DNA of 64,000 nucleotides, taken from NCBI GenBank assembly GCA_022571845.1, contig JACZXB010000003.1:124001-188000 (forward strand), read 5' to 3'. Of the stretch, positions 1-64,000 are shown piece after piece (position 1 is the first letter of the stretch; every line of letters begins with the position of its first letter). Both the position numbers and the translations under genes were made by a program. The notes beneath the pieces were generated by a model, which had not been told where the DNA came from, did no database searches, and worked only from the letters and a program-made list of their open reading frames with translations. The stretch comes from Candidatus Zixiibacteriota bacterium (GTDB lineage Bacteria; Zixibacteria; MSB-5A5; GN15; FEB-12).

Positions 1-609
1 ATTAAGATGTTCAATCTCTGTTTGTCAGATTTTCAAACTGCGGGAAATTACTCGCGTCAGGGTTATGTAATATTGAATATTGGATTAACCCAGATCGAAC
101 TAAAAGCCTATGGCGAAGCAATTCAGAAATTGAACGAAGCTTTGTCTATTGCCTTTAGTGTAAAAGACCTGCATCTGGTTGAGATTTGTTATCAGAACAT
201 ATCCAAATGTTATCTTGAACAAAACGAAGTATCTCTGGCCAAGTCCGTAGTTGATACCGCGCGTAAGTTTCTACCCGGTCTTAACTCACAGGCGCTTGAG
301 GCAGAGCTTAATCTTACTGATTGTAAGATTCTCAGAATGCTCGGGCATTTTGAGGCTGCCGAAGAACTTCTAAGTGAAACTCTGGAACTGGCCAAAAGGA
401 GAAACCTGTCGGCCCTGATAGCTGACCTGCTTTTTGAACAGGGACTCTTGTTAAAAGACCAGGGTAAGTTCGACATTGCTCGGGCTAAACTTGAAGCTGC
501 TTCCGGACAGTTTGAGAAACTGGGTATGCAAAAGAACTTCAAAGATGTCGCAAGCGAACTAAGCCAATTAGAAAGGAATAGAGGTGCTCTCCAAGCTACC
601 ACAGGATGA
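1..609 (+). CDS. TPR-repeat protein, 5' truncated by window edge
   Basis: The reading frame is open from base 1, so the gene almost certainly begins upstream; the first ATG inside the window is at 7. The visible 200 residues are helical with tetratricopeptide-like spacing (for example 'YGEAIQKLNEALSIA' and 'GKFDIARAKLEAASGQFEKLG'), suggesting a protein-protein interaction scaffold. No catalytic domain is visible. Its last 26 bases overlap the start of the TPR/HD-GYP gene at 584, so the two are probably translationally coupled and may act together in one signalling complex. The specific function is unknown. Confidence 0.75.
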   Translation: MKMFNLCLSDFQTAGNYSRQGYVILNIGLTQIELKAYGEAIQKLNEALSIAFSVKDLHLVEICYQNISKCYLEQNEVSLAKSVVDTARKFLPGLNSQALEAELNLTDCKILRMLGHFEAAEELLSETLELAKRRNLSALIADLLFEQGLLLKDQGKFDIARAKLEAASGQFEKLGMQKNFKDVASELSQLERNRGALQATTG

Positions 610-2494
610 CAAAAGCACGACGCTGGATGACCAGCTGAAAGCCATTCTGAGCCCGGACTTCCTCCCCTCAAAACAGGACTGGGAACGTACGGTGAGCACC
701 TTGATGATGACAGCCAAAGAGGCGAACAAATCGTTCGAGTTCGAAAAAGCCGTCATCATCCTGGAGGCCCTGGAGAGCATATGCAGTTCCCAGGGCAAGC
801 AGGAATTTTCCGTGAATTGTCGGATTCAATTACTTCAGGAAAAGGGGCATGCTTTCGGCTCCTTAGGTAAGTATGATGAAGCTATTAGCGATTTCAAAAA
901 AATTCTGACAATTTGTCAAGACAATAACGAACTGGACTTAAAGAGTGAAACATATACGCAGATTGGACAGTTGCTTGCCAAACAAGGTGATTTTGAAAGA
1001 GCCTTGGGCTTTTTACAACGAGCTATCGGTGCCTATCGCCGAAGTAATGACAACACCGGTCTGTGTAAGGCTCTCAGAAATCTCGGCGTGGTCTACTGCG
1101 AACTGGGAGACTTTGACGAAGCAGAGTCTGCTATCGCTGAGGCTATTGACATCTCAGCTGCAGCCAGTGATAGATTGCTTTATGCTGACCTGACCAACAA
1201 CCTCGGCGCCATAATGAATATGAAAGGCAAGAGTAGCCGGGCACTGGAATTATACTGGGAGTCTCTGGAGATATACGTTGAAAACGAAGAAATCAGAAAG
1301 GCAGCCTATACCAAGAATAATATTGGCATCAGTCTGTCTGAACTGGGAAATGTTACCGATGCCTACAGCTATTTTAGAGGATCGTATGAGACATCACTAA
1401 AGATAAAAGATGCCTATTTGAGACTGATAGCCGCGTTAAATCTCGCAGATGTATATCTAAAGCGAGGGAATTTCGAACGCGCTAAGAAACACTCCAAGTG
1501 GGCTGAAAAATATTTAACCGGCGAAAAACTTATCAATATAAATTTGATCGAAGCCAAAAAGCTGAACGGCAGAATTTGTTTTGCTGAAGAACATTATGAC
1601 GATGCCTTAAATGAGTTCAACAGCGCCCTTGAAATTTGCAGCGAAATCGGCAGCAAGTTTCATGAAGCGGAAGTCCTATTGGAGCGGGGCAAACTGCTAC
1701 GTGTAACAGAGCAGCACTTTGACGCCCTAAGCGACCTCGAGACTTCATATTACATTTTCAAGAAAATCAAAGCCGAGGGCAAGCAGCTTCACACCGAGAA
1801 AATCATCGATTCGGTTGAACATTTGTACCTTGAGATTTTTAATTCAATGGGTAAAATGGTTGACCGCAAAGACAGCTATACCAAGGGCCACTCTGACAGA
1901 GTTGCTTCACTTTCGCTTCTTCTGGCCAAAGAGCTGGGTCTCAAGACAAGTGTTGTAAAAACAATTGTTGCTGCAGCACTTTTGCATGATATCGGTAAGG
2001 TGGAAATCAGTGACAGTATTCTAAAGAAGCCGGGACGCTTGACAGACGAAGAGTTCGATGAAATCAAGAAGCATCCTGAATACGGCCTCGAAATGCTGCG
2101 AGGCAAGGAGTTCCCCTGGGATATCAAACCGCTGATACTTCACCATCACGAACGTGTCAATGGTTCCGGTTATCCTATGAAAATCAAAGGGGAAGATATT
2201 CCCCTGGGTGCACGGGTGATATGTATTGCTGATGTGTTCGAAGCGCTTACTTCCGATCGTTGCTATCGCGATGCTTTTAGCGTTGAAAAGGCTTTAGGCA
2301 TTATGAAAAGTGAATCGGGCACGACTTTTGACCCGGTTTTACTCAAAAGTTTTGTGGCATTAGTTGAACGTGGTGATGTGGACTACATTATAAATACTCG
2401 TACCCGTCACGATGCCATGTACAAAATCTGGTCTCAATGTATGGCCGCCGATGAACCGGAGCAAATACAAGAATTAGATTTTGTCATTTCTTGA
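584..2494 (+). CDS. TPR-containing HD-GYP phosphodiesterase
   Basis: This 636-residue protein has tandem TPR repeats over about residues 40-400, then a C-terminal HD-GYP domain (about 415-600). The HD pair is at residues 468-469 in 'LLHDIGKVE', followed by 'HHHERVNGSGYP' with the GYP signature near 529-531, and 'GARVICIADVFEALTSDR'. HD-GYP proteins typically hydrolyse the second messenger cyclic di-GMP; the TPR part would be the sensor or partner-binding region. No signal peptide or membrane segment is seen, so it is probably cytoplasmic. The GTG start at 584 is preceded by an AGGA-type ribosome site and lies inside the upstream TPR gene, a 26-base overlap indicating coupling. Confidence 0.9.
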   Translation: MLSKLPQDDKSTTLDDQLKAILSPDFLPSKQDWERTVSTLMMTAKEANKSFEFEKAVIILEALESICSSQGKQEFSVNCRIQLLQEKGHAFGSLGKYDEAISDFKKILTICQDNNELDLKSETYTQIGQLLAKQGDFERALGFLQRAIGAYRRSNDNTGLCKALRNLGVVYCELGDFDEAESAIAEAIDISAAASDRLLYADLTNNLGAIMNMKGKSSRALELYWESLEIYVENEEIRKAAYTKNNIGISLSELGNVTDAYSYFRGSYETSLKIKDAYLRLIAALNLADVYLKRGNFERAKKHSKWAEKYLTGEKLININLIEAKKLNGRICFAEEHYDDALNEFNSALEICSEIGSKFHEAEVLLERGKLLRVTEQHFDALSDLETSYYIFKKIKAEGKQLHTEKIIDSVEHLYLEIFNSMGKMVDRKDSYTKGHSDRVASLSLLLAKELGLKTSVVKTIVAAALLHDIGKVEISDSILKKPGRLTDEEFDEIKKHPEYGLEMLRGKEFPWDIKPLILHHHERVNGSGYPMKIKGEDIPLGARVICIADVFEALTSDRCYRDAFSVEKALGIMKSESGTTFDPVLLKSFVALVERGDVDYIINTRTRHDAMYKIWSQCMAADEPEQIQELDFVIS

Positions 2495-2507
2495 TCATTT
2501 ATTTTCA

Positions 2508-2574
2508 CGGTTACGAGAACTAATCAAAGCAGAATTGTATCTTAAAAGTTCTGTGTTTCGTAACGTTAACTCCG
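2508..2574 (+). repeat. Left copy of a 67-nt direct repeat flanking the mercury cassette
   Basis: This segment aligns without gaps to 6154-6220. The last 35 bases match at 30 of 35 positions and the whole 67 bases at about 50 of 67 (hand count). The two copies lie just outside the gene block 2648-6011, which suggests remnants of ends of an inserted element, although no transposase is seen. Confidence 0.6.
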
Positions 2575-2610
2575 TATTAATTGATTTTGAATCAGCCTGA
2601 TGACTTCCTG

Positions 2611-2641
2611 ACCGGAACCTACCCAAAGGGTGTACCACCCG
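2611..2641. repeat. Short dispersed repeat, copy A
   Basis: The core 'GGAACCTACCCAAAGGGTG' resembles the segments at 17612-17634 and, less closely, 11925-11944. It contains a small inverted repeat (CACCC/GGGTG type). It may be a REP-like intergenic element; only a few copies are visible here. Confidence 0.35.
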
Positions 2642-2647
2642 GCGTTG

Positions 2648-3031
2648 TTAATCAGGACGAATACAGCAGCCTTCGTGGTCCAATACCGCGCTTTCATTAG
2701 GAGTGGTTCCCTTCAATCGATTTATGTAGAAATCCAAGTCCTTCTTGACCACTTCAGCGCAATATGGGCAACGACAAAAGTCTAATTCCTGCCCTTCAAT
2801 TTCAATTGTTACGGCTTGGTCAGGCGGCTTTTCGGCCAGGCAACTGGGACACACGATTAAATCGCGGCTTTCCGCCAAGTATTTCTCAGGATCAGTGACG
2901 AATAAATCAACGCATCCCTTGCAACAAAAAAAGTATTCTTCATCGTTGTGATGGTATACTGAGGCCTGCGCTTTGCTGATTCCCAGCCTGACAAGGGAGC
3001 AACCACAGGTGGAACAAATAGGCGTTTTCAT
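2648..3031 (-). CDS. YHS/TRASH-like cysteine-rich metal-binding protein
   Basis: This 127-residue protein is packed with paired cysteines: 'CSTCGC' near the N-terminus, 'YFFCCKGCVDLFVTDPEKYL' (a YHS/TRASH-like metal-binding pattern) at about 33-53, 'CPSC' near 62, 'CRCPYC' near 87 and a C-terminal 'GCC'. Such domains bind soft metals and are common in heavy-metal operons. It lies 35 bases downstream of the selenocysteine-type glutaredoxin on the same strand and divergent from the merR-like operon, so it probably acts as a cytoplasmic metal-binding or delivery protein. No signal peptide is seen. Its exact role, whether chaperone or sensor, is inference. Confidence 0.7.
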   Translation of the reverse strand: MKTPICSTCGCSLVRLGISKAQASVYHHNDEEYFFCCKGCVDLFVTDPEKYLAESRDLIVCPSCLAEKPPDQAVTIEIEGQELDFCRCPYCAEVVKKDLDFYINRLKGTTPNESAVLDHEGCCIRPD

Positions 3032-3066
3032 TTCGTGAATATCTTTCCCGTCTCAGCATTCAGAGT

Positions 3067-3300
3067 TTATAGTCCGAGTGCTTTCATCAGCTCTGCTTCG
3101 TTAAAGCCTACAATAGCGGCCCCATCAATAACAGTAACCGGCGTGGTCATATACCCCAGTTGCTTTAATTCTTCGAGAGCTGACTCGTCCTCGGCGACGT
3201 TGCGCTCTGTGTAGGAGATGTTCTTGTGTGAAAGAAACTCTTTCGTCCTGTCGCAAAACATTCAGCCCGGCTGGGAATATACTATTACTTTTCGATTCAT
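3067..3300 (-). CDS. Glutaredoxin-like protein with probable selenocysteine (UGA) at codon 13
   Basis: From the ATG at 3300 the frame reads M-N-R-K-V-I-V-Y-S-Q-P-G, then UGA (3264-3262), then M-F-C-D-R-T-K and a normal glutaredoxin/NrdH-like remainder, including 'TTPVTVIDG' (cis-Pro loop) and 'VGFNEAELMKALGL', 77 residues plus TAA. The UGA falls exactly at the first cysteine of the family's CxxC motif, giving U-M-F-C. A strong GGAGGT ribosome site (3314-3309) sits 8 bases before the upstream ATG, whereas the internal ATG after the UGA would remove strand beta-1 and half the active site. A SECIS-like hairpin follows. Glutaredoxins with a UxxC motif are known bacterial selenoproteins. The alternative is a nonsense mutation, but its position makes that unlikely. 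Confidence 0.8.
3230..3244 (-). promoter_or_regulatory. Candidate bacterial SECIS hairpin
   Basis: On the minus strand, GAAAG-AGUUU-CUUUC forms a perfect 5-bp stem with a 5-nt loop. The loop starts 22 nt after the UGA and has G at its second position. This fits the published general bacterial SECIS pattern: a short apical loop with a G in the first two positions, about 16-37 nt from the UGA. The stem is short, so folding software should judge it. Confidence 0.5.
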
Positions 3301-3508
3301 AGTCCTGTACCTCCGTGTACGTTTGATTGCCAGTTTGTCACAATATAGACCAAAATTATTCCCGTGTCTATCAGAAGATCCAATGTTATAGAGGCTTGAT
3401 AGATTCAAGCTTCACACCGGTTGCCTCATCAATTGCCGGCTTATAACAGCAAGAGAATCGATAGTTAGCTAAATTTTTCAATTTTTTTGTTTTTTTGAGA
3501 AAACTGGA

Positions 3509-3530
3509 ACCCTGTACTATAGTACAGGGT
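3509..3530 (+). promoter_or_regulatory. MerR-family operator, perfect 22-bp palindrome
   Basis: The half-site ACCCTGTACTA is followed immediately by its exact reverse complement. This matches the dyads that MerR-family activators bind between -35 and -10 elements separated by about 19 bp; candidate elements are around 3504-3509 and 3529-3534. It lies just upstream of the merR-like gene, implying autoregulation of the 3545-6011 operon and possibly of the divergent selenoglutaredoxin gene. Confidence 0.8.
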
Positions 3531-3544
3531 GTTACGGGTAATGA

Positions 3545-3988
3545 ATGGAGAACAAAACGATGAAAACTAATGACTTAAATTCTGGTGACCTTGCTCGAGC
3601 TGTTGGAGTCAATAAAGAGACCCTGCGATTCTATGAACGAAAGGGACTCCTGAGGAAGCCAGAAAGGACAGAGGCTGGTTATCGGCTTTTCGATTCTACC
3701 GATGTCGAGCGGTTAACCTTTATTAAGAATGCCAAGAGTCTCGGATTCAGTTTGGGGGAAATCAAGGAACTTCTGGCGATTGCTGACGGCAACATCACGT
3801 GTCGTGATGAGGTCAAGAGCATAGCTAAGAGCAAACTCAATTTCATCGACTCTCAAATCGAGAGCCTGAATAATTGGAAAAGAACATTATCAAAATTGCT
3901 GTGTGATTGCGAAAAGACAGACAGTGATGATCTGTGCCCAATCATTCAAGATTTATCGAAAGGAAAAAACAATGACTGCAAGAAGTGA
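3545..3988 (+). CDS. merR: MerR-family metal-responsive regulator
   Basis: This 147-residue protein has an N-terminal MerR winged-helix (residues 13-80: 'DLARAVGVNKETLRFYERKGLL'), then a dimerisation helix and a metal-binding C-terminus. Cysteines at 86, 122 and 131 have nearly the spacing of the Hg(II)-binding cysteines 82, 117 and 126 of Tn501 MerR; an extra cysteine is at 120. This supports mercury, or a related soft metal, as inducer. The gene sits directly after a perfect MerR-type operator and is first in a co-directional operon, with the MerT-like start overlapping its end by 17 bases. An internal Met at codon 6 is an alternative start. Confidence 0.8.
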   Translation: MENKTMKTNDLNSGDLARAVGVNKETLRFYERKGLLRKPERTEAGYRLFDSTDVERLTFIKNAKSLGFSLGEIKELLAIADGNITCRDEVKSIAKSKLNFIDSQIESLNNWKRTLSKLLCDCEKTDSDDLCPIIQDLSKGKNNDCKK

Positions 3989-4406
3989 AGCTATGAAAGC
4001 TACAGTCCCAAACCAGGAAGTGCGTGGCGTGAAAGAAAAGGTGATCAGTTTTCTGGCGCTTTTTACTTCCACCGGCACCTTACTCTGCTGTGCCTTGCCG
4101 GCCTCACTGGCTGCCATCGCCGGCGGATCAGCCGTGGTTGGTTTGATGTCAACTTTTCCGTGGCTGGCCCCGTTATCTCAACATAAGGGCTGGATTTTTC
4201 TGGTGGCGGGTGTCATGATAGGGTTTAATGCTCTGCTCTCTTTCCGTCCGAAGGGAGCCGTAGCTTGTGCCATAACCGGCGGTAAGGGATGTGAAGTTGC
4301 CGGGAGATTCTCCAGAATAATGCTCTGGATCTCAATTGTAGTTTACTCTGTAGGTGTCTTCATGTCATATGCCATTGTACCAATTTTGCGGTTGCTGGAG
4401 GGTTAA
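3972..4406 (+). CDS. merT: MerT-like mercuric ion membrane transporter
   Basis: From the ATG at 3972 (AAGGA site upstream) the product is 144 residues with hydrophobic segments at about 24-50, 55-75, 78-95 and 115-138. The first segment carries the vicinal pair Cys39-Cys40 in 'TGTLLCCALPAS', characteristic of the MerT/MerC/MerF importers that receive Hg(II) in the inner membrane. A second cysteine pair flanks the 'CAITGGKGCEVAG' loop. Overlap with the merR-like gene and a barrel gene starting two bases after its stop indicate one operon. No MerA mercuric reductase accompanies it here, which is unusual for a resistance operon. Confidence 0.7.
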   Translation: MTARSEAMKATVPNQEVRGVKEKVISFLALFTSTGTLLCCALPASLAAIAGGSAVVGLMSTFPWLAPLSQHKGWIFLVAGVMIGFNALLSFRPKGAVACAITGGKGCEVAGRFSRIMLWISIVVYSVGVFMSYAIVPILRLLEG

Positions 4407-4408
4407 TT

Positions 4409-5389
4409 ATGAAACATTGTTTAGTCCATATTTTGCCAAAAGGTGAAAAAATAAAAAACGTACTGAGAAAAGAGTCCGGCTACTTTATGATTAACTGGCG
4501 CAATTTGTTTAAAGTAGTGTTATCCTGTGCAATTCTGCTTCCACTCACTGACGCTCTTGCACAGGGTCCGCCGATTAACACAGATACGCCTATTATGCTT
4601 GGAGTGTCGGGAGGGGGGATTCGAAGCTTCGGTAAGATTACCCGCAAAGCTACCCTATTGCGCGATGGTAAAGAAATAGCCGACACCTTAGATAGGAGTG
4701 TTACTTCATGGGTTACGCCGGTGGCGATACCGTACAATTTGTACTCCGACAAATTGCAAATAGGTTTGATTTTCCCTTATGTGAATATTAACCTCGATAA
4801 AACGACAGGCGATGTCTCCAGCTCCGGCATTGGAGACATAAAACTGTCCGCGAAATATTTGGTCTACCAATTCGACCGGAAGAACAAGACTATCCGAGTA
4901 GCCTGGAAGGCGGGAGTAAAACTTCCAACAGGTGACGAGGATACTCAGCCAGCGCTGGGCACGGGATCGACGGACTATTTCTTTTCAACCGTTGCTGGTT
5001 GGCTTGAAAAGCGTGTTGGAGTGTTTATTGAGGGCATATACAATGTTAATACATCCAGGGACTCTCTGGATTTTGGCAACAGCTTTTCCTACAATCTTGC
5101 GCTGGGTTATCGTTTGCTACCCGCGGTTTATGAAACGTATCCTTCGCCCCAGATTAACGGATATCTGGAGCTTAATGGAACTACCGTCGCTAAGAGGGAA
5201 GTAAACGGCGCCAAGGTTGACAATTCGGGAGGAACGATACTCTTTTTATCTCCAGGGCTCCAATACATTGGAGGTCGAGGCTGGCTGGTGGAAACGTCAT
5301 TTCAATACCCCATTATTACCGAGCCCAACGGTACCCAGTTAGCTACCGATTGGACGCTCTCATTTGGAACCAGGATATTGGTGTTTTAG
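4409..5389 (+). CDS. Outer-membrane beta-barrel protein of the metal cassette
   Basis: This product of up to 326 residues contains a signal-like stretch 'FKVVLSCAILLPLTDALAQG', then alternating beta strands ending in an aromatic-rich C-terminus ('LSFGTRILVF'), typical of an outer-membrane barrel. The ATG at 4409 has a GGAGGG site 5 bases upstream but gives a long basic lead before the signal; the ATG at 4487 gives a canonical signal peptide. The barrel shares a late 'LSPG' strand and overall plan with the protein at 12070-12942, which is also paired with an HMA protein. This suggests an outer-membrane metal conduit. The substrate is inferred from the neighbours only. Confidence 0.65.
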   Translation: MKHCLVHILPKGEKIKNVLRKESGYFMINWRNLFKVVLSCAILLPLTDALAQGPPINTDTPIMLGVSGGGIRSFGKITRKATLLRDGKEIADTLDRSVTSWVTPVAIPYNLYSDKLQIGLIFPYVNINLDKTTGDVSSSGIGDIKLSAKYLVYQFDRKNKTIRVAWKAGVKLPTGDEDTQPALGTGSTDYFFSTVAGWLEKRVGVFIEGIYNVNTSRDSLDFGNSFSYNLALGYRLLPAVYETYPSPQINGYLELNGTTVAKREVNGAKVDNSGGTILFLSPGLQYIGGRGWLVETSFQYPIITEPNGTQLATDWTLSFGTRILVF

Positions 5390-5486
5390 AATCGAAGGAG
5401 TTTTCTGAAAGCGATATCAAATACTTAAGAAAAAATAACTGAGAATGAGAGATCAAACTAACATTAGTAGAAAGGACAATCAAATT

Positions 5487-6011
5487 ATGAAGAAGTTAAT
5501 AGCACTAACGGTATCCATGCTGATTCTCGGCATGGGGATTTCACCGGCGGTCAATGCGCAGGTGGAGGAGGTCGGCATTAGGGTTGACGGGCTCTCTTGC
5601 CCGTTCTGTGCCTACGGTCTTGAGAAAAAACTCAAAAAGATCGACGGCGTTAACGATGTGATAATCAACATTGATAAAGGTGTTGCGACGCTAAAAGGGA
5701 AGAAAGGTGGGTCTATCGTTGTTGAGGGATTGAAGGACGCAGTTGCCGATGCAGGCTTTACACCCAGGCAAATCACTGCGATCGTAGTGGGAGCGGTCGA
5801 AGAGCATGGCGATTTTGTAGTTCTAAAGAATATTGGCTCAGACTTCATGTTCATTCTGAAGGAGAACGAACAACTCCTGGAACTACGTTCAAAGTTGCAG
5901 GACACTGAGAAGCAGGTCCGAGTCGAGGGTGTTCTGACCTATGTTGCCCCCGAAGGTCATGACAATCATCCCTATACTTTGACCATTGAGCGGTTTGAGG
6001 TCATTTCGTGA
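5487..6011 (+). CDS. merP: MerP-like periplasmic HMA-domain protein
   Basis: Starting at the ATG at 5487 (AAAGGA upstream) the product has 174 residues: a signal peptide (1-24, 'PAVNAQ'), an HMA domain with 'GLSCPFCAYGLEKKL' (Cys38, Cys41) to about residue 95, and a C-terminal beta-rich region (about 95-174) not found in classical 90-residue MerP. It probably scavenges a soft metal ion in the periplasm and hands it to the MerT-like protein. An in-frame ATG at 5445 lacks a ribosome site. It is the last gene of the cassette. Confidence 0.75.
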   Translation: MKKLIALTVSMLILGMGISPAVNAQVEEVGIRVDGLSCPFCAYGLEKKLKKIDGVNDVIINIDKGVATLKGKKGGSIVVEGLKDAVADAGFTPRQITAIVVGAVEEHGDFVVLKNIGSDFMFILKENEQLLELRSKLQDTEKQVRVEGVLTYVAPEGHDNHPYTLTIERFEVIS

Positions 6012-6153
6012 AGCTCGCATATTCCGAACGAGTGAGCATGTGGGGTTTGATGTCGTAGTCAAACCCTGCCTTTTGTTACGAAAGACAGAACTTTCCATAA
6101 GTCTTGATTTCTATCAAAGCCTAAACCTAAGAAGAAAAGTTCTTGGTTCTGCA

Positions 6154-6220
6154 CGGTTCGGGGAGCCAATTTGGGCATAACTGTGTCTCAAAAGTGCTGT
6201 GTTTGGTAACGTCAACCCCG
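6154..6220 (+). repeat. Right copy of the 67-nt direct repeat flanking the mercury cassette
   Basis: It aligns ungapped with 2508-2574 in the same orientation, with the 3' half best conserved at 30 of 35 bases. It lies about 140 bases after the merP-like stop codon. Confidence 0.6.
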
Positions 6221-6558
6221 CTTATTCAAGCCGCATTCTCAATCACCCAGTTGCGAAAGTCGTCTCGTAGACCCCGTTTTTTTCGAAATAGCAGTAGTTT
6301 GCTGACCAACACAGAAATCCCCTCAACCCTAAAAATCTCGCTCAAAACCTGTCGAAACGGCCACCTGCCCGACAGGCATGTTGGCAGAATTATCGAATCC
6401 TATAAATTTTGGCACATATTTCTCTTAGTAAATGAGTACATCATTTAGATTAGACAAACGGTTCTGCTTTGGTCTGACAAACTGATCTTAATTAGTTGTG
6501 GCGCTTTTGCCAATAAGCAAAGAATGCCTGCAATCAGTCTGTGGTCTTCAAGCAAAAC

Positions 6559-6588
6559 AAAACCCCCGGCTAAAAGCGCGGGGGTTTT
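6559..6588. terminator. Intrinsic terminator, probably bidirectional
   Basis: AAAACCCCCG pairs with CGGGGGTTTT around a 10-nt loop and is followed by a T-rich run. The A tract on the other side lets it also terminate the minus-strand gene ending at 6613. Confidence 0.8.
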
Positions 6589-6612
6589 TATTTTTCGATA
6601 GAGTCTTGGGAT

Positions 6613-7869
6613 TTATGAGTTGATCTTCTGCGCTGAGTCCGAAGATTGTTCAATTGACGCTTCCACTTGGCTGCGTTCAAAACCCTGATGAGGCTCAATC
6701 TGCTCTTCGTCGCGGACATGCCTGAAAGCCCATTCCTTGGTTCGAAATTCATTCAGAACTTCATCAAGGCTGCGCGAGTACTCCGATGTCTGTCGCAACC
6801 GCTGCAGGTTACTTTCGAGCGAGCGGGTGAATTCCTGGGGGTTATCCAGCGGTATTTTCCGAAGCCTGCGCGCGGCATCCCGTTCCACTCGCGAGAAAAT
6901 ATACTCAACAGCATCAACCGCGTGCGAACTACAAAGAGCCATCACGATAACAATAAGGTCAATGACTATAGCAAAAAAGAGTGAGAAAAAAGTGAGCTGG
7001 TCCATTGGATACAGATCGCTGATGACCAGATTCATCGCCTGCTGCTTATTGGCAGGTGCTTCGATAAAATTAGCCGTGAAAGGTGGTTCGCTCAAATTGG
7101 CCGGGACTCCGGTCATCATTTCATGCTCGGCCAGGGGAAACAAAACTACGGCCAGGTTGACCAGGTCGTATTGCTCATTGACAGGCATCTCACTGCCCAG
7201 TCTGAGCGACAGCGAGTCAACTGTTTTCACATATTTCGTTAAAGCGGTCAGGTTATGCTCGACCTGGTCAGTCCACGAGGTGAGGTAGTTAGTAATGATA
7301 CCCTTGCCTGAGCCCTGGTGATAATCAGTTCCCTGATTGCTCCGCCACGATTTGACTGTACGCCGGGCGCCCTCGATGACTGACTGAATGAAGGGATCGT
7401 TGGAACCTTCGTCGACCACGGTGGCCCAACCGTTGTCCGTTTCCATCTGAAGCAGATCGGCCAGTCTTTGCGACTGATATCCTCCCCGGCTGAGAGCCTG
7501 TTTGGCTAAAAAGGCATACTGCCTGAGAATCGGCCGAGCCTCGGTAACGTAAGCATTGCGGGCTTCGAATGCTCTGGTGTTACCTTTCAGGCCGGTGTTG
7601 AAATTGACATAGGAGAAAAAGATCGAAAACATCGCGGCCACCGAAAAAACGATCACGTAGGCGGCACGATTTTCTCTTAGCCGCATCAAGTTCCAGGCTA
7701 TCCCCAGCATGGCTGTTTGCAAACCAAGAGATCCAAGCAATGCCAGCGGCTTGTCAAGAAAGAGGGCCAGGCCGTAATAAGTGGTGAAAAACGACAGCAA
7801 AGAAATCAGAAACGTCCCTGCGTAGATTAGTATTGAGGTGTATCTGGTGGCTCTGGAACTCTGTCTCAT
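6613..7869 (-). CDS. Multipass membrane protein with C-terminal helical tail, unknown function
   Basis: This 418-residue protein has three hydrophobic segments near the N-terminus (about 12-34, 42-62, 70-90), a large soluble loop (about 95-275), a fourth segment (about 285-310, 'FFSLFFAIVIDLIVIVMALC'), and a charged, probably coiled-coil tail ('ERDAARRLRKIPLD', 'SLESNLQRLRQTSEYS'). An AGGGAG site 5 bases before the ATG supports the start. I recognise no family. The architecture of an extracytoplasmic loop between membrane anchors with a cytoplasmic coiled coil would suit a sensor or stress protein, but that is only a guess. It appears monocistronic. Confidence 0.7.
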   Translation of the reverse strand: MRQSSRATRYTSILIYAGTFLISLLSFFTTYYGLALFLDKPLALLGSLGLQTAMLGIAWNLMRLRENRAAYVIVFSVAAMFSIFFSYVNFNTGLKGNTRAFEARNAYVTEARPILRQYAFLAKQALSRGGYQSQRLADLLQMETDNGWATVVDEGSNDPFIQSVIEGARRTVKSWRSNQGTDYHQGSGKGIITNYLTSWTDQVEHNLTALTKYVKTVDSLSLRLGSEMPVNEQYDLVNLAVVLFPLAEHEMMTGVPANLSEPPFTANFIEAPANKQQAMNLVISDLYPMDQLTFFSLFFAIVIDLIVIVMALCSSHAVDAVEYIFSRVERDAARRLRKIPLDNPQEFTRSLESNLQRLRQTSEYSRSLDEVLNEFRTKEWAFRHVRDEEQIEPHQGFERSQVEASIEQSSDSAQKINS

Positions 7870-8188
7870 TGGTACTCCCTTTAATTATGACCGTCTAAAC
7901 CTGTGAACTGTACCCTTTTAATTATGTATCGGAGGGATTGGATCGGAGTTTAGGGGGTCTGACAGAGGTATCTACGAGCGGGGGATTCTATTACCCCCTT
8001 TCCACGTCATTGCACCACAATAAGTTGTGAGGAATTATGATGCCCTATCTCACAATAACACCGAAAAACGTGACACTTTCTTGATCATGATATTATCACG
8101 GTGCATCACTCATCTGTTTTGGTTGAAACGTAAAGAGATTGTCTCATTATTGGATAGGAAGTTAACTCCTGAAAAAGGATTTTAGTGC
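7870..8188. other. Intergenic region between divergent genes
   Basis: No gene is seen. It holds two near-identical 'CCCTTTTAATTATG'-type words at about 7877-7891 and 7914-7926, a GGGGG/CCCCC inverted repeat (7980-7998), and a CGTGA...TCACG inverted repeat (about 8069-8101) that could carry promoter or operator signals for the kinase gene. Confidence 0.35.
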
Positions 8189-10045
8189 ATGTCTGCAGAT
8201 GAGTCACATGATGATCGGACCCAAACACATGTCGAGTTGACCAAAGGCACAATGGTGTCGCATTATCGGATAGTCAAGAAAATCGGCGCCGGTGGAATGG
8301 GCGAGGTCTATCTAGCGGAAGATACCAAGCTTAAGCGCCAGGTGGCACTGAAGTTTTTGTCTTTTGACCAAACTCATAATGATTCAGTGTTACAACAATT
8401 TACTCAAGAGGCTCAAGCAGCCGCTCGGTTGCAACATCCGAATATTATTACCGTTCATGAAGTCAATGAGTATAAAGGCGTGCCCTATATTTCAATGGCC
8501 TACATTGAGGGCCAATCTCTCAAGGAATTATCAAGTGATAGGCCGTTACCTATCGCTGACATTATTGAACTAGGCATACAGATTACGAGGGGGTTGACAG
8601 TAGCCCACGAAAAAGGAATCACACATCGGGATTTGAAACCGGGTAACTTAATGATAGATTCGACCGGAGCTATCAAGATTCTGGATTTTGGATTAGCAGT
8701 CTTTTCCGATGTTGACTCAAAAGAGGATCCGGATGTTACAATTACTAGCAATCCATTTGCCAATAAGATTGCCGGAACTATATCGTATATGGCGCCGGAA
8801 CAGTTACTCGGACAGGAGCTCGACACTCGAGTGGACATTTTCGCATTCGGCGTAATACTGTATGAGCTAATCACCAATGAACATCCCTTTGCGGCTCCGT
8901 CAATCCCGGAAATTTCAACCAGTATTCTAAGGGACACTCCGGCCGATTTACATAGCAAGCGTTCGAATGTTCCCTATGACCTGGGCCGAATAGTGTCACG
9001 ATGTTTAACCAAGAAACCCGACAAACGATTTCAGACCGCCCGCGATGTTTGCAACGAACTCGAGGAATTATCCAACGAGTTGAAACAGGACAAGGCGATA
9101 ACTGGAACCAGTAATGGCGTGTCCATGCAGGGGACGGTTCTTACTGAAGAAGCCTTTGTTCTTACGACCGATTTGGTTCGTCAATTATCACATCAAGACC
9201 CAAGGATGATTGGCAGCCAGTTGGTCTACATGGACAACGGTGTTTCATCAGATACATTGATCGTTTACCTGCACAGCATTGGCAATGATCACCGACAGTT
9301 CTCCGGAGTGCTTCAGCAGCTTCCGTTTCGGGCGATATCTTTATCATTGTTCGGCTTTGATCTTAACGCACAACTCCGACTTCCCCTTACCTTGCACGAT
9401 CATTCGATACTCATCCATGCCTGGCTCAAGGACGTAACCAGCAGGCTTCGACCACGTCATTTAGTTCTGGCAGGATTCTCATCGGGTGCTGATCACTTAC
9501 TTCACTTTCTGTCTTCGGAGGAATTCGTTGATATTAAGGTGAACGGCCTTTTGTCTCTTGGCTGCAATATGCATCTGGACGACTGCTTTGTAACGCGCAA
9601 GTTAGCTGAGTTGACTTCTGGAGATGATAATCAGATTCTGTCAACTATCAAGGAATTCAGCACCAGTTCTTCCTCACTCGGTAGTTGGCTGCTCCTACAT
9701 GACTATCTTTTGACAGCTTTCTCCAAATTCGGAACTACAACAGATCCTCTTAGACAATACGCAATCGATATAGTGGCCCCTTTCAAGGAAGGCGGTTGGT
9801 TTCAATTCCCAATATGGTATAAGAGTTGCGTGCGAAGAGTCCCACATGTTCGATTCGTATCTGATTCTGACGGGTTTAATGCATTAGACCGGATACTCCA
9901 ACAGCATCTTGAAGAAAATATTCTTGGCGATGATTTTCATGAAGAAACTATTGTTCGGGACCCTATTTCGCATATGGAATTGGGGCAAACCGAAATGGTC
10001 TGCAAGCATACCCTCGAATTAATGAAACAACTTAATACAAAATGA
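8189..10045 (+). CDS. Ser/Thr protein kinase fused to an alpha/beta-hydrolase-like domain
   Basis: Residues about 25-300 form a PknB-type kinase: Gly-rich loop 'GAGGMGEV', 'VALKFL' lysine, catalytic 'HRDLKPGN', 'DFGLA' and 'APE'. Residues about 340-618 instead resemble an alpha/beta hydrolase: 'LIVYLHSIGNDH' as the oxyanion-type strand, a nucleophile elbow 'GFSSG' with Ser431, and a late 'ISHMELGQ' that may supply the histidine. No membrane segment is evident, unlike the paralogues at 42736 and 45339, with which it shares the N-terminal 'TQTH..LTKGT' leader. The protein may link phosphorylation to an esterase or binding activity; the hydrolase assignment is by motif only. Confidence 0.85.
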   Translation: MSADESHDDRTQTHVELTKGTMVSHYRIVKKIGAGGMGEVYLAEDTKLKRQVALKFLSFDQTHNDSVLQQFTQEAQAAARLQHPNIITVHEVNEYKGVPYISMAYIEGQSLKELSSDRPLPIADIIELGIQITRGLTVAHEKGITHRDLKPGNLMIDSTGAIKILDFGLAVFSDVDSKEDPDVTITSNPFANKIAGTISYMAPEQLLGQELDTRVDIFAFGVILYELITNEHPFAAPSIPEISTSILRDTPADLHSKRSNVPYDLGRIVSRCLTKKPDKRFQTARDVCNELEELSNELKQDKAITGTSNGVSMQGTVLTEEAFVLTTDLVRQLSHQDPRMIGSQLVYMDNGVSSDTLIVYLHSIGNDHRQFSGVLQQLPFRAISLSLFGFDLNAQLRLPLTLHDHSILIHAWLKDVTSRLRPRHLVLAGFSSGADHLLHFLSSEEFVDIKVNGLLSLGCNMHLDDCFVTRKLAELTSGDDNQILSTIKEFSTSSSSLGSWLLLHDYLLTAFSKFGTTTDPLRQYAIDIVAPFKEGGWFQFPIWYKSCVRRVPHVRFVSDSDGFNALDRILQQHLEENILGDDFHEETIVRDPISHMELGQTEMVCKHTLELMKQLNTK

Positions 10046-10283
10046 GATTGACCAATAATATCTGGTTGGCTATATTGGCATTCGACCTCTACAGTGGTGA
10101 CTAAACACGGCGGCGAAAATGGTGCCTAACAGTCCACTATGATCCTCACAAAGCAGCCCCAATTTGGTCACAATAGGATGTGAGTCTTTGTGCCAAAAGG
10201 AGAGTGGGGTTCGATTCCCCCCTGTCTTAATGAATATCAAACTTCAGTCCAAAGGTTTTGGGTTTCGGTTTGACTTGGACTGT

Positions 10284-11744
10284 CTAATTCGGAACCGGGC
10301 GCTTGTGCGTTATCAAGCGAGCGGCGTAGGTAGTAATAGCGTTGGCGGCTTGGTCGACATTGCTCATGGCTGTCACAGTAAATCCTATATCAGTGAATAT
10401 TTTTAAGTCTGCGTTAATTCCTGGCGCTCCGCCATTATGCCCCACCGTGCGATGTCCCTCCCAGATGGCGTCGCTGATTAAATAAGCGTATCTGTCACCT
10501 GGTCCGAAATCTACTTTGCCGGTAGTATAGATTTCAAGCATGTCTGCAGGCAATAGTGTTCCATCATAAAGTGATCTGGCGAAGCGCTGCAAGTCTTCGA
10601 CTGTTGAAAAACCGCCACCAGCGGCAGAGCCGCGGGCAGAGTGTTCGAAAATATTACTGCGATATGCGTTTGTTTCATCGTTCCAGTAGTAGCCTTGAGC
10701 CAGGTTGGGGATTACGTCATCTACATTATAGCAATCAGTATTAATCATCCCCGCCGGCCCGGTGACATGCTTGCGTATGTAATCGTGATAGTTCATGCCT
10801 GATATCGCTTCAATAATCAGTCCTAATACCAGAGGGCCGGAATTACTATAACCAAATCTTTCACCCGGCTCAAATTCAAGGGGATCGTTTACTGCTAAAT
10901 CAGCATAATCTTTGACAGAGCGCAGTGCTGTCCAATCCATATTGGACATGGCAACCCAATAGCTGCCCATGCCGGAAGTGTGAGTCAGCAGGTGATGTAC
11001 AGTAACCTTGCCTGCGACTTCTTTGTTGGCATAGTCGGGCAGGTACCTGATTATTAGGTCATCGAAAGAAAGTTTTCCCTGCGAGACCAGCTGACATATT
11101 GCCACGCCGGTGAACATTTTGTTCATCGAGCCGAGGTTAAATTTTGTGTTGAGCTTATTGTCAATTCCCCAGCGCAGGTTGGCTTTGCCATAGGCGCCGG
11201 TGAAAAATGGCTTACCGTCTTTAGCCAGTGATACCGCACCGGAGAAAACATCCCGGGCAACTAAGTCATCGATGAAGTCACTAACATACTTTGCTATCTC
11301 CTTGGTTGTCAGCGGTCGGTCTGGCAGGGTGACAGTTGGGTCGCGACCCGGTGAAAGCCCCATTGAAAAAAACTTTTCTGGTCGTTCGCTGTCCATATAA
11401 ATTTCTAAATTTTGCCACTGACTGATGGTGCGTGGATTTTCGGTCCGAATGAGTATTTGCAACTGTGCCGGGTTCGAGACATCAATGTTCTGTATCTTAA
11501 TTTTACCTAAATCCTGCGAAAATCGCTCCAAATGCCCCTGCCAACGTTCTATGGCCGAGGCGCTGTCGGCGTTAGCATAATACTTTTTCAGAAAGCGACC
11601 GCGTTGTTCGGAATCACCAGAATTGAGTGATTCAATTATTCCCTGAGCGACTTGCTTGAGATGAGCCGGGTCTGGCTGTGCCAGGACTGCGGAAGTTAGG
11701 CCGATGAGCATAAGGCCAGTAGCGAATATTAGGATTCTCTTCAT
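10284..11744 (-). CDS. Secreted serine beta-lactamase-like hydrolase (class C / PBP-type)
   Basis: Starting at the ATG at 11744 (AAAGGA about 8 bases upstream) the product is 486 residues with a signal peptide 'MKRILIFATGLMLIGLTSAVLAQ'. The catalytic signature of the beta-lactamase/transpeptidase-like family is intact: SxxK as 'SMNK' in 'FNLGSMNKMFTG', YxN as 'GYSNSG', and the HxG-type 'HNGGAPG'. The region between signal and catalytic domain (about 25-150) resembles the nuclear-transport-factor-like or DUF3887-type leaders seen in some relatives. The substrate cannot be predicted; such enzymes include esterases, D-aminopeptidases and true beta-lactamases. A start at 11783 would bury the signal peptide behind 13 residues. 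Confidence 0.85.
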   Translation of the reverse strand: MKRILIFATGLMLIGLTSAVLAQPDPAHLKQVAQGIIESLNSGDSEQRGRFLKKYYANADSASAIERWQGHLERFSQDLGKIKIQNIDVSNPAQLQILIRTENPRTISQWQNLEIYMDSERPEKFFSMGLSPGRDPTVTLPDRPLTTKEIAKYVSDFIDDLVARDVFSGAVSLAKDGKPFFTGAYGKANLRWGIDNKLNTKFNLGSMNKMFTGVAICQLVSQGKLSFDDLIIRYLPDYANKEVAGKVTVHHLLTHTSGMGSYWVAMSNMDWTALRSVKDYADLAVNDPLEFEPGERFGYSNSGPLVLGLIIEAISGMNYHDYIRKHVTGPAGMINTDCYNVDDVIPNLAQGYYWNDETNAYRSNIFEHSARGSAAGGGFSTVEDLQRFARSLYDGTLLPADMLEIYTTGKVDFGPGDRYAYLISDAIWEGHRTVGHNGGAPGINADLKIFTDIGFTVTAMSNVDQAANAITTYAARLITHKRPVPN

Positions 11745-12069
11745 TTTGATTTCCTTTAGGATGTTAAGTGAGATTTTGTTCATATTTGGTCAGTCCTTTG
11801 TAATCCTTACGAAATAACTGTTTATTAGTTGTGCAGGTGGCAGCTGTTTCTTGTTTACTCCATAGATATGACACAGCTGCCACGGAATTGGTTGCCTAAT
11901 AGTTTCTAATTCCTTGATATTCCTGCCAGGAACCCAACAAAAGGCCTGTCCTGAGCCTGCCTGAGGGCGGGCCACCCGGGGGCGAAAGTCTACCGGCTAA
12001 GTTATCACCAGACTATTATTTCTGTTGTGGTGTCGAAAAAGGAGTTGTTTGCGGGCTAATTACGTGGGA

Positions 12070-12942
12070 TTAGCTCATAATTCTGATTCCAACAAGAAAG
12101 CTGGGTGCACGTTCGGTCTGCTGACCTAACTGTTTTTGCCACAGCGGAAACTGCAAGAGGCTTTCGAATATAATTGATGACAATGTCACTTTGATGCCAG
12201 GAGAAAGCAAAAGGACCGACTCACCTGTATTTGTAATGGTGCTTCCGTCTTTAGAATCAGAAGATATGCTTAGGTATGAAAATTCTATCACAGGAGCTAA
12301 AGCGAAATTTGCATTTGGCCCAAGACCAAACTGGTAGGCCAAAGCACTTTCTATTGAAAACTCATCACCGGGATCACGATCGGCGCTGCCGGTTTTTGCC
12401 ATCCCGTTCCAGACGTAGCTGGCGTTAAGGTCGATGCCCCACGAACGGCTGCGTCCTGACACAAAAGTTCCCAGGTGTAAATCCCAGCTGTTGGAACTAA
12501 AGTTGTCGGCGCCGCTTGGAATTTCCAGCCCCAAGGTCGGCGAAATTCCTAAGGTGTAGCCTGGCGTATTGAGGCGGAGCAGTCTGTACTTGGCCAGTAC
12601 CAAGAGATCGATAAGCCCGGTACTAGAAGAGCTTTGTCCCTGCATCTTGATTTCGTTTCGCCTGAGCGCTTGTCGTATCATAATGGCCAGATCGGATCGT
12701 ATTCCATAGGCTACAACTACCGGCAGCATGTACGATTTCATTTCTCTTAAGGCCGGGGTGGGGTCGTTGTTGCGCTGCATAAAACGCATCTGAGAACGGA
12801 AAATCCAGCGGTTTTCTGCAGGTGTCAGCCCGGCATCTATGCTTATGCCGGCTGCTGATACAAAACCGGCCATGTTGGTACTTGCAACGAAGAGGGTAAT
12901 GAAAACGAGCATTAATCCGGTTAGCTTCTTATGGGTTTTCAT
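12070..12942 (-). CDS. Outer-membrane beta-barrel protein of second HMA module
   Basis: Starting at the ATG at 12942 gives 290 residues with a signal peptide ('LTGLMLVFITLFVASTNMAGFVSA') and a beta-rich body ending in 'SFLVGIRIMS'. The late strand 'ESVLLLSPGIKV' parallels 'GTILFLSPGLQY' in the barrel at 4409-5389, and both barrels are encoded beside an HMA-domain protein. Here the HMA lipoprotein gene ends five bases before this start, so the two are an operon. The upstream frame to 12996 overlaps the HMA gene and adds a non-signal lead, so the shorter start is preferred. A role as an outer-membrane metal conduit is inference. Confidence 0.65.
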   Translation of the reverse strand: MKTHKKLTGLMLVFITLFVASTNMAGFVSAAGISIDAGLTPAENRWIFRSQMRFMQRNNDPTPALREMKSYMLPVVVAYGIRSDLAIMIRQALRRNEIKMQGQSSSSTGLIDLLVLAKYRLLRLNTPGYTLGISPTLGLEIPSGADNFSSNSWDLHLGTFVSGRSRSWGIDLNASYVWNGMAKTGSADRDPGDEFSIESALAYQFGLGPNANFALAPVIEFSYLSISSDSKDGSTITNTGESVLLLSPGIKVTLSSIIFESLLQFPLWQKQLGQQTERAPSFLVGIRIMS

Positions 12943-12946
12943 AGAG

Positions 12947-13282
12947 TTATTTAAAGCGTTCGCCCGGTGTAAAGTTCGCTCGTTTGATAGCCTCATAAAT
13001 TAAGTTATCGTCTACTTCAACGTTTGCATACAAAACCACCCGCAGCAGTTGTTTCTCCCAGTTGGCCTCTGAACTTATTACCCCGGGAACCTTATTGACC
13101 AGATTTTCCAACCCCCCATGACAGCCGGGGCAGTCCATACCGAATATCTCGTAAATTCTGATTTCGTTCCCCTCACTGATCAGTTTGTCAATATCAGGCT
13201 TGGTAGCGGCGCAGGCAGTCAGGTAGATCAGGAACACAGCTAGCGCCAGCCCGGTGAGCAGTGATTTAGATGTAATCTTCAT
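12947..13282 (-). CDS. HMA-domain lipoprotein, metal-binding
   Basis: This 111-residue protein has a lipoprotein signal with lipobox 'LTAC' (Cys24) and an HMA fold from about residue 42 with 'GMDCPGCHGGLENLV' (Cys51, Cys54), the signature metal-binding loop of MerP/CopZ-type domains. It would sit lipid-anchored in the periplasm and bind a soft metal such as Cu(I) or Hg(II). It is directly followed by the barrel gene at 12942. An AGGAG lies about 14 bases before the ATG, somewhat far. No dedicated regulator or operator was found upstream. Confidence 0.75.
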   Translation of the reverse strand: MKITSKSLLTGLALAVFLIYLTACAATKPDIDKLISEGNEIRIYEIFGMDCPGCHGGLENLVNKVPGVISSEANWEKQLLRVVLYANVEVDDNLIYEAIKRANFTPGERFK

Positions 13283-13653
13283 TTTGCTTGCATCGACTCC
13301 TGGATATAATTCTTAACTTGCGAGTTATACACTTAAAGTTTGTTTAGAGATCCCAAGATGTCTCTATGTTGGTCAATTTCCAACGAAAATTTCAAGACCT
13401 GCATGACCGTTCCCATGGTGACTAATTGCTGATTCTCCACAAGTTTCGCTGACTTGAAAATAGCCCGTTTAGACCCCAAAAATCGAATCCTACAGGAGTT
13501 AGCAGAATTAGATATCTTGACCCTGCCGTCCGGTGGTGTTATCTTTTATCTATCTGTAGGGCAATGTTGCTGAATAGCTTGCGTATCTTCTAAGTTAGAA
13601 ATAGGCAGCTAGTTTATGTTGTAGGACCAATCATATTCAAAGAGGAGTGTTGT
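13283..13653. other. Intergenic region between divergent genes
   Basis: I see no gene, convincing promoter or repeat here. It separates the HMA lipoprotein (minus strand) from the effector-like gene (plus strand). Confidence 0.4.
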
Positions 13654-15087
13654 ATGCCACAGGATCCAGGTAAATTCATCGGATGTGTTGAGGAACTCTG
13701 CGGGCGTAGCTTCAATGAGAAAGTAAAAGAGATGGCTTTCGAACGATTGCGTGTCTCGTTTAATACTCGAACCGAAGAAGATGAGTTTGGCTACCGACAA
13801 CTAAATGAGGTATTACTCCTGTTGAATGAGAGGATTGTAACAAAGGGATTTTTCCTGATTCTAGCGCGTCTTAGCGGCGATGAAAAGACTGAGACGATTC
13901 AGTTTGGTCTGTTTTCAATGGTGGTTTACAAGTTTAGGATATTGGCCATGCTGGAATATGGATCATTCCGTTTTGCTTACAATTGGCTAAGCACAAAGAA
14001 CGATCCGGCGACGTTCTTGGACAAATGGATACGCAAGCGAGCTGATATCATGCATGAGTTCGAGAAGAGAAAAAAACCCTTGTGCGAAATCAATGAGGAG
14101 ATTCCCACAGAGCATCTTCACTACATGGGTTACTATTCAGCTGAGGGTGCGGATGAAAAGGCTAGTGAGGCGGCTCGAAAGATCGGAAGACATAATTTCG
14201 ATACATATCTGACGTGGGATTACCTGGATGTCTATGTCGCTACATCTATGCGCCGACCATTCGAATTCCAAGCCGTAAATTTTCTATGTAAGGAAGTGTT
14301 CCAATGGGAAGAACTCAAAGCACTAGGAATAAGATACTTTGACCCCACACTCAATTTTCACGAGGATTCGATTGCGAAAAGTTTAATAGAAGGCTTGATG
14401 CTGAAGCGAGCAAAATGTACTTTATATTTGGCTCAGGAATCTGACACCATGGGAAAGGATTCGGAACTTGCCGCAACCCTAGCACAAGGAAAGCCTGTAA
14501 TAGCTTACGTACCTAAAATCGAGGATGTGGGTGAGCGATGTAAGGTTCTTAGGGACAAAACCTTCGACGAACTGATTACATTGACTTTTTTGGTGAAGGA
14601 ATCTGTGGAGCCCGGAGATATTAGGCAGTTCGAAGAATTAATTGAGATAGCCAGTAAAATTGCCCTTGAAGATGACGAAGGATTGAGAAAAAAGCAGCAG
14701 AAAGAACACAAGGAAGAGTACGAAGCACTTCTGAGATTGATATCTACTTACGAAAAAAAATTCTACGACAAGAGGGCTTGGAAGCTGAAATATGCCCACC
14801 CACTGCGTTTTCAAATGAATTTGGAGACAGGCGTAGCCAACGGAGTCCTAGTCGTGCGGACTCACGAGGAGTGCAAGAATGTGTTACTAAAGTTGTTGAC
14901 AGGATCGTTAGATTTTGAGATCCTGTCACCTGGAGATGACTGTGTGGACAAAGAAGATTTTGGTAAATCTTTGGAGAATAATTATATACTGATCGAAAAA
15001 TCCACCCGTAGCGCTTTTAGGGCGGTCACAACGGATGAAAAATTGACTAACAGTTTTTGGAACCTTTATAAGAGGACAGACAAATGA
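13654..15087 (+). CDS. Putative nucleoside-deoxyribosyltransferase/TIR-like domain protein, possible defence effector
   Basis: This 477-residue protein has an AGAGGAG site before its ATG. A helical N-terminal region (1-185) leads into an alpha/beta domain at about 190-285 with 'VYVATSMRRPFEF', 'RYFDPTLNFHEDS' and 'DTMGKDSELAATLAQGKPVIAYVP'. The last pattern, with acidic residues D269 and E271 before a 'xxxGKPVI' strand, resembles nucleoside 2-deoxyribosyltransferase and TIR/SLOG-type folds that cleave nucleotides or NAD. A charged helical linker and a C-terminal domain (about 385-477) follow. Its stop overlaps the start of a 63-codon ORF (ATGA). Enzymes of this fold serve as anti-phage effectors, but no other defence gene is adjacent, so that role is inference. 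Confidence 0.6.
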   Translation: MPQDPGKFIGCVEELCGRSFNEKVKEMAFERLRVSFNTRTEEDEFGYRQLNEVLLLLNERIVTKGFFLILARLSGDEKTETIQFGLFSMVVYKFRILAMLEYGSFRFAYNWLSTKNDPATFLDKWIRKRADIMHEFEKRKKPLCEINEEIPTEHLHYMGYYSAEGADEKASEAARKIGRHNFDTYLTWDYLDVYVATSMRRPFEFQAVNFLCKEVFQWEELKALGIRYFDPTLNFHEDSIAKSLIEGLMLKRAKCTLYLAQESDTMGKDSELAATLAQGKPVIAYVPKIEDVGERCKVLRDKTFDELITLTFLVKESVEPGDIRQFEELIEIASKIALEDDEGLRKKQQKEHKEEYEALLRLISTYEKKFYDKRAWKLKYAHPLRFQMNLETGVANGVLVVRTHEECKNVLLKLLTGSLDFEILSPGDDCVDKEDFGKSLENNYILIEKSTRSAFRAVTTDEKLTNSFWNLYKRTDK

Positions 15088-15275
15088 CCAAGAAACAGGT
15101 TCTTTTTCAGAACCGCTATTTTGAAAAGACCAACGTTGCTCTATCTGTACTGCCGTATCAGAGAACTGTCGAGCAAAAACGTCTTGTTAAAATCGTCGAA
15201 AATTCTCAAACTTTTAGTTCGGTCTTTGGTAAGCAGTCAAGTAACGGAATTTTTAAACCTATCACCAAAGAATAG
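15084..15275 (+). CDS. Small ORF coupled to the effector-like gene
   Basis: This 63-residue ORF starts at an ATG sharing ATGA with the preceding stop, a classic coupling arrangement. The sequence is basic and polar ('NRYFEKTNVALSVLPYQRTVEQKRLVKIVENSQ') with no signal peptide or recognised domain. It might be a partner or antidote of the 13654 product, or the stump of a longer gene. Coding status is supported only by position and overlap. Confidence 0.4.
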   Translation: MTKKQVLFQNRYFEKTNVALSVLPYQRTVEQKRLVKIVENSQTFSSVFGKQSSNGIFKPITKE

Positions 15276-15442
15276 TCTGTATATTAAGATACTAGTTGCC
15301 TAAGACCATAGCCTGTCAGCTCGGCCATTTTTTTTGAATTTGGGTACTTTCAACAGATAATCTGAAGGGCTATTTAAGGGCACCGCATAGAATCAAGTCT
15401 TAATACTCCTAAACCGATACAGTAGCCAATTTAAGATTTTCA

Positions 15443-15470
15443 TTGACAAAATAGGATTTAACACTATAAT
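15443..15470 (+). promoter_or_regulatory. Consensus sigma-70-type promoter
   Basis: A perfect TTGACA (15443-15448) and a perfect TATAAT (15465-15470) are separated by 16 bases. Transcription would start near 15477 and run toward typA. Confidence 0.75.
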
Positions 15471-15488
15471 AGTGGGTCTTAATATTAT

Positions 15489-15520
15489 CCCGGACAGCTA
15501 AGTAACTGTTCGGGTTTTTT
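15489..15520 (+). terminator. Intrinsic terminator just after the promoter
   Basis: CCCGGACAG pairs with CTGTTCGGG (one G-T) around an 8-nt loop and is followed by six T residues. Placed about 12 bases after the predicted start site, it would give a transcript of only about 45 nt or act as a regulated attenuator for typA; it could also end upstream transcription. Confidence 0.7.
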
Positions 15521-15606
15521 CTACGTGATTATTCCCTGAAAGTTTAATCGGTAGATATTTGGAACTATGTTACCTGGCAGCCGTTTCTGCCGATGAAAGA
15601 TGCTTA

Positions 15607-17520
15607 ATGACTGATATCGCTCATATTCGAAACCTTGCCATTGTAGCCCATATTGATCACGGCAAAACGACCCTTATAGATTCCATATTTAAGGCAACTC
15701 AGACTTTCCGCGAAAACCAGGAAGTTGCCGAACGGCTGATGGACAACAATGAATTAGAGCGTGAGCGCGGTATTACTATTCGTTCGAAACACTGTACCGT
15801 ATCCTGGAATGATTACCTGATAAATATTATAGATACCCCCGGTCATGCAGATTTTTCCGGCGAAGTAGAGCGGGTGCTCTCAATGGTTGATTCGGTGCTG
15901 CTGCTGGTTGATGCCAACGAAGGGCCGATGCCTCAGACCCGTTATGTGCTTATGCGCGCCCTAAAACTGGGACTGCGCCCGATTGTTATAGTTAATAAAG
16001 TCGACCGCCCGAATTCACGAGTAGACCAGGCTCTAAATAAAACTTTTGACCTTTTTATAGAATTAGGCGCCAGCGATGAACAGGCTCATTTTCCGGTGCT
16101 TTATGGTTCCGGTCTCGACGGCTGGTTTGTCAAAGATTTAGACAAAGAAGAGCGTGATGGCATGGATCCCCTCTTTCAAATGATCATTGACGAAGTTCCT
16201 GCTCCACAAGTTGATCAGGGTGGTGATTTTTTAATGCAAGTAAGTTCTCTTGATTGGAATGATTATATCGGTCAGATAGGCTGCGGACGGGTTTTGAGGG
16301 GCAGATTGAAAAAAGGCGAGGAATTTACCCGTATGGTCACCAGGCTCAAAGATCTGTCATCTCCGGAAAAAGGCTGGGAGTTTGTATCTGCTTCGAAGGT
16401 AAAAGGAATCCATATGTGGATTACTCGCGGCTTGACGCGAGTCGAAACCGATGAGATTTCTGCCGGCGATATTGTCTGGCTGGCCGGACCTGCCGAGATT
16501 GGCATTGGCGATACATTTTCTAAAAATGAAGACAGTAAAGAAGCCTTAAAGCCTCTTGAGATTGAAGAACCTACTCTTTCCATGTTTTTCTTAGTCAACA
16601 ACGGCCCATTCTCAGGACAGGACGGCAAAGCGATTATGCTGCGGCAGTTAAAAGAACGGCTGGTAAGAGAACTTCGGGTGAATGTTGCTCTCAGGATGGA
16701 AGATGTCGGTCGCTCTGACGGCGTCAAAGTTTCAGGACGCGGCGAGCTTCATCTGGCTATCTTAATCGAAGAGATGCGACGTGAAGGACTTGAGTTCTGT
16801 ATTTCCCGCCCGGAAGTTATCACGCGTCTTGATGAAAGCGGCACGGTTTTGGAACCTATGGAGCAGCTTATTATAGATGTTCCCGAAGAACATCAGGGAA
16901 TCATCATCGAAAAACTGGCCAAACGCAAAGGTCAGCTGACGACGGTTGAAAATTCCGGAACCAATACTATTCGTATCGAGTTTGAAATACCTACGCGCGG
17001 TCTGATCGGATACAGGTCGGAGTTTATGACCGACACCCGCGGACTCGGAATTATGGCCTCGCGCCTGGTTGGCTACGGTCCCTGGTGCGGTGAAATAGTG
17101 TCGAGAAGCAAGGGGTCTGTTATAAGTATGGAGACAGGCCCGGCTACCGCTTATTCTCTGGAGGGGCTGCAGGAGCGGTCGGTTATTTTTATCGAACCAA
17201 CGGAAAAAATCTATGTCGGTCAGATTGTCGGTGAAAATGCCAGGAATATGGATATGACCTGCAACCCGACCAAACGCAAAAACCTGACCAACCATCGGGC
17301 CGCTACCAAAGATATAGCTGTAAAACTTGATGTGCCCCGTAAGATGACGCTCGAGCAGGCCATGGAGTGGATCAGAGCCGATGAACTGGTTGAAGTAACT
17401 CCGAAATCTATTCGGATCAGAAAAACTATATTGGATTTTGATGACCGCAAGCGTGCTGCGAAAAAGCTGCTGGCTTTAGATGAAAGCGCCAGTACCATGC
17501 CTTCGAGAACTCCCGCATAG
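15607..17520 (+). CDS. typA: Translational GTPase TypA/BipA
   Basis: The start at 15607 gives 637 residues beginning 'MTDIAHIRNLAIVAHIDHGKTT', the usual TypA N-terminus; the frame upstream adds 16 unrelated residues. GTPase motifs are visible: G1 'HIDHGKTT', G2/switch I 'RERGITI', G3 'DTPGHADF' and G4 'NKVD'. Domain II, the elongation-factor domains III and V, and the TypA-specific C-terminus ('GLIGYRSEFMTDTRGLGIM', then 'KKLLAL') follow in order. The protein binds the 70S ribosome and helps 50S assembly under cold or stress. It is a single gene followed by a strong terminator and preceded by the promoter/terminator leader. Confidence 0.97.
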   Translation: MTDIAHIRNLAIVAHIDHGKTTLIDSIFKATQTFRENQEVAERLMDNNELERERGITIRSKHCTVSWNDYLINIIDTPGHADFSGEVERVLSMVDSVLLLVDANEGPMPQTRYVLMRALKLGLRPIVIVNKVDRPNSRVDQALNKTFDLFIELGASDEQAHFPVLYGSGLDGWFVKDLDKEERDGMDPLFQMIIDEVPAPQVDQGGDFLMQVSSLDWNDYIGQIGCGRVLRGRLKKGEEFTRMVTRLKDLSSPEKGWEFVSASKVKGIHMWITRGLTRVETDEISAGDIVWLAGPAEIGIGDTFSKNEDSKEALKPLEIEEPTLSMFFLVNNGPFSGQDGKAIMLRQLKERLVRELRVNVALRMEDVGRSDGVKVSGRGELHLAILIEEMRREGLEFCISRPEVITRLDESGTVLEPMEQLIIDVPEEHQGIIIEKLAKRKGQLTTVENSGTNTIRIEFEIPTRGLIGYRSEFMTDTRGLGIMASRLVGYGPWCGEIVSRSKGSVISMETGPATAYSLEGLQERSVIFIEPTEKIYVGQIVGENARNMDMTCNPTKRKNLTNHRAATKDIAVKLDVPRKMTLEQAMEWIRADELVEVTPKSIRIRKTILDFDDRKRAAKKLLALDESASTMPSRTPA

Positions 17521-17546
17521 TCGCATCATAAATAATTTTCTTTTAA

Positions 17547-17573
17547 GTCAGGATATAAATCCTGACTTTTTTT
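17547..17573 (+). terminator. Intrinsic terminator of typA
   Basis: GTCAGGAT pairs perfectly with ATCCTGAC around ATAA and is followed by seven T residues. Confidence 0.9.
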
Positions 17574-17611
17574 GTGGAGTATTACGGCTCCTCGCTTTAT
17601 CGGATACTAAG

Positions 17612-17646
17612 CCAGGAACCCACTCAAAGGGTGGTGTATCACGGGC
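17612..17646. repeat. Short dispersed repeat, copy B
   Basis: 'CCAGGAACCCACTCAAAGG' followed by GTGGTG and CACGGGC resembles the segments at 2611-2641 and 11925-11944, all intergenic. Confidence 0.35.
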
Positions 17647-17654
17647 TTGTTCAA

Positions 17655-18719
17655 TTAGAATTTGAACAAACTATTTACGAACAACTCTTTTTCGGTAATG
17701 CTAAGAGCGTCTTCAAAACTTCTGCTGCGAATGTTTATGGATGTCTTAAAACCTTTGGTTGGAACTATTTCTATGCCGGCAATGAGGTAGTTGTTGCCAT
17801 CGTCAGCTAATTCAGTATTGGGATCGTTTAAGTCTATGCGAGCAAATATATTGAGAGTATGGAGCAGAGAATTTTCGTCAGTCAAATCCCTAAAATATAG
17901 TGTGCCATGCAACGAAAGCCCGCTTTTTGAGCTATCATTCGCGTTAGGCCCCTGTCCGATAGTGTACCAGTTTAAGTCCATGCCAGCGTCGAAAGTGTTA
18001 CGATAGGCCAGTAAGCCTCCGACCGATATCAACTGACGTTTATAATCAGAGGCAACAACCAAGTTCGAGATAACGATATTCTGGGTGCCATAATAGAACT
18101 GGGCGATTAAGGCAGTGCCTTTGAAATCTTCGTTTTCCCAGAATGGGTTCAAACGGCCGTAAGCATTAAAGTCTTTCTGACTATTTTTTTCACCCAGCTT
18201 GCTATAGGACGTACCATTGAATAAAGCAGCCGTAATTTGTCCGAGTTTTCCATCATTACCCAGAGCAATATTGGCTGACAGGCCGAGATCTGAAGTAGTC
18301 AGGTATTTGTTTAAATCAGCTACTGTTTTAGATAGATAGCGCCTGCCCCAGAGTTTGTTCTGGTAGTCGATATATGGCGTTGGCTGCAGACCGAATCTTA
18401 AGTTAAGAGTATTATTAGCGAAAGCGGGTCTCCAGTCAATATAGCCGTACTTGAGAATAATATTGTACTGACTGTTGCTGTCAGCGTCCATTGCCTGGCG
18501 CAGGTCTGTTGTAATTCTCAGGCTTGTAAATTCTGACAGCTTGGATTTTACAGTCAGATATGCTCGCCCCAGTCCAAATTCGTTGGCGCTAGCGCTGCCA
18601 TCGGTTAAGTTCATACTCCAGTAGGAAAAAAGTCGACCGCTGATTTTTGTATCATCTGACTGAACAGCCGATGGAGCGGCCAATAAGTAGAGCAGTATCA
18701 CAAGTCCCAGTTTCTTCAA
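17655..18719 (-). CDS. Outer-membrane porin-like beta-barrel
   Basis: The preferred start is a TTG at 18719: it follows an AGAGGAG ribosome site by 7 bases and yields a textbook signal peptide 'KKLGLVILLYLLAAPSAVQS'. The ATG at 18740 would instead include the ribosome site itself as codons. The mature region (about 335 residues) consists of amphipathic strands such as 'LGRAYLTVKSKLSEFTSLRITTDLRQ' split by loops, and resembles phosphate-selective or general porins of the OprP type. The C-terminus ends in Phe ('LFVNSLFKF'), the barrel-assembly signal. The substrate is unknown. Confidence 0.7.
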   Translation of the reverse strand: MKKLGLVILLYLLAAPSAVQSDDTKISGRLFSYWSMNLTDGSASANEFGLGRAYLTVKSKLSEFTSLRITTDLRQAMDADSNSQYNIILKYGYIDWRPAFANNTLNLRFGLQPTPYIDYQNKLWGRRYLSKTVADLNKYLTTSDLGLSANIALGNDGKLGQITAALFNGTSYSKLGEKNSQKDFNAYGRLNPFWENEDFKGTALIAQFYYGTQNIVISNLVVASDYKRQLISVGGLLAYRNTFDAGMDLNWYTIGQGPNANDSSKSGLSLHGTLYFRDLTDENSLLHTLNIFARIDLNDPNTELADDGNNYLIAGIEIVPTKGFKTSINIRSRSFEDALSITEKELFVNSLFKF

Positions 18720-18870
18720 AACATTTCTCCTCTTTGGCATTATTAAGAAGTTATTTTTCTTTGTTCCTCGTCTGATAAGAAATCTTCTCAAAAAGCGAGG
18801 CGCAACTATAAAGTTAAGGAATTATTTCTGGCACTTGATAAAATATCATTACTAAAAACACTTGCTGTTT

Positions 18871-20088
18871 CTACTGAATAGAAATCAGCGATGTCATTAC
18901 AACGGGAGAGTCGGCTACATCGGTCCAGGCTATTATGACGCCGTCAGAAGTAAGTCCCATTCTGGCAAAGCCACTTGAGCGGCCGGGCAATGTTTCGGCT
19001 ACGGTGACAACTTCGGAAAGCGTTCCGTCTGAATCGACTGTGCGTACCGCGATGCGTGTTTTGTTTGCGACCGTTTCCAGCCAGCTGACTAAGGCGATAT
19101 TTTCATCAATAAATAGAACGTCCACACGTCCCAAGGGATCGCCGGTGTCAATACGAATTGGAGAATTAAAAGATTTCCCAAAATCTTTTGAAAAGGCGCA
19201 AAGAACTTTGGCCTGGCTGTCGGCGCCCATAGTAAACCAAGAGGCCGCAACCAGAGACTTTCTTGAAGCGAGGACCGGACCATTGACCGGGCAGCCTGCA
19301 ATTTTCCAGCCGTCGTTGGAAATTGTAACAGGAGAACTCCAGGCAGAATCAGTATAGCGAACTATTGACATATCCCTGATTTCTTCCTGCGAGCGGTCAC
19401 GATAGGCGACCAAAATAGAGCCATCGGCGGCTATGGTCATCGAAGTTTGACAACAGTCACATACTCGGTCATCAATCACTGCCTCGTTCGCAAGTGAGCC
19501 GTCGGCTTCAATTGTTGCAAAACGTATTGTCATCGGGCCTTCGTTGACCATCTCTCGGCCGTCAAGCCAGGAAACGGCAAAAGTTCCATTACTTAACGGC
19601 TGCATCGAAACAAACCCGTGTTCAGTAGGTGTTTTGTCGTTGTGAGGAGAAAATGGCTCCGACCATAGTTTGCCGTCATCGCTTGAGTACGCCAATGTTA
19701 CATCATAGGCGTAGGTTGCCGCCGCTGATTTTACCAGCCAGCTGGCTAAAAGTTGCCCGTCTTCTTGAACGGCTACCGCCGGAAAGTCGGCCCAGTTGAC
19801 AAACCAGTTGCTGCCCTGGGCAATAGTTTTTGCTTCGCTCCAGCTGTTGTTTTGCCAGTTAGAATATTTTAGCGTGGAAATTTTGTTTGTTGTATCTTTT
19901 TCAACCCAGGAAAGCAGAGCTCCGCCTTCCGGCGTAGAGCAGATATTTGGTTCAGCCGATGGAGCCAGAGCGGGAGTTGCTATGGGAGTTATGCCTGTTA
20001 TTTTGACGGTAGATGTTTTTTCAGCGCAGCCTGCTGCAAAAAACATCAAGGCAGCAAGTGAAATAGCTATAAACTGTTTATGTTTCAT
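18871..20088 (-). CDS. BNR/sialidase-like beta-propeller lipoprotein
   Basis: This 405-residue product has a lipoprotein signal (lipobox 'FAAGC') and repeated propeller blades of the exo-alpha-sialidase type, including BNR/Asp-box-like turns ('YSSDDGKLWSEPF', 'FSKDFGKSFNSPI'). 'VCDCCQTSM' provides a cysteine cluster at about residue 205 that could bind metal or form disulfides. The usual catalytic arginine triad of true sialidases is not evident, so a binding or scaffold role is as likely as hydrolysis. It probably faces the periplasm or cell surface. The gene is divergent from the broken MBL gene. Confidence 0.75.
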   Translation of the reverse strand: MKHKQFIAISLAALMFFAAGCAEKTSTVKITGITPIATPALAPSAEPNICSTPEGGALLSWVEKDTTNKISTLKYSNWQNNSWSEAKTIAQGSNWFVNWADFPAVAVQEDGQLLASWLVKSAAATYAYDVTLAYSSDDGKLWSEPFSPHNDKTPTEHGFVSMQPLSNGTFAVSWLDGREMVNEGPMTIRFATIEADGSLANEAVIDDRVCDCCQTSMTIAADGSILVAYRDRSQEEIRDMSIVRYTDSAWSSPVTISNDGWKIAGCPVNGPVLASRKSLVAASWFTMGADSQAKVLCAFSKDFGKSFNSPIRIDTGDPLGRVDVLFIDENIALVSWLETVANKTRIAVRTVDSDGTLSEVVTVAETLPGRSSGFARMGLTSDGVIIAWTDVADSPVVMTSLISIQ

Positions 20089-20245
20089 TGTGTCAAGCTA
20101 AGGAAGATTAGCAAAGACGTCAACTGTAAAGATGCGAAACCATATCATGAAAGAAAACCGATTTGTTAGACTGGACAAAAGGAAGTTTACAAATTACTCT
20201 TTTCTTGTACTCTTAACTTGTAAGGATTCTCATTTAAAGGGAGTA

Positions 20246-21364
20246 ATGGAAAAGCTTTTCTTGTATATAAAAATAATATTCGTGGCCTTCTTGTTATTCT
20301 CAGTAGTAGCCGCGATTGCAGTTTTTCGCATTGGTGATGAGGAAGTCGGCGGTAGTGCCTCGGGTGAACACCTTGAGCGGATAAAGAAGTCCCCAAATTA
20401 CGACGGTAGTAAGTTTGTAAATGCCGAACCAACAGAGCATCTTGCCGAGGGTAACTATTGGAATCTGATAAGTGATTATTTTTTTTCCAGCAATAACAGA
20501 AGACCTTCATAGAGAATCAGCACAGAATCCGCAAGCCTAATCAATCTTGATATAACTTGCGGCCTGCAGCTGTTCTGGCTGGGGCATTCGACTGTTTTAA
20601 TAAATATCGACAGCGTAACAATTTTAATAGATCCGGTATTTGATGAGCGAGTAGCTGTTATAGTCGGCAATACTGAACGCTTTCAACCAGCCGTGATAGA
20701 CCGAGAAAGTTTGCCGAAAATTGATGCGGTAATAATTTCCCATGATCACTATGATCATCTCGAAAAAAACTCAATAGAGTTTTTTGCTCAGGGTGGTACT
20801 ACGTTTTTTGTGCCTTTGGGTGTCGGCGCACATCTAAGAGCGTGGCTCGTACCAGATAGTCAGATAGTAGAGCTTGATTGGTGGGAATCAAGAGATTTTG
20901 GGTTATTGAAAATTGTTTGTACCCCGGCCCGGCATTTTTCAGGTCGGTCGCTCTTGAAATTTGACGAAACCCTCTGGGCTTCCTGGGTGGTTGTTGGCTC
21001 TACTCACAGGTTATACTATGGGGGTGATACGGGATACAGTGCTCAATTTGAAAAAATCGGTGACCGCTTTGGCCCGTTTGATATTACTCTGCTACCTATT
21101 GGAGCTTACAGCGAATATTGGCCGGATATTCATTTAAATCCCGAAGAAGCAGTGACTGCTCATTTGGCGCTAAAAGGGTAGCTCTTAATTCCGGTGCATT
21201 GGGGAACATTCGATGTAGCGCTACACGCCTGGGACGAACCGATTGAGCGCTTAATACAAGCGGCCAAAGAACAAGAAGTACAAATCGCTACCCCTCTGCT
21301 GGGAGAGAAAATTAAATTGGATTCAGTCAACATAAATGAAAAGTGGTGGAGATCTACGCCCTAG
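20246..21364 (+). pseudogene. NAPE-PLD/UlaG-like MBL-fold hydrolase interrupted by two in-frame amber codons
   Basis: One continuous frame runs from an ATG at 20246 (with an N-terminal membrane anchor) to TAG at 21362, broken only by TAG codons at 20510 and 21179. All family landmarks are present across the breaks: 'GEHLERIKKSPNY', 'LGHSTVLINID', metal-binding 'SHDHYDHL', 'ARHFSGR', 'GGDTGY', 'DIHLNPEEA' and 'PVHWGTFDVALHAWDEP'. There is no frameshift or deletion. The second amber replaces a residue that is usually Lys/Arg-like before 'LLIPVHWG', consistent with AAG-to-TAG. It is either a very recent pseudogene, assembly error or suppressed stop codons; recoding is unlikely because nearby intact genes end in TAG. 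Confidence 0.75.
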
Positions 21365-21501
21365 CTGTCTGTCGGTAATTTTCCTCAGAATCCCAGGACA
21401 CAAATATTCCATCTTCTTACTTTTAATTTTTTGCTTGGATAGAGAAATATTATGTGTATATTTTAGGTTACTTACTGACCCGAAATTCTGAGGTGGATTT
21501 T

Positions 21502-23784
21502 ATGGGTAAGATGTCTCTGACAATATTAATATCAATAGTTTTCACTTTTTCTTTTCTTGTTATAAACCCGGCTGCTAATGGAGAATCGGCTGACGAACAA
21601 ATAGTAATTGACTTCCCGAAATTGCCTCCCGACCGCATGCCCACTCTGGCGGAATTAGAAACTTATTCTAGGGCGCTGGCTAGTGGTAAGAAATCTGGAA
21701 CAAGCGCCCGCTCGGGAAGTACAATTGAGCTGCTAGAATTTGCCGGCAGTACTGTCTGGTCCGGGACTCTGGATATAATCGCTCAGGATTCGTTTCTGTT
21801 TGTTCTTAACATACACGGCCTACAAATTTTCAACACCTCTCAAGTACTGCGGCTGGTTAAGAATATTCCGCTTTTTATGGGCTCCTATTATGACCAGCTT
21901 GAACTGAATGATTCAATTTTGTATGTCGGGCGAAGAGAAGAAGTGCATGTTTTTGATGTTAGTAATCCACTATCGCCAATTGCCCTGGATACTATTTCGC
22001 TGCCCTTTACCGGTATGGCAATGGAGCTTAAAGGTAACCGCTTGTATGTGGGCAGTATTATGCTAATTCTCTCGCTTAACGGAGAACCGGTAGTATCTAT
22101 CTATGACGTCAGTGAGCCATCAGCCGTGACATTAGTCGGGACATGCTACATGCCATATCTTAATTATGGAGATGCACGAGACCTGGATGTAGCCGACAGC
22201 CTTATCTATATTACCTGCAAGAGCAATGGCAGTCTCGCCATCTACTCGATAGCGGACGAGCAAAACCCGGTGCTTTTGTCTCTTACCTACCCCGGTACCA
22301 CACCCTGGTGCCAGGCGCTAAAGGACACTATATTATTTTTAGGAGCAGGAGAGGGGATTACCTGCTATAACGTCTCGAACCCCAATTCTCCGGTTTATGT
22401 TGCCACTATTCCTTTAGGAGGCACCTGGTCGATTGAAATGTATGGCGATACTTTGTTTGCCCGTCGCTACGATTCAATTTATTCCTATGATGTCTCTGAT
22501 TTATCAAATGTTCAGGAACTTGGAGTTCTAGCTAATCGCGGCGCCTGGTTCACAGAATTTATTAGCGGCGACACGATGTATCTGCCCGAATATACATGGG
22601 GATTTGAAATAGTAGATGTTAGCGACGCCGCTAATATGATAGTAATTGATACTTTTACCAGCCCGACCTGGGAAATGAGGGGAGTGACGCCGGTGGGAGA
22701 CTGGGTTTATTGTACAAAGTATGTTTCTCCTGCTGACTTTGTGAATGCTCTTCACGTCGTAGATGCAACCGATCGCTACAACCCGGTGCATGTTACAAGT
22801 GTGCCGGCTGGCCAAAATAGTGTAAGCGTGGCAGTTGATGGCTCAAGACTTGCAGTAGCAGCAGGCAATAAGCTGTATCTCTATGACAGGACGGAAGCGT
22901 ATAATCCGCAATTTCGTTCTCTGTTTCAAAGGGGTAGTAAAATAAGAATTCGAGATAACTATCTATATTCTGCCGGTTATGCCTACGGGCTGGCAATTTA
23001 CGACATAAGTGACTTGTATAATCCTGTTCTGGTCTCGCATCCCGATTATAACGTATTTCTTAATGGCCTGACAATAGACGGCGACTATGCCTATACCGCC
23101 GAAATACAAATGTATGGTCCTTATGATGTCGACCACTTTTTGCGTGTGACAGATATTTCTGACCCGACTAATCAGGTTTCAGTTTCTAACTACTTTTTCG
23201 GCAATAGTTGGCTTGGGTTTTATGTGGATATGGTCAAGTCCGGTGGTTTTCTTTATACGGCAACTCCGATTATGGGAGTATTGGTTTTCAATGTTAGTAA
23301 TGTAAATCAGCCGCAACTGATCAATCAATTCATAGGTACCCAAGGTGAAAGTGTATCAAGACTGGAATTTGACGGGAGGTTTCTCTATCTGTCATTTTGG
23401 GATGTTACAGGTATAGAGGTTTTTGATATGATTGATCCCTTAAATCCGGTGAGCGTACAGCAAATAGAACTGCCCCTACCATCTCATCAGTTGAAAGTAC
23501 AGGATGGCTTTTTGTATGTTGCGATCCGGTCCGCTCTTTATATTCTCAAAATAAATCCGCCGCCCGTTGCTTGTGGCGACGTTAATTTTGATGATAATGT
23601 CAACACCATAGTCGACCTCACTTACTATATAGACTATATATTCAGAGGCGGTCCCAAGCCTTACTCTGAGTCAGCCGCTAATTTGGATGGTGACTGCACC
23701 TACGGATGTAACAATATATTCGATTTGATATATCTGGTAGATTTTATATTTCGGGGTGGACCAGTTCCAACTTGTGGTAATTAA
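21502..23784 (+). CDS. Secreted LVIVD beta-propeller protein with type I dockerin-like tail
   Basis: The start at 21502 has an AGGTGG site 5 bases upstream and a signal peptide (about residues 1-30). The body (about 60-680) is built of LVIVD-type repeats such as 'VHVFDVSNPLSPIALDTI', 'LAIYDISDLYNPVLVS' and 'IEVFDMIDPLNPVSVQQ', which fold as a beta-propeller. The C-terminal ~65 residues contain two dockerin-like calcium loops: 'CGDVNFDDNVNTIVDLTYYIDYIFRGG' style, then 'NLDGDC...IFDLIYLVDFIFRGGPVP'. These tails are frequent in Zixibacteria-like secretomes and probably bind calcium and a surface partner. No cohesin is seen in the window. Confidence 0.85.
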   Translation: MGKMSLTILISIVFTFSFLVINPAANGESADEQIVIDFPKLPPDRMPTLAELETYSRALASGKKSGTSARSGSTIELLEFAGSTVWSGTLDIIAQDSFLFVLNIHGLQIFNTSQVLRLVKNIPLFMGSYYDQLELNDSILYVGRREEVHVFDVSNPLSPIALDTISLPFTGMAMELKGNRLYVGSIMLILSLNGEPVVSIYDVSEPSAVTLVGTCYMPYLNYGDARDLDVADSLIYITCKSNGSLAIYSIADEQNPVLLSLTYPGTTPWCQALKDTILFLGAGEGITCYNVSNPNSPVYVATIPLGGTWSIEMYGDTLFARRYDSIYSYDVSDLSNVQELGVLANRGAWFTEFISGDTMYLPEYTWGFEIVDVSDAANMIVIDTFTSPTWEMRGVTPVGDWVYCTKYVSPADFVNALHVVDATDRYNPVHVTSVPAGQNSVSVAVDGSRLAVAAGNKLYLYDRTEAYNPQFRSLFQRGSKIRIRDNYLYSAGYAYGLAIYDISDLYNPVLVSHPDYNVFLNGLTIDGDYAYTAEIQMYGPYDVDHFLRVTDISDPTNQVSVSNYFFGNSWLGFYVDMVKSGGFLYTATPIMGVLVFNVSNVNQPQLINQFIGTQGESVSRLEFDGRFLYLSFWDVTGIEVFDMIDPLNPVSVQQIELPLPSHQLKVQDGFLYVAIRSALYILKINPPPVACGDVNFDDNVNTIVDLTYYIDYIFRGGPKPYSESAANLDGDCTYGCNNIFDLIYLVDFIFRGGPVPTCGN

Positions 23785-23856
23785 GACACACAGTATTCAA
23801 TTTTCAGCAAGACATATGAAAGTAAGATGATAATGCTGCCAATTTTGGCCAACGTG

Positions 23857-24909
23857 TTATTTGAGTAGCTCGCCGTTTTCTAAGGCCAGAAGCCGCTTCT
23901 TTCTCCAGAGTCCGCCGCCATAACCTACCAATTTACCGTCGGCTCCGATTACTCTATGGCAGGGGATGATAATAGCGATTCTGTTAGCGCCGTTGGCGTT
24001 AGCTACCGCTCTGACAGCTTCTGGTCGTCCCAATGCTGTAGCCTGTTCTTTGTACGAGCGTGTAGTTCCGTACGGAATTTTTTGCAGTCCCTTCCAGACT
24101 CTTTTCTGGAACTCCGACCCGGGGGTGAAGAGTGGGAGGTCGAACTTCTTTCTGTCACCTCTCAAATACTGCTCTAATTGTAATTTCAAATATTTCAGAT
24201 GTGGTCCCGGTGAAGTCAGCAGCGGAGCGTCCAGACGCTTGCTAAGGTCTTTTAGTTCTGACTCTAACATCTTTCTATCTATGAATTCCAGGAGACAGAT
24301 ACCCTGCTTGACCGAGGCGGCCATCATAGGGCCGAGCGGTGTCAGAAGTTGACAGATATGAATTATGTTTTTGCTGCGGCTTTCAGAGGGAGCGATTCCG
24401 ATAGTCTTCTTAAAAGCGTGACTGAATCCGCTCAAGGAATCGTAGCCGCTGTCATATGCAGTGCTGATTACATTTTCTCCGTTGGCCAGATGTCCAAAGG
24501 CGGTCCCTAATCTGAGCGACCTCAGGTAAGCCTGAAAAGTCATCCCATGATTTTGCTTGAACCAGCGTCTCAGTCGATTCGGGTCTATGCCCGAGCTGCG
24601 AATATCTTGATCGCTAAATCGCCGGCTGCCATTGCTGCTTATTTTATCAAAGATGATTTTCATCCACTCAGGAGACTCGCCTTTGGGAGCCAGCGGAGTG
24701 CAGATTTTGCAAGGGCGATAGCCTCGCAGCAGAGCTTCTTTGGTAGAGCGAAAGAACTCTACATTTTCTCTTTTTGGCTTTCTAGCCCGGCAGGTCGGCC
24801 GGCAAAATATGCCGGTAGTTTTAACAGCTACAAAAAATATCCCCTCAAAAGACTCATCTCTCTTAAGCAGCGCAGTGTACATCTGATTTTCAGTCAAATT
24901 TAGTTGCAT
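23857..24909 (-). CDS. ada: Bifunctional Ada: methyl-responsive regulator and O6-methylguanine-DNA methyltransferase
   Basis: This 350-residue protein has the full Ada order. The N-terminal zinc domain carries Cys36, Cys40, Cys67 and Cys70 ('GIFCRPTC', 'GYRPCKIC'), matching the E. coli Cys38/42/69/72 that accept phosphotriester methyl groups. An AraC-type HTH (about 95-175) and a C-terminal methyltransferase with active site 'IPCHRVIGADGKLVGYGGGL' follow. The protein repairs alkylated DNA and activates alkylation-response genes. No ribosome site is obvious at the ATG. It is monocistronic and convergent with the dockerin gene. Confidence 0.95.
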   Translation of the reverse strand: MQLNLTENQMYTALLKRDESFEGIFFVAVKTTGIFCRPTCRARKPKRENVEFFRSTKEALLRGYRPCKICTPLAPKGESPEWMKIIFDKISSNGSRRFSDQDIRSSGIDPNRLRRWFKQNHGMTFQAYLRSLRLGTAFGHLANGENVISTAYDSGYDSLSGFSHAFKKTIGIAPSESRSKNIIHICQLLTPLGPMMAASVKQGICLLEFIDRKMLESELKDLSKRLDAPLLTSPGPHLKYLKLQLEQYLRGDRKKFDLPLFTPGSEFQKRVWKGLQKIPYGTTRSYKEQATALGRPEAVRAVANANGANRIAIIIPCHRVIGADGKLVGYGGGLWRKKRLLALENGELLK

Positions 24910-25096
24910 AGAGCCAATTTACTCAGTTAGAAATACTTCTCAACCGATAATTTAACAACCATTTCAGATTTATCCAAACTTCTGCAAAGAAATATCAGAG
25001 TCGGCCCACACTGTCTGCCAAATCCCTGAAGTTTGAGTTTGATTTTGCGGCCCTAACAGGAGATTATTGAGGCAACTATAGGAATGGTACTAAAAT

Positions 25097-26800
25097 ATGC
25101 ATGAGTTAACTTACCTCCGGGACCTGCTGGTCATTTTGGGTTTCGCAGTAATCATTGTGACTTTGTTTCACAGATTTAAGCTGCCGGCCATAGCAGGTTT
25201 CATTTTGTCAGGAGTGATTGTCGGCCCCCAGGGATTGGCGCTTATTGATGACGTAGAGAAAGTCGAATTACTGGCCGAGGTCGGCGTTGCCTTGCTTCTG
25301 TTCGCGATAGGTCTGGAGCTTTCCTTAGAAAAGCTCAAGCGAATCTGGAAACTGGTTGCGATCGGTGGCTCGGTACAGGTTGGCTTAAGCATCCTGGTCA
25401 CTATGGTGGTTTCATTTCTTTTCGGACTGCCTACTAATACTGCTGTCTTCATAGGTTTCCTGGTAGCGCTTTCGAGCACCGCTATTGTCTTGCGCGGCTT
25501 ACAGCAGCGCGGCGAACTGGATGCACCTCATGGCCATCTGATTATAGGCATTCTTGTTTTTCAGGATTTCAGCGTGGTGCCAATGCTGCTGGCAATTCCG
25601 ATTTTGGTCGGAACCAATCTACCGGCAGAAATGCTGATTCTGGCACTGCTGCAATCTTTATTCATAATAGTTGTGATTCTTTTAGCGGCGCTTTTTATCG
25701 TGCCGCGAATCTTAAATCTTGTAGCCAAAACCAGAGAAAGACAATTGTTTATTTTAACGGTGTTTTTGATATGTATTGGCACCGCCTGGCTTATTACCAG
25801 CTCGGGAGCGTCGCTTGCCATCGGCGCGTTCTTAGCAGGGCTGGTCGTAGCCGGCAGCGAATACAGACATCAGGCGCTGGCGGACTTAATTTCTTTTAAG
25901 GAAGTTTTTGCCAGCCTGTTTTTTGTTTCAGTCGGGATGCTTCTGGCCCCTTCTATTTTGGCCGAAAATGTCGTTTTGATTTTTCTGCTTTTAGGTGCCA
26001 TACTTTTGGGCAAGTCCGCTATTGTATTTGTGACCGCTTTAATTATGCGGATGCCCTTAAGAGTTGCCCTGATAACTGCGGTCGCTCTGGCGCAGGTTGG
26101 AGAGTTTTCGTTCGTTCTGCTTTTTTCAATACAGGGAGAAGGGCTGCTTGAAAAGAGCTTGGAGAGCAGCCTGATAGCGGCCTTTATTTTGTCTATGTTT
26201 TTGACGCCGTTTGCCTTGTCTTTTGGTCCCAGACTTGCGGCCGGAATGGGGAAATTTACTCTTCTTAAGAGATTGTTCGAAGTTGTCACGGCCGAAGACG
26301 CCTCCAGAGAAACAAGTAAACTATCTGATCATGTCATTGTCGGCGGCTACGGATTTGCCGGAAGAGAACTTTCCCGGGCTCTCAAAAGCTGCGGCATTCC
26401 CTATGTGGTGGTTGACCTGAATGTTGAAAATGTAAGAAGAGCTACCCAAGACGGAGTTGATGCTTTTTTTGGGGACGTCACCAACCACGAAGTTCTCTTA
26501 AAACTGGGCGTCAAACAGGCCAAAGAATTAGTTCTGCTGGTAAACGATCCAACAGCAGCGGAGCATGCCCTGCAGGTAGCCCGCAGACTTGCGCCTGAAC
26601 TTTTTATAGTGGTGCGCACGCATTACCTGTTGGATGTAGAGTCGATTCTGGCGGCTGGTGCTGATGAAGTAATTCCCTCGGAGCGCGAAGCTGCCGTTGA
26701 AGTTACCGCCCAGGTATTGAGTCGGCACCAAATAGGCACAATGCAGGTTGCCGAGCGCTGCCGTGAAATCCGCAAGCAGACAGAAGATGAAACAGGGTAA
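25097..26800 (+). CDS. Kef-type monovalent cation:proton antiporter (CPA2) with TrkA-N domain
   Basis: This 567-residue protein has about 12 membrane segments (residues 5-385) of the Na/H exchanger CPA2 fold, for example 'LPAIAGFILSGVIVGPQGL' and 'VGVALLLFAIGLELS', followed by an RCK/TrkA-N Rossmann domain from about 410 ('DHVIVGGYGFAGRELSRAL', 'FFGDVTNHEVLLKLGV'). It probably exports K+ or Na+ in exchange for protons, gated by a nucleotide or glutathione-type ligand. The C-terminal ~35 residues after the Rossmann domain are short, and no TrkA-C domain is seen. No partner KefF/KefG gene adjoins it. Confidence 0.92.
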   Translation: MHELTYLRDLLVILGFAVIIVTLFHRFKLPAIAGFILSGVIVGPQGLALIDDVEKVELLAEVGVALLLFAIGLELSLEKLKRIWKLVAIGGSVQVGLSILVTMVVSFLFGLPTNTAVFIGFLVALSSTAIVLRGLQQRGELDAPHGHLIIGILVFQDFSVVPMLLAIPILVGTNLPAEMLILALLQSLFIIVVILLAALFIVPRILNLVAKTRERQLFILTVFLICIGTAWLITSSGASLAIGAFLAGLVVAGSEYRHQALADLISFKEVFASLFFVSVGMLLAPSILAENVVLIFLLLGAILLGKSAIVFVTALIMRMPLRVALITAVALAQVGEFSFVLLFSIQGEGLLEKSLESSLIAAFILSMFLTPFALSFGPRLAAGMGKFTLLKRLFEVVTAEDASRETSKLSDHVIVGGYGFAGRELSRALKSCGIPYVVVDLNVENVRRATQDGVDAFFGDVTNHEVLLKLGVKQAKELVLLVNDPTAAEHALQVARRLAPELFIVVRTHYLLDVESILAAGADEVIPSEREAAVEVTAQVLSRHQIGTMQVAERCREIRKQTEDETG

Positions 26801-26899
26801 GGATTACTGCAAAATATATGTGAATAGCAGGTAGCACTTAATATAGTTAGTTTTTGTCGTTGTTTTGTATAATATTGTTTCAAATCAAGGGAGGAGGCA

Positions 26900-27460
26900 A
26901 TGGTCTCAATTCTGTCTTTATGGCTCCCGATTCTGGTCTCGGCCGTGTTTGTGTTCGTAGTCAGTACAATAATCCACATGTTTCTGGGTTACCATAAGTC
27001 CGATTTTGGCAAAGTGTCAAATGAAGACGAAGTGATGGAAGCGCTCCGCCGCGGAGGCATTAAACCTGGTGATTATTTTATTCCGCATGTTGGAAGTATG
27101 AAAGCAATGAGTTCGCCTGAGTATATCGAAAAGACGACGGCCGGCCCTGTAGCAATTATGTCTGTCATGCCCAGCGGACCACCCAACATGACCAAGAATC
27201 TGACACTGTGGTTTCTTTACAGCATTGTAGTTAGCATCATGGCAGCTTATGTAGCCGGGCGAGCGCTTGGACCAGAATCTGCTTATCTTGAAGTGTTCCG
27301 TTTTGCAGGCATCACTGCTTTTGTGGGTTATTCCATAGGGCTCATGCAGAACTCTATTTGGTATGGTCGCAGTTGGTGTACGACTTTTAAATCTATGTTT
27401 GACGGCCTGCTCTATGCGCTGGTGACCGCCGGTGCTTTTGGCTGGCTGTGGCTGGCCTAA
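26900..27460 (+). CDS. Conserved-looking membrane protein, unknown function
   Basis: This 186-residue protein has a strong GGGAGGAG ribosome site before the ATG. It has hydrophobic segments at about 5-28, 103-122, 128-150 and 163-185, and a polar domain of about 75 residues after the first segment ('GYHKSDFGKVSNEDEVMEALRRGGIKPGDYFIPH'). I do not recognise a characterised family. The gene lies 99 bases after the antiporter and might be cotranscribed with it. Confidence 0.75.
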   Translation: MVSILSLWLPILVSAVFVFVVSTIIHMFLGYHKSDFGKVSNEDEVMEALRRGGIKPGDYFIPHVGSMKAMSSPEYIEKTTAGPVAIMSVMPSGPPNMTKNLTLWFLYSIVVSIMAAYVAGRALGPESAYLEVFRFAGITAFVGYSIGLMQNSIWYGRSWCTTFKSMFDGLLYALVTAGAFGWLWLA

Positions 27461-27759
27461 GTAGATAGCGGCAGGATTTCGATTCAGAAGTCTTTACGCT
27501 AAAATCGCCTCAAGCCGAGGCTGAATGGCAGGATACTACAGGGATGCAGAAAGTTTGGAGAAGGTATTTTCTAAATATTTTACTGGTACCTGCTTCAATT
27601 AGGGAGTCAGATGCTGTTATCTCCAAGATTTGAATAATTATTGGCTTGCAAGCAACAACATTTTCATTATATTATACTATTGAATTGAGGACTCTTGTAT
27701 AAAGTTTCCTTACCATAATTGAGCCCTAAGTTCTCGCTCTTAACCGCATTATTGGTCTA
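27461..27759. other. Intergenic region with a small repeated word
   Basis: No gene is seen. 'GGCAGGATACTACAG' (about 27529-27543) recurs with one difference at about 29395-29409, also intergenic, so the two copies flank the dockerin gene at 27760. Confidence 0.35.
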
Positions 27760-29298
27760 ATGAATCTTAGAGTTATAAATATTGTCGCCTTATCTGCCTT
27801 TCTTTCTTTTTCGGGAAGTAGTGCGCAGGAAACCTTTCAGATAACTTTTGGAGGCGCGGGTGTGGACTATGGCTATGCAGTCAAGCAAACAAGGGATAGT
27901 GGCTATATCGTAGCCGGCTACACAACCAGTTTTGGAGCCGGGAGCCGAGATGTTTATTTGATTCGCACCGACAAAAGTGGCAAGAAGCTATGGTCAAAGA
28001 CATATGGCGCGGGTAACATTGATTACGCCTGGACAATAGATCTTGCCGTTGATGGCGGGTTCCTCATCGGCGCCCATTCCGGAAGTTTCGGAGCAGGCAG
28101 TCACGATATATATCTCATAAAGTGTGATTCCTTAGGGCTGGTAGAATGGACGCAGGCCTACGGGGGCGGGTCAGCAGATGGAGCATATTCTCTGCAGCAA
28201 ACAACTGACGGAGGTTATATAGTGTCAGCTCATACCAGCAGCTTCGGAGCAGGCCAGCACGACGTTTATTTAATCAAAATTAATAATTCTGGTGATACAC
28301 TGTGGACAAAAGCTTACGGTGGCTCAAGCGGAGATTACCTAAGAGCTGTGCATCAGACGGTTGACGGCGGATACGTGTTAGTTTCGGAAACTTTTAGTTT
28401 TGGTGCGGGCTCGGCCGATGTTTATCTGATCAAAACAGACAGCGTTGGCAATGTGATGTGGACAAAAACTTACGGGGGAAGTTCTTCAGATTACGGATAC
28501 TCTGTTAAGCAGACTGTTGATGGCGGCTTTATCATAGCCGGTTATACTAATAGCTTCGGCGCCGGGCTGTTCGATTTGTATGTAATAAAAACGGATATGA
28601 ACGGTAACGTCATCTGGTCTAAAACCTATGGGGGCGCTTCATCAGATTACGGGCATTCTGTAATACAAACGTTAGACAGCGGTTACGTTATCACTGGTTA
28701 CACTCTTAGTTTTGGTATGGCAACTCAAGTTTATTTCGTGAAGCTCGACTCAGACGGTAATCTGCTTTGGAGCAAGACCTATGGCGGCCCGGGCAATGAT
28801 TTCGGATGGTCAGTAGAGCAAACAACGGACTCCGGTTTTGTTATTACAGGTAATACCGATAGTTTTGGGCGAGGTAACAGGGATGTCTATCTGATCAAAA
28901 CAGACAGATTCGGCAACAGTGGCTGCAACGAATCGGGCGCTGCTACTATCGCATCCGATGCGGCTACAATCACGGGCTCAACTCAAACGCTTGTAGATTC
29001 AGGGGCTTTGATTAATAGCACGGCGACTATCACGGAAGACGTAGTGGTCGCGGACAGCTTATCCCTGTGCGATAACTCAGCCTGCCTGAATTGTGTGAGA
29101 GGGGATACAAATAACGACGATAATTTGAATATTTTAGATCTTACATTTCTTGTAGATTTCATATTCCGCGGTGGCTCGAAACCAGAATGTATCGAAGAAG
29201 CTGATGTTAATAATGACGGAACCCCATCTAACATTCTCGATTTGACATATCTAGTAGATTTTATTTTCAGGGGCGGTCAGACACCTGTGCCTTGCTAA
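27760..29298 (+). CDS. Secreted seven-blade repeat protein with dockerin-like tail
   Basis: This 512-residue product has a signal peptide ('MNLRVINIVALSAFLSFSGSSA') and about seven tandem repeats of roughly 51-52 residues, each built on 'SGYIVAGYTTSFGAG', '.DVYLIKTD..GN..W.KTYGG'. They almost certainly form a beta-propeller. The C-terminus has two dockerin-like loops ('GDTNNDDNLNILDLTFLVDFIFRGG' and 'DVNNDGTPSNILDLTYLVDFIFRGG' patterns). It is probably surface-exposed or secreted. It is the second dockerin-tailed propeller in the window, with a body unrelated to the one at 21502. The gene ends before a strong terminator. Confidence 0.85.
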   Translation: MNLRVINIVALSAFLSFSGSSAQETFQITFGGAGVDYGYAVKQTRDSGYIVAGYTTSFGAGSRDVYLIRTDKSGKKLWSKTYGAGNIDYAWTIDLAVDGGFLIGAHSGSFGAGSHDIYLIKCDSLGLVEWTQAYGGGSADGAYSLQQTTDGGYIVSAHTSSFGAGQHDVYLIKINNSGDTLWTKAYGGSSGDYLRAVHQTVDGGYVLVSETFSFGAGSADVYLIKTDSVGNVMWTKTYGGSSSDYGYSVKQTVDGGFIIAGYTNSFGAGLFDLYVIKTDMNGNVIWSKTYGGASSDYGHSVIQTLDSGYVITGYTLSFGMATQVYFVKLDSDGNLLWSKTYGGPGNDFGWSVEQTTDSGFVITGNTDSFGRGNRDVYLIKTDRFGNSGCNESGAATIASDAATITGSTQTLVDSGALINSTATITEDVVVADSLSLCDNSACLNCVRGDTNNDDNLNILDLTFLVDFIFRGGSKPECIEEADVNNDGTPSNILDLTYLVDFIFRGGQTPVPC

Positions 29299-29443
29299 CA
29301 GTCAGTAATCTTCTCTAAAACTATCTAATTATGTCAAAATGATGCTACAAGATTTCAATTCAATTTTTTTTAAATGGCATTAATCCAAAGCTAAATGGCA
29401 GGATACTGCAGAGAATCTAAACGCCCAATCAAAGAAAATGTGT

Positions 29444-29479
29444 AAAAAAAAGACCGGCAATAATGCCGGTCTTTTTTTT
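29444..29479. terminator. Bidirectional intrinsic terminator
   Basis: A run of A, then GACCGGCA-ATAA-TGCCGGTC, then eight T residues. It lies between convergent genes and can serve both. Confidence 0.92.
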
Positions 29480-29513
29480 ATTTTTTGCCTAATTTATGGC
29501 AAAAAAAACGCGA

Positions 29514-29798
29514 TTAGTAACGTCCGCGACTGCCACCGCGACCGCCGCCACCCTCTGTACGGGGACGGGCCACGTTAACCTTGATGGTACGACCATCAAA
29601 ATCACTACCATTGAGACCATCGATGGCCGCCTGGCCTTCTTCGTCGCTGGTCATTTCGACAAAGCCAAAGCCTTTGGGTCGGCCTGAGTCTCTGTCAGTT
29701 ATCATGTTAACGCTGGTGGTTTCGCCAAAGTTTTCAAAAGCCTGACGAATCTGATCTTCTGTCGTGTTGTACGACACATTGCCAATGTAGATTTTCAT
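29514..29798 (-). CDS. RRM-domain RNA-binding protein with Gly/Arg tail
   Basis: Starting at the ATG at 29798 (GGAG six bases upstream) the product is 94 residues. RNP2 is 'KIYIGNVSY' and RNP1 is 'GFGFVEM', the RNA-contacting motifs, giving a single RRM over residues 1-78. A short Gly/Arg-rich tail ('EGGGGRGGSRGRY') resembles cyanobacterial cold-inducible RNA-binding proteins. It probably acts as a cytoplasmic RNA chaperone. A long upstream gene-free stretch may contain an extended leader. An in-frame start at 29843 adds 15 residues without the usual N-terminus. Confidence 0.92.
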   Translation of the reverse strand: MKIYIGNVSYNTTEDQIRQAFENFGETTSVNMITDRDSGRPKGFGFVEMTSDEEGQAAIDGLNGSDFDGRTIKVNVARPRTEGGGGRGGSRGRY

Positions 29799-30389
29799 TC
29801 TACACTCCAAATTTGAGCCTCCCGAGCCAAAAAATTTCGTCAAATGACATTATTTAGTTTTTCGAGATAAACTCGTTCTTGCGCATTATTGCGCTTTGGT
29901 CCCCGAGAATCAGCTAATTCAAAGATTTGTCAGGTAAAAACGAAACAAAATTTTGAGCAAAGCAGAGCGGAAACGATTTTCTTATGTGTAAATATATCGG
30001 TTAAACCACATTTGTCAACACTATATATGAGAACAATTTTGGCTCGAAAGGACCCCTGACCACACCAGGCAGATAGCGCAAATTGTTGCCGTGTAGGCAG
30101 TTATGGCATATCCTCCGATGGGTGCTCTAAAAAAGGGAGACTCAAGATATCTATTATTTGGCTGGTTAGAGTAGCTTTTGGAGTGGATTTTGGTGACATT
30201 TCAAAAGATCTCAAAAAAAATATAGGGCGCCATGCCCTTTAGCGGTTCTGCCTTTTTCAGCTTAGAATTCATAAAAAGGCAGGACCACTCCCGTTCAAGC
30301 TCGGGAGGGTACTGCCCTACAGTATTTCTGTTTAAATAGTCACCCTTTCCGCCGCGGCGGACTCAGGGTGACTTCCCAGCGGACCTGAC
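29799..30389. other. Gene-free region with a cluster of hairpins
   Basis: It holds the RRM gene leader and, at 30225-30318, a series of four inverted repeats just downstream of the minus-strand gene ending at 30390: GGGC/GCCC (30225-30237), CTGCCTTTTT/AAAAAGGCAG (30248-30282), CTCCCG/CGGGAG (30288-30307) and AGGG/CCCT (30306-30318). I see no coding potential. Confidence 0.45.
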
Positions 30390-32123
30390 TCAATCCCCCC
30401 TTGAAATTGTCACGCCCCAGTTCATCTGGTCGCGCGGTGGTGAGGCGTTCCAGCGGCCAAATGAATGTGAGCCATCGGACTCATAAACAACTTCATATTC
30501 GCCCGGTCCAAGTTTGATATCGTCTCTGACAATTCGGTTTTTATTAGCGCCGCCGGCGTGGTCGGACCTGCGGTAGCGCATCTCCCAGACATCGCGGCCA
30601 GATTCCAGGTCTATGATATAAGCGTAGTCATACATATCGCCGCTCATGCCTTCGCCGAGAGCATAAATATTTACTTTTGTTTTTTTATCTAAGCTAAAGC
30701 GAACCCGTCTGCGTTCGCTGTTACCTACCCGGGTGATTCTGGCTAAAATATTGGTATTGTCGGCCAGTTCTTTTTCACTTACCAGTTTGATACTGCCGGT
30801 CTTGTCTGCTGCATAAATAGACAGGCCATACCGGTCAGGTTCAAAGGGGGCCGAGGAGTTCCAGTTGCGGTAGGCATGAGAGCCGTCGGTGAGGTAATAG
30901 GCGGTGTAGCTGCCGGCCGGCAGGGTTATAAGGTCATCGAACATTCTATTTTTGCTGGCGCCTCCGGCATGCTCGGTGTTGCGGTAAGTCATTTCCCAGA
31001 CAGTCTCGCCGGTGGCGGCGTCAACGATTGATCCGTAATCTGCGAACTCTCGGTGGCTGCTGGACATCTCTCCGATGGCATAAATATGAAGTTTACTCTC
31101 GCCAGACAGCTTAAACGATTGCTCATGGAAATCGTTGTTGCGGGCTCTGGTCAGTTCTATGACAGCGTCACCGCGCCCCGGAACATCAATTATTGAAAAC
31201 GAAGATTTATCGAATCCCTGGCCGGGCAGAATTGTCACTCCCCAGTTGATGGGATCGTAGGGAGGGCTGGCATTAAATTCCTCATAAGAATGAGAATCGT
31301 CGGTCACAACATATAAAACATACTTTCCTTTTTCAAATTTTACTTCGTCGTTAAATAGCTGGTTTTTTTCAGAGCCGCCGGCATAATCGGCGTCCCATTT
31401 ATCAATTTCCCAGACTCTTTCACGGGTTTCCATATTTATAATCCAGGCATGGTCTACGGGAACTTGATTTCTGCCGGGCTGCTCTATTAAAGAATAAATC
31501 CGCAGTTTTCCGGCCTGGCTGAGCTTGAATCCGGTTTTAATAAATTCTGAATCGCCCAGCTGAGTATGCTTTATCAAAGCTCCGGCAAGGCCGCCGTCAA
31601 TTTCAAACCGTTCAATGTCCGCAGCTTGTAATTCGTTTGAAGTCAGTTTTACATAGCATTCTCTGATATCACGTTTACGGAGCCTGAAATCATCATCACC
31701 ATCAAATAAGTTGGAGAGTTCATAAAGAAAGTCGCCGTTGAAACTGTTCCAGCCCCAATGCTCACGTTTTCGGACTGAGTAATAAAGCTCATAGCTGCCG
31801 GCTTTCAAATATTCTACAGCACTCTTTTTTCTCAAGAGGCTGTTTTTCTTAAATCTGTTTGTCCGCCGACTTTCCAGCTCCCAAACCATTTCACGAGTGT
31901 CTGAGTCAATTATCCAGGCGTAAGCCAGCATAGTGCGATTTCTTGGAGCCTTGATTCCGACAACATCAATATCTATATCCGCACCTTTTTTAAGCGTAAA
32001 GCCGACAGATTCAAGATCTCCAGAGCGGAGATTTTTTATTTCAGCAATAGTTACGCCCAGAACTGAAGAACCCAGAAACAGGCTAGTTATAGCGGCAAGA
32101 AATGAGATTTTTACGGATGTCAT
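30390..32123 (-). CDS. Periplasmic protein with four ~145-residue beta repeats
   Basis: This 577-residue product has a signal peptide ('FLAAITSLFLGSSVLG') and four homologous units beginning near residues 38, 195, 340 and 480. Each contains a strand like 'F.L....KL.IYA.GE', 'YA.I.D..T...VWEM..R...HAGG..KNR', 'PG.Y...Y.TDGSHSY..WN..PP' and 'WG..I'. The first unit is the most divergent. The repeats look like a beta-sandwich or carbohydrate-binding type fold, but I do not recognise the family. It probably acts in the periplasm or on the surface. Monocistronic. Confidence 0.75.
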   Translation of the reverse strand: MTSVKISFLAAITSLFLGSSVLGVTIAEIKNLRSGDLESVGFTLKKGADIDIDVVGIKAPRNRTMLAYAWIIDSDTREMVWELESRRTNRFKKNSLLRKKSAVEYLKAGSYELYYSVRKREHWGWNSFNGDFLYELSNLFDGDDDFRLRKRDIRECYVKLTSNELQAADIERFEIDGGLAGALIKHTQLGDSEFIKTGFKLSQAGKLRIYSLIEQPGRNQVPVDHAWIINMETRERVWEIDKWDADYAGGSEKNQLFNDEVKFEKGKYVLYVVTDDSHSYEEFNASPPYDPINWGVTILPGQGFDKSSFSIIDVPGRGDAVIELTRARNNDFHEQSFKLSGESKLHIYAIGEMSSSHREFADYGSIVDAATGETVWEMTYRNTEHAGGASKNRMFDDLITLPAGSYTAYYLTDGSHAYRNWNSSAPFEPDRYGLSIYAADKTGSIKLVSEKELADNTNILARITRVGNSERRRVRFSLDKKTKVNIYALGEGMSGDMYDYAYIIDLESGRDVWEMRYRRSDHAGGANKNRIVRDDIKLGPGEYEVVYESDGSHSFGRWNASPPRDQMNWGVTISRGD

Positions 32124-32391
32124 AGTTTTTCTACTATCATGATTATTTTTTGACTATAAATGCTACTACGAGAGAGAATAGAGGATGTTTCAGTAAATCC
32201 AGGAAATGCTCGAGCGCTCGACAATTTTCATTATATTGTATAGATTTTTATTTCCGTCATTCTTATCGACAATAGGACGTTCTTTCATTGAGAATAGGCG
32301 TGAGAAATGACACATGGCAGCAAAATTTCACATGCTCTAAAAGTATTGCACATCAACGATTTATTCTGAAAGATGAATTATTGGGTGGTAA

Positions 32392-33945
32392 ATGGTGATA
32401 TATTCTCTTGACAAATCCATCACACGTCCAGATAATTGCCGACATAGATATCGGAATCTCTTGATTGCAGAACCCAATGTTTTTGAGAGATTACGTTTTA
32501 GGAAAAAAGATGATATATCCAAAAGTTCTCTAAATATAATGAACGATCTCCTTAGACAACTCTCAGACGAAATAGAAGATTATTCAGAAAATATAGCCGG
32601 TCTTAAGCCTATCCCGCAAGTAGACTTAGAAGAAATCAAATCGCACTTAAACGAGAATTACTCTTTTGAAGCTCCGATAGATTTAATGGAACTGAGCGCT
32701 GATGTAATCAAAGTAATGCGCAACTGGTCGCTTCATGCCGGCCACCCCAATTACTTTGGGCTGTTCGTTCCGGGGACTAAAACGGCCTCGGTAATAGCAG
32801 ACGCGCTGGCGGCACTGTACAATCCTCAGCTTGGTACTTGGTTACACTCTCCTGTCAGCACAGAAATAGAGCGCCATACATTAAAATTCTTGTTAAAGAA
32901 ATTTGGATATAACCAGAACAGCAGCTGGGGCAATTTTACTACCGGCGGAACCGAAGCCAACCTTTCGGCCGTACTGACAGCCCTTACAGATAGATTTCCG
33001 GAATACTGTGATGGGGGCGTCAGGGCGCTAAAGCGGCGACCGCTTATTTATGTTTCAGAAGAAGCGCATCATTCTTTTATCAAAATCGGACAGGTGACCG
33101 GGCTGGGGCATGATGCTGTCCGTAATGTGCCGTCGGACGAAAACTTCCGGCTGGAAATTACTGAGCTTAAAAGAATGGTAGCATCAGATATAAGGGATGG
33201 ACTCGAACCATTTATGGTAGTTGGTACTGCCGGGACCACCAGTGCGGGTGTAATTGATCCTCTAATAGAAATAGCTCAGTTTTGCAGGGAGCGAAATTTT
33301 TGGTTTCACTGTGACGCTGCCTGGGGAGGGGCGGCAGTAATGTCACCCCAGCTCGCTGGTGCACTTAAAGGTATTGAGCAATCAGATTCTATTACCTGCG
33401 ATGCCCACAAGTGGTTTTCTGTTTCAATGAGTGCCGGAATGTTTTTTTGCAGGCACCCTCAGGCAGTCTCAAAGACTTTTCAGGCCGGCGCGGCCTATAT
33501 GCCGGAAAGTCAGAAAGGGGAAGTTGATAGTTTCAAAAACACGCTGCAGTGTTCCCGCCGTTTTATCGGGTTGAAACTATTTATGACCCTGGCTGAACTC
33601 GGGGAAAAGGGCTATGCTGCCATGATAGAAAAACAGGCGGAGCTCGGTGAGTTTCTGAGGCTTGAGCTAAGAGAAAAAGGATTTGAGATACTAAACCAGA
33701 CTCCCTTGCCGGTAGTATGCTTTACTCACCAGGCGCTCACCGAAGCAGGACTTTCGACCGGTGAAGTTCTAAGTGAGCTCTACTCAAAAAGAGAATTCTG
33801 GATTTCTGATACGAGACTCAAGAACAAAATCCCTGCCCTCAGAGCCTGCATTAGCTCATTTCGGACAGACGAAAATGCAGTTAGAAAATTGGTCAGGGCA
33901 TTGCAGCTTATCGTGTCTAAGAAAGCTCCTGTAAGCAGAATATAA
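32392..33945 (+). CDS. PLP-dependent amino-acid decarboxylase (group II)
   Basis: This protein of up to 517 residues has the glutamate/tyrosine/aromatic decarboxylase fold: 'GNFTTGGTEANLSAVLTAL' (PLP phosphate loop), 'SEEAHHSF', 'WFHCDAAWGGAA' (Asp contacting the pyridine ring) and the Schiff-base lysine in 'DAHKWF'. The substrate (Asp, Glu or an aromatic amino acid) cannot be read reliably. The ATG at 32539 (MNDLLRQLSDEIEDYSENI) may be the true start, since the first 49 residues are not typical of the family. Cytoplasmic, with no operon partner. Confidence 0.88.
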   Translation: MVIYSLDKSITRPDNCRHRYRNLLIAEPNVFERLRFRKKDDISKSSLNIMNDLLRQLSDEIEDYSENIAGLKPIPQVDLEEIKSHLNENYSFEAPIDLMELSADVIKVMRNWSLHAGHPNYFGLFVPGTKTASVIADALAALYNPQLGTWLHSPVSTEIERHTLKFLLKKFGYNQNSSWGNFTTGGTEANLSAVLTALTDRFPEYCDGGVRALKRRPLIYVSEEAHHSFIKIGQVTGLGHDAVRNVPSDENFRLEITELKRMVASDIRDGLEPFMVVGTAGTTSAGVIDPLIEIAQFCRERNFWFHCDAAWGGAAVMSPQLAGALKGIEQSDSITCDAHKWFSVSMSAGMFFCRHPQAVSKTFQAGAAYMPESQKGEVDSFKNTLQCSRRFIGLKLFMTLAELGEKGYAAMIEKQAELGEFLRLELREKGFEILNQTPLPVVCFTHQALTEAGLSTGEVLSELYSKREFWISDTRLKNKIPALRACISSFRTDENAVRKLVRALQLIVSKKAPVSRI

Positions 33946-34211
33946 GCACCGAAGAAAACTAAAACCGTACAATTAGCCGGCCTCTTCTGGGTTGGAAGTC
34001 TTTGGCCTGCTTGAACTATCAGCTTGTAAGAAACTGGATTCATGAGTAACTTATAGGCTTATAGGGAAAGCCCATAAGCTAAAGACTAACATTTTGATTA
34101 GTCTAAAATAAACAACCAATAACGTGAAAATTGGTCCGTCCACAATACGAATATGGATATCTCGGTTTTTTTATTAGTTTCAACCAACCTCAACTCAGTT
34201 AAAGTGTACTT

Positions 34212-34760
34212 GTGGTAGATATAGCAGATAGTCAACTTGTAGATCGTTGCTTAAACGGTGAAAAAGAGGCTTTTGGAACATTGGTAGAAAAATACCAGAA
34301 GCCAATATTTAACGCAGCTCTTAGAGTGGTAGCGGATTGGGATTTGGCCATGGATGTAACACAGAACGTTTTTGTTAATGCTTACGAAAAGCTTCACACC
34401 TATGATAGACAGTATAAGTTTTTTAGCTGGGTCTACCGCATGGCCATAAACGAAGCTATTAACATGGTCAGGCAGCAGAAAGGTAAAATAAATCTCGAGG
34501 CATGTGAAATTGAAGCCAAAGGAACCCCGGCAGAAACGTTTCAAAACAAACAGATGGAGAAAGTCGTAGAAAATGCGGTAGGAAATCTTCCTCTGGATTA
34601 CCGCCTGGTTACAGTTTTGTACTATTTCGCCAACCTGCCTTATGAAGAGATAAGTTATGTATTGGATATTCCGGAAAGCAGAGTCAAATCCAGACTTTAT
34701 TCCGCCCGGCAGATGCTTTGCCAGGAGGTTTCCCTAAAGGAGTTAACTGGTAATGATTGA
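34212..34760 (+). CDS. ECF-type RNA polymerase sigma factor
   Basis: This 182-residue protein has a sigma region 2 ('YQKPIFNAALRVVADWDLAMDVTQNVFVNAYEKL', with 'FFSWVYRMAINEAINMVR') and region 4 ('LPLDYRLVTVLYYFANLPYEEISYVLDIPESRVKSRLYSARQML'). It directs RNA polymerase to a stress regulon. The GTG start at 34212 has no clear ribosome site. The stop overlaps the next gene by 8 bases; that gene has an anti-sigma-like layout, so the two should form a regulatory pair. Confidence 0.92.
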   Translation: MVDIADSQLVDRCLNGEKEAFGTLVEKYQKPIFNAALRVVADWDLAMDVTQNVFVNAYEKLHTYDRQYKFFSWVYRMAINEAINMVRQQKGKINLEACEIEAKGTPAETFQNKQMEKVVENAVGNLPLDYRLVTVLYYFANLPYEEISYVLDIPESRVKSRLYSARQMLCQEVSLKELTGND

Positions 34761-35526
34761 TAATAGAATTATTGAACTAATAAATTGTGACCTCGACGGT
34801 ACCATTTCCAGAAACGAGAAAGAGGAGCTTGTCAGCTCTCTAAAGATAAGCAGCGAAGCCAAAGAGTTGTATTTTAAAATGACGAGTCTGACAGAGGGAC
34901 TAAAGGCGGTAAAAGCAGTAGAGCCTCCGCAGGAGCTCAAGGTAAATATTATGCGAAGGCTGCCGGATGTCAGGGTTAGAATAGTTAAGAAGCCTGGCAT
35001 ACTTGAATCAATTACTACTTACTTTGAGGAAGTGCCCAAATTCCAACTGGCCGGGTCATTTTCGTTTGGATTTGCAGCGGCCCTGGTGCTTATGATGCTT
35101 ATAATTAGTCCAGAGAGAGGTAATTTGGTTTCGCCCGAGGCTACCATGGGGTCGATTGCTATGAATGAAACAGATGGGGAATTTATCGAAATTAAATCCA
35201 AACAGGTTCAGATTAATGATAATTCAATTTCAATCTCTTCCAGCCGGTCCGGTTCTAAGATAAAATTAGTGATGAGTTTACAAGAAGTCCCCTCAGCTGA
35301 AATAAGAATCAAAGCGGGTAGTGAGTCATTAGGTTTTATTTCATTTGAGCGACTGTCTGGCTCAGCGGCCGCATTTGAGAGCGTAGATAACTATGTTGAA
35401 ATTAAGACAATTTCCTCCGGAGAGTGGGAAATCATTTTTGAAAAGCAGTCCACAAATAATAAGGAAATAACAGTATATATTGAAAATGGCAGTTCATCAA
35501 TTTCAGAAACTATTGCTATAAAGTAG
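34753..35526 (+). CDS. Membrane-anchored anti-sigma-factor-like protein
   Basis: This 257-residue protein has a cytoplasmic helical N-terminus (1-90: 'INCDLDGTISRNEKEELVSSL', the 'D-G-x-x-s-x-x-E' start common in anti-sigma domains), one membrane segment (about 95-120, 'FGFAAALVLMMLIIS') and a beta-rich periplasmic domain (about 125-257). It lacks the HxxxCxxC zinc motif, so it would be a non-zinc anti-sigma factor. The 8-base overlap with the sigma gene supports coupling. It could be the substrate of the PrsW-like protease encoded downstream, which is inference. Confidence 0.7.
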   Translation: MIDNRIIELINCDLDGTISRNEKEELVSSLKISSEAKELYFKMTSLTEGLKAVKAVEPPQELKVNIMRRLPDVRVRIVKKPGILESITTYFEEVPKFQLAGSFSFGFAAALVLMMLIISPERGNLVSPEATMGSIAMNETDGEFIEIKSKQVQINDNSISISSSRSGSKIKLVMSLQEVPSAEIRIKAGSESLGFISFERLSGSAAAFESVDNYVEIKTISSGEWEIIFEKQSTNNKEITVYIENGSSSISETIAIK

Positions 35527-35657
35527 CATCAATATGGCTCTAAAAAATGAAACTTTGACAAACTTGAACTAAAGAAATTTGTATTTCTATCAAAGAGACA
35601 ATGCTAAGTAAACAAACAGGAAACAATTTAACCGCGAAAGTAAATGGGAGGTAAACC

Positions 35658-36698
35658 ATGTCTTTCACCTCAAATCAAAGTAACGGAATCGGAAAAGCGG
35701 GTTGGACTATTATAGGATCGCTGGCGATAGTCGCATTAATCGCCGGTGTCTACTATTATGGTGCATTCCCTCCAAGCGCAGACTCAACCGGCGCAATCGG
35801 CGCAGCCAAAAAATATCAGGCTGAGCAGATCACCGACGCCGATGTCAAGCTTGATAACCCGGAACTTCAGGCGCTTCTGCAGGATGACAAAATCCTGGCG
35901 ATTTTAGAAGACAAAGAATTCCAGAGAGCCATGCAGGATGAGAATTTCCGTGCTATCCTGGCAGACGTAGATTTAAGGCGCGCACTATCATCTCAAGATG
36001 TCGTAGACGCCTTAGCTAATGAGTCCTTTAGACAATTTCTAGCTAACCCGGAAATGGCCAGACTCTTTCAAGGAGACCTGCGCAGGGCATTAATGGCTGA
36101 GGAATCCTTCAGACAGTTTGTAGCTGACCCGGAAATGGCCAGACTCTTTCAAGGAGACCTGTACAGAGCGGTAATGGCCGAGGAATCCTTTAGACAGTTT
36201 ATAGCTACCCCGGAAATGGCCAGACTTTTTCAAGGAGACTTGCGCAGAACTATAATGGACAATGAAGCTCTTAAACAGTTTATGGCTACTCCAGCAATGG
36301 CCAGACTTTTTCAAGGAGACCTGCGCAGAACGATAATGACTAATGAATCCTTTTTAAAGTTCTTAGCTAACCCGGCCATGGCCAGACTCTTTCAAGGTGA
36401 GCTGTTCCGGGCGATAATGGCCAATGAAGCCTCGAGACAGTTTTTAGCTAACCTGGAAATGGCCAGACTTTTTCAAGGAGACCATTTTAGGGTAATAATT
36501 GCCAATGAATCCTTTAGGCAGTTCCTGGTAAATCCTAATATGGCCAGACTTTTTCAAGGAGACCTGTTCAGAGCTTTACTGAACAGCCCGGCGCTGTCAG
36601 TAGCTACTGATACCGAAGTTTTTCACAGAGCGCTGGCAAGTGAGCAGTTCCGTGCAGCCGCTGTGAGTGGCGCTTTGGCAAGAGCCTATACAGAATAG
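35658..36698 (+). CDS. Membrane-anchored protein with seven 27-residue repeats
   Basis: This 346-residue protein has a GGGAGG site before its ATG. A single membrane segment (about 12-36, 'WTIIGSLAIVALIAGVYYYGAFPP') is followed by a region of degenerate repeats (about 60-119) and then seven exact-length 27-residue repeats (residues 120-308), consensus 'ANESFRQFLANPEMARLFQGDLRRAIM', and a capping segment. The repeats are helical and amphipathic, suggesting an elongated periplasmic solenoid. I know no matching family. It lies 131 bases after the anti-sigma gene in the same direction and may be the extracytoplasmic partner of that pair. Confidence 0.8.
   Translation: MSFTSNQSNGIGKAGWTIIGSLAIVALIAGVYYYGAFPPSADSTGAIGAAKKYQAEQITDADVKLDNPELQALLQDDKILAILEDKEFQRAMQDENFRAILADVDLRRALSSQDVVDALANESFRQFLANPEMARLFQGDLRRALMAEESFRQFVADPEMARLFQGDLYRAVMAEESFRQFIATPEMARLFQGDLRRTIMDNEALKQFMATPAMARLFQGDLRRTIMTNESFLKFLANPAMARLFQGELFRAIMANEASRQFLANLEMARLFQGDHFRVIIANESFRQFLVNPNMARLFQGDLFRALLNSPALSVATDTEVFHRALASEQFRAAAVSGALARAYTE
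36015..36581 (+). repeat. Seven tandem 81-bp coding repeats
   Basis: Seven in-frame 81-bp units lie inside the gene at 35658, each with the nearly constant core 'ATGGCCAGACTCTTTCAAGG' or a one-base variant. The high DNA-level identity points to recent expansion or gene conversion. Confidence 0.9.
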
Positions 36699-36728
36699 AA
36701 TTCCACATTCCGCCTGTCATTCGGAAAA

Positions 36729-36760
36729 GCGGAGAAGTTGCCAGCTGGCGACTTCTCCGC
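36729..36760 (+). terminator. Near-perfect 32-nt hairpin after the repeat-protein gene
   Basis: GCGGAGAAGT pairs with ACTTCTCCGC and the centre TGCCAGCTGGCG is also self-complementary, leaving almost no loop. Only a weak T-rich tail follows, so it may be a terminator or a processing/cruciform site. Confidence 0.5.
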
Positions 36761-36896
36761 TTGTAGTTTAGTGCAACTCTGCAGCCAATTTTTGAAGTCT
36801 GAGGTTTACAGTTAGTTTGCAGTTTGCTATACTCCAAGCATTCAGATAAGAGTTAGAACAAAATCAAAGTCGTAGAGGCGGTTTAGGCGAGCAAAG

Positions 36897-39830
36897 ATGG
36901 CCAAATCTCTAAATTATTTGATAGCTGCTGTCATCTCAATATCTATTGCCGGCACAGCTTATTCGCAAATTTATCGTTATGAAACTGACAGGTTAAGACT
37001 TCTCTATTTCGGAAAAGCTTACGCTTATTTGATTCCACATGTTGTGGCCTGCTACGAAAACGCGCTTAACTATCATCAGGAATTATTTGATTTTGAGCCA
37101 TCGGAGAAGATAACGCTCTTTCTTCACGACTTCAGTGATTATAACAATGCCGGGGCCAGCACGGCTCCGTATAATAAAATTTCATTGGCGGTGGCGCCGG
37201 CCAGTTATGTCTTTGAAACAACACCAGCCAATGAAAGAATAAACGCCACCATGAACCACGAGCTGGTTCATATTGCAGCTGCCGACAAAGCCTCCGGACG
37301 AGACAAATTTTTCCGTGCATTATTTTGGGGTAAAGTAAAAGAAACCTCGGATAATCCTCTTACAATTCTGTACAGTTATCTGACTAGCCCGCGCCGGTCG
37401 GCCTCACGCTGGTACCACGAGGGGATCGCCGTGTTTATGGAAACCTGGATGGCCGGCGGTTATGGACGTGCTCAGGGACCCTGGGATGAAATGGTTTTTA
37501 GAACCAAAGTTCGCGATTCCAGCCGCATTTATGATTTGGTAGGGCTTGAATCAGAGGCCAGCAAGGTTGATTTTCAGGTTGGCGCAAATGCTTATCTTTA
37601 CGGTACCAGATTTATGAGCTACCTGACTTATGAATATGGTCCCGAAAAGTTGATTGACTGGATTAACCGTTCTTCAGGTAGCAGCGCCTATTATATCTCT
37701 CAGTTTAAGAAAGTATATGAAATCTCTATGAGTGATGCCTGGCACGACTGGATCGACTGGGAGCATGTTTTCCAGGAAAAGAACCTGAATTTCATCAGGC
37801 AGTATCAGTTGACAAATTCACGAGCGCTGGTCAGAAAAGGGATGGGTTCGGTCTCCCCGGCGTTTTACGACGAAGAACTGGGAGAACTTATCTTAGCTGT
37901 TAATTATCCCGGACAGATTCCACACATTACAGCCATCAATCTGGAGACACAAAAGAGCAGGAAACTCACAGGCGTCAAAGGACCCGCTCTTTATTATGTG
38001 ACTTCAACAGCATATGACAAAAATTCCAAAACGCTTTTTTATACTACTGATAATAACGGCTGGCGGGATATAGTTTCTCTGGATGTGACAAGCGGCAAGA
38101 AAAAGATGCTCTTAAAAGATGCCAGAATAGGTGACCTTTCTTTTTGTGCAGCCGATTCGTCTCTTTGGGGCGTGCGTCATTCGTACGGCATTTCCGCTAT
38201 TGTCAGAATCCGATATCCCTATGACAAATGGAATCTGGTCTATGCCTGGCCGTATGGCTACGATGTCTACGACATAGATATTTCCTCGGATGGCAAGCTA
38301 TTGACCTCGGGACTGGCAGAGATTAACGGCAAACAAAGCCTGATTATGATGGATGTGGATTCTCTCCTGGCAGGAGACACCAGCTACTCGACCCTTTTTG
38401 ATTTCGGTAACAGTATAGCCGCAAATTTTGTCTTCTCTGACGACAACAACTATCTCTATGGTTCATCGTACTATACCGGCGTCTCAAATATATACAGGTA
38501 TGCTCTGGCTAATGATTCGATGGAAGCCTTATCAAATTGTGAAAGCGGATATTTTAGACCGACCCTTTATCAAAATGATTCTTTAATCGTGTTTGAATAT
38601 ACCGGCGACGGTTTTTTGCCGGTCGTTATCGAAGAAAAAGTTATAGAAGATATCAATCCGATCAGCTATTTGGGGCATGAACTGTCAGAAATGTATCCAC
38701 TGCTTAAAGAGTGGATTCTTGAGCCGCCGTCGGTAGTCGATATTGATACTATTAAAGCGGACACTTCAGCCTATCACAGTTTCTGGCATATTGGTTTGGC
38801 CTCGGCTTACCCGATTATCGAAGGTTACGGAGACTATGCTGCCTGGGGAGTGAGAATGAATTTTCAGTCGCCGGCCGGTTTGCACAGCACACACTTTACT
38901 GTGTCCTATACTCCTCGAGAATCATTGGCTGAAAATGAGCGACTACATTTGAACTGGTTTTACCGCCACTCGGGCTGGGAAATAAGTTTTGATTATAATG
39001 GCGCCGACTTTTACGATCTTTTTGGTCCGACTAAAACCAGTCGTAAAGGAAACTCGCTGGCGCTGACTTATACCAAGACGCTAATCTACGACGCCCCCAA
39101 GAATATGAATCTAAAATTCTCTCTTAAAGGATTTAATAATCTTGAAGTTCTCCCTGATTTTCAGAATGTTCTAACTTCATTCGATAAATTCTTAGTCGGA
39201 TCTATCAGCCTCAACTATGACAGAAAAGTAGCCTCATTGGGGGCAGTTGATTACGAAAAAGGAATTAGCTTTCAACTGGTCACTTCTCATACCTATCTTT
39301 CAGACAACTGGTTTCCACGCGCCTATGCCAATCTTCATCTGGGTTTTCCGCTGCCGCTAAACCATTCATCAATCTGGCTCAGATCTTCGGCCGGATATGC
39401 AGACGGCGATCGCTTTGAGCCTTTTGCAAACTTTTACTTCGGAGGTTTTGGCAACAACTATGTCGACCATCAGACGGTCAAACGTTATCGATCAAATTTA
39501 AGTTTTCCGGGTTTGGAAATAAATGAAGTCGGTGGAAATAATTATCTCAAAACATTACTAGAGTGGTCTTTGCCGCCTATCCGGTTTCGGAGTCTGGGCT
39601 CGCCGTCATTGTATGCTACCTGGCTGAGAGTGGCATTTTTTAGCAGTGGTCTTTATACGAACTTCGATAATGCTGAATTTGAAAGCAAAATAGGTAATGT
39701 CGGCGCCCAGCTTGATCTCAGGTTAAGCATGCTGTCGCGACTGTCCATAACTATTTCGGCTGGCTATGCCAGAGCTTTTGAAAAAGGTTATAGACCTGCC
39801 GATGAATTCATGGTTTCTGTTAAATTATAG
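36897..39830 (+). CDS. Zincin-type metallopeptidase fused to beta-propeller and outer-membrane barrel
   Basis: This 977-residue secreted protein has a signal peptide (1-23), then a gluzincin-like domain (about 25-290) with HExxH as 'HELVH' (His121, Glu122, His125) and a downstream glutamate Glu175 in 'WYHEGIAVFMETW', then a TolB/WD40-like propeller (about 300-600). The C-terminal ~330 residues are barrel strands with BamA/D15-like features ('YFGGFGNNYVDHQTVKRYR', ending 'DEFMVSVKL'). It probably sits in the outer membrane with the peptidase in the periplasm. The PrsW-like gene overlaps its stop by one base. Confidence 0.8.
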   Translation: MAKSLNYLIAAVISISIAGTAYSQIYRYETDRLRLLYFGKAYAYLIPHVVACYENALNYHQELFDFEPSEKITLFLHDFSDYNNAGASTAPYNKISLAVAPASYVFETTPANERINATMNHELVHIAAADKASGRDKFFRALFWGKVKETSDNPLTILYSYLTSPRRSASRWYHEGIAVFMETWMAGGYGRAQGPWDEMVFRTKVRDSSRIYDLVGLESEASKVDFQVGANAYLYGTRFMSYLTYEYGPEKLIDWINRSSGSSAYYISQFKKVYEISMSDAWHDWIDWEHVFQEKNLNFIRQYQLTNSRALVRKGMGSVSPAFYDEELGELILAVNYPGQIPHITAINLETQKSRKLTGVKGPALYYVTSTAYDKNSKTLFYTTDNNGWRDIVSLDVTSGKKKMLLKDARIGDLSFCAADSSLWGVRHSYGISAIVRIRYPYDKWNLVYAWPYGYDVYDIDISSDGKLLTSGLAEINGKQSLIMMDVDSLLAGDTSYSTLFDFGNSIAANFVFSDDNNYLYGSSYYTGVSNIYRYALANDSMEALSNCESGYFRPTLYQNDSLIVFEYTGDGFLPVVIEEKVIEDINPISYLGHELSEMYPLLKEWILEPPSVVDIDTIKADTSAYHSFWHIGLASAYPIIEGYGDYAAWGVRMNFQSPAGLHSTHFTVSYTPRESLAENERLHLNWFYRHSGWEISFDYNGADFYDLFGPTKTSRKGNSLALTYTKTLIYDAPKNMNLKFSLKGFNNLEVLPDFQNVLTSFDKFLVGSISLNYDRKVASLGAVDYEKGISFQLVTSHTYLSDNWFPRAYANLHLGFPLPLNHSSIWLRSSAGYADGDRFEPFANFYFGGFGNNYVDHQTVKRYRSNLSFPGLEINEVGGNNYLKTLLEWSLPPIRFRSLGSPSLYATWLRVAFFSSGLYTNFDNAEFESKIGNVGAQLDLRLSMLSRLSITISAGYARAFEKGYRPADEFMVSVKL

Positions 39831-40834
39831 TGGACATTTTCCTTAAAGCTTCACTCGGCCTGCTGCCGGTTCTGGCATTTCTAATTGTCTTAATAATTCT
39901 CGACAGTTTTAAGCTGGTAAAGATGAAGTTTATAATATCGGCTATCGGCGCCGGTGCTGCTTGTGCTCTAATTAGTTTGTTTATAAATCCTCTCATCTTA
40001 AAAGCACTGGCCATTGACTTTTCAACGTTTGCCAGATACGTGGCTCCGTTGGTAGAAGAACTTTTGAAAATTATTCTTGTCGTCTATCTGATTCGGACTC
40101 ATAGATTGGGGTTTCTGGTAGATTCGGCCATAGCAGGCTTTGCCGTTGGGGCTGGCTTTGCTCTGGTTGAAAATGTTTATTACCTGCAAAGTTTGCCCGA
40201 CTCAGGCATTTTTCTCTGGATAGTCCGCGGTTTCGGAACTGCCGCCATGCACGGCGGTACAACAGCGATGGCTGCGATGATCGGCAAATATCTTTCCGAC
40301 AGACACGATAAATTATCACTTACTATTTTGCCCGGTCTGCTGGCGGCATCGATTATTCATTCGATGTACAATCATTTTTTCCTGCCGCCGCTTATTTCTA
40401 CCGCGCTTCTCTTATTTCTACAGCCGCTTATCTTGGTCTTGATATTTATGCGAAGCGAAAAAGCGACCGAAAACTGGTTAGGGCAGGGGCTGGATGCTGA
40501 CCTCAAGACTTATGAGGCTATTACTAGGGGAAAGGTACTTGAGACCAGAATTGGTAAATATTTAGAGTCTCTAAACGACCACTTCTCTTATAATGTGGTG
40601 GCCGATATGTTCGAATATATCAAGAACCATCTGGAGCTTTCTATGCAGGCTAAAGGGATTCTTCTGGCTCGAAGGCTCGGTGTAGAAATACAGCCGGATC
40701 CTCAAGTTAAAGAGTTGTTTGAACAGTTGAAAGTTCTGGAGGGACGAATCGGACCGACCGGCAGGTTGGCAATCAAGCCATTTGTCAGAAAAAGCAGCCG
40801 GGATCTCTGGGAAATCCATATGCTTTCACGTTAG
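39830..40834 (+). CDS. prsW: PrsW-family intramembrane glutamic protease
   Basis: The GTG start overlaps the previous TAG by one base. The 334-residue product has about eight hydrophobic segments up to residue 205 and the PrsW landmarks: 'VAPLVEELLKIILV' (EExxK), 'GFALVENVYY' (ExxN), 'AAMHGGTTAM' and 'IIHSMYNHFF' histidines. The C-terminal ~110 residues are soluble and helical, an addition to the core. In Bacillus, PrsW cleaves the anti-sigma factor RsiW; here an ECF sigma/anti-sigma pair lies about 5 kb upstream in the same run, so a similar role is plausible but unproven. Confidence 0.88.
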   Translation: MDIFLKASLGLLPVLAFLIVLIILDSFKLVKMKFIISAIGAGAACALISLFINPLILKALAIDFSTFARYVAPLVEELLKIILVVYLIRTHRLGFLVDSAIAGFAVGAGFALVENVYYLQSLPDSGIFLWIVRGFGTAAMHGGTTAMAAMIGKYLSDRHDKLSLTILPGLLAASIIHSMYNHFFLPPLISTALLLFLQPLILVLIFMRSEKATENWLGQGLDADLKTYEAITRGKVLETRIGKYLESLNDHFSYNVVADMFEYIKNHLELSMQAKGILLARRLGVEIQPDPQVKELFEQLKVLEGRIGPTGRLAIKPFVRKSSRDLWEIHMLSR

Positions 40835-40919
40835 AATCTGGTAAAACTTATTGAAGGCTATAGAAGCGGCGTATCTGGCCGATAATTTAAGAATGGGCTT
40901 ATAGGCTCATACCTAAAAT

Positions 40920-41333
40920 ATGTATAAATTTGAAAAACAAGACTTTGGCCTGAAATTGACTATTTCTGGTGATTTGACAGAGCAAGAGATTTCGGGAATG
41001 ACAGTTGAGCTAAAATCACTCGTAGGTGCAATAAGGCAGCCTTTTTCCATTTTCGTCGATGCCAGAGAAGTGATGACTTTGAATCAATCTGTATTTCATC
41101 TGTTATCTGAATGTCAAAGAATTGTCAAAGATGCCGGACGGCAGTCGGCGGCGATTGTAGTAAATTCACCGATTCTCAAAAGTCAGGGTCAGAGAATAAC
41201 ATTAGATTCTGGAAGTACAGAAGCAGTAAGGTTCATTTATTCTGATAAAACCGAAGGCTGGGAAGAAGTCGCAATGGACTGGATACTAAACGGCATCGAG
41301 CCTGACCCAGAACTTGCTGTTACTAAATTGTAA
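40920..41333 (+). CDS. STAS-like small cytoplasmic protein
   Basis: This 137-residue protein has no signal peptide. The alternating pattern 'LKLTISGDLTEQEISGMTVELKSLV', 'PFSIFVDAREVMTLNQSVFHLLSECQRIVKDAG', 'SAAIVVNSPILKSQ' fits a STAS/SpoIIAA-like beta-alpha fold. STAS proteins often bind anti-sigma factors or serve as partner-switching modules, which fits the sigma-centred locus, but a conserved phosphorylatable serine is not clear. It lies 85 bases after the PrsW-like gene. Confidence 0.6.
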   Translation: MYKFEKQDFGLKLTISGDLTEQEISGMTVELKSLVGAIRQPFSIFVDAREVMTLNQSVFHLLSECQRIVKDAGRQSAAIVVNSPILKSQGQRITLDSGSTEAVRFIYSDKTEGWEEVAMDWILNGIEPDPELAVTKL

Positions 41334-41408
41334 GCGGTGTCTTCCGCTTTTGCCACATAATTTTATGTTTTTTCAGGCAACTCTCAGCAATATTTTTTGT
41401 CTATAGAA

Positions 41409-42497
41409 ATGTTCAATCTACTTGTAAAATATCTCATGCTTCTATCTGCTTCGATCATACTCGTTGCACTCCTTGCATTGGCACGAGTTGAGGCTTCAAC
41501 CTGCACTTACTGCCACAAAGAAATTGCCGGCAAGTGGATTAAGGTCGAAGGGAAATCTTACCATGTTGATCATTTTATCTGCTCCAACTGTCTCAAGCCG
41601 ATTGGTACTGAAGAGTTTTTTAAAGATAAGGGCAGTTATTTTGACAGGGTCTGTTTTGAAAATTTTATAACCGAAAAATGTAACTACTGCGCCAATCCAA
41701 TCATAGGCAAATTTATTACTTTTGAATCTGATGTATATCACGCTGACTGCTATAATGACCATGTTGGAAAAAAATGCATTGTCTGCAACGAAGTTGCAAT
41801 TGGCGGCGCTTACATTGATATCAGAGAAAACGCAGTCTGTGATAAGCACCTTGACGATATTCTGGATTGCCATTCCTGTTTCAGTTATGTGTCGCCTGCT
41901 CTGGATGATGGCAGCAAACGTTACTCTGATGGCAGAGTAGTTTGCAGTAAGTGCCAGGCGACAGCGGTTGAAGATGACAAGGAAGCTTTGGCAATCATGG
42001 AAGAAGTAAAAGCACAACTCGCAGGCGTAGGCTTAGTAATTGACCGGGAGTTCAAACTTAAATTCGTTTCTATTGACGAACTTTCAATACTAAGCTCAAG
42101 TTATCAGAGAGAACAATTGGGTGTAACCAGATTCAGAAAGACCGAGATACTGGCCGGACTTGTTTCGTTTCAGGATTTCGAGATTTATATTTTAACGGGG
42201 CTGCCCCGTCCTCAGCTTAAAGCTGTGCTGGCACATGAGGTGATGCATGTCTGGCAGTTTATTAATGCACCGAACCTTCAGGATTTGCAGTTGTGCGAGG
42301 GGAGCTGCCAATATGCCGCCTATCTTGTTCTTATGGACGACAGCTCCGAGGAAGGTCAGTTTTTCTCAAAGTTTATAGAAGAGCACAAAGACTCCAACTA
42401 CGGTGATGGCTTTAGATTTGTATTAGAGGAAGTAAAGAGACGGGGTTTTAAGCCCTGGCTGGAATATCTAAAAGTAAACAAAAACCCACCCTGGTGA
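41409..42497 (+). CDS. Secreted LIM-domain protein with DA1-type metallopeptidase
   Basis: Starting at the ATG at 41409, the 362-residue product has a signal peptide ('LLSASIILVALLALARVEAS'), then LIM-type zinc modules: 'CTYCHKEIAG' with 'YHVDHFICSNC', 'CNYCANPIIG' with 'YHADCYND', 'CIVCNEVAIGG' with 'CDKH', and 'CHSCFSYVS' with 'VCSKC'. The C-terminal domain (about 200-350) has HExxH 'AHEVMHVWQF' (His276, Glu277, His280) and a downstream Glu297 in 'LQLCEGSCQYAAYL', the arrangement of the plant DA1 growth-regulator peptidases. It is probably a periplasmic zinc peptidase. An in-frame TTG at 41397 adds four residues. Confidence 0.85.
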   Translation: MFNLLVKYLMLLSASIILVALLALARVEASTCTYCHKEIAGKWIKVEGKSYHVDHFICSNCLKPIGTEEFFKDKGSYFDRVCFENFITEKCNYCANPIIGKFITFESDVYHADCYNDHVGKKCIVCNEVAIGGAYIDIRENAVCDKHLDDILDCHSCFSYVSPALDDGSKRYSDGRVVCSKCQATAVEDDKEALAIMEEVKAQLAGVGLVIDREFKLKFVSIDELSILSSSYQREQLGVTRFRKTEILAGLVSFQDFEIYILTGLPRPQLKAVLAHEVMHVWQFINAPNLQDLQLCEGSCQYAAYLVLMDDSSEEGQFFSKFIEEHKDSNYGDGFRFVLEEVKRRGFKPWLEYLKVNKNPPW

Positions 42498-42735
42498 CTT
42501 TTCGGTGATATTAGCGAATAAATTCTAATTCATATTCCAATCAATTTAAGTCACATCGTTTTTTTGTATCTATCGATTTAACGTGGGTCTGATATGCTCT
42601 CTCAGGATCAGTCCTGTTACCGAATCCCAGGTGGTTCTTCAGCATAATCTTATGAGTTGATTAAGAAAAGCCTCAGGGCTATCTTCATCTAGTAGAGGCC
42701 TGTCTGACCATTTAGATGGTCGTCAAGAGCAGATA

Positions 42736-45336
42736 ATGAATCGCAAGAATCCGGAAAACGATGATACGCAAACACGAATCTTGTTAACTAAGGGCACTGT
42801 GGTTGAGCATTACCGGATAGTTGAGAAAATCGGCGCCGGCGGCATGGGCGAGGTCTATCTGGCTGAGGACACCAAACTGGGTCGTAAAGTTGCCTTAAAG
42901 TTCTTAGCTGATCAATTTTCTTCTGACCAGTCTGCACGCGACCGATTTACTCGCGAAGCCCAGGCAGTAGCGGCCATTGATCATCCTAATATTGTATCTG
43001 TCTATGAAGTAAATGAGTTTAAGGACCGTCCGTATTTTGTGATGCAGTACATAGAAGGAAAGTCCATCAAGGATGTCATCAAAGGGAATCAACCGCGAAT
43101 GTCTGAGATAATCCGGCTGGCAATTCAGATATGCGAGGGTCTTCAGGCAGCGCACAATAAAGGGATAGTACACAGGGATATAAAACCATCCAATATACTG
43201 ATTGACAAGGATGGCCGCGCCAGGATTTTGGATTTTGGTCTGGCCAGAATAAGGGGAATGGATAAATTGACCAGGACAGGTACTACCCTGGGGACGCTTT
43301 CCTATATGTCACCTGAACAGGTTCAGGCTAAAGAAACTGACCATCGCTCTGATATTTTCTCATTTGGGGTGGTGCTCTATGAGATGATAACCGGCCAGCG
43401 GCCGTTTGGAGGCGACAGCGCCGCGGCAATTTTGCACGCTATCACGTATGATGAGGTTGAACCGTTGGCCAGGTTTAAGTCGGGTGTAACCGATAAGCTG
43501 CAGCAAATTGTAAACAAAGCCCTGCAAAAAGAGCAGTCATTGCGCTATCAGACTGCGGCCGATATGCGGGCAGATTTAGAACGGGTAACAGCCGCAGAAT
43601 ATCCCAAGCAAAAATCAAAGGCAGTTATGACAATTACCGCCGGGATAATACTCTTAATTGCGATGGGCACATACTTTATATTTTCAACCTTTTTGGCTAA
43701 GACTACGCCTGAAGCCAGCTCGCCCAAGAGAATAGTGGTATTGCCGTTTGAAAATCTTGGAGCAGTCGAAGACGAATATTTTGCGGACGGCATCACCGAT
43801 GAAATAGCTTCTCACCTGGCATCTGTTTCAAAACTGGGAGTGATTTCACGCACTAGTGCCGTAAAATATAAGAATACCAACAAGGGCTTACCTGAAATAG
43901 CCCGGGAACTGGGCGTTAATTACGTATTGGAAGGGACAATTCGCTGGGACAAAAGCGGTGATACTGACAGAGTGCGAATCAGCGCCTGGCTCATAAATGT
44001 TTCCGACGATACCCATCTCTGGGCAGAAAACTACGAGTGGGCACTTACCCAGATTTTTGCAGTTCAGCAAGAGATTGCCCTCGAAATTGTAAACGCATTA
44101 AATGTGACCTTGAGCGAAACTGAAGTGAAAGCATTCGGGGAAGTACTGACATTGAGTATGGCCGCCAACGATTTTTATATGCGAGGGAATGATCGTTTCT
44201 ACCGCGGCTGGGAAAGAATTGATCTGGAAACAGCGGGCCAGTTCTATGGCAAGGCTATAGAACTGGATTCAAATTTTGCCGAAGCATACGCAATGCTGTC
44301 ACGGGTTCATTCCAGTATCTACTGGGAATATTATGACAGGTCTGAAGAACGGTGCCAGAATGCTTTTGATAATGCAATTCAAGCGATTGAATTAAGTACA
44401 AAGAGTCCAAAAAGTTACGCTGCGCTGGGCTATTACTATTATCATTGCCTGCGCGAATATGACAACGCCTTGGTCCAGTTCCGAAAGGGACTGACAATAG
44501 ATCCAAATAACAGCAATCTATACTCTGCCATAGCAGCCGTTCAGATTAGGCAGAGCAAGATACTCGAATCTTTAGAGAATCAAGAACAGGCACTTTCCCT
44601 GAACCCGCTTTCACACATAATCACATTCGATATTGCGGTCACATTGGGAATATTGCGCAGATTTGAGGAAGCTGACAAAAAATTGCAGACGACAATTGAC
44701 CTCGCACCGGATCTTAGTATTGCTCATGTTTATCGGGCCTGTCTGCCAATTCTAAGAGCCGGAGACATAGCCGAATCTGAAAGAATTTTGCGTGATGCCA
44801 TGAATCTTACAAATCTGGGAGAATCCAGATATTACTGGTGGCTGCTCAAAATGATTAATGTCACACCGGAGATGACTCTTTTGTTACCCAATACGGACAC
44901 AGTTGCATACTACTTATTTAAAGCTCAGCACAACCGTATAAACGGGGAAACGGAACATGAAAAAATTTATGCAGACTCTGCCAAAAATATTTTGAGTCGC
45001 AAGCTTGAAGAGGCCAGGGATGATGCTTGGTTTCATAGTTCGTTAGGCTTGGCATATGCCGGGCTGCGACTGCAGGATTCGGCAATAGCACACGGCAAAA
45101 ATGCACTTGATTTATTATCAATCTCAGATGACTATTTTGACTCCCCATTTTTACTTTTCAACTTTGCCGAAGTTCTTGTTATATTCGATTTACACGATGA
45201 AGCCTTAGAACAGCTTGAACTGATAATGAGTATGCCCGGGTTTATTTCGCCCTCTTATTTGAAAATAGATCCATTGTGGGAATCGTTGCGACAATATCCA
45301 AGATTTAAGGCTCTTATAGAAGACAACGAAACATAA
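42736..45336 (+). CDS. Transmembrane Ser/Thr kinase with FlgO/TolB-like and TPR region
   Basis: This 866-residue protein has a PknB-type kinase at about residues 25-285 (Gly-rich 'GAGGMGEV', 'VALKFL', 'HRDIKPSN', 'DFGLA', 'SPEQ'), one membrane segment (about 297-320, 'VMTITAGIILLIAMGTYFIFS'), a FlgO/adenylate-cyclase-associated domain (about 335-450: 'IVVLPFENLG', 'FADGITDEIASHLA', 'LEGTIR', 'DTHLWAENYE') and helical TPR repeats to the end. Kinases with this layout sense extracytoplasmic signals. The next gene, a close paralogue, starts three bases after its stop, indicating an operon from tandem duplication. Confidence 0.9.
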   Translation: MNRKNPENDDTQTRILLTKGTVVEHYRIVEKIGAGGMGEVYLAEDTKLGRKVALKFLADQFSSDQSARDRFTREAQAVAAIDHPNIVSVYEVNEFKDRPYFVMQYIEGKSIKDVIKGNQPRMSEIIRLAIQICEGLQAAHNKGIVHRDIKPSNILIDKDGRARILDFGLARIRGMDKLTRTGTTLGTLSYMSPEQVQAKETDHRSDIFSFGVVLYEMITGQRPFGGDSAAAILHAITYDEVEPLARFKSGVTDKLQQIVNKALQKEQSLRYQTAADMRADLERVTAAEYPKQKSKAVMTITAGIILLIAMGTYFIFSTFLAKTTPEASSPKRIVVLPFENLGAVEDEYFADGITDEIASHLASVSKLGVISRTSAVKYKNTNKGLPEIARELGVNYVLEGTIRWDKSGDTDRVRISAWLINVSDDTHLWAENYEWALTQIFAVQQEIALEIVNALNVTLSETEVKAFGEVLTLSMAANDFYMRGNDRFYRGWERIDLETAGQFYGKAIELDSNFAEAYAMLSRVHSSIYWEYYDRSEERCQNAFDNAIQAIELSTKSPKSYAALGYYYYHCLREYDNALVQFRKGLTIDPNNSNLYSAIAAVQIRQSKILESLENQEQALSLNPLSHIITFDIAVTLGILRRFEEADKKLQTTIDLAPDLSIAHVYRACLPILRAGDIAESERILRDAMNLTNLGESRYYWWLLKMINVTPEMTLLLPNTDTVAYYLFKAQHNRINGETEHEKIYADSAKNILSRKLEEARDDAWFHSSLGLAYAGLRLQDSAIAHGKNALDLLSISDDYFDSPFLLFNFAEVLVIFDLHDEALEQLELIMSMPGFISPSYLKIDPLWESLRQYPRFKALIEDNET

Positions 45337-45338
45337 AT

Positions 45339-48326
45339 ATGAGCGAAGAGCAAAACGACAGAACCCAGACACACGTAGTGCTGACCAAAGGCACAACCAT
45401 ATCACAATATCGCATCATAGAGCGCATTGGCGTCGGCGGCATGGGCGAGGTTTATCTGGCCGAAGACAGAAAGCTCGACCGAAGAGTAGCCCTTAAATTC
45501 CTTTCATTTCAGCATAGCCAAAACGAAGATTTAAAAGTGCGCTTTAGGCGTGAAGCTCAGGCGGTGGCCAAGCTCAGCCATCCTAACATTGTTCACATCT
45601 ACGAAGTGGGTGAATATCAGAATAGGCCATATTTTGTTATGGAGCACATCGAAGGGGAATCGCTGCACCATTATGCGCACGATGAGACCTTGTCAGTAGG
45701 CGAAATTATCACAATCGCTATCGGAATCTGTGGAGGTTTAAACAAAGCCCACCAGCTGGGAATTGTCCATCGCGATATCAAGACTTCGAATATAGTACTT
45801 GACAGTGACGGCCACCCCAAGATTCTTGATTTCGGTCTGGCGACCATCTCAGGGCAGGAAAAGTTAACCAAAGAAGGCTCAACTATTGGTACCGTGGCCT
45901 ATATGTCCCCCGAAAGAGCCGAAGGCAGAAAATCCGACCATCGTTCGGATTTATTCTCGTTTGGTGTTGTGCTCTATGAGCTGATTGCGGGTCGAACGCC
46001 ATTTCGGAGAGACTCAGAAGCCGCTACCATGAATGCTATTGTTAATGATATTCCTGAGCCGATGGCGCGCTACCGCTCCGGCGTTCCCGACGGCATTCAG
46101 CAGATAATCGATAAACTGCTGGAAAAAGACGCCCGCACCCGCTATCAGACAGCTGCCGACGTCGGGGCAGATTTGATACGAGAAAAACGAATGCTCGACT
46201 CCGGTGATATTAGCTCTGCCTCCCGTTCTATCTCAGGCTTCCGCCGAACTCAGAAATCCGGTTTGAAAAAATGGATTCTGTCAGGAACATCGCTGGCGCT
46301 TATCATTACTCTGGTTCTGGTATTAAAGCCCTGGAAATTTACAGTAGATGCTACCGATGAAGCAGTGGCAGCTGAAAACCGTCTGGCCGTGATGTATTTT
46401 GATAACTTAGTTGACCCCACAGACTCAACCCGCTTAGGTGAAATTGTCACCAATTTGCTTATTACTGATTTATCAGAATCAAAACATCTGCGCGTTGTCT
46501 CCAGTCAGCGCATGTTCGACATTTTGAGACAGCTTGGTAAAGAAGGCAGCCGCAATATAGACAGAGAAACAGCCTCGCAGGTGGCGCTGAAAGCCGGGGC
46601 AACCTGGATGCTGACCGGAACTATTCTTCAGATGCAGCCGAAGGTGGTAATCACCGCCCAGATTATTAATGTTAAGAGCGGTCAGATTGAAGCCTCACAG
46701 CGCTCGGCAGCGGTGGATAACGAGGATATTTTTGCTCAGGTGGATAAATTGTCTGCTAAAATCAGAAACGATCTGGATATCCCTGAGCTGGCTGGTGAAT
46801 CAACGGATAAGAAATTAACTGATGTGACCACCAAATCACCTGAGGCCTACAGGCATTATCTGGAAGGCATTGATTATATCAGGAAACTCTATCGTCGAGA
46901 GGGGCGAGAAAGCCTTGAAAAGGCATTGGAGTATGATTCAACTTTTGCAATGGCCTACTATCAACTGGCCTTCTCATGGATAGGAATCGCCAGAGCCAAA
47001 GCGTTAGATTACATACGAAAGGCAGTCAGATATTCAAATAATACTACGCGACTAGAGAGAATGCATATACTTGTCGCTTCTGACGGGTTCGCCGGGGATA
47101 TAGATGGTGCAATTGCTATGCTAATGAAAATAGTAGAAGAATTTGCCGACAACAAGGAAGCATATGAACGCCTGGGGCAAATTCATATTAATGAAAAAGG
47201 GGAATTAGAAAAAGGAATCAACTTTTTTAAAAAAGCTCTTAAAATTGATCCCGGTGATAAGCTGCTCTACAACAAATTGGCCTATGCTTATAAAGATAGG
47301 CGTGAATATGATAAAGCCATAGATGCCCTGGATAAATACATAGCCATAGCTCCCAATGAACCGAACCCCTACGACTCGCGCGGTGAAATATATATGGCAG
47401 CCGGTAAATTCGACCTGGCGGTGGCAGCTTACCAGCAGGCGCTGGCAAAAGATCCGGGATTTGTAGGCTCACTTAATGCTCTCGTTCGTATATTTACGCA
47501 CCTGAAAGATTACAAGATAGCGGACAGTTGCGCACGGGCTCTTGTCGATGATAATGAAAAAGAAGTTCGTGCGCTCGGAAGGACCGATTTAGTTTACAGT
47601 ATATTGCATCAAGGTAAGTTTGAGCAGGCACTTCAAGTTCTGGACGAGGGAATCGCGGCCGATCAATTGGACGATTTTGAGGGATTCCATCATGTCCTTA
47701 AGCACATCTTTAAAGGCTTCATTAATGCCGAATTGGGACGGTACGAAGAAGCTCTGGAAAACATCAGAGAAGGTCGCCGCATATTGGTACAATCAGAATC
47801 AGGAGACCAAAATGATTTTGTTGATGTCTACGCTTATGTTCTGGCTAGATCAGGTAATGTTTCACAGGCATTGAGACTGTTGGATGAAGCAATGCCCGCA
47901 GTTCTGAAGAAAAAGGATAAATGGGATGAGGCCTTGATTCAGATGAGTTACGGACAAATTGAATTTGCGCGCAAAAATTATGAAAAAGCTATAGAGTACT
48001 ATACAAAAGCTATTCCTATTTTCAAAAGAGCTGCCAGACCGACGGTTGAGTATAATCTTGCCATTGCCTATATAAGAAATTCTCAACCGGAAGAGGCAGT
48101 GCCCCTGTTGGAAAGATTTACGACCCAAATTGAAGGCCTGGCTATGTGGTTTCCGCCGCTTGTAGTTTTAGCACATTATCATTTGGGTACCGCTTACGAA
48201 GCGATGGGTGAAAATGCCAAGGCCGCGCAGCAGTACGAAACTTTTTTGGATATCTGGAAAGAGGCCGACAGTGAACTTGACGAAATGAAAGATGCTGAGA
48301 AACGACTGGCTAATCTTAAGAGTTGA
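45339..48326 (+). CDS. Transmembrane Ser/Thr kinase with FlgO-like and TPR region
   Basis: This 995-residue protein has a kinase domain at about residues 27-285 ('GVGGMGEV', 'VALKFLSF', 'HRDIKTSN', 'DFGLAT', 'SPER'), a membrane segment (about 310-325, 'WILSGTSLALIITLVLVL'), a FlgO-like domain (about 345-470: 'LAVMYFDNL', 'LITDLSESKHLRVVS', 'LTGTILQM') and about ten TPR units. The catalytic lysine and aspartate are present. It lies three bases from the preceding paralogue and probably forms a pair with it. The N-terminal leader 'TQTHVVLTKGT' also matches the kinase at 8189. Confidence 0.9.
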   Translation: MSEEQNDRTQTHVVLTKGTTISQYRIIERIGVGGMGEVYLAEDRKLDRRVALKFLSFQHSQNEDLKVRFRREAQAVAKLSHPNIVHIYEVGEYQNRPYFVMEHIEGESLHHYAHDETLSVGEIITIAIGICGGLNKAHQLGIVHRDIKTSNIVLDSDGHPKILDFGLATISGQEKLTKEGSTIGTVAYMSPERAEGRKSDHRSDLFSFGVVLYELIAGRTPFRRDSEAATMNAIVNDIPEPMARYRSGVPDGIQQIIDKLLEKDARTRYQTAADVGADLIREKRMLDSGDISSASRSISGFRRTQKSGLKKWILSGTSLALIITLVLVLKPWKFTVDATDEAVAAENRLAVMYFDNLVDPTDSTRLGEIVTNLLITDLSESKHLRVVSSQRMFDILRQLGKEGSRNIDRETASQVALKAGATWMLTGTILQMQPKVVITAQIINVKSGQIEASQRSAAVDNEDIFAQVDKLSAKIRNDLDIPELAGESTDKKLTDVTTKSPEAYRHYLEGIDYIRKLYRREGRESLEKALEYDSTFAMAYYQLAFSWIGIARAKALDYIRKAVRYSNNTTRLERMHILVASDGFAGDIDGAIAMLMKIVEEFADNKEAYERLGQIHINEKGELEKGINFFKKALKIDPGDKLLYNKLAYAYKDRREYDKAIDALDKYIAIAPNEPNPYDSRGEIYMAAGKFDLAVAAYQQALAKDPGFVGSLNALVRIFTHLKDYKIADSCARALVDDNEKEVRALGRTDLVYSILHQGKFEQALQVLDEGIAADQLDDFEGFHHVLKHIFKGFINAELGRYEEALENIREGRRILVQSESGDQNDFVDVYAYVLARSGNVSQALRLLDEAMPAVLKKKDKWDEALIQMSYGQIEFARKNYEKAIEYYTKAIPIFKRAARPTVEYNLAIAYIRNSQPEEAVPLLERFTTQIEGLAMWFPPLVVLAHYHLGTAYEAMGENAKAAQQYETFLDIWKEADSELDEMKDAEKRLANLKS

Positions 48327-48768
48327 TAGTAATGCCGGTTGATTGTCACCAACGATTCAAAAACTTTTCGGACGCATGTATTTTGATTCATCGAAGAGGC
48401 AACATTAAGTAACGCACCTAACCTGATTGTTTTTACCGAGTTGCGTTGGAATAGTTTTCTTAGTATATATAAACTGTCAACGATGTTCGTCATCGAAAGA
48501 ATTTTTTGATGGTGTTTAAGGCACGAAGCTCTTTTTTAGATCAAGGCGGTTGATGCGTTTGGCAAAGAAAATGCATCGCTAGAATTAAAATAAATTGGAA
48601 TATCTTTGATTATTGACAAGTTTAAGAACTTTTTTTTAATTTGACATGACTTTCAACAATGATGGATATTTGTCTGAAATGAAAAAGTATGCAATGAGCA
48701 ACGCAAACTCCGGACAGTCACTCATGGCGTGTATTATCCGGAACAACCACTATTAAGGAGGCTCTGTT
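48327..48768. other. Intergenic region upstream of the H1-like gene
   Basis: No gene is seen. It contains a sigma-70-like promoter candidate (48613-48640), a second TTGACA at 48641, and AGGAGG before the H1-like start. Confidence 0.4.
48613..48640 (+). promoter_or_regulatory. Candidate sigma-70 promoter of the H1-like gene
   Basis: TTGACA (48613-48618), 16 bases, then TTTAAT (48635-48640), one mismatch from TATAAT. A second TTGACA follows at 48641-48646 with a weaker GATATT 18 bases on. Confidence 0.45.
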
Positions 48769-49140
48769 ATGGCAAGAGCGAAAAGGAAAACAAAGGCTAA
48801 GCCAAAAAAGAAAACAGCCGCTAAAACCAGAAAAGGTGCGAAAGTCTGGACAGCAGCGCATGTAGCAACGCTGCGCAAGATGTACAAGACTTCGACCAAC
48901 AAGTCGATCGCTCGTGTATTGAGACGAACTGTTGGTTCGGTCGCGGCCAAAGCCCGTTCACTGAAACTAAGAAAGCCTAAAGTTAGAAAGGCTGCTAAGA
49001 AAACTGCCAAGAGAAGAGTAGCAAAGAAAAGACCGGCTAAGAGAAGAACAGCTAAGAGGAAAACAGCCAGGAGAAAACCGGCCAAGCGTAAAGCCAAAGC
49101 ACGTAAACGTCCGAAAGCTCGTTCACGCAAGGAAAGATAA
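48769..49140 (+). CDS. Histone H1-like lysine/arginine-rich DNA-binding protein with central SANT/Myb-like motif
   Basis: This 123-residue protein has an AGGAGG site before its ATG. The flanks are almost only Lys, Arg and Ala ('AKRKTKAKPKKKTAAK' and the tail from about residue 68), like the C-terminal tails of histone H1 and bacterial Hc1-type proteins. The centre (about 26-66, 'VWTAAHVATLRKMYKTSTNKSIARVLRRTVGSVAAKARSLKL') is a SANT/Myb-like helix-turn-helix. It should be an abundant nucleoid-associated protein. The same strand is open in the opposite frame only because of the biased composition. Confidence 0.85.
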   Translation: MARAKRKTKAKPKKKTAAKTRKGAKVWTAAHVATLRKMYKTSTNKSIARVLRRTVGSVAAKARSLKLRKPKVRKAAKKTAKRRVAKKRPAKRRTAKRKTARRKPAKRKAKARKRPKARSRKER

Positions 49141-49161
49141 TCATCTGATTATTTAATTAAA

Positions 49162-49186
49162 GCCCGCCTGTCCGGCGGGCTTTTTT
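49162..49186 (+). terminator. Intrinsic terminator of the H1-like gene
   Basis: GCCCGCC pairs with GGCGGGC around TGTCC and is followed by six T residues. Confidence 0.92.
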
Positions 49187-49256
49187 ATTGGGGGAGACAG
49201 CAATTCTCTTAATAGAACCTAGTCGATCGTACTAACGTATACGTCGGCGCCAAATT

Positions 49257-49916
49257 TTAGTATTTATACGTCGGCGCCCAGCCGTCGGGGCCATTGCCCA
49301 GCATGTCAAACATATGCCAGATTGAACAAAAATCGTCGCCCGGTCCAAAGAAAGCACTTGATACTCTTTTGATTTTTCCGTTTTTGTCTTTACGAAAAGT
49401 CGACATGCCCGGCCAGGGGTCTCCTTTTTCGCTCTGGAAGCCCATATCTTTGGTGAAGTCGCCGCCATCGTTTGAAAGATACTTATAATTCCAATCACGC
49501 GAGGCAGCAAATTCTTTAAGCAGAGCCGGCCGGTCATGCGAGACCAAAGCGAAGCCGGCGCGATTTTCCAGATGCTTGGTAAAGCCGGTGAAGCCATCCG
49601 CCCAGAGAGTACAAAAGCTGCAAGATTTTCCCATATTGTGGATAATAATCAGGTCATCTTTTTTACCGAACAGACTGGAAAGTTTGACCTGTTTTCCGTC
49701 AGGGTCTTTGAAGGTGTAGTCTCTAACCGTTTTGGCGCTAATTTTCCGCCGCAGCCCGGCTACTTTGGTGCGGCTGACCATAAGCTGCTTTTCTGCTCTG
49801 GCCAGTTGTTTTATTAAATCTGTTTTCTTGCTGGCACTAGTCGTTTTCTTCTTTGCTGCAGTTTTCTTTTTAGGAGTGGCAGTTTTTTTAGAACCAGTTT
49901 TCTTTCTTGTCACCAT
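49257..49916 (-). CDS. DUF899 thioredoxin-fold protein with H1-like basic N-terminus
   Basis: The first ~35 of 219 residues are Lys/Thr/Ala-rich ('RKKTGSKKTATPKKKTAAKK'), like the tails of the convergent H1-like protein. Residues about 60-219 match the DUF899 thioredoxin-like family: 'DYTFKDPDGKQVKLSSLFG', 'DLIIIHNMGKSCSFCTLWADG' with a CxxC-like pair, and 'VSSAFFGPGDDFCSIWHMFDML'. The enzyme activity is unestablished for this family; a nucleic-acid-tethered redox protein is an attractive inference. The basic part is in frame with no internal start that would separate it cleanly. Confidence 0.82.
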   Translation of the reverse strand: MVTRKKTGSKKTATPKKKTAAKKKTTSASKKTDLIKQLARAEKQLMVSRTKVAGLRRKISAKTVRDYTFKDPDGKQVKLSSLFGKKDDLIIIHNMGKSCSFCTLWADGFTGFTKHLENRAGFALVSHDRPALLKEFAASRDWNYKYLSNDGGDFTKDMGFQSEKGDPWPGMSTFRKDKNGKIKRVSSAFFGPGDDFCSIWHMFDMLGNGPDGWAPTYKY

Positions 49917-50191
49917 GGTATATTCCTTTCGTTCAATCTAATTTTCGATAGTTGTACTGTCGTACGAATGGTCTATCTAAAAAGTTTCCAAGAGTTGTAT
50001 CCGTTAATTTATCCAAAAGATCAATCTTTTGCAAGACAGCTAGTGGTTGGCTGTTAATAAAAGTGATGCCGGATTATCTTCTATTTTAATTTTCAAAGAA
50101 AGCGCTTGTTATTGAAAAAAGCTGGCTATAATTTAGATTTCTTGGCGGGCCTAACCGATAGGCCGGTCAAAACTTATAAGGAAGCGGGCCG

Positions 50192-50992
50192 ATGGCTTAC
50201 ACAGACACATTACAACGAAGCAGTTTCGGGCAGACTGAGAGGCAAGACAGCTGGTGGATTCAACCGCTGGCCATTTTTCTCGGGTTCTCAGCTTTTATTA
50301 TCTATTCCACCTGGGCGGCCTTTCAGGGGGATAATTACCATTTCGGACCATATCTTTCACCCTTTTACTCGCCAGAGATTTTTGGAGATTCTAGCCACAG
50401 TCTTTTTGGCCCAAAACCGGGCTGGTGGCCGCTCTGGCTGCCTTTTTCGCCAGCCTTTTTGATATTATGGGTGCCGGTAGGTTTTCGCCTTACCTGCTAC
50501 TATTATAGAGGAGCTTATTACAAAGCTTTTTGGGGTGATCCACCGGCATGTGCGGTCGGAGAACCACGTAAGAAGTATCGGGGTGAAGCTTCATTTCCGC
50601 TAATTATACAGAATATTCATAGATACTTTCTCTATCTGGCTTTGATGCTCATAATTTTTCTGACCTATGATGTCTGGAACGCCCTGTGGTTTGTTGATCC
50701 GGCAACCGGGCAGAAAAGCTTTGGACTGGGTATCGGGACATTCGTATTGGCCGCCAACGTTACCCTGCTTAGCTGCTATACCCTCGGCTGTCATTCGCTG
50801 CGTCATTTAGTAGGCGGATTTATGGACAAGTTTTCCGGTTCACCTGTCAGGCTTAAAACATATCAATGTGTCAGCTGCTTAAACAAAAGACATATGTTCT
50901 GGGCCTGGATGAGCCTGATTGTAGTCGGTTTTTCTGACATATATATTCGTCTTTGCGCTATGGGGATCTGGACAGACTGGAGAATTTTATAA
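50192..50992 (+). CDS. sdhC: Succinate dehydrogenase/fumarate reductase membrane anchor (cytochrome b-type)
   Basis: This 266-residue protein has about five membrane helices and an AAGGAAG site before the ATG. Conserved histidines occur in helices ('NIHRYFLYLALML', 'YTLGCHSLRHLVGG') and could ligate haem b. It resembles the single large anchor found with actinobacterial-type complex II rather than the separate SdhC/SdhD pair. It precedes the flavoprotein gene with no gap. It would pass electrons between the iron-sulfur subunit and quinone. Confidence 0.8.
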   Translation: MAYTDTLQRSSFGQTERQDSWWIQPLAIFLGFSAFIIYSTWAAFQGDNYHFGPYLSPFYSPEIFGDSSHSLFGPKPGWWPLWLPFSPAFLILWVPVGFRLTCYYYRGAYYKAFWGDPPACAVGEPRKKYRGEASFPLIIQNIHRYFLYLALMLIIFLTYDVWNALWFVDPATGQKSFGLGIGTFVLAANVTLLSCYTLGCHSLRHLVGGFMDKFSGSPVRLKTYQCVSCLNKRHMFWAWMSLIVVGFSDIYIRLCAMGIWTDWRIL

Positions 50993-52813
50993 TTGTCCAG
51001 TGTTAAAAAATATGAATATGACGTACTGATAATTGGCGCCGGGGGAGCGGGGCTTCGCTCTGCTATTGAAGCTTCTGATGCAGGCGTCAAAGTAGGCGTT
51101 GTCTGCAAATCTCTTCTGGGTAAAGCGCATACCGTAATGGCTGAAGGCGGTGCGGCGGCGGCAATCGGTAACATAGATGAAAAAGATAACTGGAAAATTC
51201 ATTTTGCAGATACAATGCGCGGCGGACAGTATCTCAATAACCCTAAGATGGCCGAAATTCACGCCAAGGAGTCGCCGGCCAGAATTTTTGAACTGGAAGC
51301 CTGGGGAGCCCTCTTTGACCGCACCAAAGATGGAAAAATTTTACAACGTCACTTTGGCGGACACCGCTATCGAAGATTGGCACATGTCGGTGACAGAACC
51401 GGTTTAGAGATGATACGCACGCTGCAGGACCATGGCATCCATCAGGGCATAGACTTCCATATGGAGTGCACAGTTCTGAATTTACTTAAAGACGGCGACA
51501 GAATAGCCGGTGCTTTTGGCTACGACCGCGAAAAAGGTCGTTTTCTAGTTTTTGAAACAAGTGCGGTTGTCCTGGCAACCGGCGGCATCGGCCGGGCTTA
51601 CAAAGTGACTTCTAACAGCTGGGAATATACCGGCGATGGCCAGACCCTGGCCTATGACTGCGGCGCCGAACTTATCGATATGGAATTTGTGCAGTTTCAT
51701 CCGACCGGTATGGTCTGGCCTCCGAGCGTAAAGGGGATTCTTGTCACCGAAGGTGTGCGCGGCGAAGGCGGCGTCTTGCGCAACAGCGAAGGCAGGCGCT
51801 TTATGTTTGATGATATTCCCGAAGCTTACAAGAGTTCGACCGCTGATAGCGAAGAAGAAGCCTGGCAGTACACCATAGGCAACACCGAGGCGCGGCGTCC
51901 TCCGGAATTATTAACCCGCGACCACGTTGCCCGCTGTATAATACGAGAGATAAAAGAGGGGCGCGGATCTCCCCATGGCGGTGTCTTTCTTGACATTGCC
52001 TGGATAAAAGAAAAACTGCCAAATGCCGTCGAGCATATCAAGCGCAAATTGCCAAGTATGTATCACCAGTTTAAGGAGCTGGCAGAAATAGATATCACTA
52101 CCGAGGTGATGGAAGTAGGCCCGACCACCCATTATATCATGGGCGGAGTACGAGTTAACGCAGAAACGCAGATGACCAACGTTCCGGGACTCTTTGCAGC
52201 TGGCGAAGTGGCAGCTGGTCTCCACGGCGCTAATCGGTTAGGCGGAAATTCTCTTTCAGATTTGCTGGTCTTCGGACGTCGCTCAGGAGAATTCGCGGCA
52301 AAATTTTCCAAAGAAAACGGCAAAGCAGCCATCGACGACAGACAAGTTCAGTCTGCTACCAGAGCCGCGCTGGCTCCGTTTGAACGTGCCGGCGGTTCCG
52401 GTGGCAGTGGGGTCTATCAGGTGCAGCAGGAACTTCAGGATTCAATGCAGAGCTTAGTTGGTATTGTTCGTACTGAGAGTGAATTAAAAGAAGGCTTGGA
52501 AGTCATAAGCCGCTTAAAAGAGCGGTCCAAAGTTGTTGGTGTCGAAGGAAACCGTGAGTACAATCCCGGCTGGCATACTGCTTTGGACCTTCATAATCTG
52601 ATGACAATCTCTGAAGCAATCGCCCGTTGTGCACTCATGCGTAAGGAAAGTCGCGGGGCGCATTTCCGGCTGGATTTCCCTGACAAAAGCGAAGGATTTG
52701 CCGAAATAATTATGGTCATCAGTAAAGACGCCGACGGCCTGATGCAGGTTAATAGTGAAGCGATAGTGCCTTTGACTGAAGAACATAAGCAGATAATAGA
52801 AGATAATAAGTAG
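50993..52813 (+). CDS. sdhA: Succinate dehydrogenase/fumarate reductase flavoprotein subunit
   Basis: The TTG start directly follows the anchor gene stop. The 606-residue flavoprotein has an FAD dinucleotide fold ('VLIIGAGGAGLRSAIEAS'), the covalent-FAD region 'KAHTVMAEGGAAAAIGN' with its histidine, 'ATGGIGRAYKVTSNSWEYTGDG', 'MEFVQFHPTGM' and the active-site stretch 'TEGVRGEGGVLRN' and 'HYIMGGVRVN'. It oxidises succinate to fumarate, or the reverse, at the cytoplasmic face of the membrane. The operon order anchor-A-B is typical. The direction of use cannot be read from sequence. Confidence 0.95.
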   Translation: MSSVKKYEYDVLIIGAGGAGLRSAIEASDAGVKVGVVCKSLLGKAHTVMAEGGAAAAIGNIDEKDNWKIHFADTMRGGQYLNNPKMAEIHAKESPARIFELEAWGALFDRTKDGKILQRHFGGHRYRRLAHVGDRTGLEMIRTLQDHGIHQGIDFHMECTVLNLLKDGDRIAGAFGYDREKGRFLVFETSAVVLATGGIGRAYKVTSNSWEYTGDGQTLAYDCGAELIDMEFVQFHPTGMVWPPSVKGILVTEGVRGEGGVLRNSEGRRFMFDDIPEAYKSSTADSEEEAWQYTIGNTEARRPPELLTRDHVARCIIREIKEGRGSPHGGVFLDIAWIKEKLPNAVEHIKRKLPSMYHQFKELAEIDITTEVMEVGPTTHYIMGGVRVNAETQMTNVPGLFAAGEVAAGLHGANRLGGNSLSDLLVFGRRSGEFAAKFSKENGKAAIDDRQVQSATRAALAPFERAGGSGGSGVYQVQQELQDSMQSLVGIVRTESELKEGLEVISRLKERSKVVGVEGNREYNPGWHTALDLHNLMTISEAIARCALMRKESRGAHFRLDFPDKSEGFAEIIMVISKDADGLMQVNSEAIVPLTEEHKQIIEDNK

Positions 52814-52835
52814 CAGGAATTACAGGATAAGACAG

Positions 52836-53582
52836 ATGGCATCAGTAACATTTAAAGTATGGCGCGGCAACAAAGAAGGCGGCGAATTCAAAGAATATTC
52901 TACCGACATAACCGAAGGCATGGTTGTGCTCGACGCCCTGTTTCAGATTCAGGCTGATGCGGCCAATGATCTGGCTATTCGCTGGAACTGCAAAGCCGGC
53001 AAATGCGGCTCCTGCTCGGCCGAAGTCAACGGCTATCCGCGGCTGCTGTGCATGACCAGGATGAGTTCTTTGCCGCAGGACAGACCTGTTAAAATCGAAC
53101 CGATGAAATCTTTTCCGGTGATTAAAGATCTGGTCTGTGATGTTTCCTGGAATTATGAGGCCAAGAAACGAATCAAAAAGTTTAAGCCCAGAAAACCGGA
53201 TGCCGCAGACGGCACCTGGAGGATGCAGCAGGAAGATGTTGACCGGGTTCAGGAATTCCGCAAATGTATCGAGTGTTTTTTGTGTCAGGATGTCTGCCAT
53301 GTGCTAAGAGAACATCACCTGCATGAAAATTTTATCGGTCCAAGTCTTCTGGTCTACACAGCCGCTTTAGAGATGCATCCGCTAGATGTCGAAGACCGGA
53401 CCGAAGATTTAAGAAAACATCAGGGAATCGGCTACTGTAATATTACAAAATGCTGTACAAATGTATGTCCGGAAAATATTACAATTACAGACAATGCTAT
53501 CATTCCTCTAAAAGAACGGTTGGTAGATAAATTTTACGACCCACTCAAAAAGATATTGAATCTCTTTTCCGGCAAATCCTGA
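52836..53582 (+). CDS. sdhB: Succinate dehydrogenase/fumarate reductase iron-sulfur subunit
   Basis: This 248-residue protein has an N-terminal plant-type [2Fe-2S] domain ('CKAGKCGSCSAEVNGYPRLLC') and a C-terminal [4Fe-4S]/[3Fe-4S] domain ('CIECFLCQDVCHVLREHH', 'CNITKCCTNVCPENI'). It carries electrons from the flavin to the membrane anchor. It starts 22 bases after sdhA. Confidence 0.95.
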   Translation: MASVTFKVWRGNKEGGEFKEYSTDITEGMVVLDALFQIQADAANDLAIRWNCKAGKCGSCSAEVNGYPRLLCMTRMSSLPQDRPVKIEPMKSFPVIKDLVCDVSWNYEAKKRIKKFKPRKPDAADGTWRMQQEDVDRVQEFRKCIECFLCQDVCHVLREHHLHENFIGPSLLVYTAALEMHPLDVEDRTEDLRKHQGIGYCNITKCCTNVCPENITITDNAIIPLKERLVDKFYDPLKKILNLFSGKS

Positions 53583-53678
53583 CATAGTATCTTATTGCTA
53601 CAATTCAAACAAATATCTATTTTTTGGTAGATTCTATATGCTATAGTTCTATATATAGATATAAATGAGGAATGCATT

Positions 53679-54128
53679 TTGATAAAATTATCAATTATTA
53701 CAAAGTTGGCTCTGGCAGCCATACTTGTTTTTTCTGTCAGTTGCATTGAGAAAGTAGATACTCCCGGTCAGATCAAATTAGACAGTGCTATAGTTGAAGT
53801 CGAAGATTCGCCAACAGAAATGGCCGAGTACTTTATTGTATTCTTGAGGCGCGGACCAAAATGGACTGCTGAAATGACTCCTGAAATTGAAAAAGTCTTA
53901 GAAGGACACTTTGCAAATATTAAAAAACTGACAGCTGAAGGTAAGCTGGCATTGGCAGGGCCATTTTTTGGTCAGGAAGGCGACAGCGCTCTGGCCGGAC
54001 TGTTCATTTTCAGAGTAGATTCAATCGCAGAAGCTATTCGTCTGGCCGAGCAGGACCCCGGGGTTCAGGCCGGCAGGTTTACTTTCGAAGCAGTCGCCTG
54101 GTACGGACCGAAAGGCCTGACTTACTAA
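53679..54128 (+). CDS. YCII-domain lipoprotein
   Basis: This 149-residue protein starts at a TTG. It has a lipoprotein signal with 'FSVSC' lipobox, then a YCII-related domain (about 45-145: 'YFIVFLRRGPKWTAEMTPEIEKVLEGHFANIKKLTAEGKLALAGPF'). YCII domains carry a His/Asp pair and form small dimers, mostly cytoplasmic; lipid anchoring is uncommon. The role is unknown. Confidence 0.8.
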   Translation: MIKLSIITKLALAAILVFSVSCIEKVDTPGQIKLDSAIVEVEDSPTEMAEYFIVFLRRGPKWTAEMTPEIEKVLEGHFANIKKLTAEGKLALAGPFFGQEGDSALAGLFIFRVDSIAEAIRLAEQDPGVQAGRFTFEAVAWYGPKGLTY

Positions 54129-54139
54129 CCGAATCAATT

Positions 54140-54421
54140 CTATTCGATAATTTCGACGCCTTTCCAGAAGGCTATATAGTTCTTGATATTTAAGGCCTTT
54201 TCTTTAGGGTCAGGATAGAACCAGGCCGCATCTTTATTTAATTCATCGCCGATCTTTATAGTGCAGTAACTGGCTTCACCTTTCCAACAGCAGCAGCTGC
54301 GGGTGTCGCTTGGCTCAAGAAAATCTTTCTTGACAGAATCCGCGGGGAAGTAGTGGTTATCCTCAACTACAATCGTTTCATTCGACTTGGCTATTATCTC
54401 ATCATTCCAAATAGCTTTCAT
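54140..54421 (-). CDS. DUF427 small protein
   Basis: This 93-residue protein begins 'MKAIWNDEIIAKSNETIVVEDNHYFPADSV', the pattern of the DUF427 family, and includes 'CCCWKGEASYC' and 'AAWFYPDPKEKALNIKNYIAFWKG'. The family's biochemical function is not established. It is convergent with the YCII lipoprotein gene, 11 bases apart. Confidence 0.9.
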   Translation of the reverse strand: MKAIWNDEIIAKSNETIVVEDNHYFPADSVKKDFLEPSDTRSCCCWKGEASYCTIKIGDELNKDAAWFYPDPKEKALNIKNYIAFWKGVEIIE

Positions 54422-54590
54422 TGGCTGCTCCTTTTAATCTTAGTAAGATATTCTGAGGGATAATTCTCTTTTTGTAGTAACAGAGTCAAGTCAAAAATTG
54501 TTCAGCATAATGTCGAACCGGTCATTTCGGTTGCTTTGAAGGGCACTTGTATTTATATAGAATGCCGTCTGAGAGGAAAAGCTATTTGTA

Positions 54591-55559
54591 ATGAAAAAGA
54601 TTTTAGTAACGGGTGCAGTCGGTCAAATTGGGTCAGAACTGACTTTTGCGCTGCGTAAGAAATACGGCGAAGATAAAGTAATTGCTACCGATATCAGAAT
54701 GCCCTCAGATAGAGACCTGCGCGACTCCGGCCCGTTTGAGTTTTTAGACTGTCTCGACCCGCACCATATTACCAGAGTGATGCAGATTCACAAAGCCGAT
54801 ACGATTTTTCATCTGGCGGCCGTTCTTTCGGCAATCGGCGAGACAAAACCAAATCAAGCCTGGCAGGTTAATGTCAACGGCTTGTACAATATTCTCGAAG
54901 CTGCCCGCCAGTATCACTGCTCTCTGTTTTTCCCCAGTTCAATTGGTGTCTTTGGAAATTCCACTCCCAAGCAAAATACCCCGCAGGAAACTATTCAGCG
55001 CCCTTTAACTATTTACGGAGTCACCAAAGTTACCGGTGAGCTTATCTGTGACTACTATCACAAGAAATTCGGCCTTGACAGCCGCGGGCTTAGATTCCCC
55101 GGACTTATCTCCTATGAAACCGAGCCGGGCGGCGGCACCACCGATTACGCGGTTGAAATATTTTTTGAAGCAATTAAGCATAAGTCCTACACCTGTTATC
55201 TGGAAAAAGACTGCTCACTCGACATGATGTATATGCCCGATGCTATCAGGGCTATGATTGAACTGATGGAAGCAGACCCGGACAAATTAGAACACCGCAA
55301 CGCCTATAATATTACTGCCACAAATTTTACACCGGCTAAAATATCAGAAGAAATAAAAAAACATATTCCAGAGTTCGAGATTTCATATCAAATAAATCCA
55401 GCCAGGCAGGCCATAGCCGATTCGTGGCCGGACAGTATCGATGATTCCTGCGCCCGAAAAGAGTGGGGCTGGATTCATGAATATGGCATTGAATCCATGA
55501 CCAAAGATATGCTCGAAAAAATATCTGAACAAATTGCCAAAGCAGATAGGTCGCAGTAA
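54591..55559 (+). CDS. L-threonine 3-dehydrogenase, NAD-epimerase type
   Basis: This 322-residue SDR protein has a Rossmann motif 'ILVTGAVGQIGSEL' and catalytic 'YGVTK' (Tyr-x-x-x-Lys) with 'FFPSSIGVFG'. 'TPQETIQRPLTIYGVTK', 'LRFPGLIS' and 'DMMYMPDAIRAM' are typical of epimerase-like threonine dehydrogenases. It should oxidise threonine to 2-amino-3-ketobutyrate with NAD. The next gene, Kbl-like, starts 21 bases later and uses that product, so the operon degrades threonine to glycine and acetyl-CoA. Confidence 0.88.
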   Translation: MKKILVTGAVGQIGSELTFALRKKYGEDKVIATDIRMPSDRDLRDSGPFEFLDCLDPHHITRVMQIHKADTIFHLAAVLSAIGETKPNQAWQVNVNGLYNILEAARQYHCSLFFPSSIGVFGNSTPKQNTPQETIQRPLTIYGVTKVTGELICDYYHKKFGLDSRGLRFPGLISYETEPGGGTTDYAVEIFFEAIKHKSYTCYLEKDCSLDMMYMPDAIRAMIELMEADPDKLEHRNAYNITATNFTPAKISEEIKKHIPEFEISYQINPARQAIADSWPDSIDDSCARKEWGWIHEYGIESMTKDMLEKISEQIAKADRSQ

Positions 55560-55580
55560 AATTTATAAAAGGGAATTTAG

Positions 55581-56810
55581 ATGCCTCTTGCAAACTTTGT
55601 TAAGTTCTTAAGCGGACAACTAAGCGAGCTAAAATCTACCGGAACAGCCAAAGGCGCTGAACTGGTTGTAACTGGTCTTTTAAAAGCTCAAGGCAACCGC
55701 GGTCCAAGATTTTTCTTAGAGGGTTATGGGGACAAAGAGTTTATTCGGATGAATTCCAATTCATATCTGGGTCTGCAGCTAAGTGAAGATTTAAAAATTG
55801 CCGAAGAGAAAGCGTCCGAAGAGTTTGGAACAGGTCCCGGGGCGGTTCGATTTATCAGCGGTTCATATAAAGTACATCTGGAACTTGAAAAGGCGCTGGC
55901 AGAATTCCATGGCCGCTCAGGCTGTATGATAACCAGCTCTGCCTATACTTCGGTGCTGGGGGTGATAGCCACTCTGACAACTCCGGAAACGATACTTATC
56001 AGTGATGAGCTAAATCATAATTGTATTATAAACGCCATGAAACTCTCGCGCCCCAAAGGCAAGAAGATTTTCAAGCATCTTGATATGGCCGAACTGGAAA
56101 AATGCATCACCGAATCAATCGGACAATGTGATCACCTTATCGTTGTTACCGACGGAGTTTTCAGCATGCGCGGCGACTATGCTCCGCTTGATGAAATTAA
56201 TGCTATCGTTAAGAAGCATAACGACAGTTTCGCAAAAGATATAATATTAGTAGTCGATGACTCCCATGGCGTCGGCGCTTTGGGCGAAACCGGCAGAGGC
56301 ACAGAAGAACTAACAGCAGCCGGCAAAGTTGATATATTAATAGCAACCTTAGGCAAAGCCTTTGCCGTCAACGGCGGTTACATAGTTACTGACAAAGTAA
56401 TTACAGAATATTTAAGAGAGAAAAATCCGTTTTATATTTATACTAATCCAATAACGCCATCAGAGGCTGCGGCTGCGCGAAAATCAATTGAAATTTTACA
56501 ATCAGACCAGGGCAAAAAGCTGCTTGGACATCTTCGAGAAATGACCAAAAGATTCGAGGACGGTCTGGTAAATCTCGGCTATGAGACGATCCCCAGCGAA
56601 CATCCGATAGTGCCGCTGATGGTACGTGACACTCGGAAAACAGCGGAGTTGGTTCTGTACTTAAGAGAAAACGGAGTGCTTGCCACCGGTCTAAACTTTC
56701 CGGTAGTGCCCAAAGGCGATCAGTTGATACGCTTCCAGGTCTGTGCTGACCACACCGCAGATGATATTGATTTAGTTTTAGATGTCTTGGGAAAGTATAA
56801 GAATCAATAG
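55581..56810 (+). CDS. kbl: 2-amino-3-ketobutyrate CoA ligase-like alpha-oxoamine synthase
   Basis: This 409-residue PLP enzyme has 'GPGAVRFISGSYKVHLELEKALAEFHG', 'DELNHNCIINAM', 'VDDSHGVGALG' and Schiff-base lysine region 'IATLGKAF', which are class II aminotransferase/oxoamine synthase landmarks. Following the threonine dehydrogenase, it most likely cleaves 2-amino-3-ketobutyrate with CoA into glycine and acetyl-CoA. Serine palmitoyltransferase-like or BioF activity is the alternative. GGGA precedes the ATG. Confidence 0.88.
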   Translation: MPLANFVKFLSGQLSELKSTGTAKGAELVVTGLLKAQGNRGPRFFLEGYGDKEFIRMNSNSYLGLQLSEDLKIAEEKASEEFGTGPGAVRFISGSYKVHLELEKALAEFHGRSGCMITSSAYTSVLGVIATLTTPETILISDELNHNCIINAMKLSRPKGKKIFKHLDMAELEKCITESIGQCDHLIVVTDGVFSMRGDYAPLDEINAIVKKHNDSFAKDIILVVDDSHGVGALGETGRGTEELTAAGKVDILIATLGKAFAVNGGYIVTDKVITEYLREKNPFYIYTNPITPSEAAAARKSIEILQSDQGKKLLGHLREMTKRFEDGLVNLGYETIPSEHPIVPLMVRDTRKTAELVLYLRENGVLATGLNFPVVPKGDQLIRFQVCADHTADDIDLVLDVLGKYKNQ

Positions 56811-56836
56811 CTAATAAAAATAGAGGAGCAGAGGTC

Positions 56837-58228
56837 ATGGCTAATTCAAAAGAGTTTGACGGCATAGTAATTGGTTCAGGCCAGTCCGGCGGACCATTAT
56901 CCGGGGCATTCTCACGGGCTGGCTGGAAAATGGCTCTGATAGAAAAAGCTGAAATCGGCGGCACTTGTGTTAATTCTGGCTGTACACCTACCAAAACAAT
57001 GATCGCCAGTGCCAGAGTAGCCTATGTTGTCAGCCGTGCCAGAGAATATGGTGTTAATACTGCCGCTGTTTCAATAAGCATGAACAAAGTCAGAGAGCGA
57101 AAACGAAATATAGTAAATATGTTTCGTTCCGGCGGCGAACGGGGAATTGCCAACGCCAAGGTCGAACTTTTTCGCGGAAAAGCTTCGTTTGTCGACTCCA
57201 AAACGCTTGAAATCGAACTTAACGACGGCAGCAAGCAAACTCTGACGGCTAAAAAGATTTTTATTAATGCCGGCACCAGAAATTTTAGACCGAACATAGA
57301 AGGACTCGACCAAGTAAAATATCTTGATTCGACTTCTATAATGGAGCTGAACAAAGTTCCTAAGCATCTGATTGTTGTCGGCGGTGGTTACATTGGTCTG
57401 GAATTTGGACAAATGTTTCGGAGGTTCGGCAGCCAGGTAACTATACTTCACCAGGGCGCTCAGCTTTTGGATCGGGAGGACAGCGATATTGCCACAGAAG
57501 TTGCCAAAATACTAGAGGGCGAAGGCATAAATATTTTGCTTAACTTAGCAGTCAAAAAAGTATCAAAACCAACTAAAGATAAAATCAAAGTAGAAGCAAA
57601 AATTGACGGCAAATCCAGAAGATTTACAGGCAGCCACCTGCTGATTGCAACGGGCCGCGTTCCTGAATCCGATGAACTAAATCTAAAAGCAGCGGGTATT
57701 AAAACCAACCCGCGAGGATTCATAAAAGTAAACTCAAAACTTGAGACAACTGCCAGGAATGTTTATGCTATTGGCGACGTCAAAGGCGGCCCGGCTTTTA
57801 CTCATATTTCGTATGATGATTTTAGAATTCTGCGCACCAATCTATTAAACAACGGTTCGGCAAATACCAAGGGCCGCTTGGTGCCATATACGGTGTTTAT
57901 TGATCCGCAGTTAGGCCGGGTTGGCATTTCAGAAAAAGAAGCAAAAAATAAAGGGTTGAATTATAGAGTCGGTAAACTTCCGATGAGCCATGTTGCCCGC
58001 GCTCTGGAGATGGACGAAACCCGTGGGTTCATGAAAGTTATTGTCGATGCCAAAACAGAACAGATACTCGGCTGTGCTGTACTTGGAGTCGAGGGCGGTG
58101 AAGTAATGTCTGTCATGCAGATGGCCATGCTGGGCAAAATCAAATACTCAAAAATACGCGACGGCATTTTTGCTCACCCGCTATTGTCTGAATCATTAAA
58201 CAATCTGTTCATGGCGATGGACCGCTGA
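56837..58228 (+). CDS. Class I pyridine-nucleotide-disulfide oxidoreductase (FAD)
   Basis: This 463-residue flavoprotein has an FAD site 'GIVIGSGQSGGPLSGAFSRAG', redox disulfide 'GGTCVNSGCTPTKT', NAD site 'VVGGGYIGLEFGQMFRRFG', 'VYAIGDVKGGPAFTH' and a C-terminal dimer interface with catalytic 'FAHPLLSESLNN'. It resembles the mercuric-reductase branch, yet lacks the C-terminal CysCys pair and the N-terminal HMA domain, so it is not MerA. It lies 27 bases after kbl and may be a dihydrolipoamide dehydrogenase-like or unknown-substrate reductase of this operon. Confidence 0.88.
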   Translation: MANSKEFDGIVIGSGQSGGPLSGAFSRAGWKMALIEKAEIGGTCVNSGCTPTKTMIASARVAYVVSRAREYGVNTAAVSISMNKVRERKRNIVNMFRSGGERGIANAKVELFRGKASFVDSKTLEIELNDGSKQTLTAKKIFINAGTRNFRPNIEGLDQVKYLDSTSIMELNKVPKHLIVVGGGYIGLEFGQMFRRFGSQVTILHQGAQLLDREDSDIATEVAKILEGEGINILLNLAVKKVSKPTKDKIKVEAKIDGKSRRFTGSHLLIATGRVPESDELNLKAAGIKTNPRGFIKVNSKLETTARNVYAIGDVKGGPAFTHISYDDFRILRTNLLNNGSANTKGRLVPYTVFIDPQLGRVGISEKEAKNKGLNYRVGKLPMSHVARALEMDETRGFMKVIVDAKTEQILGCAVLGVEGGEVMSVMQMAMLGKIKYSKIRDGIFAHPLLSESLNNLFMAMDR

Positions 58229-58258
58229 ATAAAGGAATATATTCAGGAACTATCTGAT

Positions 58259-59251
58259 ATGAAAGCAATGGTACTGGAAAAGCAGGGAAAGCCTTTACAG
58301 CTGAAAGATATTCCAGAACCAACTGTTCACTCGCATCAACTATTAATTAAGGTCAATGTCTGCGGCATTTGTCGTACAGATTTGCACGTAGTCGACGGGG
58401 ATTTGACTGAGCCAAAACTTCCTTTAGTTCCTGGTCATCAGATAGTCGGCAGCGTAAAGCAGGTTGGCAATAAAGTTGAAGGATTCTCGATTAGCGATAG
58501 GATCGGCCTGCCGTGGTTAGGCGGATGTTGTGGCGTGTGCCGCTATTGTCTTTCGGGAAAAGAGAATCTTTGTGATGAGGCAATCTACACCGGTTACCAG
58601 ATCGATGGAGGCTTGGCTGAATATTGTGTTGCAGATTCGCGCTTTTGCTTTGCAATCCCTGATGGGTATTCGGATTTACAGGCGGCGCCTTTATTGTGTG
58701 CCGGCTTGATAGGCTATCGCTCATATCGGACGGCGGGGGATGCAAAAAGAATCGGCTTTTATGGTTTCGGGTCGGCGGCGCATATTTTGATTCAGGTAGC
58801 GAATTACCAAAAGCGGGAAGTTTTTGCTTTCACTCGTGACGGTGACACAGAAGCACAGAAATTTGCCGAAAAGCTTGGAGCAAAGTGGGCAGGCAGTTCA
58901 CAAGAATTACCTCCCGAAGAGCTGGATGCTGCCATAATTTTTGCACCAATCGGCAAGCTTGTGCCGCTGGCGCTCGCAGCAGTTTGCAAGGGTGGCGTGG
59001 TTGTCTGTGCCGGCATTCACATGAGCGATATCCCATCTTTTCAATATTCACTGTTATGGGGGGAAAGAGTACTTCGCACGGTGGCAAATCTTACCCGGCA
59101 GGATGGAGAAGAGTTTCTGGCACTGGCTCCAAAAGTGCCGGTTAAAACAGAAGTACATCCCTATAATCTTGAAGACACAAATCAGGCGCTGGATGATTTG
59201 CGCCGGAGCCGATTTACCGGAGCAGCTGTTATAATTGTAAACGAAAATTAA
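58259..59251 (+). CDS. Zinc-dependent alcohol dehydrogenase family protein
   Basis: This 330-residue MDR protein has catalytic zinc residues in 'CGICRTDLHVVDGD' and 'PGHQIVGSV', four structural zinc cysteines in 'GGCCGVCRYCLSGKENLCDEAIYTG', and a Rossmann region 'RIGFYGFGSAAHILIQVA' in which the first glycines are atypical. It probably oxidises or reduces an alcohol/aldehyde with NAD(P). It lies 31 bases after the flavoprotein gene, so it belongs to the same operon. Confidence 0.9.
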   Translation: MKAMVLEKQGKPLQLKDIPEPTVHSHQLLIKVNVCGICRTDLHVVDGDLTEPKLPLVPGHQIVGSVKQVGNKVEGFSISDRIGLPWLGGCCGVCRYCLSGKENLCDEAIYTGYQIDGGLAEYCVADSRFCFAIPDGYSDLQAAPLLCAGLIGYRSYRTAGDAKRIGFYGFGSAAHILIQVANYQKREVFAFTRDGDTEAQKFAEKLGAKWAGSSQELPPEELDAAIIFAPIGKLVPLALAAVCKGGVVVCAGIHMSDIPSFQYSLLWGERVLRTVANLTRQDGEEFLALAPKVPVKTEVHPYNLEDTNQALDDLRRSRFTGAAVIIVNEN

Positions 59252-59278
59252 GAAACCAATATTTGCAGGGGGTTCCAA

Positions 59279-59842
59279 GTGTCACACTGGCTAATTAAAG
59301 AATCAAAATATATTCTGAAACACAAATACATGACTATCAGGGAAGATGTCTGTGAAACTCCCGAGGGCGCCATCATTGACCCGTATTTTGTCTTGGAATT
59401 CCCCACCTGGGTGCAGCTGCTGGCTTTTAATTCTGACAATAAAATACTGGTGACCCGTCAATACAGGCACGCCGTACAGGAGGTTATCTATGGTCTGCCG
59501 ACAGGTTATACGGAGGCGGAAGATATATCAGATGAAGAGTCAATCAAGCGAGAGTTGCTTGAGGAAACCGGCTTTGTTTCAGAAAAATTTATCAGCATTG
59601 GTAAGCTTCAACCCAACCCTGCTACCCAGAACAATATCGTTCATTGTTTTGCTGCTTTTGATATCAAAAAAATTCAAGAACCGGCCAATGACCCCAGCGA
59701 GAGAATCACAACTGAATTTGTTTCTGTAAAAGAGTTGCTGAAACTAATCAGCGATGGAGAGTTTGCTCATGCCCTGCACGTGGCCGGAGTTTTTCTGATG
59801 TTATCAAAGCTTGAACTCTTAAAGCTAAAATCTGACCGATAA
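59279..59842 (+). CDS. NUDIX hydrolase
   Basis: The GTG start at 59279 has GGGGG seven bases upstream. In the 187-residue protein the Nudix helix reads 'GLPTGYTEAEDISDEESIKRELLEETGF', with the REuxEExG core 'RELLEETGF'. The layout resembles ADP-ribose pyrophosphatase-type enzymes ('LVTRQYRHAVQEVIYGLPTGY'). It probably hydrolyses a nucleoside diphosphate derivative. It is the last gene of the operon and is convergent with the HtrA-type gene. Confidence 0.9.
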   Translation: MSHWLIKESKYILKHKYMTIREDVCETPEGAIIDPYFVLEFPTWVQLLAFNSDNKILVTRQYRHAVQEVIYGLPTGYTEAEDISDEESIKRELLEETGFVSEKFISIGKLQPNPATQNNIVHCFAAFDIKKIQEPANDPSERITTEFVSVKELLKLISDGEFAHALHVAGVFLMLSKLELLKLKSDR

Positions 59843-59849
59843 TAGGCCG

Positions 59850-61265
59850 CTAACGCAGCTCTATTATCAGATACATCATTTCGCCTTTTCTTTCTATCTG
59901 AACTATAACAGGTTCATTGTGAGCGTAAAGTGAAAGTACTCGCCTGAGACTTGAAAGACCTGCTATAGTAGTCCGGTTAACAGTATGAATAATATCACCT
60001 GTCCTGAAAGCATCACCGCGGTATGATTGACTCTCAGCGCGCGCGGCAACCAAAACTCCGGATTCCCGGCGGACACCGGGCAGCATTTTCAAAATATCTT
60101 CAGTTACCTCAAGGGCCAGAATGTTAAACTGCTCAATCAGATTTTCTTCGGGAGTGACAAACTGAATAAATTTGCTGTAATCATCGGCGCGCTCTTCTAC
60201 ATTGACAGTCACAGCCATTTTTTTACCGGCTCTGAGAATTTCGAGCACGACAGTATCGTTGATATCCCGCGAATACAAATTGACGTCAAACTGCCGGCCG
60301 TTTTCCATCCGTTTGCCGTCCAGGCTAAGAATTATATCTCCTATCTGAAGCCCGACTTTGTCTGCCGGACTGTCAGGCGAAACGTCGCCAATTAGTACTC
60401 CCCAGTCCTGTGAAAGATTTAAGCCTCTGGCGATTTCCGGTCTGATTGTCTGGGCATTTACGCCTATTATGCCGCGCCGCACACGGCCATGGTCTTTTAT
60501 CTGTCGATAGACATTGGAGACAATGTTGCTCGGTGCGGCAAAACCAAGACCCTCACTTCCGCCCGATTTCGAAAATATCATGGTGTTTATACCGACCACG
60601 TAGCCCTCGCTGTTGACCAGCGGCCCGCCGCTGTTGCCGGGGTTAATGGCAGCATCGGTCTGAATATAAATCATGGGGTCGTCGGCTGACAATTGCCTGG
60701 CCACCGAGCTGACCACTCCCATAGTAACCGAGTTTTGTAAGCCCAAAGGAGATCCAAAAGCAAAGACCAGCTGTCCCTGTCGTAAGTCGTCCGAATCCGC
60801 CAGTTTGAGATACGACAAACCTGTTCGTGGAATTTTCAGCACAGCTAGGTCTGTTTCCGAATCAAGACCTACTAAAACTGCTTTGATAATATCCCCTTTT
60901 GGTTTCAGGATTGATTTCCACTTCGAGCCGTTATGACGGGGAGGAGCCAGGATGACATCAATTGAGTGGGCGCCTTCGATAACGTGAGCATTAGTAATGA
61001 TATATCCGTTTGCGTCTAAAATCACACCGGAGCCGGTATACTGGCGCTTGGACAAAAGCGAAGCGGACATCTCAGCCGTGGGTCCTGTCCAGCCGGTGGC
61101 AATGATGTGAACTACCGCCGGAACAATACTGTCGGAAAGTTTCTGAAAGGAGTCAGAGATGCTCTTAAGAGAAAGGCTGCTTTTATCTTTTGGATAAATT
61201 TCTGCAGCGCTAACAAAAATTAACAGAAAAATAATTAAGGCAAATGGTGATCTAAATTTTTTCAT
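59850..61265 (-). CDS. HtrA/DegP-type periplasmic serine protease with PDZ domains
   Basis: Starting at the ATG at 61265 gives 471 residues with a signal peptide ('FALIIFLLIFVSAAEIYP'). The trypsin-like triad is visible: His in 'ITNAHVIEGAHS', Asp in 'DSETDLAVLKI' and Ser in 'NPGNSGGPL'. A PDZ domain follows ('LSQDWGVLIGDVSPDSPADKVGLQIGDIILSLDG') and a weaker C-terminal PDZ-like region ('GDAFRTGDIIHTVNRTTIAGLSSLRRVL'). It degrades or refolds damaged envelope proteins. A start at 61283 adds six residues before the signal. Confidence 0.93.
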   Translation of the reverse strand: MKKFRSPFALIIFLLIFVSAAEIYPKDKSSLSLKSISDSFQKLSDSIVPAVVHIIATGWTGPTAEMSASLLSKRQYTGSGVILDANGYIITNAHVIEGAHSIDVILAPPRHNGSKWKSILKPKGDIIKAVLVGLDSETDLAVLKIPRTGLSYLKLADSDDLRQGQLVFAFGSPLGLQNSVTMGVVSSVARQLSADDPMIYIQTDAAINPGNSGGPLVNSEGYVVGINTMIFSKSGGSEGLGFAAPSNIVSNVYRQIKDHGRVRRGIIGVNAQTIRPEIARGLNLSQDWGVLIGDVSPDSPADKVGLQIGDIILSLDGKRMENGRQFDVNLYSRDINDTVVLEILRAGKKMAVTVNVEERADDYSKFIQFVTPEENLIEQFNILALEVTEDILKMLPGVRRESGVLVAARAESQSYRGDAFRTGDIIHTVNRTTIAGLSSLRRVLSLYAHNEPVIVQIERKGEMMYLIIELR

Positions 61266-61488
61266 AACATTCATATCATGCATAGCAATTGATTTTCGGA
61301 TTTTCGCTTTTCAAACAGACTGCAAGGGCAAATAAAGCCTCCCTGGAGTCAGATGTAAAGCCGTTTTTGACAGCCAGTTAAAAAGTAAGAATGGCACTGT
61401 TAAAAAGCAGCAACTCAATAAATCGCTTGACGTTTGACCACTTCGGGGCAACTTTAGAGCGGCTTTCAAATAAAGGTTAATTCAGAAT

Positions 61489-62364
61489 TTGATAAAACAT
61501 ATACCTCGGACTTCAGCAAAGCTATTTTCACTATTATTATCCTTGCCGCTACTAATGCCGGAATCTGTCTTCGGCCAGGAGGGGGAATCTCTATTTCGTT
61601 ATGACCGGATAAATGCGCTGGTGGCAGTTGTCGTTTTTTCGTTCGCTATTTTGTTGTTTACTAAATGGGCCAAAGAGGGCAAACCGCTTTTCTTGCGCAA
61701 AATCCCCGGACTTGAAGCTATTGAGGAAGCGGTCGGTCGCGCTACCGAGATGGGGCGCCCGGTGTTGTTTATCCCGGGCATAGCCGAGCTTGATGAAATA
61801 GACACCATAGCCGGAATTTCAATACTTGGCCGGGTGGCTCAGATAACAGCGCAGTATGAAACTCCTCTATATGTACCGGTCAGGTATCCACTCGTTCTGG
61901 CAGCAGGGCAGGAAGTTGTCGAGCAGGCCTATATCAAAGCAGGCAAGCCGGAACTCTACGACAAAGATATAGTACGTTACGTGGCCGGCGAGCAGTTTTC
62001 TTTTACAGCAACCGTCAACGGCTATATGATGCGCGTACGTCCGGCCACAAATATCTATATGGGGGCGTTTTTTGCAGAATCATTGCTACTGGCAGAAACA
62101 GGCAACGCGGCCGGTTCGATTCAAATAGCCGGCACTGCCCGTCCCGAACAGCTGCCGTTTTTTATTGCAGCCTGTGACTACACCTTGATGGGTGAAGAGC
62201 TTTACGCCGCTTCGGCCTATCTTTCGCATGAACCGATAATGATGGGTGGACTCAAAGGGCAGGACTTTATGAAAATCCTGATAATCATATTAATTATTAT
62301 CGGAATTGTCCTGGTTCTTTTTGACTCAGCAGAGATTTATTTAAGCTGGTTTGAGGAAAATTGA
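61489..62364 (+). CDS. DUF6754-like membrane protein
   Basis: This 291-residue protein starts at a TTG. It has a signal or first helix (about 8-28), a second helix (about 40-57), a large alpha/beta region (about 75-255: 'EAVGRATEMGRPVLFIPGIAELDEIDTIAGISILGRVAQ', 'VPVRYPLVLAAGQEVVEQAYIKAGKPELYD') and a C-terminal helix (about 262-283). The pattern fits the uncharacterised DUF6754 family. It overlaps the next gene by 4 bases (ATGA), so it is first of a membrane-protein operon. Confidence 0.75.
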   Translation: MIKHIPRTSAKLFSLLLSLPLLMPESVFGQEGESLFRYDRINALVAVVVFSFAILLFTKWAKEGKPLFLRKIPGLEAIEEAVGRATEMGRPVLFIPGIAELDEIDTIAGISILGRVAQITAQYETPLYVPVRYPLVLAAGQEVVEQAYIKAGKPELYDKDIVRYVAGEQFSFTATVNGYMMRVRPATNIYMGAFFAESLLLAETGNAAGSIQIAGTARPEQLPFFIAACDYTLMGEELYAASAYLSHEPIMMGGLKGQDFMKILIIILIIIGIVLVLFDSAEIYLSWFEEN

Positions 62365-63026
62365 TGAGAACGACGCTTCCTTTGGCAGTTGCGTTTATTA
62401 CCGGTTTGGTTTTTGTCATAACTTTTTTTCTAAATGAAGAATCACCTCTAGTCGGCGGCGTTTCAAAACAGCTTTTGGATTGGCTAATAATTATTGGCGG
62501 CTTCACTCTACTTTTAGGTGTTGTTTCAATACTTCGGGTAAGCTGGCAGTCTGTAGAGCGTCGCAAAGAAGACTGGATTTACAAACTAATTACCATACTG
62601 TCAGTTTTGGTGATGGCTATTCCAGGGCTGCTGCCGGAGTCATGGTCGTCATTATTTGGCAGGCAGGAAGGTACAATTTACGACTGGCTGTTTTTAAATT
62701 TGCAGGCGCCTATGATGGCTACCATGTTTGCCACCCTGGCCTTTTATATCGCTTCGGCCGCTTATAGAGCCTTTCGGGCGCGTACTGCCGAAGCTACCAT
62801 CCTGTTAGTAACTGCAACTCTGGTTATGCTCTGGCGGGTACCGATGGGCGAAGCTTTCTTGAATTTATTTTCGGAAGAAATACCCGGGCTGATAAACACT
62901 TATATCATGGGCGGTGTAAACTTAGCTGTTCAACGAGGCATTATTATTGGTGCGGCGCTGGGTGCAGCAGCCATGTCTCTTCGCATTATTCTCGGCATTG
63001 AACGAACCTATATGGGTAAAAGCTAA
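62361..63026 (+). CDS. Membrane protein of the DUF6754 operon
   Basis: This 221-residue hydrophobic protein has about six membrane segments ('VAFITGLVFVITFF', 'WLIIIGGFTLLLGVVSIL', 'ITILSVLVMAIPGLL', 'MMATMFATLAFYIASAAY', 'EATILLVTATLVMLW', 'RGIIIGAALGAAAMSL'). There is no recognised domain. It is translationally coupled to its neighbours (ATGA before it, a two-base gap after). Confidence 0.8.
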   Translation: MMRTTLPLAVAFITGLVFVITFFLNEESPLVGGVSKQLLDWLIIIGGFTLLLGVVSILRVSWQSVERRKEDWIYKLITILSVLVMAIPGLLPESWSSLFGRQEGTIYDWLFLNLQAPMMATMFATLAFYIASAAYRAFRARTAEATILLVTATLVMLWRVPMGEAFLNLFSEEIPGLINTYIMGGVNLAVQRGIIIGAALGAAAMSLRIILGIERTYMGKS

Positions 63027-63028
63027 TC

Positions 63029-63865
63029 ATGACTATCTGGGAACGTTTTGATAATATGGACAGACGCTGGGTCTACCTGATGGTCGGGCTGGCTGTCATA
63101 ATCCCTTTTTTAGTTCCCATGAAATTTGATATCAGCATTACACCTGAAGTGCAGTCGTTTTATGATGCAGTCGATAATCTGCCTGATTCATGCACCGTCA
63201 TGCTGGTCTTTGACTACTACCCCTCGACAGCGGCCGAGTGCGAACCGATGGCCATAGCAGCAGCGCATCATCTGTTTCGAAAAGACTGCAAAATAATCAC
63301 GTTAAGTAATATCCCCTATGGCGGACCATCGATGGCTGAGACTGTCACTAGAGCGATTGCCAAAGAATATGACAAAGAGTATGGTGAAGATTTTGTTAAT
63401 CTTGGATTTAAGTATGGTCCTATCGCTGTTCTGAAAGGAATGGGCATATCCATAGAATCAATTTTCCCGACAGACAACAGCGGCACACCGCTAGCTGAGT
63501 TACCGATGATGGATTCGGTCACCAACTACGAGCAAGTGAGTTTCATTTACGAAATTGCAGACAACGCCACTGCCGATCTCTGGATTTCGATTGTCAACGC
63601 TGGCTACGGGGTACCGATGGGAGTGGGCTGCACGGCCGTAATGGCACCCAAGTTTTATGCTTTCTTAGGAGCGAATCAGATAGTGGGACTCTTAGGCGGT
63701 ATGAAAGGCGCTGCCGAGTATGAAATCTTGGTGGGTAAGCTTGGCACCGCTTATCGGGGTATGGATATTCAGTCAATGGTGCACTTTGTAATAATTGCCT
63801 TAGTGATTATTGGGAATATCGGCTTTTTCGTAACCAAAAGACGAAATAGAAAGAAAAGCGCGTGA
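63029..63865 (+). CDS. Membrane-anchored protein of the DUF6754 operon
   Basis: This 278-residue protein has an N-terminal membrane segment (about 15-32, 'WVYLMVGLAVIIPFLVPMKF'), a soluble alpha/beta domain (about 35-245: 'SCTVMLVFDYYPSTAAECEPMAIAAAHHLFRKDCKIITLSNI') and a C-terminal segment (about 248-268). I recognise no family. Its stop overlaps the next start by three bases. Confidence 0.75.
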   Translation: MTIWERFDNMDRRWVYLMVGLAVIIPFLVPMKFDISITPEVQSFYDAVDNLPDSCTVMLVFDYYPSTAAECEPMAIAAAHHLFRKDCKIITLSNIPYGGPSMAETVTRAIAKEYDKEYGEDFVNLGFKYGPIAVLKGMGISIESIFPTDNSGTPLAELPMMDSVTNYEQVSFIYEIADNATADLWISIVNAGYGVPMGVGCTAVMAPKFYAFLGANQIVGLLGGMKGAAEYEILVGKLGTAYRGMDIQSMVHFVIIALVIIGNIGFFVTKRRNRKKSA

Positions 63866-64000
63866 GCGGTATTGAAATTCTACAAATCTGGATAATCGCC
63901 TTTTTTACGCTGGCGCTTTTTTCTTTTCTGTATAAAGACAACCCCTTTTACAGACTTGCAGAAAATATTTTTGCCGGACTTACTACCGGCTATCAGGTTA
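63862..64000 (+). CDS. Membrane protein, truncated by window end
   Basis: A GTG at 63862 overlaps the previous stop (GTGA). The 46 visible residues begin with a membrane helix ('ILQIWIIAFFTLALFSFLY') followed by 'KDNPFYRLAENIFAGLTTGYQV', and the frame stays open to the window edge. It is the fourth member of the membrane operon. Confidence 0.65.
   Translation, partial: MSGIEILQIWIIAFFTLALFSFLYKDNPFYRLAENIFAGLTTGYQV

Follow-up and report, generated by a model that had tools for sequence, protein, structure and literature searches.

This locus raises the question of whether an in-frame UGA near the start of a small glutaredoxin gene is a stop codon or a site of selenocysteine (Sec) insertion, and what role such a protein would have beside metal-handling genes. 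The gene, here called grxU, lies in a 64,000-nt stretch (the window) of a Candidatus Zixiibacteriota genome of 2.75 Mb that is 98.8% complete. An earlier note, made from the sequence of the window alone, had proposed a Sec glutaredoxin within a mercury-type cassette.

The grxU reading frame and its UGA codon

The grxU gene and its signals are the following.

3067–3300, minus strand: grxU, predicted Sec glutaredoxin of 77 aa with a UxxC active site (sequence, Pfam, predicted fold)
3262–3264, minus strand: putative Sec codon UGA, residue 13 of grxU (TGA at the aligned site in every close homologue and in several distant ones)
3230–3244, minus strand: SECIS-type upper hairpin GAAAGA-GUU-UCUUUC, apical loop 23 nt past the UGA (fold and comparison)
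3309–3314, minus strand: Shine-Dalgarno sequence GGAGGT, 8 bases 5′ of the ATG at 3300 (sequence)
3342–3370, minus strand: promoter-like TAGACA-17-TATATT upstream of grxU (consensus match only)

Read on the minus strand from 3300 to 3067, the gene is MNRKVIVYSQPG-UGA-MFCDRTKEFLSHKNISYTERNVAEDESALEELKQLGYMTTPVTVIDGAAIVGFNEAELMKALGL-TAA, that is, 77 aa and the TAA stop. The protein begins MNRKVIVYSQPG-U-MFC..., with the in-frame UGA standing where the CxxC motif has its first Cys. The earlier note's claims that the UGA exactly replaces the first Cys and that GGAGGT precedes the upstream ATG are borne out: the TGA at 3264–3262 aligns with Cys in distant homologues, and GGAGGT is located at 3314–3309, with GGAGGA as its counterpart in one relative (L019). 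Under the standard code, only the 64-aa remainder (3261–3067) is listed at this locus, as the note had predicted, and standard gene calling drops the catalytic end of the protein.

The sequence on either side of the UGA is indeed that of a good glutaredoxin. With Cys read at the UGA, grxU matches the Pfam Glutaredoxin family with an E-value of 4.3e-17 (62.5 bits; gathering cut-off 22.9), and its AlphaFold model, built with 17 aligned relatives, has a pLDDT of 93 and the strand and helix order of a glutaredoxin. The closest solved structure is cGrx1 (PDB 7c10; also 7c12 and 7c13), with a TM-score of 0.93 and 40% identity, and a sequence search gives the same top match. We take cGrx1, from Clostridium oremlandii, to be natively a Sec protein that was crystallised with Cys. 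The second Cys (C16) and Pro54 are invariant in the grxU alignment. The best NCBIfam matches are of the YruB and NrdH types, both below their curated cut-offs (GlrX_YruB, TIGR02196, 71 bits against 88.55; NrdH, TIGR02194, 65.3 against 85.75); the Uxx-star family (NF041212) scores 54.9 bits against 66.

The UGA occurs at the identical alignment site in 14 homologues from independent assemblies inside and outside the phylum. Within the phylum these are G001 (86% identity), G044 (81%), G068 (64%), G128 (47%), and G100, G102, G103, G110 and G067 (33–37%). Five outside relatives, drawn from a second genome collection, come from Frackibacter, Chloroflexia, Thermomicrobiales, Burkholderiales and a MAG labelled Bordetella parapertussis; apart from the first four genomes named, identities inside and outside the phylum range from 33 to 43%. 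Glutaredoxins of the phylum that are more distant carry TGC or TGT at the site. The alternation of Cys and Sec at position 13 that the earlier note looked for is therefore seen between the close set (UGA) and distant homologues (Cys), and in the close relatives the UGA gene is intact and under purifying selection rather than decayed. Downstream of the UGA, dN/dS is 0.08–0.13 among the three closest genes; upstream it is 0.18–0.24 in two computable comparisons, over 12 codons, a number too small for a firm value. A homologue search for grxU in two same-genus genomes gave no match. Plasmid relatives are limited to annotated glutaredoxin or NrdH genes, all below 60% identity, and so give no evidence for a plasmid origin.

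The source genome encodes the machinery for Sec insertion. A tRNA-Sec with anticodon TCA (UCA) scores 71 bits, selB (331 bits) and selA (409 bits) are adjacent on contig C1, and selD (389 bits) lies on C2 with its own UGA within CAGUASK, the known Sec position of SelD. The SelB domain profile PF09106 had no match; full-length selB is clear nonetheless. All four of selA, selB, selC and selD are thus found, and the refutation that the earlier note had offered, absence of selB/selC, fails. Global reassignment of UGA was considered and rejected because ordinary genes of the window, neighbours of grxU, terminate normally in TGA (2494, 3988 and 6011).

These observations bear on the simplest alternative, in which the UGA is a true stop in a pseudogene or a sequencing error and the product is at most the 64-aa remainder begun at the ATG just after it. 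Detection of the remainder alone by a standard caller fits this reading. Yet the same UGA recurs in 14 homologues from independent assemblies, which argues strongly against a stop, and the gene is under purifying selection. The remainder would lack the first strand and the nucleophile, and the ATG following the UGA in the window copy is absent from most homologues, so a short product from there is not a conserved alternative. We consider a true stop very improbable. Sec insertion into a UxxC glutaredoxin is strongly supported by comparison, and grxU is almost certainly a functional selenoprotein gene.

The hairpin downstream of the UGA

Published rules for bacterial SECIS elements describe a loop of 3–9 nt, a stem of 4–16 bp, a G in the first two loop positions and a spacing of 16–37 nt (PMC13188914). 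The grxU hairpin, with 6 bp, a spacing of 23 nt and a GUU loop that has G first, conforms to all four. Its energy is −7.1 kcal/mol (54 nt) against a published guide of −7.5, which most homologues pass; the window copy is the weakest of the close set, with one outer pair lost (C-A). Folded alone, a 66-nt stretch of the window does no better than shuffles, so a comparative test was needed.

An initial free scan for SECIS elements was too permissive, in that Sec genes and shuffled sequences were not separated in every gene. A fixed-position test, chosen after the common hairpin had been seen, finds 6–8 contiguous pairs in 14 of 14 Sec genes (grxU included), with the loop 22–23 nt after the UGA. 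Against synonymous shuffles that keep the protein sequence, this pairing gives p values of 0.0007–0.025 per gene, which are non-independent and somewhat favourable because the homologues are related and the place was fixed post hoc. Cys homologues have 2–3 pairs at the same place (p 0.33–1), and the hairpin is absent from them. Four of the pair positions vary on both sides as paired changes. The two Chloroflexota-type genes spell the AKEFLSR that they share with other members in different synonymous codons (GCU-AAG...CUU-AGC vs GCG-AAA...CUU-UCG) and still pair over 7 bp. The hairpin is not a chance structure, since the UGA site is shared by 14 homologues and the hairpin is found in 14 of 14 sequences. 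The earlier note's proposal of a bacterial SECIS at 3244–3230 thus holds for the rules and for conservation; the window copy is weak in energy and in the 66-nt fold taken alone.

Two of the phylum's genomes, G103 and G102, carry a second glutaredoxin (L035 and L036) alongside the Sec form in one cassette, with Cys-x-x-Ser and a partial hairpin at the same place; it is perhaps a former Sec gene.

Metal genes beside grxU and its relatives

Around grxU, the window contains the following features.

2648–3031, minus strand: Cys-rich YHS-domain protein, putatively metal-binding, 35 bp downstream of grxU (domain match; same order in G001)
3509–3530, no strand: perfect 22-bp dyad ACCCTGTACTATAGTACAGGGT, candidate MerR-type operator before merR (similar sequence before merR in G044, L020)
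3560–3988, plus strand: MerR-family regulator (TIGR02051, 130.6 bits, cut-off 150.85)
3972–4406, plus strand: MerT-like membrane protein carrying two pairs of Cys, a CC within the first membrane segment and a C...C beyond it (weak NF033556 match)
4409–5389, plus strand: outer-membrane-type protein, PF13557 (Phenol_MetA_deg), no UGA; distant homologue of the UxxU barrel-type proteins described below
5445–6011, plus strand: HMA-domain (MerP/CopZ-like) protein (domain match)

Together, grxU and the Cys-rich YHS gene form a small unit placed head-to-head with the run of MerR, MerT-like, outer-membrane and HMA genes; grxU diverges from this run and is not within it. No MerR-type dyad was found directly upstream of grxU. 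The cassette of the earlier note is upheld as a metal cassette, with MerR, MerT-like, HMA and YHS proteins adjacent. Its specificity for mercury is unproven, because the regulator scores best as the MerR subtype yet below equivalog level, no reductase reaches the MerA cut-off (best genome match 357 bits against 454.45), and several relatives sit in copper-type cassettes. The window MerT-like protein matches the MerT profile weakly; its orthologue adjoins grxU in G044, and a clear PF02411 MerT adjoins grxU in G068.

Two other loci of the window deserve mention. A second UGA selenoprotein, suggested by a MerA-like match at 56858–58231, was considered and rejected; its TGA is the normal stop of a MerA/lipoamide-dehydrogenase-like flavoprotein (56837–58228) below the MerA cut-off, and the match ran past this ordinary stop into a downstream alcohol-dehydrogenase-like gene. 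Beside the cassette, 584–2494 encodes a protein that joins TPR repeats to an HD_5 (HD-GYP-type) domain, possibly a cyclic-di-GMP phosphodiesterase.

Eight of the ten Zixibacterial grxU copies adjoin MerR/MerT-type or CsoR/CopA-type genes, as a raw count; the exceptions are G128, with no metal genes around grxU, and G001, where the grxU–YHS pair recurs and the YHS gene is the sole metal-type neighbour. The order grxU-merR-merT is kept in G044. In G068, grxU lies in a co-directional run of genes for a CcdA-like protein, MerR, a thioredoxin-like protein, an outer-membrane-type protein, grxU itself, CsoR and MerTP. The copies in G100, G102, G103, G110 and G067 occur with CsoR and/or SHOCT genes plus a YHS-HMA protein or a P-type ATPase, neighbours identified by family matches at some of these loci and read from sequence at the rest. 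The metal link of grxU is real and broader than mercury, with several relatives in copper-type (CsoR/CopA) cassettes. Outside the phylum, the Frackibacter homologue precedes an NrdJ-like gene, as read from sequence, and a Burkholderiales MAG (L042) has a Sec glutaredoxin immediately 5′ of what read as selA and selB genes. These outside copies adjoin NrdJ-like or sel genes rather than metal genes, and the family of enzymes is thus not specific to metals.

In G068, the neighbour of grxU that encodes an outer-membrane-type protein contains two UGAs (UGLU) immediately behind the signal peptide. Homologues in nine further genomes have UALU at the same place, so that the UGA pair is conserved in ten genomes. 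The loci are:

G000:C7:68150–69046 (L066, L093; the copy of the source genome); L048:6303–7271; L064, L065, L067–L070, L072 and L073: putative UxxU outer-membrane-type proteins

In all ten UxxU genes, a hairpin with a GGUC loop lies 17 nt after the second UGA. Individually these hairpins give p values of 0.06–0.19 in a free scan, so the argument rests on their fixed position and the conserved UGA pair. In six of the ten genomes the gene belongs to mer-type (MerR/MerT/MerC) cassettes: that of G068 described above, and those in which it follows MerR, MerTP-like and thioredoxin-like genes (G000, G002 and G003) or MerR and MerC-type genes (G004 and G086); no metal genes were seen near it in the remaining four. 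Of these neighbourhoods, those of G000 and G004 were examined by family matches. Neither NCBIfam nor Pfam gives a match to the G068 protein, and the family is absent from the 119-family list of PMC13188914 and the other family lists searched. We regard the UxxU protein as a candidate new double selenoprotein, and as a stronger novelty than grxU. A more distant homologue (L087, G038:C15:270222–271130) has a single UGA (VKUASPNLPVGR), which suggests that the UxxU motif varies.

Known relatives and proposed role

Sec glutaredoxins with UxxC are a listed, experimentally verified selenoprotein family (PMC13188914 Table 1; PMC1794560), with members (PF00462) in, for example, Geobacter, Alkaliphilus and Moorella (PMC1794560; PMC13188914). 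Since this family is already known, grxU is an added member. Like the known proteins, it has the glutaredoxin fold, the N-terminal Sec of UxxC and a SECIS just after the UGA; it differs in its occurrence in Zixibacteria beside metal genes and in being ∼40% identical to the nearest solved member. That member, cGrx1, has the active-site spacer PH where grxU has MF, and it is described as acting with MsrA rather than with metal proteins. UXX-star proteins (NF041212, NF041211 and NF041114) are small, Sec-containing and glutaredoxin-like, and metal-ligand roles have been proposed for them (PMC13188914); grxU falls below all three cut-offs and retains the second Cys. The mercury-linked selenoproteins (PF02411 MerT; NF045683 MerT/CopZ; NF041115 UxxU metal-binding) likewise join selenium to mercury-type transport genes, but in the window it is the glutaredoxin that would carry Sec, and the MerT-like and HMA proteins have Cys. 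No description of the recurrent metal-cassette setting of Sec glutaredoxins was found in the open-licence literature searched.

In the reading that comparison strongly supports, the hairpin at 3244–3230 directs SelB and tRNA-Sec(UCA) to insert Sec at the UGA at 3264–3262, and the product is a glutaredoxin of 77 aa whose active site is Sec13-x-x-Cys16. Its selenolate may attack disulfides, or thiols blocked by soft metals, on Cys-rich proteins of the cassette; a Sec-Cys bridge would form and be re-reduced by the thiol system of the cell, and metal capture and export would thereby keep working under metal or oxidative stress. That the grxU selenoprotein is part of a metal-handling unit is probable. 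To the redox role within the metal cassette we assign a probability of roughly one half.

A less likely reading is that grxU encodes a general Sec redoxin of the NrdH/YruB type, serving ribonucleotide reductase, peroxiredoxin or MsrA, and lies near metal genes by accident. The top NCBIfam types and the NrdJ-like neighbour in Frackibacter are consistent with it, as is the Clostridium oremlandii selenoprotein glutaredoxin that serves MsrA (PMC4479559 and its reference 14). Accident fits poorly with Zixibacterial copies that adjoin metal genes of two different kinds in eight of ten cases, and with the place of grxU inside a metal gene run in G068. It is more doubtful still that the main work of the Sec-x-x-Cys pair is that of a ligand or chaperone for soft metals, passing Hg(II) or Cu(I) to partners of the MerT or CopA type. 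Selenols have a very high affinity for Hg(II) in general chemistry, the neighbours are metal genes, and the UxxU outer-membrane-type protein in sister cassettes suggests that selenium ligands are favoured there; the complete glutaredoxin fold, with its invariant C16 and Pro54, points instead to redox catalysis. Alongside the redox role, direct metal binding by the UxxC pair is possible but secondary.

With grxU, a well-supported selenoprotein is added to a phylum that a single paper of the literature searched names together with selenoproteins, and selenocysteine is connected with metal cassettes in a way open to experiment. More tentatively, Zixibacteria may possess a selenium-based defence against soft metals, in which the UxxC glutaredoxin and, in sister cassettes, the outer-membrane protein with its new N-terminal UxxU motif would use selenocysteine to capture Hg(II) or Cu(I), strip it or pass it on. 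If the UxxU protein is what it appears to be, two Sec residues at the N terminus of a mature surface protein would set selenium right where incoming metals pass.
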